Positions 1-40,666 of a stretch of 40,666 nucleotides of DNA are shown here, piece by piece. Location: positions 1 to 40,666 of IMG/VR virus record IMGVR_UViG_3300012944_000016; one strand, 5' to 3'. The notes below the pieces were generated by a model. It saw only the letters and a program-made list of their open reading frames with translations. It did not search any database and was not told the DNA's origin. This DNA is from a virus. The stretch's first letter is position 1. Each line of letters begins with the position of its first letter. The position numbers and the translations under genes were made by a program.

Positions 1-123
1 ACCAAGACCAGTAATATCCTTACCTCCATTACCAGTACCGTCTGACTGCAACTGCCTGTTGATTTCCAACATCATAGAAAGTTCAAGTTGGGTAATCTTA
101 GACTGAAGTAAGTTAATAACTCG
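1..123. repeat. Terminal direct repeat, left copy (assembly overlap)
   Basis: These 123 bases are identical to positions 40544-40666. The repeat lies inside the second exon of the capsid gene and reading continues across the joint. The simplest reading is a circular assembly whose ends overlap, not a biological terminal repeat. The unique genome is then 40,543 bp. Confidence 0.95.
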
Positions 124-146
124 TGTCTTACTTCCACTGTTCTTAA
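1..146 (-). CDS. Major capsid protein, exon 2 (first part)
   Basis: Read on the minus strand from 146 to 1 and continuing at 40543 (duplicated at 40666). The first residues after the joint are KNSGSKTRVINLLQSKITQL, typical of the region after the SGEEE motif in HK97-fold phage capsid proteins of this type. There is no start codon because this is a 3' exon. It joins exon 1 (829-1129) after removal of the intron at 147-828. The 301-nt exon 1 plus 707-nt exon 2 make exactly 336 codons, giving 335 residues. The 3' splice site is inferred from the terminal G at 147, the reading frame and a 5-bp P10 pairing. Confidence 0.85.
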
Positions 147-828
147 CAATTTGTTACTACTTAGTTTCCTAAGTGGGTTAGGCATTTCTGCTAACCTCTA
201 ACGCTCTCACGTTAGATCAGACTATATCTTATCAGCATATTCAACTGATTTCGGCGTGTAGTCGTTGAGGATACTAGAACCCTTTGAATTAAGTTCTCTT
301 ATTCTAGTTACGTATTGAATATCCAAACCAGTTATAGGACTATTTCTTGTCATACTCAAACGTCTTTCAATAAAACAACTCATTGTAAATAACTGATTTC
401 TTTTAATTCTTATATAACTGCCTAAAATATCAATCGCTTCCCTACATCTTTCTAAACCTTTAATACTAATATCATATCTAATTTTAGTATTTTTAAGTTT
501 AGGCTGAAATTCAGCAATATGAAATCTTATTCCAGTTAATTTATAAATTCTTGAGACCTCAGTTACTAATTCATAATTAGTATTAGTTATTTGAATTATT
601 GGAGAAGCCGTAAAATTAGAATTTCCATTATATCTTTTCCAAAAACTTGAAATTGTTATACAACCTTCTCCATCAATAATACCACCTAACCAACACAAAT
701 CAAATTCTAGTCTTTCCTGCGGATTGTCAATTGTAGTATCATTCATATTTTTACCCTAGTAGTAATGAACGCTTTATGAGTTTCCCGCATATAGCCGAAT
801 TTTACAAGAGCTTAAGCTTTAATCGCTA
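147..828 (-). ncRNA. Group I self-splicing intron in the major capsid gene
   Basis: A 682-nt insertion between two halves of the capsid protein. Seen on the minus strand: exon 1 ends AAGAGU, which pairs with an internal guide GCUCUU, giving a U-G wobble at the cut (P1). The guide is preceded by CUUAA, which pairs with the first exon 2 bases UUAAG (P10). A P-element-like GCGGGAAA lies near 783-790. R-like GACUACACGCC (253-263) and S-like AAGAUAUAGUC (220-230) form P7. A P9 hairpin lies at 198-215, and the intron ends in G (147). These are the hallmarks of group I ribozymes. It encodes a homing endonuclease. Exact subgroup not assigned. Confidence 0.92.
222..746 (-). CDS. LAGLIDADG homing endonuclease encoded in the intron
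   Basis: 174 residues with a single LAGLIDADG-type motif (LGGIIDGEG, residues 20-28), so the active enzyme is expected to be a homodimer that cuts intron-less capsid genes and spreads the intron by repair. The reading frame sits within the group I intron. Its last codons run through the intron core: the R half of P7 encodes part of the C-terminus, and the UAG stop lies inside the S element. Ribozyme and protein therefore share bases. LAGLIDADG enzymes are less usual than HNH or GIY-YIG enzymes in phage introns. No strong ribosome site is seen, so expression may be low. Confidence 0.9.
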   Translation of the reverse strand: MNDTTIDNPQERLEFDLCWLGGIIDGEGCITISSFWKRYNGNSNFTASPIIQITNTNYELVTEVSRIYKLTGIRFHIAEFQPKLKNTKIRYDISIKGLERCREAIDILGSYIRIKRNQLFTMSCFIERRLSMTRNSPITGLDIQYVTRIRELNSKGSSILNDYTPKSVEYADKI

Positions 829-1129
829 ACTCTTCTTCTCCTGAGATTGTTACAGAACCAGCAACCTGCTTCCAATCAAACTCAGCGGCCGTAAATCCTC
901 CCTGCGGAGAAGTATCAATTATATCGTAACCACTGTAAGACTTAACAGTAGAGTTACGTTCAATGAGAAGAGTTTCAACGATAGATGTACCGCCTTCGTC
1001 TTCTCGAATAAATCCACGCTCTTTCAACTGAAGCCACAAAACTTGATGATTAGTTATATTATCAGCAAGCTGACCTCTATAGTTTTTAAGAGTCATAGAA
1101 ACCAATGTATCAAAATTTGGATTGGACAT
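829..1129 (-). CDS. Major capsid protein, exon 1
   Basis: Encodes the N-terminal 100 residues of the HK97-fold-type capsid protein, ending in the motif SGEEE one base before the splice point. Unspliced RNA reads on for a few codons (LAIKA) and stops, so intact capsid protein needs splicing. Start is the ATG at 1129, 4 bases below the end of the scaffold gene, in the usual scaffold-capsid order. After splicing, the junction reads EEEFKNSG, close to the EEELxNSG form common in this family. Exon 2 lies at 1-146 and 39983-40543. Confidence 0.88.
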
Positions 1130-1133
1130 CTAG

Positions 1134-1958
1134 TTATCTCCCAAAAAGTTCTTTAATTGTTTGGTCAACAGCCTGAGCAATGCTGAGCTTAACTTTAGGA
1201 GTCTCTGAAATTAGACCCTGCGGCACTCCATCTCTAACTGTTGCCATCTGTTCAGCTTTCTTTACGAGGTCAACCTGTGGCTGTATAGGCTGTGTTACCT
1301 GCCCAGACCCATTAGTTGTTCGGGTAGTGCTATCCAATTTACTCATAGTGAGATAAAGTTTCTCAATATTAGCATTCGGATCACTTCCCTTATATTCTAA
1401 CAAAAGTGGATACATATTAACAAAAGGCGGACCATACTTAGTTACAAGATCAGTAAGATTCAATCTTTCATTAACTTTAGCAATATCCGTGTTAAGTGGT
1501 TTAAGTTTCTCTTCCAATGCTGAGAATCTCTTTTCAATGGAAGAGTTGATCACATTAACTAAATTAGTTGCAAAATCTTCTGATTGAAGATCAAGCACAG
1601 GGGACTGTACTTCCTGTGGATTTTGTGGTTGTAACTGTTGAGTCGAACCTTTCCCCATTCCTTCAAGTATTCCAGCTAAGTTAATTAGTGCCCCTTCAAT
1701 ACGAGTAAATCGATCTTCGTGGTTGGGAGTCTGAGACTGAGGATTTACATTTTGTGATTGAGACTCTTGCTGTATTGGTGTTGAGGGTATAGACTCCGGA
1801 GACTTTTTGAAATCTAACATAAAGTTGCCAGAGGCTGGATCAAAATTAAAATCTAAATCTCCAGGATCGGCAGTAAAGAGTGAAGGTTCACTAAGCGGTG
1901 GAAGAGTTGCTTGCTGTGTCTGTCCACCTAATTGTGCTGGTTGTACTTGATTATTCAT
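1134..1958 (-). CDS. Capsid scaffolding / head assembly protein
   Basis: 274 residues, Gln/Pro/Ser-rich and disordered in the first 120. A predicted helical coiled-coil segment follows at about 138-170 (SSIEKRFSALEEKLKPLNTD), with a polar C-terminal tail. It lies directly upstream of the major capsid gene, where scaffolds of podovirus-type and many siphovirus heads are encoded. No catalytic motif is visible. Assignment rests on position, composition and length, not on a recognised domain. It would form the temporary inner core that sets capsid size and is lost before packaging. Confidence 0.7.
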   Translation of the reverse strand: MNNQVQPAQLGGQTQQATLPPLSEPSLFTADPGDLDFNFDPASGNFMLDFKKSPESIPSTPIQQESQSQNVNPQSQTPNHEDRFTRIEGALINLAGILEGMGKGSTQQLQPQNPQEVQSPVLDLQSEDFATNLVNVINSSIEKRFSALEEKLKPLNTDIAKVNERLNLTDLVTKYGPPFVNMYPLLLEYKGSDPNANIEKLYLTMSKLDSTTRTTNGSGQVTQPIQPQVDLVKKAEQMATVRDGVPQGLISETPKVKLSIAQAVDQTIKELFGR

Positions 1959-1989
1959 TTTAAATTATTATTTTAATTGAGGTTAAAAT

Positions 1990-2361
1990 CTATTCCAAAG
2001 TCATATCAATATTTGGAATAATCTCCTTTTCTAAATATTCTGTAACTTTCTTTTCTGTTTTCTTTTTAATCTCACTAAGTTTATTTTTAGACTTCTTCTG
2101 AACTTGTTCATATCCACCACGATCTATTCTCTCTAGATTATTATTTTTTATATGTTGTTCAAACTTTTGTTTACTTGTAAAATATCCTAGATCAGTTATC
2201 TTCCCAGACCACATATTATCAGGTTGCATTGAAACTAAAGACCAAACCATTTCCATCTGTTGATCACATTTATTACATCTAAAAGTTTTAGGAGCATCCG
2301 TTGTTATATATAGAACTTCTTCTCTACCATGTATAGTACATTCATATTCATATATTGGCAT
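1990..2361 (-). CDS. FmdB-like zinc-ribbon protein
   Basis: 123 residues. The N-terminus MPIYEYEC is the hallmark of the FmdB putative regulatory family. Metal ligands are visible as C8-x2-H11 and C29-x2-C32. The C-terminal half is rich in Lys and Glu and probably helical, ending in an amphipathic stretch. Such small zinc ribbons recur in phage head-gene clusters, but their role is unknown. Here it lies between the portal and scaffold genes. A 20-nt hairpin repeat (2382-2401) stands 21 bases upstream of the start and separates it from the previous small gene. Confidence 0.75.
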   Translation of the reverse strand: MPIYEYECTIHGREEVLYITTDAPKTFRCNKCDQQMEMVWSLVSMQPDNMWSGKITDLGYFTSKQKFEQHIKNNNLERIDRGGYEQVQKKSKNKLSEIKKKTEKKVTEYLEKEIIPNIDMTLE

Positions 2362-2381
2362 AACAATATCCTAGATAAAGT

Positions 2382-2401
2382 ATTTCTTGACTTAGAGAAA
2401 T
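2382..2401. repeat. Hairpin repeat family A, copy 1 (T-A variant)
   Basis: Sequence ATTTCTTGACTTAGAGAAAT. The stem is ATTTCT with AGAAAT-type pairing around loop GACTTA. Five other copies lie at 7142, 15032, 17428, 26001 and 30766. Position 6 and its partner 15 are T-A here and C-G in three other copies, a compensatory change. Intergenic, between the 47-residue gene and the FmdB-like gene. Confidence 0.85.
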
Positions 2402-2545
2402 TTATTTCTTTCCTTTAGCGTGTTTGAAATATTCAACTTCTTGAATACGTTTCTTGGCAGCAGCCTTAGAACTATATGGGCCACCAAGATTCCTACCAGT
2501 TTTCTTTGAAACGACTTTATAACCTTTTGTAGTTTTCTTAATCAT
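2402..2545 (-). CDS. Small basic head-cluster protein
   Basis: 47 residues, very basic, with core GRNLGGPYSSKAAAKKRIQE and ending in HAKGKK. Starts at ATG 2545 after an AAAGGA ribosome site 6-8 bases upstream. Short basic proteins with a GPY...AAAKKRLxQVEYFKH pattern are common beside portal and capsid genes in phages. Their function is not established. Nucleic-acid binding is possible from the charge. The stop codon abuts hairpin repeat A copy 1. Confidence 0.7.
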   Translation of the reverse strand: MIKKTTKGYKVVSKKTGRNLGGPYSSKAAAKKRIQEVEYFKHAKGKK

Positions 2546-2559
2546 TTTAGTTTTCCTTT

Positions 2560-4446
2560 CTATTGACCCATTAAAGACATAGGGTTAAAGTTAGACTGTT
2601 GTTGAATATTAGCGAGTTGATTCTGTTGTTGACTACCATAATTTGTAGGTTGTTGTGTGACCTGCTGTTGTGTAACTTGTTGAAGTTCAGGTTGTACAAC
2701 TAAACTAAAATCAAAGAACTTTCCAACATCTTGATAATCAAATGATTCTATTAACCAAGCAAATAATTGATTATAATCTATCTTTAGAAGTCCTGCCTGA
2801 ACTAAAGGAAGAGCTTGAATTGATGTCTGCCATAAAGCAGATTTCTGCTGCCTATCTACCATTGGATCAACTTTAGGAGCAGAGATTGTTTCCATAGAAA
2901 CATCCATTTGCTCTTTAATATCTGAAGTTGAAAGAGTCTCCCAATTGATTCCTTTAAGTCCAACTAGCGCAACTATACGATCTGTCCTATAATTATTTTC
3001 TATATGTTGAAGAACTTGAACTCCAATATCAAGAATGAATTGATCAATTGCATCTGCTCTATCATCAAGCTTTAATCTAAATAAGTTTGTTCTTGTTTGT
3101 ACTTCTCCTGAAGTTGTTCTTGATGGTAGGTTTCCTCCCTGAATCAATGAATCATTACCGGTAATATTTTTAATATCATCTTTGATCATTGATTCAACAG
3201 CATAACTATCTTGAGAGAGATTGGCTTCTTGAATAGGAAGAACTGCATTTTGTTGTTTGACAAAGATTATTGTACCATCTGGCCCATTAACTAGTTTATT
3301 TGCTTCTGGTTCAGAGATTGCATTTTCTACAGCAGTATATTTTCTATTAAATCTACGTCTATGTTCAAATGCAGATGTTCTAACTCTATTGATTTCAAAT
3401 TGTTGATCTTCTATTGTGAAAGGAAGTCCAACACCATAGATACAATCTTGTATGGGAATATAATCAACTTTAATATATGGAAAGTTATCTATATATTCAT
3501 ACGGCCAATCTTTCTCAAGAATAGGTTCTGGTATCTCTGATATAAATATATAGTATTTCTTGTCTCTCTTTGACCAACATTCGTAACATACAACTAAATC
3601 ATAATCTGGATTTATCTTCTGTGGATCAGTGCCATAGGAATCATTAAGTACATCCATTCCTGCATCACTGAGATTATCAAATACTGTAGATTTAGTTCCT
3701 GGTATATATAGTCCAGACTTTATTTTACGAATTACCGATTGATTATATTTAGTATTCGAGAGTATATCTTTGAGAGGTTTGAAGAAAATCTCAGCACACC
3801 ATTCCGCAGTTTCAAGGGAATTCTCCGAAGCGCACGGATCAATAAGAAAATGGAGTGGACAAATACGTTTGATGTACGGGGAATCTTCTTTAATGTAGGA
3901 TTCATATTGAATACTCTTTTCGTCTTTTAGCTTAGACTCATCAAGTTCTAATGCGTAGCCAACTTTAACTATTCCGTGCCCAATCTCTACACAATCGTAG
4001 ATTGCAGACTTTGCCTGTTTATGCATTCTACGTTGTTCATATTCATAATTTAATATTTCTGATTTAAGTTTGGCAACTAAGTCTTTTTCTGGCTTTCTTG
4101 GTTTACATACAAAAGTTGGTTTAGTTGAAGCAAGAAATGGAACAATGGAAAGAACATTTGACATTGTTAGATTAACAGTAATTCGATCTCTAACATTGTC
4201 TGAGGATGGATCAGTTTCTAAACTATCTCTCCAATGAATTCCATTGAACATTGCATATGCACGTTTCCAGTCTTTATCATAATTTGATTTTCTCCATCTA
4301 AGTGTAGACTCTATTTTGTCTAGCCATTTAAGATATTTTGTATCTTCGTTATCATTTTGAATAGAAGAATAGTTATTAGCCAAGTTTACTCCTGGCATTG
4401 TTACTTGCTTTTGGTATCTTCCAATATTCTTACTATTCGTATTCAT
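2560..4446 (-). CDS. Portal protein
   Basis: 628 residues, the usual size for a podovirus portal. The order fits portals that form the dodecameric DNA gate at the capsid vertex. There is an N-terminal region with YDKDWKRAYAMFNGIHW (about 56-72), then a long mixed core with NRVRTSAFEHRRRFNRKY (about 353-370). Next come the SRTTSGEVQTRTNLFRLKLD segment (about 442-462) and a Gln-rich C-terminal tail after residue 590. It follows large terminase and FkbM genes and precedes scaffold and capsid genes. Start ATG 4446 overlaps the end of the methyltransferase gene by 4 bases (ATGA type), suggesting coupled translation. Confidence 0.85.
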   Translation of the reverse strand: MNTNSKNIGRYQKQVTMPGVNLANNYSSIQNDNEDTKYLKWLDKIESTLRWRKSNYDKDWKRAYAMFNGIHWRDSLETDPSSDNVRDRITVNLTMSNVLSIVPFLASTKPTFVCKPRKPEKDLVAKLKSEILNYEYEQRRMHKQAKSAIYDCVEIGHGIVKVGYALELDESKLKDEKSIQYESYIKEDSPYIKRICPLHFLIDPCASENSLETAEWCAEIFFKPLKDILSNTKYNQSVIRKIKSGLYIPGTKSTVFDNLSDAGMDVLNDSYGTDPQKINPDYDLVVCYECWSKRDKKYYIFISEIPEPILEKDWPYEYIDNFPYIKVDYIPIQDCIYGVGLPFTIEDQQFEINRVRTSAFEHRRRFNRKYTAVENAISEPEANKLVNGPDGTIIFVKQQNAVLPIQEANLSQDSYAVESMIKDDIKNITGNDSLIQGGNLPSRTTSGEVQTRTNLFRLKLDDRADAIDQFILDIGVQVLQHIENNYRTDRIVALVGLKGINWETLSTSDIKEQMDVSMETISAPKVDPMVDRQQKSALWQTSIQALPLVQAGLLKIDYNQLFAWLIESFDYQDVGKFFDFSLVVQPELQQVTQQQVTQQPTNYGSQQQNQLANIQQQSNFNPMSLMGQ

Positions 4447-5024
4447 AAATTAACTACACTTTTTCTAAATTCTTTAGCTTCAATAAAAACTAAGTTAGTT
4501 TTAGTTTTATTAAATAATATGTATTCCTTACCAACTGAAAGAAGAAGAATAGGATTAAATCCAGCTTGTCCTATTCCACTTGGAATAGGTATAAAATCAT
4601 CTTTTAGATCTTTAGTTGGATCATATTCAATAACTAAAACGCGAGGTCTATAAATTATTAAACTATTCCAAATATAAAAATCTTGACCATCTACATCTAT
4701 AACCATTAAATCTAAGTTTTTTGGACATTCAGTTTGATCTAAAATAGTGTCTAAATTACTCTGAATATTTAAACTTACTTTTTGATTTAATGTAATTACA
4801 TTTTTATTATCACTATATAAATCTTGTAACTTATTAAATCTTTCTTCATCTGATTCTATTTGAATAGAATTCCAACCTTGTTCAATAAGTAATCTTGTAT
4901 TTGAGAATAATACTCCATCAGCAGCGCCACACTCTACACACCACTTATTTTTAATACCGATAAGTTTAAAGACTTCTTCAATCAAACCATCTTCTCCAAA
5001 TTGTGAGGTGTAATTAAAAAGCAT
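4443..5024 (-). CDS. FkbM-family methyltransferase
   Basis: 193 residues. The pattern FGEDGLIEEVF (about 9-19) followed by CVECGAADGV (about 29-38) is the SAM-binding start of FkbM-type methyltransferases, and LDLMVIDVDGQDFYIW (about 104-119) matches the next conserved block. FkbM enzymes O-methylate small molecules and sugars. A methyltransferase wedged between terminase and portal is not part of the packaging machinery, so this looks like cargo. It may act together with the glycosyltransferase at 38437-39195 on host or virion glycans, which is inference. It overlaps the portal gene by 4 bases. Confidence 0.8.
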   Translation of the reverse strand: MLFNYTSQFGEDGLIEEVFKLIGIKNKWCVECGAADGVLFSNTRLLIEQGWNSIQIESDEERFNKLQDLYSDNKNVITLNQKVSLNIQSNLDTILDQTECPKNLDLMVIDVDGQDFYIWNSLIIYRPRVLVIEYDPTKDLKDDFIPIPSGIGQAGFNPILLLSVGKEYILFNKTKTNLVFIEAKEFRKSVVNL

Positions 5025-5025
5025 T

Positions 5026-5310
5026 TTAATATTTTAAAGATTCAAAAATAAGTTCTCTAATTCTAAAACAACGTTTAATCATATCGACATATGTAGAATC
5101 AACTGCTAAAAGAAACTGCTCTTTTAAATCACTAGCTATATCTAAATCAGAAGTTGATATAGGATAACTCCTATTTATATCTATAGAATTGTTAATATTA
5201 TCAACTGCAAAGAAATTAACTCTTACACAAATATTACTTCCATCAAAATTTACTATAATTCCCGCACTAGCCCAATTAGCAAATGGAGATATAGTTGTAT
5301 CGCAGGCCAT
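5026..5310 (-). CDS. Hypothetical protein (94 aa)
   Basis: 94 residues with no family I recognise. The N-terminal half reads like a compact beta domain (ANWASAGIIVNFDGSNICVR, about 13-32) and the C-terminal half is helical. It lies 15 bases after large terminase and 1 base before the FkbM-like gene, with a GAAAGGAAAT ribosome site before its ATG. A virion or cargo-linked role is possible from position only. Confidence 0.65.
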   Translation of the reverse strand: MACDTTISPFANWASAGIIVNFDGSNICVRVNFFAVDNINNSIDINRSYPISTSDLDIASDLKEQFLLAVDSTYVDMIKRCFRIRELIFESLKY

Positions 5311-5325
5311 AATTAAATTTCCTTT

Positions 5326-7140
5326 CTATACAAATCTACGATTAAACTTAGAACGTTGGGGATTATTTAAACTTCGATTCATTCTTTCAAAGTGCCAGTT
5401 GAATGAGAAGCGTGGAGCTTTCTTAGGTGTAACTTCCGGTCTTGGAATATAAGCCTGCCGTGCCATTTGGACGGCAATCATAGCTGCAAATACAAGATCA
5501 TCGTGTCTACCTGGAGCAGCTTGAGCTTTCCCACTTATCATAACAAATGATTTGAGTTGTGTCAAGAGTTTTTTTGATTTAATTAAAATATTTCCTGAAT
5601 TGAGAAGAACAGTGAAATCATTTATCATTGTTTGTCTTGATTCAGGATTAGTTATAAATCCGTATCTAATGTTGGTTTCAACTACAGATTTAAGCGGATT
5701 TATTCTGTAATAAAGATTTGGATAATTATATTTATTAACTAAGCTTTCAACTGCTGCATATCCTCCTTTGTCATTAACTTCACAACCAAGAAGAGCTTTA
5801 TTGTATAAAAGACCTAGATAATTTAAGATTCCTGCAAACTCTTCTGGAAGTATGATATCTGAGAATGAAGCAACTTCTTGAAGTTCAGGGAGCTTTAAGA
5901 CGTAGGCGGAAGAATCGTCGCCACCTTGAATACCTTGCGCGCCATCTGCCCCAATACAGTATACAGAGTTGGGTTGTGGAGGTTCAAAGATAGAAAGATT
6001 TCCATAACGTGCCCCATAAAATTTCTTGGTAGGATTCTTTTCCTCATCATCGTGATGGTAGCGATAAAGAGATGGAATATTTTTATTTAGTTTATTGAAA
6101 TCTTCCATCTCTAAAATTCTATCTAATGGGAAAACAGTATCAGATGAGAAAGCAAATGCGTCTTCAAGAGAGGTTGGATACTCTTGTTTAAATTTAAGCT
6201 TAGAACCTGAAAGGTTTTTGTCTATTTTATTTCGTCTCCAAGCAAGACGACACATAACTTCATGCTCTATTTCAATATCAGAGTTAAGTTCAGGCCACCA
6301 TATTTTTAGTTGATAAATAATTTTATTTCTTTCCTGAATTTCATTTCCATATCTGGATTCAGCATTATCAAGTTCACTAAGTTCAAAATATTCAATTGGA
6401 GATATTTCAATTCTGTAATCATCCATTGAAACCCAAGAAATAAATATCTTTCTAAATCCATTTGAAGAATCATTCCAGAAATCTTTAGCGTAGTTTTCTC
6501 CCTTTGGAGTAGTTTCTAAAATAACTTTAGTTTCTGGATTGTCTCCTATTGTATTGAGTAAAGAATCCAATCTATCAGAAACATCTTCCACAACTTCAGG
6601 ATACATTGAGAATTCTGTAAGTAAGGCGTATTGGTAAGTATACGATCTTCCCAAGTTCTTTCGTTCAATTGGGTATGAATCAATATGACAGTCAAGTCCG
6701 ATTTCTCCTGTTCTCTCAAATTCTTCTAAGTTAGTTGCAAAATGAATCTGACTACGATTCATAATACGAACTGAGGGTTTAAGCATTTGCTGAGAACGTT
6801 GATAATAGTTCTGAATCTTTCCACCTAAAGCTTCAGCAGCGTCTTTATCTTGGGCAATAATACAAGCATTCTTATTTGAATTTAGACTGGTAAGCCAATA
6901 GAATAGTGCTGTGAAGAAGACGGTTGACCCCATTTGGCGTCCCTTTATCACATACCATCTAATTGGCTTACCAAGAACAATATCTTCCAAGAACCATTGC
7001 CAAAGCTTTCTCTGCATTCTATTGAAAATAAAGTTAATAGCTTTTCCACTCTTGTCTTTAATAGAAATATTCAATGAGCAATAGAACTGGAAGTCAGTTC
7101 TAAGCTTAGTGAAATATTCTTTTATTTGAGTGATATTCAT
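5326..7140 (-). CDS. Terminase large subunit (packaging ATPase and nuclease)
   Basis: 604 residues. The N-terminal ATPase carries a Walker A-like IKGRQMGST (65-73) and a hydrophobic stretch ending ALLTEFSMYPE that fits Walker B. The C-terminal RNase H-like nuclease shows acidic motifs GADGAQ, CEVND and HDDLVFA in the expected order. It cuts concatemeric DNA and drives it into the prohead through the portal. Start is ATG 7140. The AGGA of its ribosome site lies inside the 3' arm of hairpin repeat A copy 2 (7142-7161), so folding would hide it. An internal promoter-like sequence occurs at 5537-5565. Confidence 0.93.
   Translation of the reverse strand: MNITQIKEYFTKLRTDFQFYCSLNISIKDKSGKAINFIFNRMQRKLWQWFLEDIVLGKPIRWYVIKGRQMGSTVFFTALFYWLTSLNSNKNACIIAQDKDAAEALGGKIQNYYQRSQQMLKPSVRIMNRSQIHFATNLEEFERTGEIGLDCHIDSYPIERKNLGRSYTYQYALLTEFSMYPEVVEDVSDRLDSLLNTIGDNPETKVILETTPKGENYAKDFWNDSSNGFRKIFISWVSMDDYRIEISPIEYFELSELDNAESRYGNEIQERNKIIYQLKIWWPELNSDIEIEHEVMCRLAWRRNKIDKNLSGSKLKFKQEYPTSLEDAFAFSSDTVFPLDRILEMEDFNKLNKNIPSLYRYHHDDEEKNPTKKFYGARYGNLSIFEPPQPNSVYCIGADGAQGIQGGDDSSAYVLKLPELQEVASFSDIILPEEFAGILNYLGLLYNKALLGCEVNDKGGYAAVESLVNKYNYPNLYYRINPLKSVVETNIRYGFITNPESRQTMINDFTVLLNSGNILIKSKKLLTQLKSFVMISGKAQAAPGRHDDLVFAAMIAVQMARQAYIPRPEVTPKKAPRFSFNWHFERMNRSLNNPQRSKFNRRFV
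5537..5565 (-). promoter_or_regulatory. Candidate internal sigma70 promoter inside the large terminase gene
   Basis: On the minus strand TTGACA (5565-5560), a 17-base spacer and TATGAT (5542-5537). It would start transcripts toward the 94-aa, FkbM-like and portal genes. It overlaps coding sequence, so chance is possible, although a 6/6 plus 5/6 match with 17-bp spacing is strong. Confidence 0.5.
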
Positions 7141-7141
7141 A

Positions 7142-7161
7142 ATTTCCTGACTTAGGGAAAT
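7142..7161. repeat. Hairpin repeat family A, copy 2 (C-G variant)
   Basis: ATTTCCTGACTTAGGGAAAT on the plus strand. On the mRNA (minus) strand its 3' arm contains AGGA, 4 bases before the large terminase ATG, so the hairpin covers the ribosome site. Confidence 0.85.
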
Positions 7162-7182
7162 CTAAATTTATTTTATTTTTAA

Positions 7183-7680
7183 TTAGAATGAGAAACCAAC
7201 TCCAGACTGGAAAGTTCTTTCAGCAGGAGAAAGAAAAGCACCAGTACGCTTAAATCCAACTGCAAGTGGACGAACATAAAAGTGACCAAGATTGACATCA
7301 CTTCCCAAAGTTACTTCTCGTGAAAATGTTCGATTGTCAATTCCATTGAGATAATCAATTCCAGCAGAGAATCTTGCAAATGGTTCAAAGATGGAAAGAT
7401 GGTAACTAGCTTGTCCAGCAATATGAATAATATTCTGTTTAGAATCAAAATTACGTCTATATACAACACCTGCTGAAAATCTCAAGTAATGAACTTTTCC
7501 AATTGTTCCCAAAGCTTCAACTTGAAGATTGGGATTATACTGAGTATCTTTAAAATTCAAGACATCTGAGAATTCACTGGCAACCGCACTAACCCCAATT
7601 TTAAACTTAGGGAGTTCCTGAGCATAAGAATATGTGGTCGTACTCAAAATAAAACTAAAAATAAAAATCAACTTCTTCAT
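7183..7680 (-). CDS. Outer-membrane beta-barrel protein with signal peptide
   Basis: 165 residues from ATG 7680, chosen because TTGGAG lies 5 bases upstream and a clean signal peptide follows: MKKLIFIFSF, then small residues and a cleavage site at SYA|QE near residue 20. An in-frame ATG at 7740 would add 20 residues that spoil the signal. The mature part alternates polar and aromatic residues, as in small OmpA/opacity-like barrels, and ends GVGFSF with the terminal Phe used by the Bam machinery. It sits between small and large terminase and has its own promoter (7774-7802). Probably changes the infected cell's surface, for example receptor masking. That role is inference. Confidence 0.75.
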   Translation of the reverse strand: MKKLIFIFSFILSTTTYSYAQELPKFKIGVSAVASEFSDVLNFKDTQYNPNLQVEALGTIGKVHYLRFSAGVVYRRNFDSKQNIIHIAGQASYHLSIFEPFARFSAGIDYLNGIDNRTFSREVTLGSDVNLGHFYVRPLAVGFKRTGAFLSPAERTFQSGVGFSF

Positions 7681-7773
7681 AAATCTCCAAGTAAAATAAG
7701 TTATTAGATACCAAGTTTCCTTCCACTTCGCTTCAGTCATTTTAATTTTAAGTTAAAATTTCATTCCAAAAAC

Positions 7774-7802
7774 ATTCTAACACATGAATAATCTTATGTC
7801 AA
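7774..7802 (-). promoter_or_regulatory. Sigma70 promoter for the outer-membrane protein gene
   Basis: Minus strand TTGACA (7802-7797), exactly 17 bases, then TAGAAT (7779-7774). It lies in the 74-base gap between the 69-aa gene and the barrel gene and points at the latter, with a predicted start near 7767. A dedicated promoter inside the late operon is typical of a moron (extra gene expressed on its own). Confidence 0.75.
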
Positions 7803-7814
7803 GAACTATTTTTA

Positions 7815-8024
7815 TTAAACTGAAAATAATTTATCATAAATAAAACCAATGATAAAATTTATGAAAGTAATTAAAAAGAAAACTGAATAAGTCTTTTCAA
7901 TCTTAGGATATTTGGGAATTGAATATCCCCAACCATGTTTACTTGTTAAGAAATCTATACCTCCGAAAAGTATAGTTCCTATAATTGTACTAATAAAATA
8001 AAATTTAATTATTTCTTCTATCAT
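7815..8024 (-). CDS. Small two-helix membrane protein (holin-like?)
   Basis: 69 residues with two hydrophobic segments (about 8-24 and 47-64) joined by a polar linker rich in Lys, Trp and Tyr. It starts 2 bases after the small terminase stop, with AGGTAGGA as ribosome site. The topology and size suit a small holin or another membrane effector, but no family motif is visible. Its neighbour is the outer-membrane barrel, so a joint envelope role is equally possible. Confidence 0.65.
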   Translation of the reverse strand: MIEEIIKFYFISTIIGTILFGGIDFLTSKHGWGYSIPKYPKIEKTYSVFFLITFINFIIGFIYDKLFSV

Positions 8025-8026
8025 AA

Positions 8027-8455
8027 TTATCCTACCTTTCTTGATTCTACAGAAATGAAATTTACCTGCTTCTCAGTTTCTTTAACTAAACTTTCTAAGT
8101 TTAGATTTATATTAACATCTGTACTCTGTACACCTTTAAGATTCTGAGTAAGTTGAGCTAGAAGTTTAATAGCTGTTATAGACTCCTTATTATCTTCTGA
8201 ATCTACAATAGTCATAAGTCTATTTATTCCTTTAGTATGAAAGTTAATATTAAGTTTAGCTTTAGTATAATTAGCAATTAAATTAGTAAAATTAGGATCA
8301 CTAAATAACTGAATAACTTGTTCATATGGAATACTAAACTTATTACTAATATCCTCCGGAGTTGTACATAGTCCTAAAGAGACACTTTCTACTATCTCTT
8401 GTTTTAGTTTACTCTGTTCTAACTCATTCTTTTCTTGTCTAACTAACTGTAACAT
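8027..8455 (-). CDS. Putative terminase small subunit
   Basis: 142 residues. An N-terminal helix-turn-helix-like segment (SLGLCTTPEDISNKFSIPYE, about 26-45) is followed by a helical middle and a C-terminal SxDVNINLNLESLVKETEK region. This is the general plan of phage small terminases, which bind the packaging site and regulate the large subunit. It is the first gene of the leftward operon and lies upstream of large terminase. No clear Shine-Dalgarno sequence precedes ATG 8455, and the leader holds two perfect hairpins. Function rests on architecture and position. Confidence 0.65.
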   Translation of the reverse strand: MLQLVRQEKNELEQSKLKQEIVESVSLGLCTTPEDISNKFSIPYEQVIQLFSDPNFTNLIANYTKAKLNINFHTKGINRLMTIVDSEDNKESITAIKLLAQLTQNLKGVQSTDVNINLNLESLVKETEKQVNFISVESRKVG

Positions 8456-8462
8456 ATTATCT

Positions 8463-8542
8463 AACTAAGTTTATAACTTAGTTGGTTAGGAAGATTTATA
8501 TTTCTTCCTGAAAAGAAACGAAGACACTTTATCTTCCTAACC
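8463..8542 (-). promoter_or_regulatory. Structured leader of the late operon
   Basis: Two nested-order hairpins precede the small terminase start. One has an 8-bp perfect stem with a 5-base loop (8463-8470 with 8476-8483). The other has a 12-bp perfect stem (8484-8495 with 8531-8542, GGTTAGGAAGAT and complement). The gene has no obvious ribosome site, so the leader may control translation or RNA stability. Confidence 0.6.
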
Positions 8543-8604
8543 TCCTAAGTGCTTTATACAGACAAACGAGAATATAAATATAGTAGGCTTTCTACTACAA
8601 CAGT

Positions 8605-8633
8605 AGTATACTATATATAATATACTATGTCAA
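8605..8633 (-). promoter_or_regulatory. Main leftward (late operon) sigma70 promoter
   Basis: Minus strand TTGACA (8633-8628), 17-base spacer, TATACT (8610-8605). Transcription should begin near 8598, giving a leader of about 140 nt before the small terminase gene. It faces away from the early promoter at 8909-8937. Confidence 0.85.
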
Positions 8634-8639
8634 GTATTA

Positions 8640-8908
8640 TTTATATTATAATATAATTTTTTATGTGTGTGTCTTATCGTAGTCAACTAATTTACGACAC
8701 TCCTGGGGGCAAGTGGGTACTGTCTTGATTGGAGCCCCTATTACCTGATTAAGGAAACGACAGTTACCTGTCGTATTGACGTCCTAAAGACGTATTAACG
8801 ACAACGGGCACAGACACTTAGGGTAGGTTACTAACATATATTAAGGGGTTTTGAATAACCACGTCGTCAGCGGAGGTAAGGGCACATATAAGGATACGAC
8901 ACGCTAAG
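8640..8908. promoter_or_regulatory. Control region between divergent promoters (operators or origin?)
   Basis: No plausible gene. G+C is visibly higher than in flanking DNA. Repeated short motifs: ACGACA at about 8693, 8757, 8798 and 8895 with TGTCGT at 8770, and GGGCACA at about 8805 and 8880. Hairpins: 8757-8774 (7-bp stem ACGACAG), 8779-8793 (ACGTC) and a 9-bp long-range stem 8861-8869 with 8911-8919 that overlaps the early promoter. These could be repressor or activator sites, replication iterons, or a structured RNA. The sequence alone does not decide. Confidence 0.55.
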
Positions 8909-8937
8909 TTGACGACGTAGCAAATGGTATATATAAT
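8909..8937 (+). promoter_or_regulatory. Main rightward (early operon) sigma70 promoter
   Basis: TTGACG (8909-8914), 17-base spacer, TATAAT (8932-8937); predicted start near 8944. Its -35 box lies in one arm of the 9-bp stem 8861-8869/8911-8919. Transcripts run through the palindrome at 8969-8996 and then the long structured leader. Confidence 0.75.
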
Positions 8938-8968
8938 ATACGTAATGGTTTAATACTATAACATATAA

Positions 8969-8996
8969 AGGGGAAAGGACTTAAGTCCTTTCCCCT
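8969..8996. terminator. 28-nt perfect palindrome (attenuator or terminator)
   Basis: AGGGGAAAGGACTT followed directly by its exact complement; 14-bp arms. It falls about 25 nt after the predicted early start and is followed by CTATATAATTAG, with no U-run. It could be an attenuator early in the transcript, a bidirectional terminator, or a protein binding site. Confidence 0.6.
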
Positions 8997-8999
8997 ATA

Positions 9000-9080
9000 T
9001 AATTAGAATATATAATATACTATATAGTATATGTATTATTACTATACTATATAATATCTATAATAAATACATATACTTAG
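9000..9080. other. Very AT-rich dyad cluster
   Basis: Almost pure A/T with an 18-nt palindrome (9015-9032) and an 11-bp perfect inverted repeat (9027-9037 with 9066-9076). Candidate DNA-unwinding element beside the motif-rich control region, so a replication origin is possible. Promoter-like TATAAT strings here are not informative because of composition. Confidence 0.4.
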
Positions 9081-9252
9081 AGATTCCCATTATTGGGATT
9101 ATTTATTCCCATTATTGAGACAACCTAATAACTTGTTTAAACATCATAGTTTATATATTGTGGCACGTTGGTTGCTAAGATACTTAGAGTAGCCGGAGAG
9201 AAAGAAAGAGATTAAGCTCTCCGAATTTAGTTAAAGGGAGAGAACATAAACT

Positions 9253-9351
9253 CTAATCTTTAAGATTCTCACACTGATGAGTCTAGTAGGACGAAAGCTA
9301 AGGAATATTTATACTTTATATAGATTTATAATCCTTAGCTCTGTGAGTTAG
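9253..9351 (+). ncRNA. Type I hammerhead ribozyme
   Basis: All core elements are present in order. Stem I 5' strand CUCACA (9268-9273) is followed by CUGAUGA (9274-9280), stem II GUCU/GGAC with loop AGUA (9281-9292) and GAAA (9293-9296). Stem III is GCUAAGGA/UCCUUAGC (9297-9304, 9332-9339), then U9340 and C9341, then stem I 3' strand UGUGAG (9342-9347). Cleavage is predicted between 9341 and 9342. Stem I extends by CUAA/UUAG past an 11-nt bulge on the 5' side, the usual place for contact with loop II. Open stem I makes it type I. Confidence 0.95.
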
Positions 9352-9459
9352 AAAACATAGGCGAGAGCACGTAAGATGCTAATGTGTTTTATCCATACCA
9401 GATATGGACAGATAAGTCTGAAAGAATTATTTCAGCACTGAGAGGTTATTTGACAAATA

Positions 9460-9767
9460 GTATTAGAGAATAGTTGAATCTAGGCAGGTAGAAAGGGCTC
9501 AATATGCCAAAAGGTTCAATGTACACAGAGAGCTATCTTGACTTTCAAGATATTGAGAAGCCAATAACTCCTGGGACTTTCCTTAGCCGGCAACTGAAAG
9601 GTACGGCAGCTAAATACAAAATGCGGTATTTAGCTGTATTGCTACGCGATTTGGAATCTAGGAAAAACGTGAAGAAGGTTAAATCTGTAGGCAACGCAGT
9701 TGCCTACATTAAGACAGAAAACTAAACTAACTTTAATATCTGCCTAGATTGAATTATTCTCTAATAC
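9460..9767 (+). repeat. 28-bp imperfect inverted repeat enclosing a 73-codon frame
   Basis: Arms 9460-9487 and 9740-9767 pair at 26 of 28 positions, with one further G-U and one G-G mismatch. In RNA this closes a domain that contains three strong hairpins and the short reading frame at 9504-9725. As DNA it would resemble terminal inverted repeats of a tiny element, but I see no target duplication. Confidence 0.8.
9504..9725 (+). CDS. Possible 73-aa protein inside the structured RNA (uncertain)
   Basis: An open frame from ATG 9504 with GAAAGGG 6-12 bases upstream, encoding a basic 73-residue peptide ending KSVGNAVAYIKTEN. Three perfect hairpins of 8, 11 and 10 bp fall inside its 222 bases, and the frame lies within a 28-bp stem. 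Either a real small protein shares sequence with RNA structure, or the frame is accidental. No family is recognised. Confidence 0.35.
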   Translation: MPKGSMYTESYLDFQDIEKPITPGTFLSRQLKGTAAKYKMRYLAVLLRDLESRKNVKKVKSVGNAVAYIKTEN

Positions 9768-9994
9768 GTAATAGCTCTATAAGTAATCCGGCGATACCGG
9801 TTCCTAATCTCATTGACTGGACGTAGCCAATAAGTGGCACGGTTCCACCAGTTGGAAATAAAGTAACTTATCTCTTTGGAGAGGTCTGTTGTTATCAGAA
9901 GATAACAACAGTACATAGAATCCCTGATCTAGCTAAGGGATATAAGTTAAATGTGACAGATTTAACAAAGTCATAGCTACGGAGGACGAAATAT

Positions 9995-10138
9995 ATTTAA
10001 TTAACTCTTGAATTGAGCTATTTCCCTTCAAAAGGAAATGATTTATCAATAATTGATTGAAAATATAAAGTATAGACTTGTAAACTTTGAGGTACTATAC
10101 TCAATTGATTATAGCTCAATTGAGGAGTTTAGTTAAAT
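9995..10138 (+). promoter_or_regulatory. Mutually exclusive stems before the first early gene (RNA switch candidate)
   Basis: AATTGAGCTA (10011-10020) pairs perfectly with TAGCTCAATT (10112-10121), extended with interruptions to 9995-10138. The same 3' segment can instead pair locally, CTCAATTG (10100-10107) with CAATTGAG (10117-10124). Only one can form. The GGAGG ribosome site of the next gene begins near 10145. Confidence 0.5.
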
Positions 10139-10154
10139 TTAGATTGGAGGAATT

Positions 10155-10379
10155 ATGATAACTACAGATGAATCCTTGATACTACAAAGTATTTTAAGTA
10201 AAATGAATATTCAAGATATTCTGTATTTTGTAGAAAATACACTATCAGTGAAAGCTGATAAAGCCGGACAAGCTAGGGATTTTAAATATTCGGAAAAGTG
10301 TATAGTAGCAGCTAATCAGGTAAGTAGACTGATTATCTCACTTAAACACAAAATACAGTTGGATGATCGATATGAGTAA
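10155..10379 (+). CDS. Hypothetical early protein (74 aa)
   Basis: First ordinary gene of the rightward block, with GGAGG 6 bases before ATG 10155. 74 residues, mostly helical by eye, with a cationic middle (SVKADKAGQARDFKYSEKC, about 32-50). No recognised family. Expression is likely governed by the structured leader just upstream. The next gene starts within its last codons. Confidence 0.75.
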   Translation: MITTDESLILQSILSKMNIQDILYFVENTLSVKADKAGQARDFKYSEKCIVAANQVSRLIISLKHKIQLDDRYE

Positions 10380-10452
10380 TTCAATCTTTTGGTTTGCTGT
10401 AATTAGCTGCATGTTAATTGCAATTTATTTAATTTCGAAAATGGAGGAATAA
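10372..10452 (+). CDS. 26-aa single-helix membrane peptide
   Basis: ATG 10372 overlaps the previous stop by 8 bases. The 26-residue product is almost entirely one membrane helix (FWFAVISCMLIAIYLI) with a short charged tail KMEE. Coupled translation is likely. Function is unknown. Small single-helix peptides recur through this early block. Confidence 0.55.
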   Translation: MSNSIFWFAVISCMLIAIYLISKMEE

Positions 10453-10468
10453 AGAGGAGACGAAAGTG

Positions 10469-10783
10469 ATGGACTTGAAGAAAGAAGAATTCATAACTTG
10501 GATTTCTAAATTTCCCAACGATATACAGATCGGGGAAGTTAAAAATGCAAGAGAGTGTCCGATTGCTAAGTATTTAAATAGCCAGTTTATATCCGAAGAG
10601 GACACAAGTAGTTATTATAGGGTATTTACGTCCAGAACCCTGTTGATTTGTGGCAACGATACGATAACCACCAATAATCCAAAGTGGGTATCTTCATTTA
10701 TCAAGAAGATAGACGATTACGAACCAAGCACAATAATTTCTAAAGAGTTGTGTTTGAGAACTCTCAATAAAATAAAGGAGTAG
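10469..10783 (+). CDS. Hypothetical protein (104 aa)
   Basis: Start placed at ATG 10469, with GAGGAGA 9 bases upstream; a GTG lies one codon earlier. 104 residues, containing ARECPIAKYL near residue 27, which looks like a conserved core, and a C-terminal helical part. No function is recognised. It is the third gene of the early operon. Confidence 0.75.
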   Translation: MDLKKEEFITWISKFPNDIQIGEVKNARECPIAKYLNSQFISEEDTSSYYRVFTSRTLLICGNDTITTNNPKWVSSFIKKIDDYEPSTIISKELCLRTLNKIKE

Positions 10784-10818
10784 GATTTCTACAACTTTAA
10801 CTAAAATTAAATTTAGAA

Positions 10819-11037
10819 ATGAATAAAGAGGACATTACTAATATGGATAATGATTACATTGGAATGGCACAAGACTGCCGTAGAATGAGAAAAGAAAATA
10901 GATTCTGGTCTAATGACAATAATATCTTCCTTCCATACAACGAAGAAGTTGAAGATTTAATTAAAAACCTTAGTCAGTTTGAAGATTACTGTCTAGATCA
11001 ATCTGAGGAGGTGCATTATGAGGATATTCAAGTTTGA
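10819..11037 (+). CDS. Hypothetical acidic protein (72 aa)
   Basis: 72 residues, strongly acidic and probably helical; no family recognised. Its 3' end overlaps the next gene by 20 bases, and that gene's GAGGAGG ribosome site lies within it, pointing to coupled translation. Confidence 0.7.
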   Translation: MNKEDITNMDNDYIGMAQDCRRMRKENRFWSNDNNIFLPYNEEVEDLIKNLSQFEDYCLDQSEEVHYEDIQV

Positions 11038-11260
11038 AGATGGAATCTTTAGTTTCCATACAGCAATGTATGGATCGTGGAATTTAGATAGAAGAATTGT
11101 ATTTAGAGTTAGGTTAGATAGCTCTCCTCGACTTAGAGTCGAAGAGAAGAATATTAAATATTATGATTGTATTGTGCCATCAAGTCAATTTGAAATAGAC
11201 TTATGGCATAAAAATCATCCCCTTATTAAGGGAGGAAAGGAAATTTTTGAAGGGAGTTAA
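11018..11260 (+). CDS. Hypothetical protein (80 aa)
   Basis: Starts at ATG 11018 after GAGGAGGTGCATT. 80 residues with alternating hydrophobic and charged residues (RIVFRVRLDSSPRLRVE, about 26-42), suggesting a small beta fold. No family recognised. It ends 2 bases before the next gene, which has its own GGGAG site. Confidence 0.7.
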   Translation: MRIFKFEDGIFSFHTAMYGSWNLDRRIVFRVRLDSSPRLRVEEKNIKYYDCIVPSSQFEIDLWHKNHPLIKGGKEIFEGS

Positions 11261-11262
11261 TT

Positions 11263-11487
11263 ATGATTGTAATTAGTTTCTACGATGATATTAAAATTAG
11301 AGATATTGCCATATCTAATAGTGATACCCTATATAGTATTGCATCAATGATTGAGAGATCAAAACTTAACTACAAAGTCCAACTTTATGGACATTATCAA
11401 ACTCCGGATAAGTTTGGATGGGAGAAATCTTTATTTAAATATTGGCTTAACCCTGAAGATAGGTTTGGTGATTCCTATGAATTATAA
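11263..11487 (+). CDS. Hypothetical protein (74 aa)
   Basis: 74 residues from ATG 11263, with GGGAG 8 bases upstream. The pattern MIVISFYDD...LYSIASMIERSKLNYKVQLYGHY (to about residue 46) looks like a small alpha/beta domain. No known function. It overlaps the next membrane-peptide gene by 11 bases. Confidence 0.7.
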   Translation: MIVISFYDDIKIRDIAISNSDTLYSIASMIERSKLNYKVQLYGHYQTPDKFGWEKSLFKYWLNPEDRFGDSYEL

Positions 11488-11617
11488 AACTAAACAGGGT
11501 ATTACACTTTCTATTATTATCCTACTTGCCATATGGTTAGTATGGATTGTGTTTGGTAATGAAGTTAAATTAAGTATTGAGTTCTTAATTAAGGAGATCA
11601 AAAGATATAAATATTAG
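11477..11617 (+). CDS. 46-aa single-helix membrane protein
   Basis: Start placed at ATG 11477, because longer in-frame starts would run through the previous gene. The product has a short polar start (MNYKTKQG), one membrane helix (TLSIIILLAIWLVWIVFG, about 10-27) and a basic C-terminus. Function unknown. Typical of small envelope-targeting early phage proteins. Confidence 0.65.
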   Translation: MNYKTKQGITLSIIILLAIWLVWIVFGNEVKLSIEFLIKEIKRYKY

Positions 11618-11832
11618 TGTGTCAAAAAGATACACAGTGGGCCTAGAATCGATTTGAAATGGCCGAGATATGGGTACGTAGCTCTACGATCTTTGGATGC
11701 AGCCTACCCTATCTGGAGCTTCAAGGAAGGGCATCAGAAAATAGAGAATGAGAAGAGAGACTGTAGATCCTATATCTCCAGTCTCCATAGAGTATCTATG
11801 TGTACGAAATTCATACACCTTAGAAAGGAATA
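11618..11832 (+). ncRNA. Second structured, gene-free segment (candidate RNA)
   Basis: No gene on the plus strand. Paired segments are frequent: AGATA-GGGTA with TACCC-TATCT, enclosing a CGTAG/CTACG hairpin, at about 11665-11715; GAGACTG with CAGTCTC around AGAT/ATCT (about 11757-11786); CATAGA/TCTATG (about 11787-11801); and GTGTA/TACAC (about 11800-11819). This looks like a compact multi-stem RNA within the early transcript, separating two membrane-peptide genes. Confidence 0.5.
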
Positions 11833-11836
11833 AAGT

Positions 11837-11962
11837 ATGTATGATTGCGTAAATAACTGTAATCACGTTTGTATTTGTCCAAAAGAAGATTCTAAGAAAG
11901 ATATTTTATCTTTCCTCTCTGTATATTTCGTAATACTTTTAATAGTTTGGATTGTAAGCTAA
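11837..11962 (+). CDS. 41-aa Cys-rich membrane peptide
   Basis: ATG 11837 with AAAGGAA 6-8 bases upstream. The first 14 residues carry C4, C8, H10, C12 and C14, a possible metal or redox site. A polar linker and one membrane helix (DILSFLSVYFVILLIVWIV) follow. 41 residues; function unknown. Good ribosome site and clear architecture support it despite its size. Confidence 0.6.
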   Translation: MYDCVNNCNHVCICPKEDSKKDILSFLSVYFVILLIVWIVS

Positions 11963-11982
11963 AAAGTACACCAAATGGTGTA

Positions 11983-12011
11983 TTGACTTTAGATAAAAAG
12001 TATGATATTCT
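11983..12011 (+). promoter_or_regulatory. Candidate sigma70 promoter for a small RNA or the nuclease operon
   Basis: TTGACT (11983-11988), 17-base spacer, TATTCT (12006-12011). It is preceded by a 6-bp hairpin TACACC/GGTGTA (11967-11982), which could end the upstream transcript or bind a protein. Confidence 0.5.
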
Positions 12012-12017
12012 GAACCT

Positions 12018-12099
12018 AGTGAAGGGGCAAGGTACAGTGTAAGTTCAGCTAACAAGGTACTGTAGTATATAAGTATATTATACTACAGTTATTTTTTTA
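12018..12099 (+). ncRNA. Candidate small RNA (about 80 nt) ending in a terminator
   Basis: Lies between the promoter at 11983-12011 and the terminator at 12060-12099 and contains no reading frame of note. The overlapping segment shows CTGAAC (about 12010-12015) complementary to GTTCAG (about 12043-12048) and repeated GGTAC strings. It may be a phage small RNA. Alternatively the terminator simply closes the upstream operon. Confidence 0.4.
12060..12099 (+). terminator. Rho-independent terminator
   Basis: Perfect 10-bp stem CTGTAGTATA (12060-12069) with TATACTACAG (12079-12088), followed by TTATTTTTTTATT. It is the best U-tract terminator in the rightward block and separates the first cluster of tiny genes from the nuclease/ParB cluster. 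Confidence 0.8.
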
Positions 12100-12105
12100 T
12101 TATAT

Positions 12106-12195
12106 AAGCTAACCCGAATGTAATCTCCATTTTGTTTCAGGACAAAATCTATTTCATTTCGAATATGAATAACGAAGTGGAGTGAGGGGTAGCTT
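12106..12195 (+). promoter_or_regulatory. Leader stem of the 12210 gene, carrying repeats B and C
   Basis: AAGCTAACCC (12106-12115) pairs with GGGGTAGCTT (12186-12195) with one mismatch, and CTCCA with TGGAG inside it. The enclosed sequence is a 27-bp-family element (12122-12172) split by hairpin repeat B (12129-12148). The ribosome site AAAAGGAG follows. Confidence 0.55.
12129..12148 (-). repeat. Hairpin repeat family B, copy 1, inserted in a family C element
   Basis: ATTTTGTTTCAGGACAAAAT: 7-bp stem, loop TTCAGG (CCTGAA on the minus strand). Removing 22 bases (TTTGTTTCAGGACAAAATCTAT) leaves a sequence identical over 29 bases to the family C unit at 34642-34671 (reverse complement). Confidence 0.85.
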
Positions 12196-12209
12196 AAAAG
12201 GAGTAAATT

Positions 12210-12458
12210 ATGACTACTAGTGAATGTTTTCAAGAATGTACAGCGTTATTTGATGAAACACAGATGAGAATTACAGAAATTTATAGTACCTTAATGCATA
12301 GACAAGACTCTCTTGAGAAGGAGTTAAAGAGTATTATTCAATGTGAAATCGCTAAAGTAAGGATTGAAATGGAAATGAAGTTTAATTCATTAGAGGGAAG
12401 AATAACAACACTAACTAATTCTCTTAATGGAGGCTGTATGAATGATCAATCTAGATAA
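12210..12458 (+). CDS. Small coiled-coil protein (82 aa)
   Basis: 82 residues, with a long helix from about residue 18 to 70 showing heptad spacing (MRITEIYSTLMHRQDSLEKE and following). Starts at ATG 12210 after AAAAGGAG. It overlaps the nuclease gene by 17 bases and contains that gene's GGAGG site, so the two are coupled. Possibly a partner or oligomerisation factor; function unknown. Confidence 0.7.
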   Translation: MTTSECFQECTALFDETQMRITEIYSTLMHRQDSLEKELKSIIQCEIAKVRIEMEMKFNSLEGRITTLTNSLNGGCMNDQSR

Positions 12459-13230
12459 AATAAACTCTATATTATATGAATCCTATATTACAGGAAATAC
12501 GATGAAAGGTTATCACAGTATTCCTTGTAGTATATGTAAAAAGTTTCTAGAAGATAATCCGGAATTAGATAATGTTATTAGAACACACTTTCATGGTTCT
12601 GATTTTAATATCTGTGAAAGAAAACTATTCTGGAATATGTTGAGAGGAAATAAGTTATCTTTTAGTGATGAGCCATTTCTTAATGATGGGCATCTTCATG
12701 AAGAAATGATACTTAATAGTATTGAATTAGATCTTCCGGAAAACTATAAACTTCTAATATTTAAGAATGGGAATGAGGAGATTAGAGATGTACTTGGATT
12801 TCAACTGATTACTCATATGGATGGAGTACTGATTGATAAAGAAAAAGATATAATGATTGGATTAGAATGTAAAGCAGTTAAAGATAGGAATTTTAAACAG
12901 TATTCAGAAGAGGATATTAAAGATATTAACTCTATTTGGTATGGACAAATACAATCTTATATGTTTTCTAATAAGATTGATCTATTCTATCTTATTATTA
13001 AAAATAGAGATACAAGTAAGCTTCATATCCCTATCAGAATTGAGAAAGATTTAGATTTTATTCTTGACAGATTAAATTCTTTGAAGGCAACGAAAGACTG
13101 TGTTACTGAATCTATTCGAAGTGGGTTTGAAATAAATATTCCGGATAGAAGATATTTAGATAAGAGGAATATTGAATGTAACTTCTGTCCATTCAAAAAT
13201 GAATGTTGGAATTCACAAGGAGAATTATGA
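12442..13230 (+). CDS. Cas4/AddB-like PD-(D/E)XK nuclease with Fe-S cluster site
   Basis: 262 residues. Nuclease motifs in order: GHLHEE (83-88), THMD (D127), LECK (E142-x-K144) and YGQIQSY (167-173), the RecB-type QxxxY box. Cysteines C58, C246, C249 and C255 match the one-plus-three spacing that holds a 4Fe-4S cluster in Cas4 and AddB enzymes. Phage members are 5'-3' or single-strand exonucleases used in recombination and replication. No Cas genes are nearby, so a CRISPR role is unlikely. The next gene starts in an ATGA overlap. Confidence 0.85.
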   Translation: MINLDKINSILYESYITGNTMKGYHSIPCSICKKFLEDNPELDNVIRTHFHGSDFNICERKLFWNMLRGNKLSFSDEPFLNDGHLHEEMILNSIELDLPENYKLLIFKNGNEEIRDVLGFQLITHMDGVLIDKEKDIMIGLECKAVKDRNFKQYSEEDIKDINSIWYGQIQSYMFSNKIDLFYLIIKNRDTSKLHIPIRIEKDLDFILDRLNSLKATKDCVTESIRSGFEINIPDRRYLDKRNIECNFCPFKNECWNSQGEL

Positions 13231-13421
13231 TTATTAAATGTAACTGTTCTCATCATTACCAAGATGAAAAATATGGATTTAATAATAGGATAGGTAACAT
13301 TACTAAGAATAAGACAGTGAGATGTACTGTCTGCAAAAGCGAAGTTAAAATTAAGGATAGTGATTTAACTTCAGAAGTTGTTAAGGAAATTTCTATTCAT
13401 AAGAATAGAAAGAAAATATAA
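13227..13421 (+). CDS. Small zinc-binding phage protein (64 aa)
   Basis: ATG 13227 (ATGA overlap with the nuclease stop) follows AAGGAGA. An upstream in-frame ATG at 13203 would lie inside the nuclease gene. The 64 residues contain CNCSHHYQDEKYG near the start and CTVCKS at about 40, a Cys/His set typical of a small phage family with CxCxHxYQDxxYG. It probably binds zinc. Role unknown; position suggests DNA metabolism. Confidence 0.75.
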   Translation: MIIKCNCSHHYQDEKYGFNNRIGNITKNKTVRCTVCKSEVKIKDSDLTSEVVKEISIHKNRKKI

Positions 13422-13440
13422 ATTATTATAGAGAATAAAT

Positions 13441-13881
13441 ATGAATGATAATAAAGAGAATAAAAAAATACTATCTGATTTGGGAATTACTATTAAAACA
13501 AAAAATTCTCCCCTTAATTCAGGGAATAAGAAATATGTACAGGGCTATAAGTTTGAGAATGAGTTGATAAATAAACTAAAGACTGTAGGTTTCCCGTTAG
13601 TTATTAGAACTGCCGGGAGTCATAGTCCCGTAGATGTGATGGCATTTGGAATAGATCAAGTTTATTTATTCCAATGTAAATCAACCAAGAGTTCTGTTAT
13701 TACTAATGAATTAGTAAGTAGAACAATGAGAAATAAAGCTGTTAAGGTCTTGACAGAATTACCAGAAAGGTATATAAAGGTACTTGCCTTTAAAGCTTTA
13801 GGCAATCATAGTTCTCAGTGGATATTCTATAAATGGAATAATTCAGAATGGGAATTTATTAAAAATAAACTTTTTGATTAA
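13441..13881 (+). CDS. Hjc-like Holliday-junction resolvase / PD-(D/E)XK nuclease
   Basis: 146 residues. The N-terminal half follows the archaeal Hjc-type plan: GYKFENEL (E39 or E41), GFPLVIRTAGSHSPVDV (R56, S60, D65) and LFQCKS (K80). The residue expected as the acidic member of ExK is Q78, a variant seen in some QxK nucleases, so activity is likely but not certain. It would cut branched recombination or replication intermediates. It lies between the zinc protein and the ParB-like gene. A promoter-like sequence sits inside it at 13750-13778. Confidence 0.75.
   Translation: MNDNKENKKILSDLGITIKTKNSPLNSGNKKYVQGYKFENELINKLKTVGFPLVIRTAGSHSPVDVMAFGIDQVYLFQCKSTKSSVITNELVSRTMRNKAVKVLTELPERYIKVLAFKALGNHSSQWIFYKWNNSEWEFIKNKLFD
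13750..13778 (+). promoter_or_regulatory. Candidate internal promoter for the ParB-like gene
   Basis: TTGACA (13750-13755), 17-base spacer, TATAAA (13773-13778), inside the Hjc-like coding sequence and about 125 bases before the ParB-like start. The match is 6/6 and 5/6; overlap with coding sequence leaves chance open. Confidence 0.5.
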
Positions 13882-13903
13882 CAACCTGAAAGGAAATTAG
13901 AGT

Positions 13904-14935
13904 ATGTCAGAAAATGGTTCTAAAGTAAATAATAAATACGCACAAATCTTTAGTAATCGTATTATTGAAATGCGTGATCCAAAGAAGCTGATTATTATTA
14001 CAGCCGTATGGATGAAAAACAATCCTGATAAGCGGGAGCTTGTAGAAGCCTATTATGATCCACGGGCAGATAGAGGCACAGATGAAGTTTTTAATGCTCA
14101 AGTAGAGGCCACTGGATTTATTCACACTCCGATCTTTGTTACAGACGTGCCTAATGTAGGTGAGGTGGTGGTAGCAGGTAAGCGGCGCACACACACCGCA
14201 CAAGTTCTTGGATTTGCAGAGGTTCCAATTATAATGCACGATCCAGATACCGATATTAGTATAGAATTAGAGATCACGGAGAATGAAGCTAGATCAGAAT
14301 CGACAGTTTTGGAACGTGCTGTTACGTTTAAGAAAGCATTGCAGCACGGTATTAGTAAAGAAAAGTTGTCAGCTATGACAGGACTTAGTCCTGTTATGGT
14401 CTATAATACCATTCTTGTTGGCGAACTTCCTAAGTTTGTGCTTGAAATGGTAAATAATGGAGAGCTTACACAGACTGCTGCTCTTCAGTTGGTAAAGACT
14501 TATGGGGAAGCTGCGCCTAAAGGTTCTGGACTTAGTAAGGTTTATAGTCAAGAGACCCAGGATAAAATGAGAGAAGCTCTTGCTAATATGAGTTTAGAAG
14601 CTAAGCTGATTGGTGGAGGTAAGAGAGTTAGTGTTCGACAGGCTAGATCTACGTCGGCTAGAGGTGTAGATGAAATGTCTCCCCGTAACTGGGATGCAAT
14701 GATTGAGAGTGAAGATACTCCGGATGATTACAAAGCTTTGATTCAAGTCTTTAGAAACAAACTTAGTTGGAAACAGGCTAGGGGATTGAATCCTGAGAAT
14801 CTTGGATGGCTGAGTAAGAAAGAACCTGCTCCTAAAGTTAAAGTTCCAAAGGAGCCTAAGCCATCCAAAAAAGAGAAAACTAAATCAAAGCCTGTTGTAG
14901 ATGAGAGCTTTGATCCAGCCGAACTCTTTCGATAA
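13904..14935 (+). CDS. ParB-like DNA-binding / nuclease-domain protein
   Basis: 343 residues. A ParB/Srx-type N-domain carries the box GKRRTHTAQVLG (92-103), corresponding to the GxRR nucleotide-binding motif of ParB CTPases. A helix-turn-helix follows (GISKEKLSAMTGLSPVMVYN, 149-168), then a central domain and a Lys/Pro-rich tail (about 306-335). There is no ParA gene, so plasmid-type partitioning is unlikely. Phage ParB-like proteins can regulate transcription or act on DNA. Codon use is visibly less AT-rich than its neighbours, hinting at separate ancestry or high expression. ATG 13904 is preceded by AAAGGAAATTAGAGT. Confidence 0.8.
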   Translation: MSENGSKVNNKYAQIFSNRIIEMRDPKKLIIITAVWMKNNPDKRELVEAYYDPRADRGTDEVFNAQVEATGFIHTPIFVTDVPNVGEVVVAGKRRTHTAQVLGFAEVPIIMHDPDTDISIELEITENEARSESTVLERAVTFKKALQHGISKEKLSAMTGLSPVMVYNTILVGELPKFVLEMVNNGELTQTAALQLVKTYGEAAPKGSGLSKVYSQETQDKMREALANMSLEAKLIGGGKRVSVRQARSTSARGVDEMSPRNWDAMIESEDTPDDYKALIQVFRNKLSWKQARGLNPENLGWLSKKEPAPKVKVPKEPKPSKKEKTKSKPVVDESFDPAELFR

Positions 14936-15053
14936 GATCATAAATAAAGTTGTCTATGAGTATAAGAAATTACGTTGGTTTCTTTTATTGTTAATTTATC
15001 TGTTAATTTATATTAAAGGGTTATGGGATGGATTTCTTGACTTAGAGAAATAA
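14901..15053 (+). CDS. 50-aa membrane peptide overlapping the ParB-like gene end
   Basis: ATG 14901 lies in another frame within the last 35 bases of the ParB-like gene. The product has a basic stretch and one strong membrane helix (LRWFLLLLIYLLIYI, about 24-38). Its last codons (GFLDLEK, stop) are supplied by hairpin repeat A copy 3, suggesting that repeat insertion altered the C-terminus. No clear ribosome site, so coupling is needed. Moderate support. Confidence 0.45.
   Translation: MRALIQPNSFDKIINKVVYEYKKLRWFLLLLIYLLIYIKGLWDGFLDLEK
15032..15051. repeat. Hairpin repeat family A, copy 3 (T-A variant)
   Basis: ATTTCTTGACTTAGAGAAAT, identical to copy 1. It forms the 3' end of the 50-aa frame and reaches to its stop codon. 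Confidence 0.85.
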
Positions 15054-15099
15054 ATTTCCACAACCCTTATTCATATTCTCAGTAAAATGGAGGTTATTT

Positions 15100-15282
15100 A
15101 TGGAAGATTTTATGAAGGAGATAAAATGTGAAAATTGTTATGTATATTTTGACGAAATAGAAGCCAATAAAACTGAGGTTCCTTGTGATGATTGTGGGTC
15201 ACATACCGCTTGGGTATGTCCAAATTGCGAATGGGTTATGGATGCAGTTTTATTTGATGGCCAAGAAAGGGAGAAAAGATAA
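15100..15282 (+). CDS. Small protein with three CxxC motifs
   Basis: 60 residues from ATG 15100 with GGAGG 6 bases upstream. Three pairs C10-x2-C13, C29-x2-C32 and C40-x2-C43 indicate a zinc ribbon, probably with one or two bound ions. Such proteins often act as small nucleic-acid or protein adaptors. No specific family is claimed. Confidence 0.75.
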   Translation: MEDFMKEIKCENCYVYFDEIEANKTEVPCDDCGSHTAWVCPNCEWVMDAVLFDGQEREKR

Positions 15283-15339
15283 GTTTATTAGATTTATTAC
15301 AGAGGCAACCTAATTAGAAAGAAAGGAATCTAAATTAGT

Positions 15340-15489
15340 ATGGAAGAGAAAGAAGATAGGACACTTCAGAATAGAAAGATTGAACTTCTAAGTAGAATCA
15401 GTAGTCAGCTAGACACACTTACCTTTATAGTAATTTTATTCACACTGATCTATACAACTGTAGTAGTTGTAAGCCTAATCAAGAAATGA
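15340..15489 (+). CDS. 49-aa protein with C-terminal membrane helix
   Basis: ATG 15340 with GAAAGGAATC upstream. A charged helical N-terminus is followed by a membrane helix (TFIVILFTLIYTTVVVVSLI, about 28-47) and ends IKK. Size and order (soluble helix, then anchor) fit an inner-membrane effector. Its stop overlaps the next ATG in ATGA. Confidence 0.6.
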   Translation: MEEKEDRTLQNRKIELLSRISSQLDTLTFIVILFTLIYTTVVVVSLIKK

Positions 15490-15611
15490 AGACTGATGAA
15501 TTATGTAAACATAATTATTACCACGATAGAACAGTTACTATCGATGGGAAAAGATATAAAGTTATGAGGTGTTCTAAATGTGGGGCTGAGAAATATATTC
15601 TCATTAAGTAG
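15486..15611 (+). CDS. 41-aa zinc-finger-like peptide
   Basis: ATG 15486 overlaps the previous stop (ATGA). The 41-residue product has C7, H9 and a C-x2-C pair (RCSKCGAEK, about 28-36), a minimal zinc-ribbon pattern. No function recognised. Coupled translation and the ligand spacing support a real gene. Confidence 0.6.
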   Translation: MKTDELCKHNYYHDRTVTIDGKRYKVMRCSKCGAEKYILIK

Positions 15612-15621
15612 AGGAGACCGA

Positions 15622-15915
15622 ATGCTTGAAGCTAATCAAATGTATGAACAGTTATATGCAACTCGTAGAAATATTCCAATTGAATGGGTGCATAATAATG
15701 AGAGGCTGCAATTTGCAGCTTATCTTGAATGGCAAGTTGAAACTGGAATGCTTGATCTCTATCAAGCTAGAAAGAAATATGTAGCGGAGTACCCAGAATC
15801 AAATAGACTTGCTGTATCGAAGACTGTAATAGAACACTATGGATATAAATACGAAGATAAAAGATACGCTGCCGGCAGTGTTCTTTCAATGATTCAAAAC
15901 TACGAGATAACTTAA
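15622..15915 (+). CDS. Hypothetical helical protein (97 aa)
   Basis: Start placed at ATG 15622 after GAGGAG. A longer in-frame start at 15580 would add 14 residues that overlap the zinc-peptide gene. Helical, with conserved-looking WVHNNERLQFAAYLEWQVETG (20 residues from about 22). No family recognised. It ends 1 base before the methyltransferase gene. Confidence 0.7.
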   Translation: MLEANQMYEQLYATRRNIPIEWVHNNERLQFAAYLEWQVETGMLDLYQARKKYVAEYPESNRLAVSKTVIEHYGYKYEDKRYAAGSVLSMIQNYEIT

Positions 15916-15916
15916 T

Positions 15917-16396
15917 ATGGATTTAAAATTAAATATAGGATCAGGTGAGAAAGAATTAGAAGGATATATAAATCTTGATGCTAAGTTTGGGCACACAATC
16001 TTTCCACTTAATTATGATAGTGAAACATTTATAGAGGTTAGAGCTAGTCATATATTAGAGCACTTCTCAGAGAGAGAAGTTTTTGATGTTCTAAAAGAAT
16101 GGATCAGGGTTTTAAAACCAGAGGGTATTATTAAGATCGCAGTTCCTGATATGAGATGGATCTCTAAAGAGCTTGTTAATAATAATTCTAAATTTCCTAC
16201 AGCATTGCTTTATGCATATATTATTGGAGGACAGGTAGATGAATATGATTTCCATAAATCTATATTCGATCAAAACAAATTAACTATCTTGATGTCTTGG
16301 TGTAAAATTACGAGAATAGAAGAATGGCGGAGTGATATAAAAGATTGTGCTAGTTTACCTGTTAGTTTAAATCTAATGGGAAGAAAGGAGAAATAA
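15917..16396 (+). CDS. SAM-dependent methyltransferase (class I)
   Basis: 159 residues. LNIGSGEKELEGYINLD (5-21) is the SAM-binding first strand and loop, ASHILEHFS (43-51) and RVLKPEGIIKIAVPD (64-78) are the later class I motifs. It resembles the methyltransferase domains that accompany sugar or nucleotide modification genes. The C-terminal part is shortened against typical 200-residue relatives, so the substrate cannot be guessed. Lies in the early operon. Confidence 0.8.
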   Translation: MDLKLNIGSGEKELEGYINLDAKFGHTIFPLNYDSETFIEVRASHILEHFSEREVFDVLKEWIRVLKPEGIIKIAVPDMRWISKELVNNNSKFPTALLYAYIIGGQVDEYDFHKSIFDQNKLTILMSWCKITRIEEWRSDIKDCASLPVSLNLMGRKEK

Positions 16397-16398
16397 AT

Positions 16399-16617
16399 AT
16401 GGAATCAATAAACTTAACAACTGGAGAAGTGTTTACAATAAAAGAAATTCCACGATTACTTAATCAAATTGATATTCAAAATCAAATTATAAAGGACTAT
16501 GAGAAACAAATATGTTCAATGGTTAATCATATATTTCAGTTGGGAAAGGAGATTCATATTTGTACAGAGGAAGTATTTAATAATCCATTGATGAATGCAA
16601 AAGAGTGGAGAGTGTAA
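16399..16617 (+). CDS. Hypothetical helical protein (72 aa)
   Basis: ATG 16399 with AAGGAG upstream inside the previous gene's end. 72 residues with heptad-like helices (RLLNQIDIQNQIIKDYEKQI, about 19-38). Last gene before the strong hairpin at 16623-16657. No function recognised. Confidence 0.7.
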   Translation: MESINLTTGEVFTIKEIPRLLNQIDIQNQIIKDYEKQICSMVNHIFQLGKEIHICTEEVFNNPLMNAKEWRV

Positions 16618-16622
16618 AGTAG

Positions 16623-16657
16623 AAAGGGTTTAGTTATTATCAGTAACTAAACCCTTT
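16623..16657 (+). terminator. Strong hairpin, probable terminator or processing site
   Basis: Perfect 14-bp stem AAAGGGTTTAGTTA (16623-16636) and TAACTAAACCCTTT (16644-16657) with a 7-base loop, just after a stop codon. The tail ATGTTATC is U-poor, so RNA end protection or processing is also possible. Confidence 0.7.
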
Positions 16658-16707
16658 ATGTTATCAACATTGATTTACCTCAAGCTAATACAAAGGATCA
16701 AAACCAA

Positions 16708-17097
16708 ATGAATATCGAAGATTCAAGTGATTTCATGAACACTATTATATCTGAAGCCAATGATAAAGTCAACAACTTTATCTCTAATGTTTCCAATGAC
16801 TTACAAGAATCTGCTAAACAAATAAACTTTCCAGATATAATGCAAGATTATATCTTTACTGATACCCCTAAACCACACTTCTTTGAAAGAATCCCTAAAG
16901 AGAATAAACAATCACAAGATATTACTGAGATCAATAAAACCTTTGTACAGTTAAAGGAGAAAGCTGAGGTTGGATCGTTAGACGATTCCTTTCGTACAAA
17001 GAATATTAAAGAAATTAGATCAGAGACAGAGAGAAGTTTTAAGAAAACGATTGATAGTTTCTCTCGATACTATTCCATCCTTCAAGCAAGTCATTGA
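16708..17097 (+). CDS. Hypothetical protein (129 aa)
   Basis: 129 residues, polar and helical, rich in Asn, Ser and Lys, without recognised motif. Starts at ATG 16708 about 50 bases after the hairpin at 16623-16657, with CAAAGGATC upstream. The last 47 bases overlap the next reading frame. Confidence 0.65.
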   Translation: MNIEDSSDFMNTIISEANDKVNNFISNVSNDLQESAKQINFPDIMQDYIFTDTPKPHFFERIPKENKQSQDITEINKTFVQLKEKAEVGSLDDSFRTKNIKEIRSETERSFKKTIDSFSRYYSILQASH

Positions 17098-17428
17098 GGA
17101 TTGGATAAGTCTTTGTATCTTATCAGATAAGAAAGAAGAAAAGAAACAAAGATATTATCAACAGGTTTGGGGAGTGATCGAAGGATCACTCCCAATATTT
17201 ATCCATTCTCCTGAAACTAAATTTACTAACTCACAACCTAATGTATGGTATGTAAGGGTACTATCTCATAAGATAGATGGTAAGTGTATTGATATAAGAC
17301 AGTTCAGGAAAGTTGAAACACAAACTGGATTAAGTTATGAACCGACAGATAATGGAATTGTATTACCAATTCCGGATTGGTTTACAATACTTGATACAGT
17401 ATTTAAATTGATAAGGAAATATAAATGA
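17051..17428 (+). CDS. Hypothetical protein (about 125 aa)
   Basis: Reads from a TTG at 17051, overlapping the previous gene by 47 bases; no nearer ATG is available, so the start is uncertain. The product has mixed alpha/beta character with aromatic-rich centre (QQVWGVIEGSLPIFI, about 37-51). No family recognised. Its stop abuts hairpin repeat A copy 4. Confidence 0.6.
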   Translation: MIVSLDTIPSFKQVIEDWISLCILSDKKEEKKQRYYQQVWGVIEGSLPIFIHSPETKFTNSQPNVWYVRVLSHKIDGKCIDIRQFRKVETQTGLSYEPTDNGIVLPIPDWFTILDTVFKLIRKYK

Positions 17429-17447
17429 TTTCCCTAAGTCAGGAAAT
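17428..17447. repeat. Hairpin repeat family A, copy 4 (C-G variant)
   Basis: ATTTCCCTAAGTCAGGAAAT, reverse complement of the copy 2 sequence. Begins at the last base of a stop codon. Confidence 0.85.
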
Positions 17448-17495
17448 ATAAATAAATTCAGATTAGATATTAAAGGAAAATAAAAGGAGAATAAA

Positions 17496-17705
17496 TTGAT
17501 AGATAATTCTAATAGAAGTTGGATTGTGATTGAAAAGGTTAATGATTATTATCAAGTTAAAATGATCTTAGCTGATATGGACGCTGTAATAAATACATAT
17601 TTTATACAGGATCTTAATGAAGTTATGAGGTATCTTGCTCGACATTTTAATGATACTAAATTTATGGAACGACATAGAGATATTCTTGATACATACCCCC
17701 ACTAA
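17496..17705 (+). CDS. Hypothetical protein (69 aa), TTG start
   Basis: TTG 17496 with AAAGGAGA 6-7 bases upstream is a convincing non-ATG start. 69 residues, small alpha/beta look (SWIVIEKVNDYYQVKMILAD, about 7-26). No function recognised. Hairpin repeat B copy 2 follows its stop. Confidence 0.7.
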   Translation: MIDNSNRSWIVIEKVNDYYQVKMILADMDAVINTYFIQDLNEVMRYLARHFNDTKFMERHRDILDTYPH

Positions 17706-17710
17706 AATAG

Positions 17711-17729
17711 ATTTTGTCCTGAAACAAAA
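17711..17729 (+). repeat. Hairpin repeat family B, copy 2
   Basis: ATTTTGTCCTGAAACAAAA: stem TTTTGT/ACAAAA, loop CCTGAA, in the 35-base gap before the primase-helicase gene. Confidence 0.8.
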
Positions 17730-17740
17730 GAGAGAGAGCT

Positions 17741-19423
17741 ATGGATCTAATACAAGCAATAGCTAATAAATTTAATATAGAGGTTGATTATGGTAGAGAA
17801 TGGATTCCAATTAACTGTCCATTCCATTCTGATCAACACAAGTCAGCCGCGATCTCATTTCAATATAAACAATTTAGTTGTATGGCTGGATGTGATGGTC
17901 TGACATTATGGAAATTAGCTAAGAGTTTAGAATTAGAATATAATGTCCCGCCCATTTCCAATATGAATGATGAGATTGAGGATAGTGGAATAGAAGTTAA
18001 TAACTTAGTTACCTTTGATAATTGGATAAATGAAATTATTCCCAATAAACAAAGACCTATTATACTTAGGAAACAAGTTGAGGCTTATACTAATTTTCTT
18101 ATTGAAAGAAAGATTAAACCAGAAACAATAGAAGATTTCGGAGGATACTTTGAATCAAGAGAAACAGAAAGTGATTATGGATTCCTTGTCATTCCTTATG
18201 GGACAAATCAATTCATTAAACGTAGAATCCTGGGAACAGGTGAAAGGTTTAGAAATACAACAGGAGTTGATAAGAATCTATTTGGGAGAAACATTGCTAG
18301 CAGTAATTCCATTATCTTGGTTGAGGGAATCACAGATTTCTTTACGATTTGGCAATACCGTGAGACTCTTAATATAAATCCAATTGCTAGTCTTGGAGCA
18401 AAGATTAGTAAGAAACAAATGTATTCTCTTAGAAATAAGAAAGTATTTATTTTATTTGATTCTGATTATGAAGGATATATTGGAGCAAGAAAAGCTGCTG
18501 AATATCTAAAGGAGTTTAATGCGATTCCTATTATATTGGAATTTCCCAAAGAGTTTATTAGTGAAACTTCTAGCAAGACTGACGTTAATAGTGCTTACTG
18601 TAACTTTGATCAAACTTTTATTGATTGGTTGGAAGGACAAATCAATAATTATAATAGCTACGATAATAGCTATGTTAGGAGCAGCTTTGGCAATCATAAC
18701 GGAAACCAAAGAACTTTGCAACAATTCAGTAGTGGTCTATCTGTGGTGGATAGCATTCTTAGCGGCGGTTTTGCATCTGGCATTCACGGTATAGCGGGAA
18801 GAAGTGGTATAGGTAAATCTAGTTTGATTACTGAGCTTACTTGTCAAGCTGCTAAGCAAGATAAGAAAGTATTAAGTCTTAGCTATGAACTTAGTAAGGA
18901 ACAAATGTGGAGTAGGGTCGCTAGCAGGTATTCATCTTTTAGTTGGAGTGAAATTGAGAAAGATAAGTCTCTCATAGAAGACACAACTAGAACAGAGTTG
19001 AATAAGATAAGTAATTTAATTAAGATTGAATTAGGTTGGACAATAGATCAAGTCCTTGCTGCAATAGATAGCTTTGATGTTGTGATTATAGATTACATAC
19101 AACGTATGGAGTTTGAAGGCAATGATCCGAGAAAGGGAATAGATATAAATATGGGTAAGTTATCTAATCTTGCTAGAGATAAAAATAAGATTATCTTTAT
19201 TATATCTAGTATGGCTGAGGGACAAGACAACTTTAAAGAATCAGGAAGCATCTTATATATGTGCCAGTCAGGAAGTTACTTGAGAAAGATAAATCATAAT
19301 GTGTGTTCTCTAGAATTTATTAAGAATACTAGAGGATTATCGGGACAAAAAGTTTACATCGAAATGAACTTTGCACATCAAACTGTATCAGAAACTATTC
19401 TAGATTTGGAGTGGATTAAATGA
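17741..19423 (+). CDS. Primase-helicase (T7 gp4-like fusion)
   Basis: 560 residues. The N-terminal zinc-binding site is CPFH...CMAGC (26-51). A TOPRIM domain follows with VEGITDF (194-200) and LFDSDYEG (238-245). The C-terminal RecA-like helicase has Walker A GRSGIGKS (353-360) and Walker B VVIIDY (447-452). This is the domain order of T7 gp4-type replicative primase-helicases, which unwind the fork and make primers for the phage polymerase. It is encoded about 600 bases before the family A polymerase gene. The start is the first ATG after GAGAGAGAG; hairpin repeat B stands just before it. Confidence 0.92.
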   Translation: MDLIQAIANKFNIEVDYGREWIPINCPFHSDQHKSAAISFQYKQFSCMAGCDGLTLWKLAKSLELEYNVPPISNMNDEIEDSGIEVNNLVTFDNWINEIIPNKQRPIILRKQVEAYTNFLIERKIKPETIEDFGGYFESRETESDYGFLVIPYGTNQFIKRRILGTGERFRNTTGVDKNLFGRNIASSNSIILVEGITDFFTIWQYRETLNINPIASLGAKISKKQMYSLRNKKVFILFDSDYEGYIGARKAAEYLKEFNAIPIILEFPKEFISETSSKTDVNSAYCNFDQTFIDWLEGQINNYNSYDNSYVRSSFGNHNGNQRTLQQFSSGLSVVDSILSGGFASGIHGIAGRSGIGKSSLITELTCQAAKQDKKVLSLSYELSKEQMWSRVASRYSSFSWSEIEKDKSLIEDTTRTELNKISNLIKIELGWTIDQVLAAIDSFDVVIIDYIQRMEFEGNDPRKGIDINMGKLSNLARDKNKIIFIISSMAEGQDNFKESGSILYMCQSGSYLRKINHNVCSLEFIKNTRGLSGQKVYIEMNFAHQTVSETILDLEWIK

Positions 19424-19438
19424 GTAGAGAAGAAAAGA

Positions 19439-19570
19439 ATGAATACGTTAATATCAAAAATACTTAATTTCTTAAAACTTAAATTAGTCTATTGCAATTT
19501 ATGCAAGTGCAAAGGACACGCTTCTTTTGAATGTTGGAAATCATTTGAAGCTAGAATAAAGCTAGACTAA
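19439..19570 (+). CDS. 43-aa CCHC zinc-knuckle peptide
   Basis: ATG 19439, soon after the primase-helicase stop, with GAGAAGAAAAG upstream. The product has a basic N-terminal helix and then CNLCKCKGHASFEC, which fits the C-x2-C-x4-H-x4-C zinc knuckle of retroviral-type nucleic-acid-binding proteins. 43 residues. Between primase-helicase and polymerase, a single-strand binding or replication role is plausible but not shown. Confidence 0.6.
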   Translation: MNTLISKILNFLKLKLVYCNLCKCKGHASFECWKSFEARIKLD

Positions 19571-19588
19571 ATAAAAAGGAGATATATA

Positions 19589-19822
19589 ATGCAGGTAAAA
19601 GTCTTGATAAATCAGCTAAAACAGTTCAAGCCTGAGACTGAAGTTAGAATATACTTTTGGGATAGGAGGAGTAAGAAGCACTTTGCAGCAGACTTCACAA
19701 TAGAGTTATCAAGGTTTGGTTGGGGAGGTTTGTATATGGTGGAAGAAGATCAAGCAGAGTGTATGGTTGGTGGACATATTGATGGATGTCTGTGTAATCT
19801 TGGCTTTACACCAAGAATATAG
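19589..19822 (+). CDS. Hypothetical protein (77 aa)
   Basis: ATG 19589 after AAAAGGAGATATATA. Begins MQVKVLINQLKQFKPETEVR, the N-terminal pattern (L..L..F.P..EV) of a widespread small protein type found in phages and bacteria, function unknown. Its UAG stop is part of hairpin repeat B copy 3. Confidence 0.7.
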   Translation: MQVKVLINQLKQFKPETEVRIYFWDRRSKKHFAADFTIELSRFGWGGLYMVEEDQAECMVGGHIDGCLCNLGFTPRI

Positions 19823-19842
19823 ATTTTATCCTGAAATAAAAT
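19823..19842 (+). repeat. Hairpin repeat family B, copy 3
   Basis: ATTTTATCCTGAAATAAAAT: one G-C-equivalent pair of copy 2 (GT/AC) is replaced by AT/AT with the stem kept. It lies between the stop of the 77-aa gene and ATG 19846, which has no Shine-Dalgarno sequence. Confidence 0.8.
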
Positions 19843-19845
19843 AAA

Positions 19846-20043
19846 ATGAAGAAAGAAAATGAAGAAGTATGGGCGTATGATGAGCCACACGAGAGTGGGG
19901 GTAACTGCAAAGTTACTATGACGAAAGAACAAGCTATACAGTGGGTGAAGAATACTTATCCTACTGTAAGGTATAACGACGAAGAAGCATTTACAAAATT
20001 TATATCAGTACATTGGGCATATAGATATGAAAAAAACAAATGA
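19846..20043 (+). CDS. Hypothetical protein (65 aa)
   Basis: 65 residues, acidic start and a WVKNTYPTVRYNDEEAFTKF segment (about 34-53). No recognised family. The start directly follows hairpin repeat B with no ribosome site, so translation may depend on the upstream gene. Its end overlaps the DNA polymerase gene by 17 bases. Confidence 0.65.
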   Translation: MKKENEEVWAYDEPHESGGNCKVTMTKEQAIQWVKNTYPTVRYNDEEAFTKFISVHWAYRYEKNK

Positions 20044-21991
20044 TCAATTACAAGATACATTTAATTTCTTTCCTTCTTTAAATAAATGGCCAGAAGGTTA
20101 TAATAACTTCATTCCTAATTTATATGATTACGTAAACTTTGATACTAAAGTATTTGGAATGGATATTGAAACCGAGGGCTTGAATCCATTTGATAAGAGT
20201 AGATTTATTAAATCAATTGCAGTTAGTCCATCGGATGGAATTGCTTATAGTACTCCAGTTAATAGTGATGCTGATATTGACTCAATAAAAAACTTTATCA
20301 GACTTTGCGAAGATTCTACAGTTATACTAGTTGGACATAATATTAAATTTGATATAAACTGGATTACAATTAAACTCGGTATTGAAGTTAAATGTATGCT
20401 ATTCGATACTATGTTTGCTCAATATCTATTAGATGAGAATATAGAATCTAATAGTCTAGATGAATTAGTTAAGAAGTATCTTCCTGAATGGGAGCATAAA
20501 GATTATAAAGATTCGATTGATAGAACTAAGTTAGATCAAATGAGTAGCGATGATCTTCTTATCTATAATTGTAAGGATGCTGATGCAAGTAGGAGACTTT
20601 ATGATGTTCTAGTTCCTAAATTAAAACAACAAGGACTAGATAAGTTAATGATTACATCTTCGATGATCCTTCCCATTCTTAGTAAGATGGAAACTAATGG
20701 AGTCTATTTGGATAAAGAGTATGCATATAAAACACAAACTAAATTATTTAAAGAATTGGTTAGTCTTCGTTATCGTATGTCTGAAATTGCTAAAGGTACA
20801 GTTAATCCTGATTCACCAAAAGAAATTGGGAATACATTATTCAAGAAATTGGGATTTATCCCTACAAATTTTACACCTAGTGGCCAAGCTTCAACATCCT
20901 CAGAAACATTGGGCTATCTTATGGATCAAGCGGATACAGAAGATAAGAATCTCTTTCTTAATTCCTTAATGGAATATAAAAAGAAAGTTAAATTACTTAC
21001 AACTTATTATCAACCAATAGAAAGATGGACTAAATATGATGGAAGAGTACACGCTAACTATTCATTAGGTAAAAGAAATAATGAGGAAGGATCAGGTGGA
21101 ACTGTGACTGGTCGATTGAGTTGTAGCAATCCAAATCTTCAACAACTCCCTCGTGATAAAGAAGTTAAAGGAATGTACGCTCCAAGTCCAGAATATATTC
21201 TATTAGATGGGGATATGAGTCAATTGGAGCTACGAGTAGCTGCATTCCTTAGTCAAGAGCCAGTAATGATTGATGCCTTTAATAAAGGATTGGACATTCA
21301 TACGGCAGTAATGTCTGATCTACAAGGAATACCCTATGAGAATATTCAACAAATACTTGCTAATCCAAAGTGTGAAGAATATGAAAAGACAAAGAATGAT
21401 AGGGTTGCAATTAAAAGAATTAACTTTGGTATTCTTTATGGTGTACAAGCACAGCGTCTACAAAGATTATTACGTATTGAACTTGGTATTTCTGTGGACT
21501 TGGAATATTGTGAGGGTATTATCAAAAAGTGGTTGGCTAGATATGCAAGGATTTCAAGTTGGATTAAGAATCAAAAACTACATGCCATCAATTTTGGCTG
21601 GGTGGAAATGCCAGTTGGTCAAAGAAGAAGATTAGAAGATGCATCATTTGAAACAGGAGAAGGAAGAAGAGCATTACGACAGGCTACTAACTTTCCTGTT
21701 CAATCACTAGCTAGTTGGATTTGTTTGATAGGTCTTAAACTTCTTGATGATTACTTTACAGAAATTAAGTTTTTTGTTGATGCTCACATAATAATGCAAG
21801 TTCACGATTCAGTTACGTGTGAAATTAAGTTTGATTTATTTAAAGACAACCTAATTTATTTAGAAAACATCAAAATAGATGTAAAACGAATTATGGAAGT
21901 TGAGACGGTGAAGTATATTAAAGAAGTATTTGATATTGATTTCAATGTGCCTCTCGTATTTGAGCTTGAATACAAACATAGATGGGATTAG
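20027..21991 (+). CDS. DNA polymerase, family A, with 3'-5' exonuclease
   Basis: 654 residues. Exonuclease motifs: MDIETEG (D46, E48), GHNIKFD (D109) and YNCKDAD (Y180, D184). Polymerase motifs: TGRLSCSNPNLQQLP (361-375), motif A DGDMSQLELR (394-403), motif B RVAIKRINFGILYG (459-472) and motif C QVHDS near residue 601. All catalytic residues look intact. No 5' nuclease domain, as in T7-type phage enzymes. It replicates the genome with the primase-helicase and the gp32-like protein encoded on either side. Confidence 0.95.
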   Translation: MKKTNDQLQDTFNFFPSLNKWPEGYNNFIPNLYDYVNFDTKVFGMDIETEGLNPFDKSRFIKSIAVSPSDGIAYSTPVNSDADIDSIKNFIRLCEDSTVILVGHNIKFDINWITIKLGIEVKCMLFDTMFAQYLLDENIESNSLDELVKKYLPEWEHKDYKDSIDRTKLDQMSSDDLLIYNCKDADASRRLYDVLVPKLKQQGLDKLMITSSMILPILSKMETNGVYLDKEYAYKTQTKLFKELVSLRYRMSEIAKGTVNPDSPKEIGNTLFKKLGFIPTNFTPSGQASTSSETLGYLMDQADTEDKNLFLNSLMEYKKKVKLLTTYYQPIERWTKYDGRVHANYSLGKRNNEEGSGGTVTGRLSCSNPNLQQLPRDKEVKGMYAPSPEYILLDGDMSQLELRVAAFLSQEPVMIDAFNKGLDIHTAVMSDLQGIPYENIQQILANPKCEEYEKTKNDRVAIKRINFGILYGVQAQRLQRLLRIELGISVDLEYCEGIIKKWLARYARISSWIKNQKLHAINFGWVEMPVGQRRRLEDASFETGEGRRALRQATNFPVQSLASWICLIGLKLLDDYFTEIKFFVDAHIIMQVHDSVTCEIKFDLFKDNLIYLENIKIDVKRIMEVETVKYIKEVFDIDFNVPLVFELEYKHRWD

Positions 21992-22069
21992 TTGGAGCGT
22001 AGAATTAACTATAAACAAGAGATAAGAAAAGACGGTTCTAATCTTGAAATACAGAAAGGAGAAAGAGCA

Positions 22070-22312
22070 TTGAATAAAAATAAATTTATTCAGGTAGGAA
22101 ATGGTACATACAACGTGAAATATATTCATTCTATTACAATGAATAAAGACGGTAATCAAGGATGGATGATTTTGGTTAATAAGAGTAAAGAAAATGGATA
22201 CCAAAATATTAGATTAAGCCCTGAAGAGTACTTACGTATTGAGGAAATTTTACTTACGCTTGATTATCAATACACTCTATTAAAAGAACGAGTACACACA
22301 AAAGAATCTTAA
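22070..22312 (+). CDS. Hypothetical protein (80 aa), TTG start
   Basis: Start set at TTG 22070 because AGAAAGGAGA lies 7-8 bases upstream. A longer frame could begin at TTG 21992 right after the polymerase stop but has no ribosome site. The 80 residues have a beta-rich core (IQVGNGTYNVKYIHSITMNK) and a helical end. No function recognised. Confidence 0.6.
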   Translation: MNKNKFIQVGNGTYNVKYIHSITMNKDGNQGWMILVNKSKENGYQNIRLSPEEYLRIEEILLTLDYQYTLLKERVHTKES

Positions 22313-22355
22313 TACCCTCGGTATTCGATTTAGACTATAAGGGGAGATGGTCATA

Positions 22356-22622
22356 ATGAATAGAAGAGAGTTTCTTAAATCAATTAGTTGTGCGGTAGTG
22401 GCTACAGTAGTTACAAGTTCTATTAGTTTGCCTACTGTACTTTCTATTACAAACACTAATCAGAAATTGGCTGATATTATAACAATCCCTATTGATAGAT
22501 TCAATACGTTGAGTATAACTAAGTTTCAATATCTTAGTAGGTGGAAAGCTTTTAATAAGAAAGGCTATGAATTGACTAACGGAAATACCTTGATTTATAG
22601 GAGATTTACAGGTTATGAATAA
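22356..22622 (+). CDS. Exported protein with Tat-like signal (88 aa)
   Basis: ATG 22356 with GGGGAG 9 bases upstream. The first residues MNRREFLK match the twin-arginine consensus (RRxFLK), followed by a hydrophobic stretch (ISCAVVATVVTSSISLP). The rest is short, with beta-like strands. A Tat-type signal is uncommon in small early phage proteins. It would send a folded protein to the periplasm, perhaps to alter the envelope. Function unknown. Confidence 0.65.
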   Translation: MNRREFLKSISCAVVATVVTSSISLPTVLSITNTNQKLADIITIPIDRFNTLSITKFQYLSRWKAFNKKGYELTNGNTLIYRRFTGYE

Positions 22623-22881
22623 AGCAAATTATACAAATGAGGCAAATTATAGAGTTCGTGCCTATGTATCTCGCAGTCCGCACGTATACGCAGCTATAGA
22701 AATAGGAGTTAATGAGAGTGACAATAGTCTTACTAGGAGAGCACATTGTTACTTTAACACACTAAATGATTTCTTTGATTGGATTGATAAGTTAATTAAA
22801 ATTAGAGAGGAGCTTAAACTTAAACTCTCTAATCGTCCTGAAGCTTTCACTAATGAAGTTTGGAGTAATAATGGTGGATAA
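22615..22881 (+). CDS. Hypothetical protein (88 aa)
   Basis: ATG 22615 overlaps the previous gene by 8 bases. 88 residues: an N-terminal beta-like half (YRVRAYVSRSPHVYAAIEIG, about 12-31) and a Lys-rich helix (WIDKLIKIREELKLKL, about 57-72). No family recognised. The next gene begins inside its last codons. Confidence 0.65.
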   Translation: MNKANYTNEANYRVRAYVSRSPHVYAAIEIGVNESDNSLTRRAHCYFNTLNDFFDWIDKLIKIREELKLKLSNRPEAFTNEVWSNNGG

Positions 22882-23077
22882 TAATAAACATAATACAATA
22901 ACATTATCAAGAAATCTTATTGATGGCTATCAAATTAAAATCAATAAAGATTTGATTGGAGTAGGAAAGGATTATATTATAATTGAATTAACTGAAGACA
23001 ACTTAATGCAATTAGGTAAACTTGCAATGGATATTACAAGTTCATGTACAGTTAAAGAACTTACTTTAAAACTATAA
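22871..23077 (+). CDS. Hypothetical protein (68 aa)
   Basis: Start chosen at ATG 22871, with TTGGAG 7 bases before it; an ATG at 22853 is also in frame. 68 residues with a strand-strand-helix-strand look (YIIIELTEDNLMQLGKLAMD, about 41-60). No function recognised. Confidence 0.65.
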   Translation: MVDNNKHNTITLSRNLIDGYQIKINKDLIGVGKDYIIIELTEDNLMQLGKLAMDITSSCTVKELTLKL

Positions 23078-23088
23078 AGGAGAATAAA

Positions 23089-23361
23089 ATGCCAAAGGAA
23101 GCGAGAGACAGACAAACAATGTTAAATGATGACGGAAAATATGTTACTATTGACTTACCTGAAATGTGTTTACTAGTTCATATGTATTATACTGATGCTG
23201 GCCCATCGCTAGGCTCAGATAAATATAAACATCATCTAGAAACATTGAAGATTGCTTTAGATAATTGGAAAGAAGAAAGATTAGATAGTAAATTATTCGA
23301 TGATGCAGTAAAGAATTTAGTTATTGCAACTATAAATGAATCAAAAGGAATTAAAGAATGA
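23089..23361 (+). CDS. Hypothetical protein (90 aa)
   Basis: ATG 23089 after AAAGGAGAATAAA, a textbook site. 90 residues, largely helical in the C-terminal half (LETLKIALDNWKEERLDSKL, about 48-67). No family recognised. It overlaps the next small gene in ATGA. Confidence 0.7.
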   Translation: MPKEARDRQTMLNDDGKYVTIDLPEMCLLVHMYYTDAGPSLGSDKYKHHLETLKIALDNWKEERLDSKLFDDAVKNLVIATINESKGIKE

Positions 23362-23516
23362 ATTTAGAACAATTACTTAAAAAAATAACTAAAATTGATT
23401 ATAAAGATTACAAAGTATGTTTTGTAGAATGGAATGAATTCTATGAAAAATATAATATAATCGAAATTAAAAATATTAAAATTGATAAAGAAACAAAACA
23501 AATTATCCTAACATAA
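23358..23516 (+). CDS. Hypothetical protein (52 aa)
   Basis: ATG 23358 overlaps the previous stop (ATGA). 52 residues, Lys/Ile-rich, one helix and a short beta part (CFVEWNEFYEKYNIIEIKNI). Coupled translation and the lack of a gap support it. Function unknown. The ssDNA-binding protein gene follows. Confidence 0.6.
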   Translation: MNLEQLLKKITKIDYKDYKVCFVEWNEFYEKYNIIEIKNIKIDKETKQIILT

Positions 23517-23538
23517 TTTTAAAAGGAGAATAAAAATA

Positions 23539-24600
23539 ATGACTAATGAACAAATATATGATGTAAATTGGGATGCTATCAATGCTGAAGTAGATAAGAG
23601 CTTGCCTACAGGTAAGTATGGAAGAAATGAGAAAACTATATTTCTTAAACTACCTATTGGAATACACAGGTTGCGAATTGTACCTAGCGGTAATGCAACT
23701 GAACAGCTCCCTTACCTTAAAATTGCTGAACATACTTGTACAATTCCTGATCCAGCTAGACCGGGAGAAAGAGGAAAGTTTACAAGTGTCCTGTGTTGGA
23801 GACATTTATATGAGAACTTAATTAGTAAGAAAAGCGATGAGGAGAAAAAGAAGAATAGCTTGATTGCAGGTTATCTAGGAGCTAATAATCTTTTAGATCA
23901 AGATAATTATAGAAAGTATAAGGAATTTGGGTGTGCTTGGTGCAAGGCACACTCTTTCCTTAATATGCACGGAGTAGAACAAGAGGTTAGAAGTAATTTC
24001 TGGCCCAGAGACGCAATATTCTGGAATGTTATTTATAGACAAGGAACAACTGGAGGAGATAATAAAGTTTATATTTGGAGACAGAGTAAAACACAGTTTA
24101 ATGTAATTATAAATACTCTTAAAATTATTAAGGATGCGGGAGTTTCTAGTTATCTTGATGTAAATACTGGTAGAGATATGATGATTCAGGCTACAGGTAT
24201 GGGATTAGCTAGACGGTACCCTATTCTCCAATTTATGGGTGAGGCCTCCCCACTCAATATTGGGGAAGAAACTCCACACAGTCTTGAGGCTAATGTTCTT
24301 GGAAAGGGATATAGAACATATCAAGATTCAGTTAATATTCTTAAACAGGCATACGGTAAAGTGCTTGCTGCCTACGGACACATTATTCAGGGAGATCAAA
24401 TTATAAATGAACAGTATACACATAATAATTCTTTAGTTGCTCCCGTCGTAAATGCTGCTGTACAAGAAGCAGTGCCTCCTTATATTCCTGTTCTTCAAGC
24501 TCCAACAGGTAGTAGTATTAGTCCTTATAAAGAAGGAGATGAAATTGTTGTAGTTAATGGTAAACTAGTTAATAAGAGAACTGGACAGGAGATGTTTTAA
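23539..24600 (+). CDS. Single-stranded DNA-binding protein (T4 gp32-like)
   Basis: 353 residues with AAAGGAGAATAAAAATA upstream. The core shows a zinc-binding set C86, H89, C132 and C135 (LCWRHLY and CAWCKAH), and the FWPRDAIFWNVIYR...KVYIWRQSKTQFNVI region (154-192) typical of gp32-type OB folds. The C-terminal 70 residues are linker-like and could recruit the replisome. It coats single-stranded DNA during replication and recombination. Encoded next to the polymerase cluster. Confidence 0.85.
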   Translation: MTNEQIYDVNWDAINAEVDKSLPTGKYGRNEKTIFLKLPIGIHRLRIVPSGNATEQLPYLKIAEHTCTIPDPARPGERGKFTSVLCWRHLYENLISKKSDEEKKKNSLIAGYLGANNLLDQDNYRKYKEFGCAWCKAHSFLNMHGVEQEVRSNFWPRDAIFWNVIYRQGTTGGDNKVYIWRQSKTQFNVIINTLKIIKDAGVSSYLDVNTGRDMMIQATGMGLARRYPILQFMGEASPLNIGEETPHSLEANVLGKGYRTYQDSVNILKQAYGKVLAAYGHIIQGDQIINEQYTHNNSLVAPVVNAAVQEAVPPYIPVLQAPTGSSISPYKEGDEIVVVNGKLVNKRTGQEMF

Positions 24601-24759
24601 ATGAAGCTTAAAGATATTAAAGTTGGAATTAGTTTTGATGATAATGAAAAAGTTATTCTTAACTTAGAAATTAAATTTGATACTGAACAGGATATGCACA
24701 TGTTCTTAAATGATATTAAAGAACTCTATAGAAAGAAAGTAGATTCTATTCTGAAATAA
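24601..24759 (+). CDS. Hypothetical protein (52 aa)
   Basis: ATG 24601 immediately follows the stop of the ssDNA-binding protein gene, so translation is probably coupled. 52 residues, strand-rich first half (KVGISFDDNEKVILNLEIKF) and a helical end. No family recognised. Confidence 0.6.
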   Translation: MKLKDIKVGISFDDNEKVILNLEIKFDTEQDMHMFLNDIKELYRKKVDSILK

Positions 24760-24772
24760 ATAAGGAGATAGT

Positions 24773-25306
24773 ATGCCAATAAATAAAGATGGGTACCTGT
24801 ATACAGGTACAGGAGGAGTAGTCGATGCCAATGCTAAACAGGGAACCGTTCCTAGTATTAGGTCGTGGCTAATCGAAGGAAAAGATTATTTTGTTTTCAC
24901 TGATGGAACTTATTATACAACTGAAGCCTTAATGAAAGTACATAGCTGTAGTGATTCTAATATCACACAAAAAGTCAAGAAGCATAACATTGATAAGAAG
25001 AAGATATTTGATAAATGGGTGTACAAGAATGATATTAGATTTGAGAAGAATAAGCCGGGAGGTAATGGGAGTGGTAAACCCTTTGAGAAAGGTGATTCCC
25101 GTATTGCTAAAATAAGATCTCATAATGAGTTATGTATTTTAAGCAATCAAATAGATTCAAAGGTAGACAGTATTAGCAATATTTGCGCTAATATAGATCA
25201 TAAAATATTTACATTAAGTCAAAATATCAATGACATTTTAAATTACCTAACTAAAGATAATTCTCTAAAATCAGTAACTAACATGGAGATTAAATTAGAT
25301 GAGTGA
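24773..25306 (+). CDS. Hypothetical protein with coiled-coil tail (177 aa)
   Basis: ATG 24773 after AAGGAGATAGT. The first 90 residues look compact, with VPSIRSWLIEGKDYFVFTDG (about 27-46); the last 60 form a likely coiled coil (LSNQIDSKVDSISNICANID). A Gly-rich linker (KPGGNGSGKPFEKGD) separates them. An 18-bp perfect palindrome (24793-24810) lies near its start codon. No function recognised. Confidence 0.65.
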   Translation: MPINKDGYLYTGTGGVVDANAKQGTVPSIRSWLIEGKDYFVFTDGTYYTTEALMKVHSCSDSNITQKVKKHNIDKKKIFDKWVYKNDIRFEKNKPGGNGSGKPFEKGDSRIAKIRSHNELCILSNQIDSKVDSISNICANIDHKIFTLSQNINDILNYLTKDNSLKSVTNMEIKLDE

Positions 25307-25472
25307 AAAAGAATTTCTAGAACGGTTTCTTGGATATAGTATTGATTGTGGGTATGGAAGTGCGTACGATCTAACTGAAATTATTGGTGACTTTCTCGAA
25401 GAATTTCATAATGAAGAGTATATTCCAGTTTCTTGGAGAAAGATAGGAGAGATTTTGGAAGGAGAAATATAG
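25299..25472 (+). CDS. Hypothetical acidic protein (57 aa)
   Basis: ATG 25299 overlaps the previous stop by 8 bases. 57 residues, acidic, with YGSAYDLTEIIGDFLEEFHN (about 19-38). Last gene of the rightward block, 47 bases before the convergent terminator. Function unknown. Confidence 0.6.
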   Translation: MSEKEFLERFLGYSIDCGYGSAYDLTEIIGDFLEEFHNEEYIPVSWRKIGEILEGEI

Positions 25473-25518
25473 AGGAAATATACATTTCTTCTTGGTAAGA
25501 ACTATAAATAAATAAAGT

Positions 25519-25552
25519 AGAGAGAGGAAGATTTATGATCTTCCTCTCTTTT
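25519..25552. terminator. Bidirectional terminator between the converging operons
   Basis: Stem AGAGAGGAAGAT (25521-25532) with ATCTTCCTCTCT (25538-25549), extendable outward, then TTTT on the plus strand. The leftward block's last gene ends within the loop, so the same stem can stop both operons. Confidence 0.8.
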
Positions 25553-25787
25553 CATCTCTCCGATCTAACTTATCTTCCATCCTATCAAATGTCCTATCAA
25601 TCTTATCAAATGTTTTCTCCATTCTGGTATTAGTTTCCTTAATTTGATCCACCGCATTCTCTACTCTATTCTCAATCTTAGATACCTGCCTAGATACTTT
25701 CCAAGCTAGCATAAAGATTAAGCCTGCATAGCCTAGAGCCTGAATCAGTCCTGCAATAATTTGATTAGTGTTTAATTTAAATTCCAT
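25533..25787 (-). CDS. Membrane-anchored coiled-coil protein (holin/XhlA-like)
   Basis: 84 residues from ATG 25787, with AAGGAG 13 bases upstream; an in-frame TTG at 25826 lies in the preceding gene. A membrane helix (IIAGLIQALGYAGLIFMLAW, about 9-28) is followed by a charged coiled coil with repeated RMExxxDxxDR units. This plan resembles XhlA-type haemolysin/holin accessory proteins. As last gene of the late operon after another membrane peptide, a lysis role is likely but not proven. Confidence 0.6.
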   Translation of the reverse strand: MEFKLNTNQIIAGLIQALGYAGLIFMLAWKVSRQVSKIENRVENAVDQIKETNTRMEKTFDKIDRTFDRMEDKLDRRDEKRGRS

Positions 25788-25797
25788 TAAGCTACAC

Positions 25798-25896
25798 TTA
25801 CTCCTTATAAGCCAGAAATAAACCAATTAGGATCAATAGGAAACAAAACAAAACTCCAAGTATAACACCTAGAGTTACTTTATTTTCTTCTTTCAT
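25798..25896 (-). CDS. 32-aa single-helix membrane peptide (holin-like?)
   Basis: ATG 25896 with CGAGG 6 bases upstream. MKEENK is followed by one long membrane helix (VTLGVILGVLFCFLLILIGL) and AYKE. Its end holds the AAGGAG for the next gene. The pair of small membrane proteins at the end of the late operon suggests a lysis cassette, though no endolysin was recognised. Confidence 0.6.
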   Translation of the reverse strand: MKEENKVTLGVILGVLFCFLLILIGLFLAYKE

Positions 25897-25914
25897 AATA
25901 AACCTCGTAATATT

Positions 25915-25934
25915 ATTTCGTTTCAGGACGAAAT
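25915..25934 (-). repeat. Hairpin repeat family B, copy 4
   Basis: ATTTCGTTTCAGGACGAAAT: the T-A pair of copy 1 is changed to C-G on both sides, which supports pairing. Minus-strand loop is CCTGAA. Upstream of the 32-aa gene. Confidence 0.8.
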
Positions 25935-25958
25935 CTACAGATAACTTGGGGGAGATTT

Positions 25959-25988
25959 ATTATTTATATTGGAAGTGAAACGGACATT
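25959..25988 (-). repeat. Family C element, single unit
   Basis: One copy of the 27-bp element (plus strand ATTATTTATATTGGAAGTGAAACGGACATT pattern, split here as unit plus ATT). It lies between the DUF4082-like gene and the membrane peptides. Confidence 0.75.
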
Positions 25989-26000
25989 AGGTAAGATACA

Positions 26001-26020
26001 ATTTCTTGAGTTAGAGAAAT
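26001..26020. repeat. Hairpin repeat family A, copy 5
   Basis: ATTTCTTGAGTTAGAGAAAT, T-A variant with one loop change (C to G). Follows the stop of the DUF4082-like gene. Confidence 0.8.
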
Positions 26021-26024
26021 ATAT

Positions 26025-26630
26025 TTAAGTTGCTTGGAAAAGAACATCCACATTATAATTTGTAAAGTTAAATGAATCTGTAGGAAAGGTTAATGTTGCT
26101 CCTACGTGAAATAATCCATTATCACTTCCGCCAGATGATTGCAGTCCAGTTATATGTCCATTCACAAAAGCAGCAGATTGAAAGAATGTTGGATCATTTG
26201 AATAGTGTCCTTGTGTACAAAGATACGCAATTATATAAGTTGTACTTGCACTAATAGCAACAGGAGTATCAAATAATTGTTCTTGCCATCCTGATGTACC
26301 CTCTCCACTAAAATTCTTACTAGCCAATAAAGTTCCTAAGGTATCGTACAATGCTCCTATATGTGTTCCACCATTTGTTGCATCTCCTTTATAAAACCTA
26401 ACTCCTATTATATTTCCACCTACACTAACTTGAAACTTCATTCCTAATGTATAATTATCTGTATCAGAGTTGATAGGAGTTCCTGGTATCCTAGTACCAA
26501 ATAAGTTTTCAATAGGATTAGAAGGAGAAATAATAGTTACAGTTGCTCCGCCACCATAATATCCGTACTCATCTTTCTTCTTCTTGTCAATATACGGTAT
26601 TGGATAAACTGGAATAATATTATTCTTCAT
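26025..26630 (-). CDS. DUF4082-like beta-sandwich protein, probable tail or adhesin
   Basis: 201 residues. The C-terminal 145 (from about 48) fit the DUF4082 pattern: GMKFQVSVGGNIIGVRFYKG, then LASKNFSGEGTSGWQEQLFD, TTYIIAYLCTQGHYSND and a final FNFTNYNVDVLF strand. DUF4082 modules occur in secreted and carbohydrate-associated proteins. At the end of the tail/ejection cluster it may be a receptor-binding or fibre protein. The Pro/Tyr-rich N-terminus (PVYPIPYIDKKKKDEYGYYG) could be the attachment part. Confidence 0.75.
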   Translation of the reverse strand: MKNNIIPVYPIPYIDKKKKDEYGYYGGGATVTIISPSNPIENLFGTRIPGTPINSDTDNYTLGMKFQVSVGGNIIGVRFYKGDATNGGTHIGALYDTLGTLLASKNFSGEGTSGWQEQLFDTPVAISASTTYIIAYLCTQGHYSNDPTFFQSAAFVNGHITGLQSSGGSDNGLFHVGATLTFPTDSFNFTNYNVDVLFQAT

Positions 26631-26653
26631 AACTCAAATTAGTTTAGATAAGA

Positions 26654-29600
26654 TTATCTAAAGTTTGGTTGTTGCTGATTTATTGGAATATCATTAGGAA
26701 GTGTAGTACCAACAGGAACTTCCCCTACATTTCCTACTCCAAGCCCACGTACTCCTGTTCCTTGACGTGCCTTAGTCCTTTCATCTATTGATTGAAATAA
26801 GAGTTGAAGTTTCTTTTGATTATCTTCAAACTCAAAGGAACTGTCAGTTCCAATTGCATCTCCCCTAATCTTAGCTTTAACGAAGCCAGATTCAATATCA
26901 TTTAAATCCTTACTCAATCTGTAATTCTCATTATCCTCATTATATTTAAAATCATATTGCTGTGATTTAATAGGATCAAAGATATTCATTGCAACATACA
27001 TCCCACTCTTTAAAAAACCACCTTTAACTTTATCAAGTTCACTTAGTGGTTTCATAAAATTACGCAGTTGAGGAATAAACTGCATCATATAATATGAGAA
27101 GAATGGATTTATATATGTAGATACTTTACCAGTAATCTCGTGTTTCCTAACTTCCCAAGACATTAGTTGTTTTATTGAATCTGGAATAATCTTACCTAAA
27201 GATATATCTAAATTACCTGATATTTTAGATGCATCCTCTATAGTTCTTCCAGTAAATAAATCTTTCTTTTCTGCAAAAGTTATAGGTAGTTTTAGAAAAG
27301 GACTTAGAGCAGCCATAAAAGTTCTTTCTGCTGTTCTAGAAATATCTATATTCCCTTGCTTATCATACTGAAGCATATTCAATACATCATATGGAGTAAA
27401 GTTATTTAAGATATTAAGTGTTGCAGTTCCATTCTTATCAAATCCAGATAAGAGTCGAGGTTGATCTAATAGATAGTTCTCTCCATTCTGATTAAATATA
27501 TCTACTTCAGCAGGCGTTAACTCCTCTCCACTAATTAAAAGCTTCTCTGTTGTAGCCATTAACTTGTTTAGTGTGGCTACATTTCCTGGCTGTTGTATTG
27601 TTTGCTTTAAGACAAAAGGTATTGCAAATCTTTGGAATGAATAGAATGGAATAATACGTTTAATAATATTCTTCTCAATAGCGGATAGTCCACGTTGATA
27701 GTCAAATAGAGCTTTATTAACTAACTTAGTAGATTCTTTAGCGGAATAACCCATACCAATACCATTCAAGAATAGACTCATTCTTGAATAATCTTCAATT
27801 AAAGAAGCATGATTCCACACTTTAGTTAAAACTCCAACTACATTAGCATGTGAGGTAGAACCTCTTTCTAAAGATTCAGTGACCTTCTTACTAAAGGTTT
27901 CTCCTGTTGTATCAAATCCCCTGATAATTCCATTCTCTAAAGCTAATTGCTGTAGCTCTGCTCCACTAAACTTCTGTCCAAGTGCGGTAGTCTTAATAAA
28001 TTGATTTAGAAAATCTTCTGATACTGCATCATCCAAATGTCTTTGTAAGACTACTCGTCCAGCAATAACTGAATCTAAACCTTGATTACCTGTAAAGTTT
28101 TTAGTTAGCCAATTACTTAGAAATTCAGGTAGTTGTTCTAATGGCTTTCCACCACGAAACATTGTTATAGCAGAATCTATTGCAACTCTTGGATCAAGAG
28201 CTTTAAAAGCCCTAGCTCCAACTATCAGGGCAGATTGAAATGTATTTGATACTAACTGTTTAGGTGCAAATATTGGATTTGCTGTGGTAGATACTCTTTT
28301 CCAAAGACCTTGTAATCTATCAAATACTCTTAATACTTGTCTTTGTGTCTCATTCATTCCAGAAGGTATAATTGATTGACCAATCATCTTCATATCATCT
28401 ACAATATATTTTGGTAGTCCTGTCTCTGTAAATGTTGTTGGAAGAATACCTGTATGTGCAATAGTTCCACTAGTCTTATATGTACCATAAAGTTCGGTAA
28501 CTGAATCTTTAAATGTTTTAATTGCTAAAGCTCTTTGTGATGAAAGAATACGATGTGCATATAAAACTGCTGCATCTAGTTCAGGAGCTAGTCCGGCCTC
28601 CTCTGCTTCTTGAACAGTTAGAAATTTTCTTTGCTTAGCTGAAGAAAGATAAGGTTCGGGTATTTTATTACCAATCTTACCTCTAGTAATTATAGACATA
28701 TCTAAAGAATCTTTAATTGCTTGATACCCTCTAGCAGAATAGTTCAATAAATTATATCTAAGTAAGCCTGCTCTCATCTCTAATAAGCCAGCTTCTTTAT
28801 AATCTTGTTGAATGGAAGATAGTATAGCAAATTCTTGTGGAGTAGCTTTAAACTTTTCAACTGATTCTTGAAATATTTGTGCTGCCTCCCCATCAGTCAA
28901 GTTTCTAAATCCTGGTTCACTAGAAGCTGATCTAATTTGTTCTAGTTTACGAGTCTCACTATCTGCATTATGTAAAATATTTACAATCTTTTCTCTTCCT
29001 TCTACAGAGACATCTGTAAATAATTTTCTAGCTTGAATTGTCATATTGTGAGATAGATAACCTAGTTGATTCTCTAACTCATTTCTAAAGTTAATATATT
29101 CTTCTGGAAGTGCAAAGTCCCTAGAGAAGACTTGTCCAATAACATTGGCTGTTCTTGGTACAATCTTATCTGATGTTCTTATATATTCTCCTAATCCTTT
29201 AATCTTTTTAGCAAGGTACTCTGTACCAAATAATCTAAGTATTGGAGTTTGATTAGTAAAAGGAAGACCTACTTTAAGATATAAACCTTTTGGTTCTAGA
29301 ATTTGTTTAGCTATATTAGAATTAGTATTAACAAGTTTAGCAATTCGATCAGTCATTGTTTCATAAACTTCATTCTCAAATGCCACATCTCTAGGTCTTG
29401 TCTTTGATGTTCTAGTTAGATCATTCCTTATTTCTTGACTTGCCTGTTCTAATGCAAACTGTGGAGTTATTTTATTTTCTTTATCTACAAAACCATTAAG
29501 AAAGTTAATTACTTCATCTTGCTTTTCTCTAACTGCATCAAAGTAACCACGATTAGTTAAAATTGCTGTATCTTTCTCTAACTTTCCTATTGATCCTGTC

Positions 29601-30877
29601 TTCTTAGCTACTTGCTCTACGGCTCTTACTCCCTTATTAGTATAAGCTGGAATGATATTATTGTTATTAAATATAAGATATTGGGAATGAAGTGTTCCAC
29701 CATCATCAGACATAAACTTCATTCCTTGATAACCAACTTTCTTTAGTTGTTCTACTAAAGCTTTTTGTCCTTCTAAAGGATTACTATAACCTGACTTAGG
29801 GTTAGTACTTAATTTATTTCTTATTCCATTTACAATATCATTAGTAGTTGTACCTTCTTCTACTGGAAGTCCTAACTTCTCAGAAAGATTCAATAACTTC
29901 TCTTCTGGCGCTATTGTTAAATCAAGTACCTTCTTAGCAGATGAATAAGCCTTAATCACATTACCTGACTCTCCTGCATAATACGCAGCAACTTCAGGAA
30001 GAGTGGAGAAATAAGTTCCACTAACATCTCCTATATCTTTAAATTTCTTAAAAGCCTGCTGTGTTCCGTGATAAAGAGGAATAAGTTCCCCATCTTCATC
30101 TATAACTGCTGAAGATGCTATACGCTTCTGAAATGATTCAGCCTTATTTGCTGTTCTCTGCGCCTGCTGAGTTACTTTAGGTAATTCATCCAAGATATTT
30201 AATGTTCCCTCTTCTGCTACATATATCTTTCTAGAGATAGATGGAAGTAACTCCTTAAATGTCTCTGTTGCAGTTTTATTTAAAGAGCTTCCAGCAACTT
30301 TAATAACTTTATTTGTCTCCCCTACTCCTAACCAACTAAGGGGGTCTAATGCAACGTCTCCTATAAAACCAAGTATGGTTGTAGCGTTTGGATTCTTAGC
30401 TGCAAATTCTGGCTCTCTACGCCTGATAACATCAGACATTGTTATCTTTAATCTTGCATTTGTTCCACCTAATATATCTCCTATACCTGGATAATTACCT
30501 GCAAATAATTCAGTAAATGCCTGTGATACTGCCTCTAATGGTTTTGTAGCTTCATCAGACCAAGCATCAATAAATCTAGATACTGCATAACTAGGTCTAG
30601 ATAAAACATCTAAAGCAGGAGCGATTGTTGATATTGTTTTCTGTGCTCCTGGTATTTTACTAATTATATTTCCTGCAATATTTGAGACTTGAGTTCCTAG
30701 TGAAGTATCCTGTCCACCAAATCTATTAAATGGATTCTCTTCTTGTGTGGGTTGAGTAGATTTAGATTTCCCTAAGTCAGGAAATGCAGAAGGGCCAAAC
30801 TGGTCAAATGGATTCTGACTAGGTTCTGGTGTTGGCTTTAAATTACTAAATTTATTAAATGGATTATCTTCTGGCAT
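26654..30877 (-). CDS. Giant internal virion / ejection protein with ART-like domain
   Basis: 1407 residues, the largest gene. The N-terminus carries three NPF repeats (NPFNKF, NPFDQF, NPFNRF within residues 5-53). An ADP-ribosyltransferase-like segment of the polyvalent-protein type follows: LYHGTQQAFKKF (268-279), GTYFSTLPEVAAYYA (287-301) and a final SQYLIFNNNNI (397-407), where Gln replaces the usual Glu. The long helical remainder (about 420-1300) suits an ejected internal protein, as in podoviruses. Hairpin repeat A copy 6 lies in frame, encoding FPDLGKS. Probably injected with DNA; modifying activity is uncertain because of the Gln. Confidence 0.7.
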   Translation of the reverse strand: MPEDNPFNKFSNLKPTPEPSQNPFDQFGPSAFPDLGKSKSTQPTQEENPFNRFGGQDTSLGTQVSNIAGNIISKIPGAQKTISTIAPALDVLSRPSYAVSRFIDAWSDEATKPLEAVSQAFTELFAGNYPGIGDILGGTNARLKITMSDVIRRREPEFAAKNPNATTILGFIGDVALDPLSWLGVGETNKVIKVAGSSLNKTATETFKELLPSISRKIYVAEEGTLNILDELPKVTQQAQRTANKAESFQKRIASSAVIDEDGELIPLYHGTQQAFKKFKDIGDVSGTYFSTLPEVAAYYAGESGNVIKAYSSAKKVLDLTIAPEEKLLNLSEKLGLPVEEGTTTNDIVNGIRNKLSTNPKSGYSNPLEGQKALVEQLKKVGYQGMKFMSDDGGTLHSQYLIFNNNNIIPAYTNKGVRAVEQVAKKTGSIGKLEKDTAILTNRGYFDAVREKQDEVINFLNGFVDKENKITPQFALEQASQEIRNDLTRTSKTRPRDVAFENEVYETMTDRIAKLVNTNSNIAKQILEPKGLYLKVGLPFTNQTPILRLFGTEYLAKKIKGLGEYIRTSDKIVPRTANVIGQVFSRDFALPEEYINFRNELENQLGYLSHNMTIQARKLFTDVSVEGREKIVNILHNADSETRKLEQIRSASSEPGFRNLTDGEAAQIFQESVEKFKATPQEFAILSSIQQDYKEAGLLEMRAGLLRYNLLNYSARGYQAIKDSLDMSIITRGKIGNKIPEPYLSSAKQRKFLTVQEAEEAGLAPELDAAVLYAHRILSSQRALAIKTFKDSVTELYGTYKTSGTIAHTGILPTTFTETGLPKYIVDDMKMIGQSIIPSGMNETQRQVLRVFDRLQGLWKRVSTTANPIFAPKQLVSNTFQSALIVGARAFKALDPRVAIDSAITMFRGGKPLEQLPEFLSNWLTKNFTGNQGLDSVIAGRVVLQRHLDDAVSEDFLNQFIKTTALGQKFSGAELQQLALENGIIRGFDTTGETFSKKVTESLERGSTSHANVVGVLTKVWNHASLIEDYSRMSLFLNGIGMGYSAKESTKLVNKALFDYQRGLSAIEKNIIKRIIPFYSFQRFAIPFVLKQTIQQPGNVATLNKLMATTEKLLISGEELTPAEVDIFNQNGENYLLDQPRLLSGFDKNGTATLNILNNFTPYDVLNMLQYDKQGNIDISRTAERTFMAALSPFLKLPITFAEKKDLFTGRTIEDASKISGNLDISLGKIIPDSIKQLMSWEVRKHEITGKVSTYINPFFSYYMMQFIPQLRNFMKPLSELDKVKGGFLKSGMYVAMNIFDPIKSQQYDFKYNEDNENYRLSKDLNDIESGFVKAKIRGDAIGTDSSFEFEDNQKKLQLLFQSIDERTKARQGTGVRGLGVGNVGEVPVGTTLPNDIPINQQQPNFR
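30766..30785. repeat. Hairpin repeat family A, copy 6, inside coding sequence
   Basis: ATTTCCCTAAGTCAGGAAAT (C-G variant), same orientation as copy 4. It lies within the disordered N-terminal region of the 1407-aa gene (residues about 31-38) and keeps the frame. Confidence 0.85.
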
Positions 30878-30895
30878 ATAGATATAGTATAAAAC

Positions 30896-32272
30896 TTATC
30901 GCTTAATATTTAGAATATCATTAACTCTAACTCCTGGTGGAACTTTATTTAGTTTCTGTGTTTTAGTTGCAGGAACCATCTGACCTTTAATCTCTTCAAA
31001 GTTATTAGTAATCAATTGGATATATTTCTGTTTAAGTTCAGGAGCAATTGTGCTACTAACAAACTGTTTTAGTGTTTCTTCTCTACTATGTGTTTGTGCA
31101 TACTCCTTAATTAAATTAAGTATTGGATCGTTCCCAACTTGTCCTTGTATAGTTGTAGGTTGTCCTGGCATTGTAGTATTAACATTATTAACATTACTAC
31201 GCATATCTTGATTTAGTTTGGTAAATGATTTAAGCTGTTCCTGTTGAAATTTAAATGTCTCTTCTTCTGTAGGTTGCGTAGTATTAAATTGTCCACTCAT
31301 TCCATATTTGGGTAAATCAATACTGGAAACTATTTGTCCATTCTTGAGTTTAACTGCCGGACTAAATGCTCTTTTGGCATATTCATCAGCAGCGTTGGCT
31401 AGAATAGGATCAGTCTTACTTCCACCCTGTCCTGCAAGTACTTGATAATATCTTGCTTCAGCTTCGTTCTTGTCTATCTCACCTTTAGCTACAGCTTCCT
31501 TTAATGCTTTGTCCTTCTTCCAATCTTCGTGCTTAGCTACATTATATCTATTATATAGAAGATTCTCTTCCATACTAATTGAATTTAAATCCTGACCAGT
31601 TAACTTCTGTGCAAGTTTTGTTGCAACTTCAGGAGAAGTCTTTGGTACATAGTGTGCAATTTGTTGTGCCAATTGTAGAGATTGATTGTATATCTCAGGA
31701 GATTCCATCCTATTCCTAATAGCTCTTTGATCCATAGTTCTATTAAGAAAGTCTTCAGTACTGGCCATCTCTTTTAGTTTAATATCTGCTCTATTTAAAT
31801 CAACCGCTGCTTGCTGTGCTGTTGCTTGTACACCAGCTTCAGTTTGTAATGCACCTTGAAGTCGCATCTCCCTTGTTCTAGTCTGTGCTTCATTCGCACC
31901 TCTAGACTTCTCAAGCATTCCTTGAATCATTGCTGTTTGTAACTGAGTCTGTCTGGCTCTTTCCTGATTCTCTCTATTCTGTTGAACTTGTAATCTTGCA
32001 TTAAGTTGATTTCCTAGTGTACCTCCCGGATCATTACTTGCAAGTATACTTGCTCCTGAAGCTAATGCACCTAGTATCTGCTGTAACTTTCCTTGCTGTG
32101 GAGGATTATATTGCTGACCTTGTAATTGCTGTAATAAGGTTACAAGTCCTTGATATGGATCACCGGTAGGAGGAAGTAAACTAGGATCAGGCATAAATAC
32201 AGGTGCATTTATTGCAGTAGATGGAACTTGCATTTGATCTTGTATAGGAACTTGTTGATTCTGTTGAGCCAT
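30896..32272 (-). CDS. Gln-rich internal/ejection protein (458 aa)
   Basis: 458 residues, Gln-rich and mainly helical. A proline-rich head (to about 50) is followed by a Gly/Ala segment that may insert in membrane (ILGALASGASILAS, about 64-77) and long helices. It lies between another Gln-rich protein and the giant ejection protein, the arrangement of podovirus internal core proteins that form a channel across the envelope. No catalytic motif seen. Ends 2 bases before... the preceding gene's stop, on the same message. Confidence 0.65.
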   Translation of the reverse strand: MAQQNQQVPIQDQMQVPSTAINAPVFMPDPSLLPPTGDPYQGLVTLLQQLQGQQYNPPQQGKLQQILGALASGASILASNDPGGTLGNQLNARLQVQQNRENQERARQTQLQTAMIQGMLEKSRGANEAQTRTREMRLQGALQTEAGVQATAQQAAVDLNRADIKLKEMASTEDFLNRTMDQRAIRNRMESPEIYNQSLQLAQQIAHYVPKTSPEVATKLAQKLTGQDLNSISMEENLLYNRYNVAKHEDWKKDKALKEAVAKGEIDKNEAEARYYQVLAGQGGSKTDPILANAADEYAKRAFSPAVKLKNGQIVSSIDLPKYGMSGQFNTTQPTEEETFKFQQEQLKSFTKLNQDMRSNVNNVNTTMPGQPTTIQGQVGNDPILNLIKEYAQTHSREETLKQFVSSTIAPELKQKYIQLITNNFEEIKGQMVPATKTQKLNKVPPGVRVNDILNIKR

Positions 32273-32273
32273 A

Positions 32274-33302
32274 CTAAAAACCTTCTAAATTAGGATTAGG
32301 ATAATTAGGAGTATACGGAGGATTAAATATACTATTAGGGGGTTGCTGCGGGGATGGAACAGTTCCTCCTGGGTTCTGTGAACTAAAAGCACTGCCTAAA
32401 GCTGCTCCTGTTCCAGTAGCTACGGCTACACCTTTAAATATATTATTTAGTAGATTCTGTCTTTGTGCTTCTCTTTGCTGTTCCTGGAATTGCAGTATTT
32501 GTTGCTGTAGTTGAGCATAGAATTGCTGATCTTGCTGACTCATTTGCTGTTGTTGCAAACCTAATTGTGCTCCCGATATATCTCTTTGTGTTCCTATTTG
32601 AAGTAAACTATTTAGATATTGCTGTAGATTCTGATTCTGTGTTTGATTTGCACCTGTTAAATATTGCTGTACTCCTAATTGTCTACTAGCTGCATCTGAA
32701 TTAGCTTGCTGTTGTACAAGACCTTGACCTTGCAATAGCTGATTCATTATCTGTCCAGCAATAGAAGATGAACCTACTCCACGTCCTACAAGTTGAGCAA
32801 CTGATGTTCCTTGTGCCTTATTAAATTGATCCTGCAATTGTGCATTCTGTGCGTCTTGTATTTGTTTTAATGCAGCCTGTGTTGCAGGATCAAGTTGTTG
32901 AAGTGCTACTGGATTCTGAAATGTTTGAGTTAGTTGATTAGTTAGTTGCTGCTGAACATCCTGAGTAGGAGCAGCTCCTGCATTAGAACTTTGACTTAGT
33001 GGAAGTAAAGCAGGTCTATTCGTTCCTGTTTCCTTTACCTGTCCTAATGTAGGAGAGATCCCACTTAAATCCCTACTAAGCGTATGTTGATACCCTTCTG
33101 CATCTCTATAAGTTACAGCATTAGCATCACGACTAATAACTTGTGACTCATCCACTCCTGTGGGAAGTGGAATATTACCAAAGAATGTGTTAATTAAGTT
33201 TTGATATTGTGGAGTTTGATAGACTTGCTGTTGAGCAGAACCTTTCAAACCTTGAGATTTAGCTAAACCTTCAATTGCTTTTTGCCAGGGATTAAGTGCG
33301 AT
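32274..33302 (-). CDS. Gln-rich internal/ejection protein, probable ATC start
   Basis: The open frame extends upstream of the first usable TTG (33248). With ATC 33302 as start, the product is 342 residues and begins (I/M)ALNPWQKAIEGLAKSQG, which reads like a natural N-terminus. AAGGAG lies 10 bases upstream, while TTG 33248 has no ribosome site. The rest is Gln-rich and helical, with a Gly/Ala hydrophobic patch near the end (GVAVATGTGAALGSAF). Role as an ejected core protein is inferred from order and composition. Either a rare AUC start or a changed ATG explains the 5' end. Confidence 0.6.
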   Translation of the reverse strand: MALNPWQKAIEGLAKSQGLKGSAQQQVYQTPQYQNLINTFFGNIPLPTGVDESQVISRDANAVTYRDAEGYQHTLSRDLSGISPTLGQVKETGTNRPALLPLSQSSNAGAAPTQDVQQQLTNQLTQTFQNPVALQQLDPATQAALKQIQDAQNAQLQDQFNKAQGTSVAQLVGRGVGSSSIAGQIMNQLLQGQGLVQQQANSDAASRQLGVQQYLTGANQTQNQNLQQYLNSLLQIGTQRDISGAQLGLQQQQMSQQDQQFYAQLQQQILQFQEQQREAQRQNLLNNIFKGVAVATGTGAALGSAFSSQNPGGTVPSPQQPPNSIFNPPYTPNYPNPNLEGF

Positions 33303-33333
33303 ATAGCTACCACTCCTTTTTATGAAAGTTGCC

Positions 33334-33954
33334 TTACTGTTGACATATAGATAAGACTGTTAGATTCTTTGTTATATCATTATCATTTACAGCTTCAGCA
33401 GTAACTAAAATATCCAAATTATTTGTATCTAAATCAGATACTCCTAAATCACCACTATTATTAACTTGAATAGCATACCCAGTACTAGTTGTAACTACTC
33501 CTAGTGAATTTATTCTTAATACATTGGCCTCTAACGTACAGGATACTCTAACAACAATATCACTTACTCTAATAATTTTAAAATTTAATCTCCAACCTTG
33601 TAGCCCACTATTAACTACCAAAACAGCTTGAAGTCCAGAATTTACATAAAATCTAATAGTTTTTGTATTTGTATTATTAGCTAAACCGCCACTAAGTTCA
33701 CCTTCAGAATAATCCAAATTCTTTGGTAAAAATCCACCGGGTATATTAAAAGCTGCAATAGCGTCCTCTCCTACACCCGTATTACCAGAGGGGGTAACTG
33801 GTGCCTCTCTTAAAATAACTTTAGGAACATTAGTTATAAAACCATTTGGTTTAATTATTAAACCGTTTATAGAAATTGAACCATCTACTAACCTTCTTAT
33901 ATTATTGAGAAAGTTTGGTAAGTCTGCCTTAGTTATAAGTTTAGATTCAAACAT
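33334..33954 (-). CDS. Tail-associated protein (206 aa)
   Basis: Start placed at ATG 33954; a TTG two codons upstream overlaps the previous stop. 206 residues, beta-rich, with SINGLIIKPNGFITNVPKVI (about 26-45) and repeating strands to the end. Unlike the two preceding genes in its N-terminus but equal in length and position; probably a tail or fibre component. No family recognised. Confidence 0.6.
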   Translation of the reverse strand: MFESKLITKADLPNFLNNIRRLVDGSISINGLIIKPNGFITNVPKVILREAPVTPSGNTGVGEDAIAAFNIPGGFLPKNLDYSEGELSGGLANNTNTKTIRFYVNSGLQAVLVVNSGLQGWRLNFKIIRVSDIVVRVSCTLEANVLRINSLGVVTTSTGYAIQVNNSGDLGVSDLDTNNLDILVTAEAVNDNDITKNLTVLSICQQ

Positions 33955-33956
33955 AT

Positions 33957-34577
33957 TCAAACTAATTCATTTGTAAAATATGTAATAAAAAAAGTAAAGC
34001 CTGTTGCACTTCCTGCTAGACCTAAGTTATCTATAAAAATTACATCAGAAGGACTTAAATTAGGATTTCCATTTATACCAGTAGCTATAATAGTATTTGG
34101 TAGTGTTGTTGTATCTAACTGTAATGTAAAACTAAGAGCAAATGGATCACCTTGTCTCTGTAATTGCCATTGGGAGAAATTACCTTGAACTCCTTGTCCT
34201 GACCAGATTACTCCGAATGTATCTATTATTGTAGCATTTGAGGGTGGAATAAATATTTTTGATATTTCATCACTTGTACTTGGATTATCTACAAACCAAG
34301 TAAATACATTTATCAACTTAGTATCATTACTATGAATAATCCCAGAATTATCAATCCTAGATACAATATTATTACCTACTTTAAATTGAAGAATATCTCC
34401 TGTACTAAGTTGATCTACTATTAGTGATGGTTGTGTTCCATTAAAGTTGTGATTTAATTCTTTATCCAAAGAACTTTGATTTAATGCATTATAAATATTA
34501 TCAAATTCACCAGATATCTCAGGGCCATCTATTGGTGTACCATTTGAATAATCACCTTGTTTAATAAAGACACTCAT
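33957..34577 (-). CDS. Tail protein, paralog 2 (206 aa)
   Basis: 206 residues. The first 80 match the next gene upstream (34670-35290): GDYSxGTxxDGxExxxEFxNIYNAxN, then DKExxHxFxGTxPSLI, showing duplication. The C-terminal halves differ, as expected for modular receptor-binding or tip proteins. ATG 34577 has no Shine-Dalgarno site but follows three tandem 27-bp repeats. Function as a tail fibre or knob component is inferred. Confidence 0.65.
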   Translation of the reverse strand: MSVFIKQGDYSNGTPIDGPEISGEFDNIYNALNQSSLDKELNHNFNGTQPSLIVDQLSTGDILQFKVGNNIVSRIDNSGIIHSNDTKLINVFTWFVDNPSTSDEISKIFIPPSNATIIDTFGVIWSGQGVQGNFSQWQLQRQGDPFALSFTLQLDTTTLPNTIIATGINGNPNLSPSDVIFIDNLGLAGSATGFTFFITYFTNELV

Positions 34578-34587
34578 AATTATAAAT

Positions 34588-34671
34588 ATTATTTATATTG
34601 GGAACGTAGTGGACATTATTTATATTGGAGGTGAAACGGACATTATTCATATTCGAAATGAAATGGAGATT
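34588..34671 (-). repeat. Family C, three tandem 27-bp units
   Basis: Units begin at 34588, 34615 and 34642, exactly 27 bases apart, each of the form ATTATTYATATT(S)GRA... ending GGASATT. Minus strand shows TATAAATAAT in two units. The third touches the stop of the 34670-35290 gene; the first ends 10 bases before ATG 34577. Confidence 0.85.
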
Positions 34672-35290
34672 AGTTTAGTTTTTGTTCAAATTGAATAGTT
34701 ACTGTTATATTTGTTTCTGTAACAGAACCAGTTAATGCTGTTCTTGCTATTCCTATAATATCATTTACTGTTACACTTATTGCCTGTATTTGAGTATATA
34801 AAGTGCGTATAGTATTATTTGTATTATCTAAACTTAAAGCTGTACCAACTTGAACATTATTCTTTGTAATTCTATATGTTAATACTCCACCTGAAGTATG
34901 ACTACCACCATTATAACTTATTTTAAGATTCGTTATATTTATGGAACCTAGTGGTAATCCATATAGTTTTAAAACCTCACCTGAAGTCAAAGCACTCGGA
35001 AGAACTATATAAAAAGTAAGTTCCCTAACTATAATACTTGGACTGGTAATTTTTCCACTATTAGTAATAGAAAGAAGAGTTACTCCTGACTTTCTTGCAT
35101 CTAATATAAGACCAGAGCCTTGTTGATTTAATATTAAACTTGGATTAGTACCAGAAAACTTATGATGTATTTCTTTATCTGTAGATGTTCCATTAAAGGC
35201 ATTATAGATGTTATTAAACTCATTAGTTAGTTCTGTACCATCTACAGTAGTACCACCAGAATAATCCCCAAGTTTTTGGAATGTTGCCAT
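34670..35290 (-). CDS. Tail protein, paralog 1 (206 aa)
   Basis: 206 residues, duplicate of the 33957-34577 gene over the first 80 residues and divergent after. Beta-rich C-terminal half. ATG 35290 follows GGGGG/CATAACC spacing after the tail-hub gene, 3 bases away. Probably a short fibre, tip or nozzle component. Recognised only by duplication, position and composition. Confidence 0.65.
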   Translation of the reverse strand: MATFQKLGDYSGGTTVDGTELTNEFNNIYNAFNGTSTDKEIHHKFSGTNPSLILNQQGSGLILDARKSGVTLLSITNSGKITSPSIIVRELTFYIVLPSALTSGEVLKLYGLPLGSINITNLKISYNGGSHTSGGVLTYRITKNNVQVGTALSLDNTNNTIRTLYTQIQAISVTVNDIIGIARTALTGSVTETNITVTIQFEQKLN

Positions 35291-35293
35291 AGG

Positions 35294-36946
35294 TTATGCC
35301 CCCCTTGCTCTTCTAAAATTAAGTAAAGTATTTTCAACTTGAAGAAACTTTAGAGTAAATCCTTGATCTACAGTATTACTTCTTAATTCTAATGCTACAG
35401 TTCTTGCTTTACGTCCATTGGCATTTCTTCTAAATTGTCTCCAAAATACTCTATCTAAATCTATTGCTGTAGAATCTGAATAAGTTGCAGTTCCATAGAC
35501 TCCACTACCATATAGAAATATTGGAGAACTTACCGATGAAGTAAACTGTATTGTATAATCTCCTGCGGCCGAGGTTTGATTATTAAAATAATAGAAAATA
35601 AATAAGTTTAATGTATTAGTATTTAATCTAATTACTCCACCAAATCTATGCCAAAGTGTTCTAAGTAAAGAAGAATTAGGAGTATACGCTTTTGTAATTA
35701 CTCTTTGAATATAGACATTACTATTATCATTAAATGTTCTAACTGGATTATTTGGAGTATACTGATAAATAAAAGTATGCTGTCCTGTAACTGCATAACC
35801 TGCAATTAAATAGGTTTTATAATTCCCATCTAGTCTTTCTGTATATGCAGTCCCTGTAACTAGTCCAGTCATCTTTACCCAACGTACTATGGGAAATCCA
35901 GATTCGTCTTTTGTATTCACTTTCTCATAATCTAATACCCAAGCTTCATTGTTTCCTGAATTAGAAATATTAGATGGAATACTTAACCAATACTGATTCA
36001 TATCATCTAATACAATTGCAGAAAGTTCATTAGATGTCTTTTTTAGTAACTGTAATTCTGCTAAGTTTCTTGATAAAAGAGAGCCTTTTAAATCACCGAG
36101 TGGAGCTAAAGATAAAGAAGCAACTCCTGAACTGGATAAGAATACTTGATCATCAATTACATTTTGAATAGAATATGCAGATTCACATCCTAAGTTTTTT
36201 GTATATTGATCTACTCGTAAGTTACTTGGAATAGTTGCAGGAGCAGATATTGCAGAAATAACATAAATACTTCTACGCTTATATATATACAATGAGCCTC
36301 TAAAAACCTTAATACCGGTTATAAAATCTCCACCCCTTATATCTATATCTAGTTCAATTGGGCCAGAATCGGTATTATCTGGAACAAAACTACCAGCAAT
36401 TAAAGTACTATTTATATTAGATGCAAATAAAACACTAGTATTACCTGTAGCTACTGCCCATAATCTACTATTCCAAACTTCTATATATTTAGATGATCCT
36501 GGAACTGCTGCTGGTGTGCCTGTACTCGGTATTTTAATTAAACCATCACTGGCTCCACCATTCCCTCCTACAGCAAAATCATTATACATTACCCACTGCC
36601 AAAAAGTATCATTTGGAAATACAAGGGCGCCTGTAATATTAGTTAAACTTGCTCCCGTCTCCGTACAACGATAGAGCTGTGTTCCTGAAGTAAAATAAAT
36701 AAATACTGTTCCATCTGAATATTGTGCTCTGAATAAAGATGTTATTCTTTGGTTTGTTAAACTTGTATCAAGAAATACTGAGACTCCGTTTCTACTAACT
36801 AGATTAGAGTTTGCATCAAACTCAACATTCTCTAAGAGTTGCGCAGCATCGTTTGGCAACTCTTCTGGTGGAAGAGATGTAATCATACCACTCTGCCAAC
36901 TTTGTTGGTAGATTTGATCTGTTCTAGTTTGACTTGGAAGTGGCAT
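35294..36946 (-). CDS. Tail hub / stabilisation protein (P22 gp10-like)
   Basis: 550 residues. The N-terminus SWQSGMITSLPPEELPNDAAQLLENVEF...LVSRNGV (about 16-58) is the typical opening of beta-propeller tail hub proteins encoded after the adaptor gene in podovirus and related phages. Repeating beta blades with aromatic residues continue to the end. It would close the portal-tail channel and support receptor-binding parts. Lies 3 bases from the next gene and 9 from the adaptor. Confidence 0.75.
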   Translation of the reverse strand: MPLPSQTRTDQIYQQSWQSGMITSLPPEELPNDAAQLLENVEFDANSNLVSRNGVSVFLDTSLTNQRITSLFRAQYSDGTVFIYFTSGTQLYRCTETGASLTNITGALVFPNDTFWQWVMYNDFAVGGNGGASDGLIKIPSTGTPAAVPGSSKYIEVWNSRLWAVATGNTSVLFASNINSTLIAGSFVPDNTDSGPIELDIDIRGGDFITGIKVFRGSLYIYKRRSIYVISAISAPATIPSNLRVDQYTKNLGCESAYSIQNVIDDQVFLSSSGVASLSLAPLGDLKGSLLSRNLAELQLLKKTSNELSAIVLDDMNQYWLSIPSNISNSGNNEAWVLDYEKVNTKDESGFPIVRWVKMTGLVTGTAYTERLDGNYKTYLIAGYAVTGQHTFIYQYTPNNPVRTFNDNSNVYIQRVITKAYTPNSSLLRTLWHRFGGVIRLNTNTLNLFIFYYFNNQTSAAGDYTIQFTSSVSSPIFLYGSGVYGTATYSDSTAIDLDRVFWRQFRRNANGRKARTVALELRSNTVDQGFTLKFLQVENTLLNFRRARGA

Positions 36947-36955
36947 CTTTTTTAA

Positions 36956-37660
36956 TTAGTTACGGAATCTTGATGGATCAAGTTTAGCAAACCTACGATC
37001 ATTCTGTTGACCTAAATCTCTAGGTTGCATTACTAAGAATCTTCCAGCAGGAGCTTGATTTTCCTTAGTCTTCATATCTTCTAACTTCTGATAAAACATC
37101 TGAAGATATTTAGTTGCACCTTCATAATCTTTATCACTCATTAAAACATATGCCCTAACTCTGTGCTTAATAGCCAAAATCCATTCCTTACGAAATGGAA
37201 TAGGATCAGTAGTATCTAGAACTATAGTTGTTGGATGAACATAAACACTAAGTTCTAATGGATATATTGCAGCAGGTATAGGTGAGAATGCAATATTCTT
37301 TACTAATTCGTTTACTCCACTAGAAGTATTCGTGAAATACCACCATCTCGGTTTCCCTTGATTCTCTAAATCTTCAGCAATATTAGCTAAATTCATTTCA
37401 TCTTGGTAATCAATAGGTTCATCAGTATCTATAAACCTAATTGATCTAATATCTACAATATCTTCATCTAGTGGATAAGCGCGTTGAGATATGACAGTAC
37501 TAAAAGGTCTGATCTTTTTAAAGAATCTCCAATCGTGTGAACTTGCAATCTCATCAACTGCATCATCAATCCAAGATTCTACAACACTGATAAATTCAGT
37601 ATCATTAGAATCTTCATCTTGTTCTTTAGCTAATTGTACTGCAAGTTCATTTACTGTCAT
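36956..37660 (-). CDS. Head-tail adaptor (P22 gp4 / T7 gp11-like)
   Basis: 234 residues. MTVNELAVQLAKEQDEDSND...VVESWIDDAVDEIASSHDWRFF (to about residue 45) is the well-known start of podovirus-type adaptor proteins, with IRSIRFIDTDEPI later. It would bind the portal ring and start tail assembly. ATG 37660 has no Shine-Dalgarno sequence and follows two 27-bp family C repeats directly. Confidence 0.8.
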   Translation of the reverse strand: MTVNELAVQLAKEQDEDSNDTEFISVVESWIDDAVDEIASSHDWRFFKKIRPFSTVISQRAYPLDEDIVDIRSIRFIDTDEPIDYQDEMNLANIAEDLENQGKPRWWYFTNTSSGVNELVKNIAFSPIPAAIYPLELSVYVHPTTIVLDTTDPIPFRKEWILAIKHRVRAYVLMSDKDYEGATKYLQMFYQKLEDMKTKENQAPAGRFLVMQPRDLGQQNDRRFAKLDPSRFRN

Positions 37661-37662
37661 AA

Positions 37663-37716
37663 TTTATTTATATTCGAAACGTAGTGGAGATTATTTATAT
37701 TCGAAACGAAGTGGAC
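37663..37716 (-). repeat. Family C, two tandem 27-bp units
   Basis: Units start at 37663 and 37690 (period 27). The minus strand carries AATATAAATAAT. A partial third start overlaps the stop of the 72-aa gene. The adaptor ATG (37660) is 2 bases past the array. Confidence 0.85.
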
Positions 37717-37717
37717 A

Positions 37718-37936
37718 TTATTTAATCTTCTTACGTTTAAAATCAGATTTCTTATTAGAATCAATTAGATAATCTAATTCTTCTGAATATTCTAAATTGG
37801 GCTCCTGATCCTGTTCACTTGTTTGTTCACTTATATCTACTTGCTCTGTAGGAGCTTGAACGTTCGGGACAAGATCAGGAACTATTTTCCTTACTATAAT
37901 ATTACTGTCATGTGAAGAATATATCTCTTTAATCAT
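37718..37936 (-). CDS. Hypothetical acidic protein (72 aa)
   Basis: 72 residues, mainly acidic and disordered (EQVDISEQTSEQDQEPNLEY, about 32-51) with a Lys-rich end (SNKKSDFKRKKIK). Starts at ATG 37936 with AAAAAGGAATAG upstream. Between the 148-aa gene and the adaptor; function unknown. Confidence 0.6.
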   Translation of the reverse strand: MIKEIYSSHDSNIIVRKIVPDLVPNVQAPTEQVDISEQTSEQDQEPNLEYSEELDYLIDSNKKSDFKRKKIK

Positions 37937-37960
37937 ATCTATTCCTTTTTAGGAGAAAAT

Positions 37961-38407
37961 TTATCTTCCCTGTCCCAACCATTGAGTGGGAATTTGATCT
38001 TCATACATAATCTTATTCTGATTAAGAGGATGTACAACTTGTTTATGTTTCTCAACTGCTTCCATAATTTTAGTTCTTTGATCTTGTGGAACTTGATACC
38101 AAGTACCAAAGTATTTAGCAGAAACATCAAATGCACAAATATCACAAACTGAAGGAGTAAGCTCAATTTGTATCTTTTTAGTATTAAACTTATCTATAAT
38201 AATTTCTTTAGTTATAAACTCACGCCGTTTTGTTGCAGTGGATTTAGTTTTAACTTCAGTTTTATTAAAAGACATTCTTTTAGGTATCACACTTTCTACT
38301 GGTTTAATATTTGGATCATTCTTAATTTCTTCATCAATAATAGATTCTGAATCTATTGTCTGTGTAAAATCCATAAACATACTATCAAGATCAATTTCAG
38401 TATTCAT
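37961..38407 (-). CDS. Hypothetical protein with Cys-containing core (148 aa)
   Basis: Start set at ATG 38407, after AGGAG; a TTG six codons earlier is less likely. 148 residues: acidic N-terminal third, basic middle (KRMSFNKTEVKTKSTATKRRE), then VCDICAFDVSAKYFGTWYQV with a C-x2-C pair near residue 87 and HKQVVHP further on, a possible metal site. No family recognised. Lies between glycosyltransferase and adaptor genes. Confidence 0.65.
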   Translation of the reverse strand: MNTEIDLDSMFMDFTQTIDSESIIDEEIKNDPNIKPVESVIPKRMSFNKTEVKTKSTATKRREFITKEIIIDKFNTKKIQIELTPSVCDICAFDVSAKYFGTWYQVPQDQRTKIMEAVEKHKQVVHPLNQNKIMYEDQIPTQWLGQGR

Positions 38408-38436
38408 AAATCTCCTATTATCCAAATGATAATATC

Positions 38437-39195
38437 CTAGACTAAGTTTTTATCGAAATTACCTAACATATAATCATTAAGTTTATATCGTTTAATCTGA
38501 TTATTCTTATCTAGAATAATCAGACACTCATCAATATGTCCAATACTGACTTGGTTAGCTAGAAATGCTTTCTTACCAGATTCTTTAAATTTCTTCCAGA
38601 AATAAATATCTGGATTGATTTGCCCTGAATGCCACTCTCCTTTATCATTAGGAATTCCTAGAAACCAGGGCTTTGGTATATCTTTAAGAGCCTTAGCTCT
38701 GAATATACTTAATCCAAAATGACCATAATCTATAGGAGTTATTGCGTTGTGATACATAGTTGGAATAAAATGAGTTATATTCTCTATACCACAAAGTACG
38801 TCGTTCGAGTTACCTCTCTTGAGTTGTATAGGTACTAAAGCATCAACTTCAGGACAAGCAACTAAAGTAACAAGCAGAGTTCTTAAATCATCTGGCCAGA
38901 ATACTGAGTCATAGTCAAGCGTAATTATAATATCTACATTTGCATTAACTAAGTTACTAAGTTCATTCTGTATCGTATGCTCCCACCACGCCCCTCCTCC
39001 AATTATTAGTGGAATACCAAAAGAATTGAGAGTCATTTGGGCAACTCGGTGATGTTCAGTAAAGCCTAGCCGGGGAGCAGAGATTAAAGCAGATACTTTA
39101 AGTTTCTCTGATCTCCCCGATGCTTCATCAAGTATTTCTAGTTGACAAAAGGCTTCTCGCTGAATCATCAAGCCATTATTGATTTGTTGATTCAT
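38437..39195 (-). CDS. Glycosyltransferase-like protein
   Basis: 252 residues. VDIIITLDYDSVFWPDDL (about 87-104) carries the DxD motif (D94-x-D96) of GT-A type glycosyltransferases, preceded by SALISAPRLGFTEHHRVA and GGGAWWE, which suit the nucleotide-sugar binding half. Glycosyltransferases in the head cluster of phages can modify capsid or host sugars. With the FkbM-type methyltransferase at 4443-5024 it suggests a surface-glycan theme. Substrate unknown. Confidence 0.7.
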   Translation of the reverse strand: MNQQINNGLMIQREAFCQLEILDEASGRSEKLKVSALISAPRLGFTEHHRVAQMTLNSFGIPLIIGGGAWWEHTIQNELSNLVNANVDIIITLDYDSVFWPDDLRTLLVTLVACPEVDALVPIQLKRGNSNDVLCGIENITHFIPTMYHNAITPIDYGHFGLSIFRAKALKDIPKPWFLGIPNDKGEWHSGQINPDIYFWKKFKESGKKAFLANQVSIGHIDECLIILDKNNQIKRYKLNDYMLGNFDKNLV

Positions 39196-39227
39196 AAGTT
39201 ATTTTAGAAGATACTCTCCTAGAAAAA

Positions 39228-39887
39228 CTAGAAGATAATAGCCTCAGCACGACCATCAGTTCCACCTGCTGTGGCAAGATTTACAGCAGTGTCTACTGTT
39301 ACAATCCTACGAGCAACAAGTGCATATGCTAGACCAGTCATATTACTGGCATCAGTAGTAACCGCTCTAGCGGCCAAAACCCCATCTGTAGTGCCCCCAC
39401 CAAGAATAGAGTTAGTTGCAAGATTGGTGGGGGTAACACGAACGCCACCACGCTGCTCAGCATCAGAATTACTATTAGTAGAAGGAACAGGAACAAAACC
39501 ACGTACCTGCATCCATCCATAATTAAGTGTTGGAATACTACGAACTGCAATTCCAGCAATAAGGTTGCCAGTTCCATTTAGAAAAGTAACTGCAACATCA
39601 TCATCCGTAGCAGCCAAATCATAAGTTAATGCGGAACCGGCAATCAATGTACCTGTGTTAGAATTTCTAATATATTGAAATTCATCATCAGGCGCAAGTG
39701 AAGGTCTCTGAACAACTACTGCCGTAGCAGCTCCAGATGTTCCTGTTCCTTCTCCCGGTAGAACATCTTGATAAGAACGACTAGCTCCACTAACTCCTCC
39801 ACGTGGATCAGAAACTATAATTCCTGGTTCATATTTTGGAACTGTAGTAGGAGCATCCAATGGATTGACCAATATTTTAATAGCCAT
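39228..39887 (-). CDS. Capsid decoration / head protein (219 aa)
   Basis: 219 residues, rich in Gly, Ala, Thr and Val, with repeated beta strands and few charges, and clearly less AT-rich codons than most genes here, as for an abundant structural protein. It lies downstream of the capsid gene. ATG 39887 has AAGGAGATTAAGAA upstream. Typical of decoration or head-fibre proteins in this place; no domain is recognised. Confidence 0.65.
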   Translation of the reverse strand: MAIKILVNPLDAPTTVPKYEPGIIVSDPRGGVSGASRSYQDVLPGEGTGTSGAATAVVVQRPSLAPDDEFQYIRNSNTGTLIAGSALTYDLAATDDDVAVTFLNGTGNLIAGIAVRSIPTLNYGWMQVRGFVPVPSTNSNSDAEQRGGVRVTPTNLATNSILGGGTTDGVLAARAVTTDASNMTGLAYALVARRIVTVDTAVNLATAGGTDGRAEAIIF

Positions 39888-39899
39888 TTCTTAATCTCC

Positions 39900-39974
39900 T
39901 TAATAGGCAAAAATATGCAATTCAAAATCTCCTGTTGAAGGAATAAATGTTGTAAAGGTTTTACCAAATATCAT
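39900..39974 (-). CDS. 24-aa peptide after the capsid gene
   Basis: ATG 39974 follows the capsid stop with a perfect AAGGAG 4 bases before it. The 24-residue frame (starting MIFGKTFTTF) ends 12 bases before the next gene. Its good ribosome site and tight spacing suggest a translated peptide or a coupling leader for the decoration gene. Confidence 0.45.
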   Translation of the reverse strand: MIFGKTFTTFIPSTGDFELHIFAY

Positions 39975-39982
39975 TTTACTCC

Positions 39983-40666
39983 TTATGAAACAGTATCAAC
40001 ATTCATACGACCTTGACGCTGACGATTGGCACAAGTCAAATTACCATACAAAAGAATTTGACTTACTTTAGCATCCTGATTCTCTGGACGTTGAAAATCC
40101 GTAACTACAAAGTTCTTACCTTTACCCATAACAAACTTTAGAAAGTCTGCATTGAGCATAACAAGTTCGTGATTATCTGAAGTAGCCCCTACAACTAGAC
40201 TGGCTCCTGGCATATCATCATCAAATACCCATGGAGTAGCCTTGTACATAAGATTAAGAAATCCAGCATCACCAAGTCTCATATCCATAAAACGTTCATT
40301 AACTGTAAGTGATGATTCATATTTCTCAAAAAGATATTGATCGGATATAATCAAAGTAGGTTTAACTTTACCACGACTACAACTATTATACAAAGTTCGA
40401 AGAGCATCAATATATGCTCTAAAAGGTGGAGTAGTTGTTGGATCAAGTTGAACATCACTAATCCATTGATTACGCCAATATGGAAAAGTGGAAGAGTTTA
40501 TTCCACCATATGTGGAGAATACCGCCCCATCTTCAACAGCAAGACCAAGACCAGTAATATCCTTACCTCCATTACCAGTACCGTCTGACTGCAACTGCCT
40601 GTTGATTTCCAACATCATAGAAAGTTCAAGTTGGGTAATCTTAGACTGAAGTAAGTTAATAACTCG
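39983..40666 (-). CDS. Major capsid protein, exon 2 (main part)
   Basis: Continues the capsid frame from the left end of the window; 40544-40666 duplicates 1-123. Encodes the bulk of the HK97-fold shell protein: GGKDITGLGLAVEDGAVFST, then TYGGINSSTFPYWRNQW, the P-loop-like mid region and a C-terminal half with TPWVFDDDMPGA and MLNADFLKF. Capsid proteins with this SYGGIxxxxxPxWRNQ pattern form hexamers and pentamers of the head. The frame ends at 39983, TAA. Mature message needs intron removal at 147-828. Confidence 0.9.
   Translation of the reverse strand, partial: RVINLLQSKITQLELSMMLEINRQLQSDGTGNGGKDITGLGLAVEDGAVFSTYGGINSSTFPYWRNQWISDVQLDPTTTPPFRAYIDALRTLYNSCSRGKVKPTLIISDQYLFEKYESSLTVNERFMDMRLGDAGFLNLMYKATPWVFDDDMPGASLVVGATSDNHELVMLNADFLKFVMGKGKNFVVTDFQRPENQDAKVSQILLYGNLTCANRQRQGRMNVDTVS
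40544..40666. repeat. Terminal direct repeat, right copy
   Basis: Exact copy of 1-123; see the left copy. Circular genome size is 40,543 bp. Confidence 0.95.

Follow-up and report, generated by a model that had tools for sequence, protein, structure and literature searches.

Putative sigma-54 promoter, hammerhead ribozyme and gene-enclosing stem in the probable leader of a phage replication operon

Long stems processed by RNase III are known from the early mRNA of phage T7 and from bacterial pre-rRNA. The hok and aapA1 toxin mRNAs are held inactive by pairing between their 5' and 3' parts. To our knowledge, phage operons under sigma-54 control have hardly been described, and among the papers on sigma-54 and phage promoters in a partial library, no title or abstract described one. 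Many bacterial hammerhead ribozymes lie near prophage genes, with cleavage of polycistronic transcripts (PMC3088659). The theta ribozymes of gut phages are HDV-like and have been proposed to trim the 3' trailers of tRNAs (PMC10879173). The GOLLD and ROOL RNAs are often found near tRNA genes (PMC12286853).

The window, the whole stretch of DNA analysed here, covers a complete virus record (40,666 bases), which has a direct terminal repeat of 123 bases. Among its products are a DNA polymerase, a primase-helicase, a terminase, a portal protein and a ParB-like protein. One set of genes runs leftward from 8455 and another rightward from 10155. The region under study fills the gap between these divergent operons, and the genes that follow it run in the same direction. 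We believe, with a probability of roughly 0.6, that this region comprises the promoter, the 5' leader and the first gene of the rightward (replication) operon, which would be driven by sigma-54, cut by a ribozyme and probably also cut by RNase III. This reading is based on the sigma-54 site, the hammerhead, the stems in register with the genes, and a hairpin with five compensatory pairs relative to the related phage L005. As in T7 early mRNA and pre-rRNA, long stems stand between or around the units of what would be a polycistronic RNA, whereas here a 31-bp long-range stem surrounds a single small mRNA gene and RNase III is the enzyme that we infer. With the type I hammerheads of bacteria and phages (PMC3088659) the locus shares the conserved core, the three stems and the phage intergenic setting. 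It differs from them in that the ribozyme lies in a putative sigma-54 operon leader of a complete phage genome, beside a gene-enclosing stem, and is known from sequence alone. Like the theta ribozymes (PMC10879173), it is a predicted self-cleaving ribozyme proposed as the processor of a phage transcript, but it is a hammerhead in a probable mRNA leader.

The phages compared were L005 (80% terminase identity), G004 (49%) and G002. In terminase and portal scans for further relatives, only L005 was close and long enough, and no more came from the genome collection. At the DNA level, the phage and plasmid records yielded no relative of the region. Short BLAST matches in related records were at chance level. 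When the conserved upstream block was used as a scan query, only the L005 contig was matched. The equivalent region of L005 has three small genes and the same outer plan as that of the window; ORFs of 62 and 67 aa lie upstream in it, and its two stems abut. L005 lacks counterparts of the hammerhead, of 9354-9459 and of 9768-9994, and searches for relatives of these parts found none. In L005, a compact three-stem element (GCCTCTACAG..CTGTAGGAT..ATCC..AGAGGC; 7302-7261, minus strand) was also seen after the 67-aa ORF.

Features of the divergent intergenic region and its flanks (window coordinates)
Feature	Position	Strand	Remark
Leftward-leader hairpin, just upstream of gene 8027-8455	8476..8550	-	
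Leftward (terminase/structural) operon promoter, sigma-70-type, TTGACA-N17-TATACT	8605..8633	-	Equivalents in L005, G004 and G002
Two near-palindromes TCCCATTATTGGGA / TCCCATTATTGAGA, candidate activator (enhancer) sites	9085..9120	+	Block conserved in L005
Putative sigma-54 (-24/-12) promoter TGGCACGTTGGTTGC	9161..9175	+	Transcription start expected near 9187
First leader hairpin CGGAGAG/CTCTCCG	9194..9223	+	From sequence
Predicted type I hammerhead ribozyme, core CTGATGA 9274-9280	9253..9351	+	Expected to cut between 9341 and 9342
Small hairpins between ribozyme and long stem	9354..9459	+	Only in this phage
5' arm of 31-nt gene-enclosing stem	9460..9490	+	
Probable 73-aa gene	9504..9725	+	Enclosed by long stem
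3' arm of 31-nt gene-enclosing stem	9737..9767	+	
Structured spacer with 11-bp perfect hairpin	9768..9994	+	Only in this phage
Long hairpin immediately before the ribosome-binding site of 10155-10379	9995..10138	+	Conserved in L005
74-aa gene, next in rightward operon	10155..10379	+	Start region conserved in L005

The promoter candidate has the form TGGCACG-N4-TTGC and shows zero mismatch to the sigma-54 consensus TGGCACR-N4-TTGC (GG at -24, GC at -12). In an ad hoc weighted scan it was the best sigma-54 site of the whole genome, and only 0.0002 such sites were expected in simulated sequence for this strand of the intergenic region. The top sites of L005 and G004 fell at the same place, in scans that covered one stretch of L005 and the stretch of G004 with its rightward genes. 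The 4-base spacer is different in all three phages. The two near-palindromes, 14 bp each and 22 bp apart, lie upstream of the promoter, and their conservation in L005 would fit candidate activator sites. In the phages, no sigma-54 activator domain passed the cut-off and no sigma-54 DNA-binding domain was detected; the promoter would therefore have to rely on an activator from the host. The first-pass annotation had taken RNA structure to begin at 9160. The span holds as RNA from approximately 9187, while 9160 to about 9186 is the putative promoter.

On the other side of the gap, the leftward promoter was found in all four genomes examined as TTGACA-N16/17-TATAxT, with N16 in G002. The window, L005, G004 and G002 each carry a long hairpin between this promoter and the gene, with different sequences. 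Hairpins before the first gene seem to be a habit of this phage group. Further elements were observed in this flank. On the minus strand at 8658-8688, the motif CACACACATAAAA with TTGACT 17 bases upstream is kept in the window, L005 and G004; it is a second leftward promoter-like element with an unusual fixed spacer sequence. A GC-richer element (8690-9001, 43%) contains the conserved GGGGCAAGTGGGT and then a 19-nt perfect-looking hairpin (8964-9001). The stretch 8690-8945 was considered as a second structured RNA and rejected, as its fold did not go beyond shuffles (z -0.8). Elsewhere in the window, repeats of about 27 bp (TTATTTATATTCGAAACGAAGTGGACA) lie between structural genes at 34589-34674 and 37664-37722. 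Four copies of ATTTCTTGACTTAGAGAAAT stand near gene ends (2382, 7142, 15032 and 26001), two per genome side, and are possibly promoters or regulator sites.

A self-cleaving ribozyme motif had been noted at one end of the region, and its core and three stems proved complete. All core bases of a type I hammerhead (CUGAUGA, GAAA, NUH) are present with stem I open, and the stems of 6, 4 and 9 bp are free of mismatches. Rfam gave a weak partial match to the type III hammerhead at 9253-9302 (22.7 bits against a gathering cut-off of 48.5). Because this score stayed below the cut-off, the assignment was made by descriptor and hand check. The descriptor scan found the hammerhead only in the window and not in the related loci. 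With looser limits, chance matches occurred at 10 per 600 simulated genomes; compared with these, the hammerhead of the window has longer stems and lies in the right place on the right strand. By predicted energy, the hammerhead fold falls about 5 kcal/mol short of an alternative local fold.

The central stem (9460-9490/9737-9767) is 90% complementary and headed the list of inverted repeats for the 40.7-kb record. It consists of 16 and 14 bp with one mismatch between them, which is in the range of at least 20 bp of double-stranded RNA for an RNase III stem. At the matching place, L005 has a 31-nt stem of 87% complementarity around a different ORF of 78 aa. The loops are 246 nt in the window and 255 nt in L005, and TAGAAAG just inside the 5' arm is common to both start regions. 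The two stems differ at nearly every pair. This shows, for the predicted stem in these two genomes, that pairing persists while the sequence changes. The register of the central stems between the two phages is uncertain, and compensatory pairs there were not used as a covariation statistic. ORF 9504-9725 is probably a gene. No relatives of its protein were found. Its codon usage was borderline (0.02), on a scale where 95% of in-frame segments exceed 0.14 and 95% of out-of-frame segments fall below -0.14; a nearby 105-aa gene with a G002 homologue scored -0.02.

The long stem may instead be a translation lock, which would keep the 73-aa message inactive by 5'-3' pairing until it is processed or unwound. 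AAAG/CTTT pairs extend the stem over the weak ribosome-binding site, and the small ORF is without assigned function, both of which suit a lock. Against it, the single-sequence structure prediction for the 73-aa protein, a single long helix with low confidence, lends no support to a toxin, and the ORF enclosed in L005 is a different protein. We consider this explanation unlikely.

The hairpin before gene 10155-10379 is kept in L005 with compensatory changes. When 9995-10138 was aligned with L005, 22 pairs were kept, of which 16 were identical and 5 were changed on both sides.

The stems reported by the first-pass annotation were present where it had placed them, and the structure is unusually strong, which agrees with its reading. 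Perfect stems occur at 9296-9304/9332-9340 (9 bp), 9607-9617/9626-9636 (11 bp), 9686-9695/9699-9708 (10 bp), 9886-9896/9901-9911 (11 bp) and 10011-10021/10111-10121 (11 bp). The minimum free energy of 9187-10138 was -291, against -209 ± 7.7 in 25 dinucleotide shuffles (z -10.7), whereas three control stretches of the same phage gave z from -0.9 to -4.6. The long-range stem was far beyond chance: the best inverted repeat scored 30.6, and the highest score reached in 100 shuffles was 22.1. There were 6 perfect stems of at least 9 bp with a loop of at most 150, compared with a mean of 0.77 and a maximum of 5 in 300 shuffles. Most of the signal came from two parts, the stem around the gene (z -8.7) and the hairpin at the 3' end (z -6.5). 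The values were modest for the hammerhead alone (-2.4), 9354-9459 (-2.3) and 9768-9994 (-2.7). For the reverse strand the fold was almost as strong (z -8.9). Energy therefore does not set the direction, which follows from the ribozyme motif, the promoter and the genes.

The folding of both strands also suits a reading in which the inverted repeats work at the DNA level, perhaps as an origin of replication or a partition site, and the RNA structure is a by-product. The divergent intergenic position and the ParB-like gene of the phage agree with such an element. However, a hammerhead is meaningful only as RNA, the stems are in register with gene starts, and the central stem keeps its pairing and not its sequence, unlike a protein-binding site. 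We give a DNA element a slim chance.

Equally slim is the chance of a new large structured RNA class, in which a hammerhead-released RNA from 9342 to about 10140 would act as an RNA or RNA assembly like GOLLD and ROOL, and the ORF would be incidental. The strong overall fold, the strong hairpins inside the 73-aa ORF (the loop alone has z -3.7) and the lack of an Rfam match favour this class. The locus is phage-borne, several hundred bases long and rich in stems, as GOLLD and ROOL are (PMC12286853). It differs from them in having no Rfam match, no tRNA nearby and a probable gene inside, and it is not conserved as RNA in the relative. GOLLD, ROOL and HEARO had no Rfam match at gathering score, and none appeared when permissive filters and E values up to 5 were allowed. 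This bears out the earlier remark that the region could not be placed in GOLLD or ROOL, and membership in the three classes appears excluded as far as Rfam models can tell. The proposal of a single large ornate RNA was not supported: the region divides into a putative sigma-54 promoter at its start, a probable gene in the central stem and a hairpin before the ribosome-binding site of the next gene. A new class also fits poorly with L005, which has genes at this place; no relative with the inner domains was found, and the window has no tRNA genes. The start region of the enclosed ORF is common to the L005 gene, its codon usage is near-normal, and the 3' hairpin is part of the next gene's leader. 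For the RNA switch that had been suggested, no family matched; the only switch-like feature is a pair of competing arms near the 5' end (GGAGAG at 9195 or 9238 against CTCTCC at 9217). Compared with a free-standing giant RNA, an mRNA leader and first gene with processing elements are the better fit to the evidence. Slightly less credible than the giant RNA is a bifunctional product of hammerhead cleavage, about 800 nt long (9342 to about 10140), that would code for the 73-aa protein and also work as a structured RNA of a new class. A group I intron was considered from sequence motifs and rejected without Rfam support.

A separate array was observed in the relative G002 (L012). On the minus strand, from about 2330 to 1590, hairpin units of 60-80 nt follow one another directly over roughly 740 nt (z -8.5), around one Rfam tRNA (L012 2112-2183). 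It is a candidate tRNA-like or large structured RNA array, and a better place to search for a GOLLD-like RNA.

Under the operon-leader reading, host sigma-54 RNA polymerase with an enhancer-bound activator would start near 9187. The new RNA would fold a type I hammerhead and cut itself between 9341 and 9342, which would remove about the first 155 bases and leave the message with a 5'-hydroxyl end. The 31-bp stem would bracket the small gene as processing stems bracket bacterial rRNAs, and the 144-nt hairpin would stand just before gene 10155-10379. RNase III would cut the stems and so divide the polycistronic RNA into separate pieces, each capped by a stem and each with a stability and translation of its own. 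Ribozyme and stems would most likely serve to cut and protect the message. The better alternative fold, the lack of the hammerhead in the relatives compared, the ORF with borderline codon usage and without homologue, the missing activator domain and the support for the central stem from just two genomes count against this reading. If it is correct, the conservation of a sigma-54 operon in three related phages would link phage replication to the host regulators that act through sigma-54. A leader that combined a self-cleaving ribozyme with a gene-enclosing stem would be a case of a phage that uses RNA parts to divide its own message.
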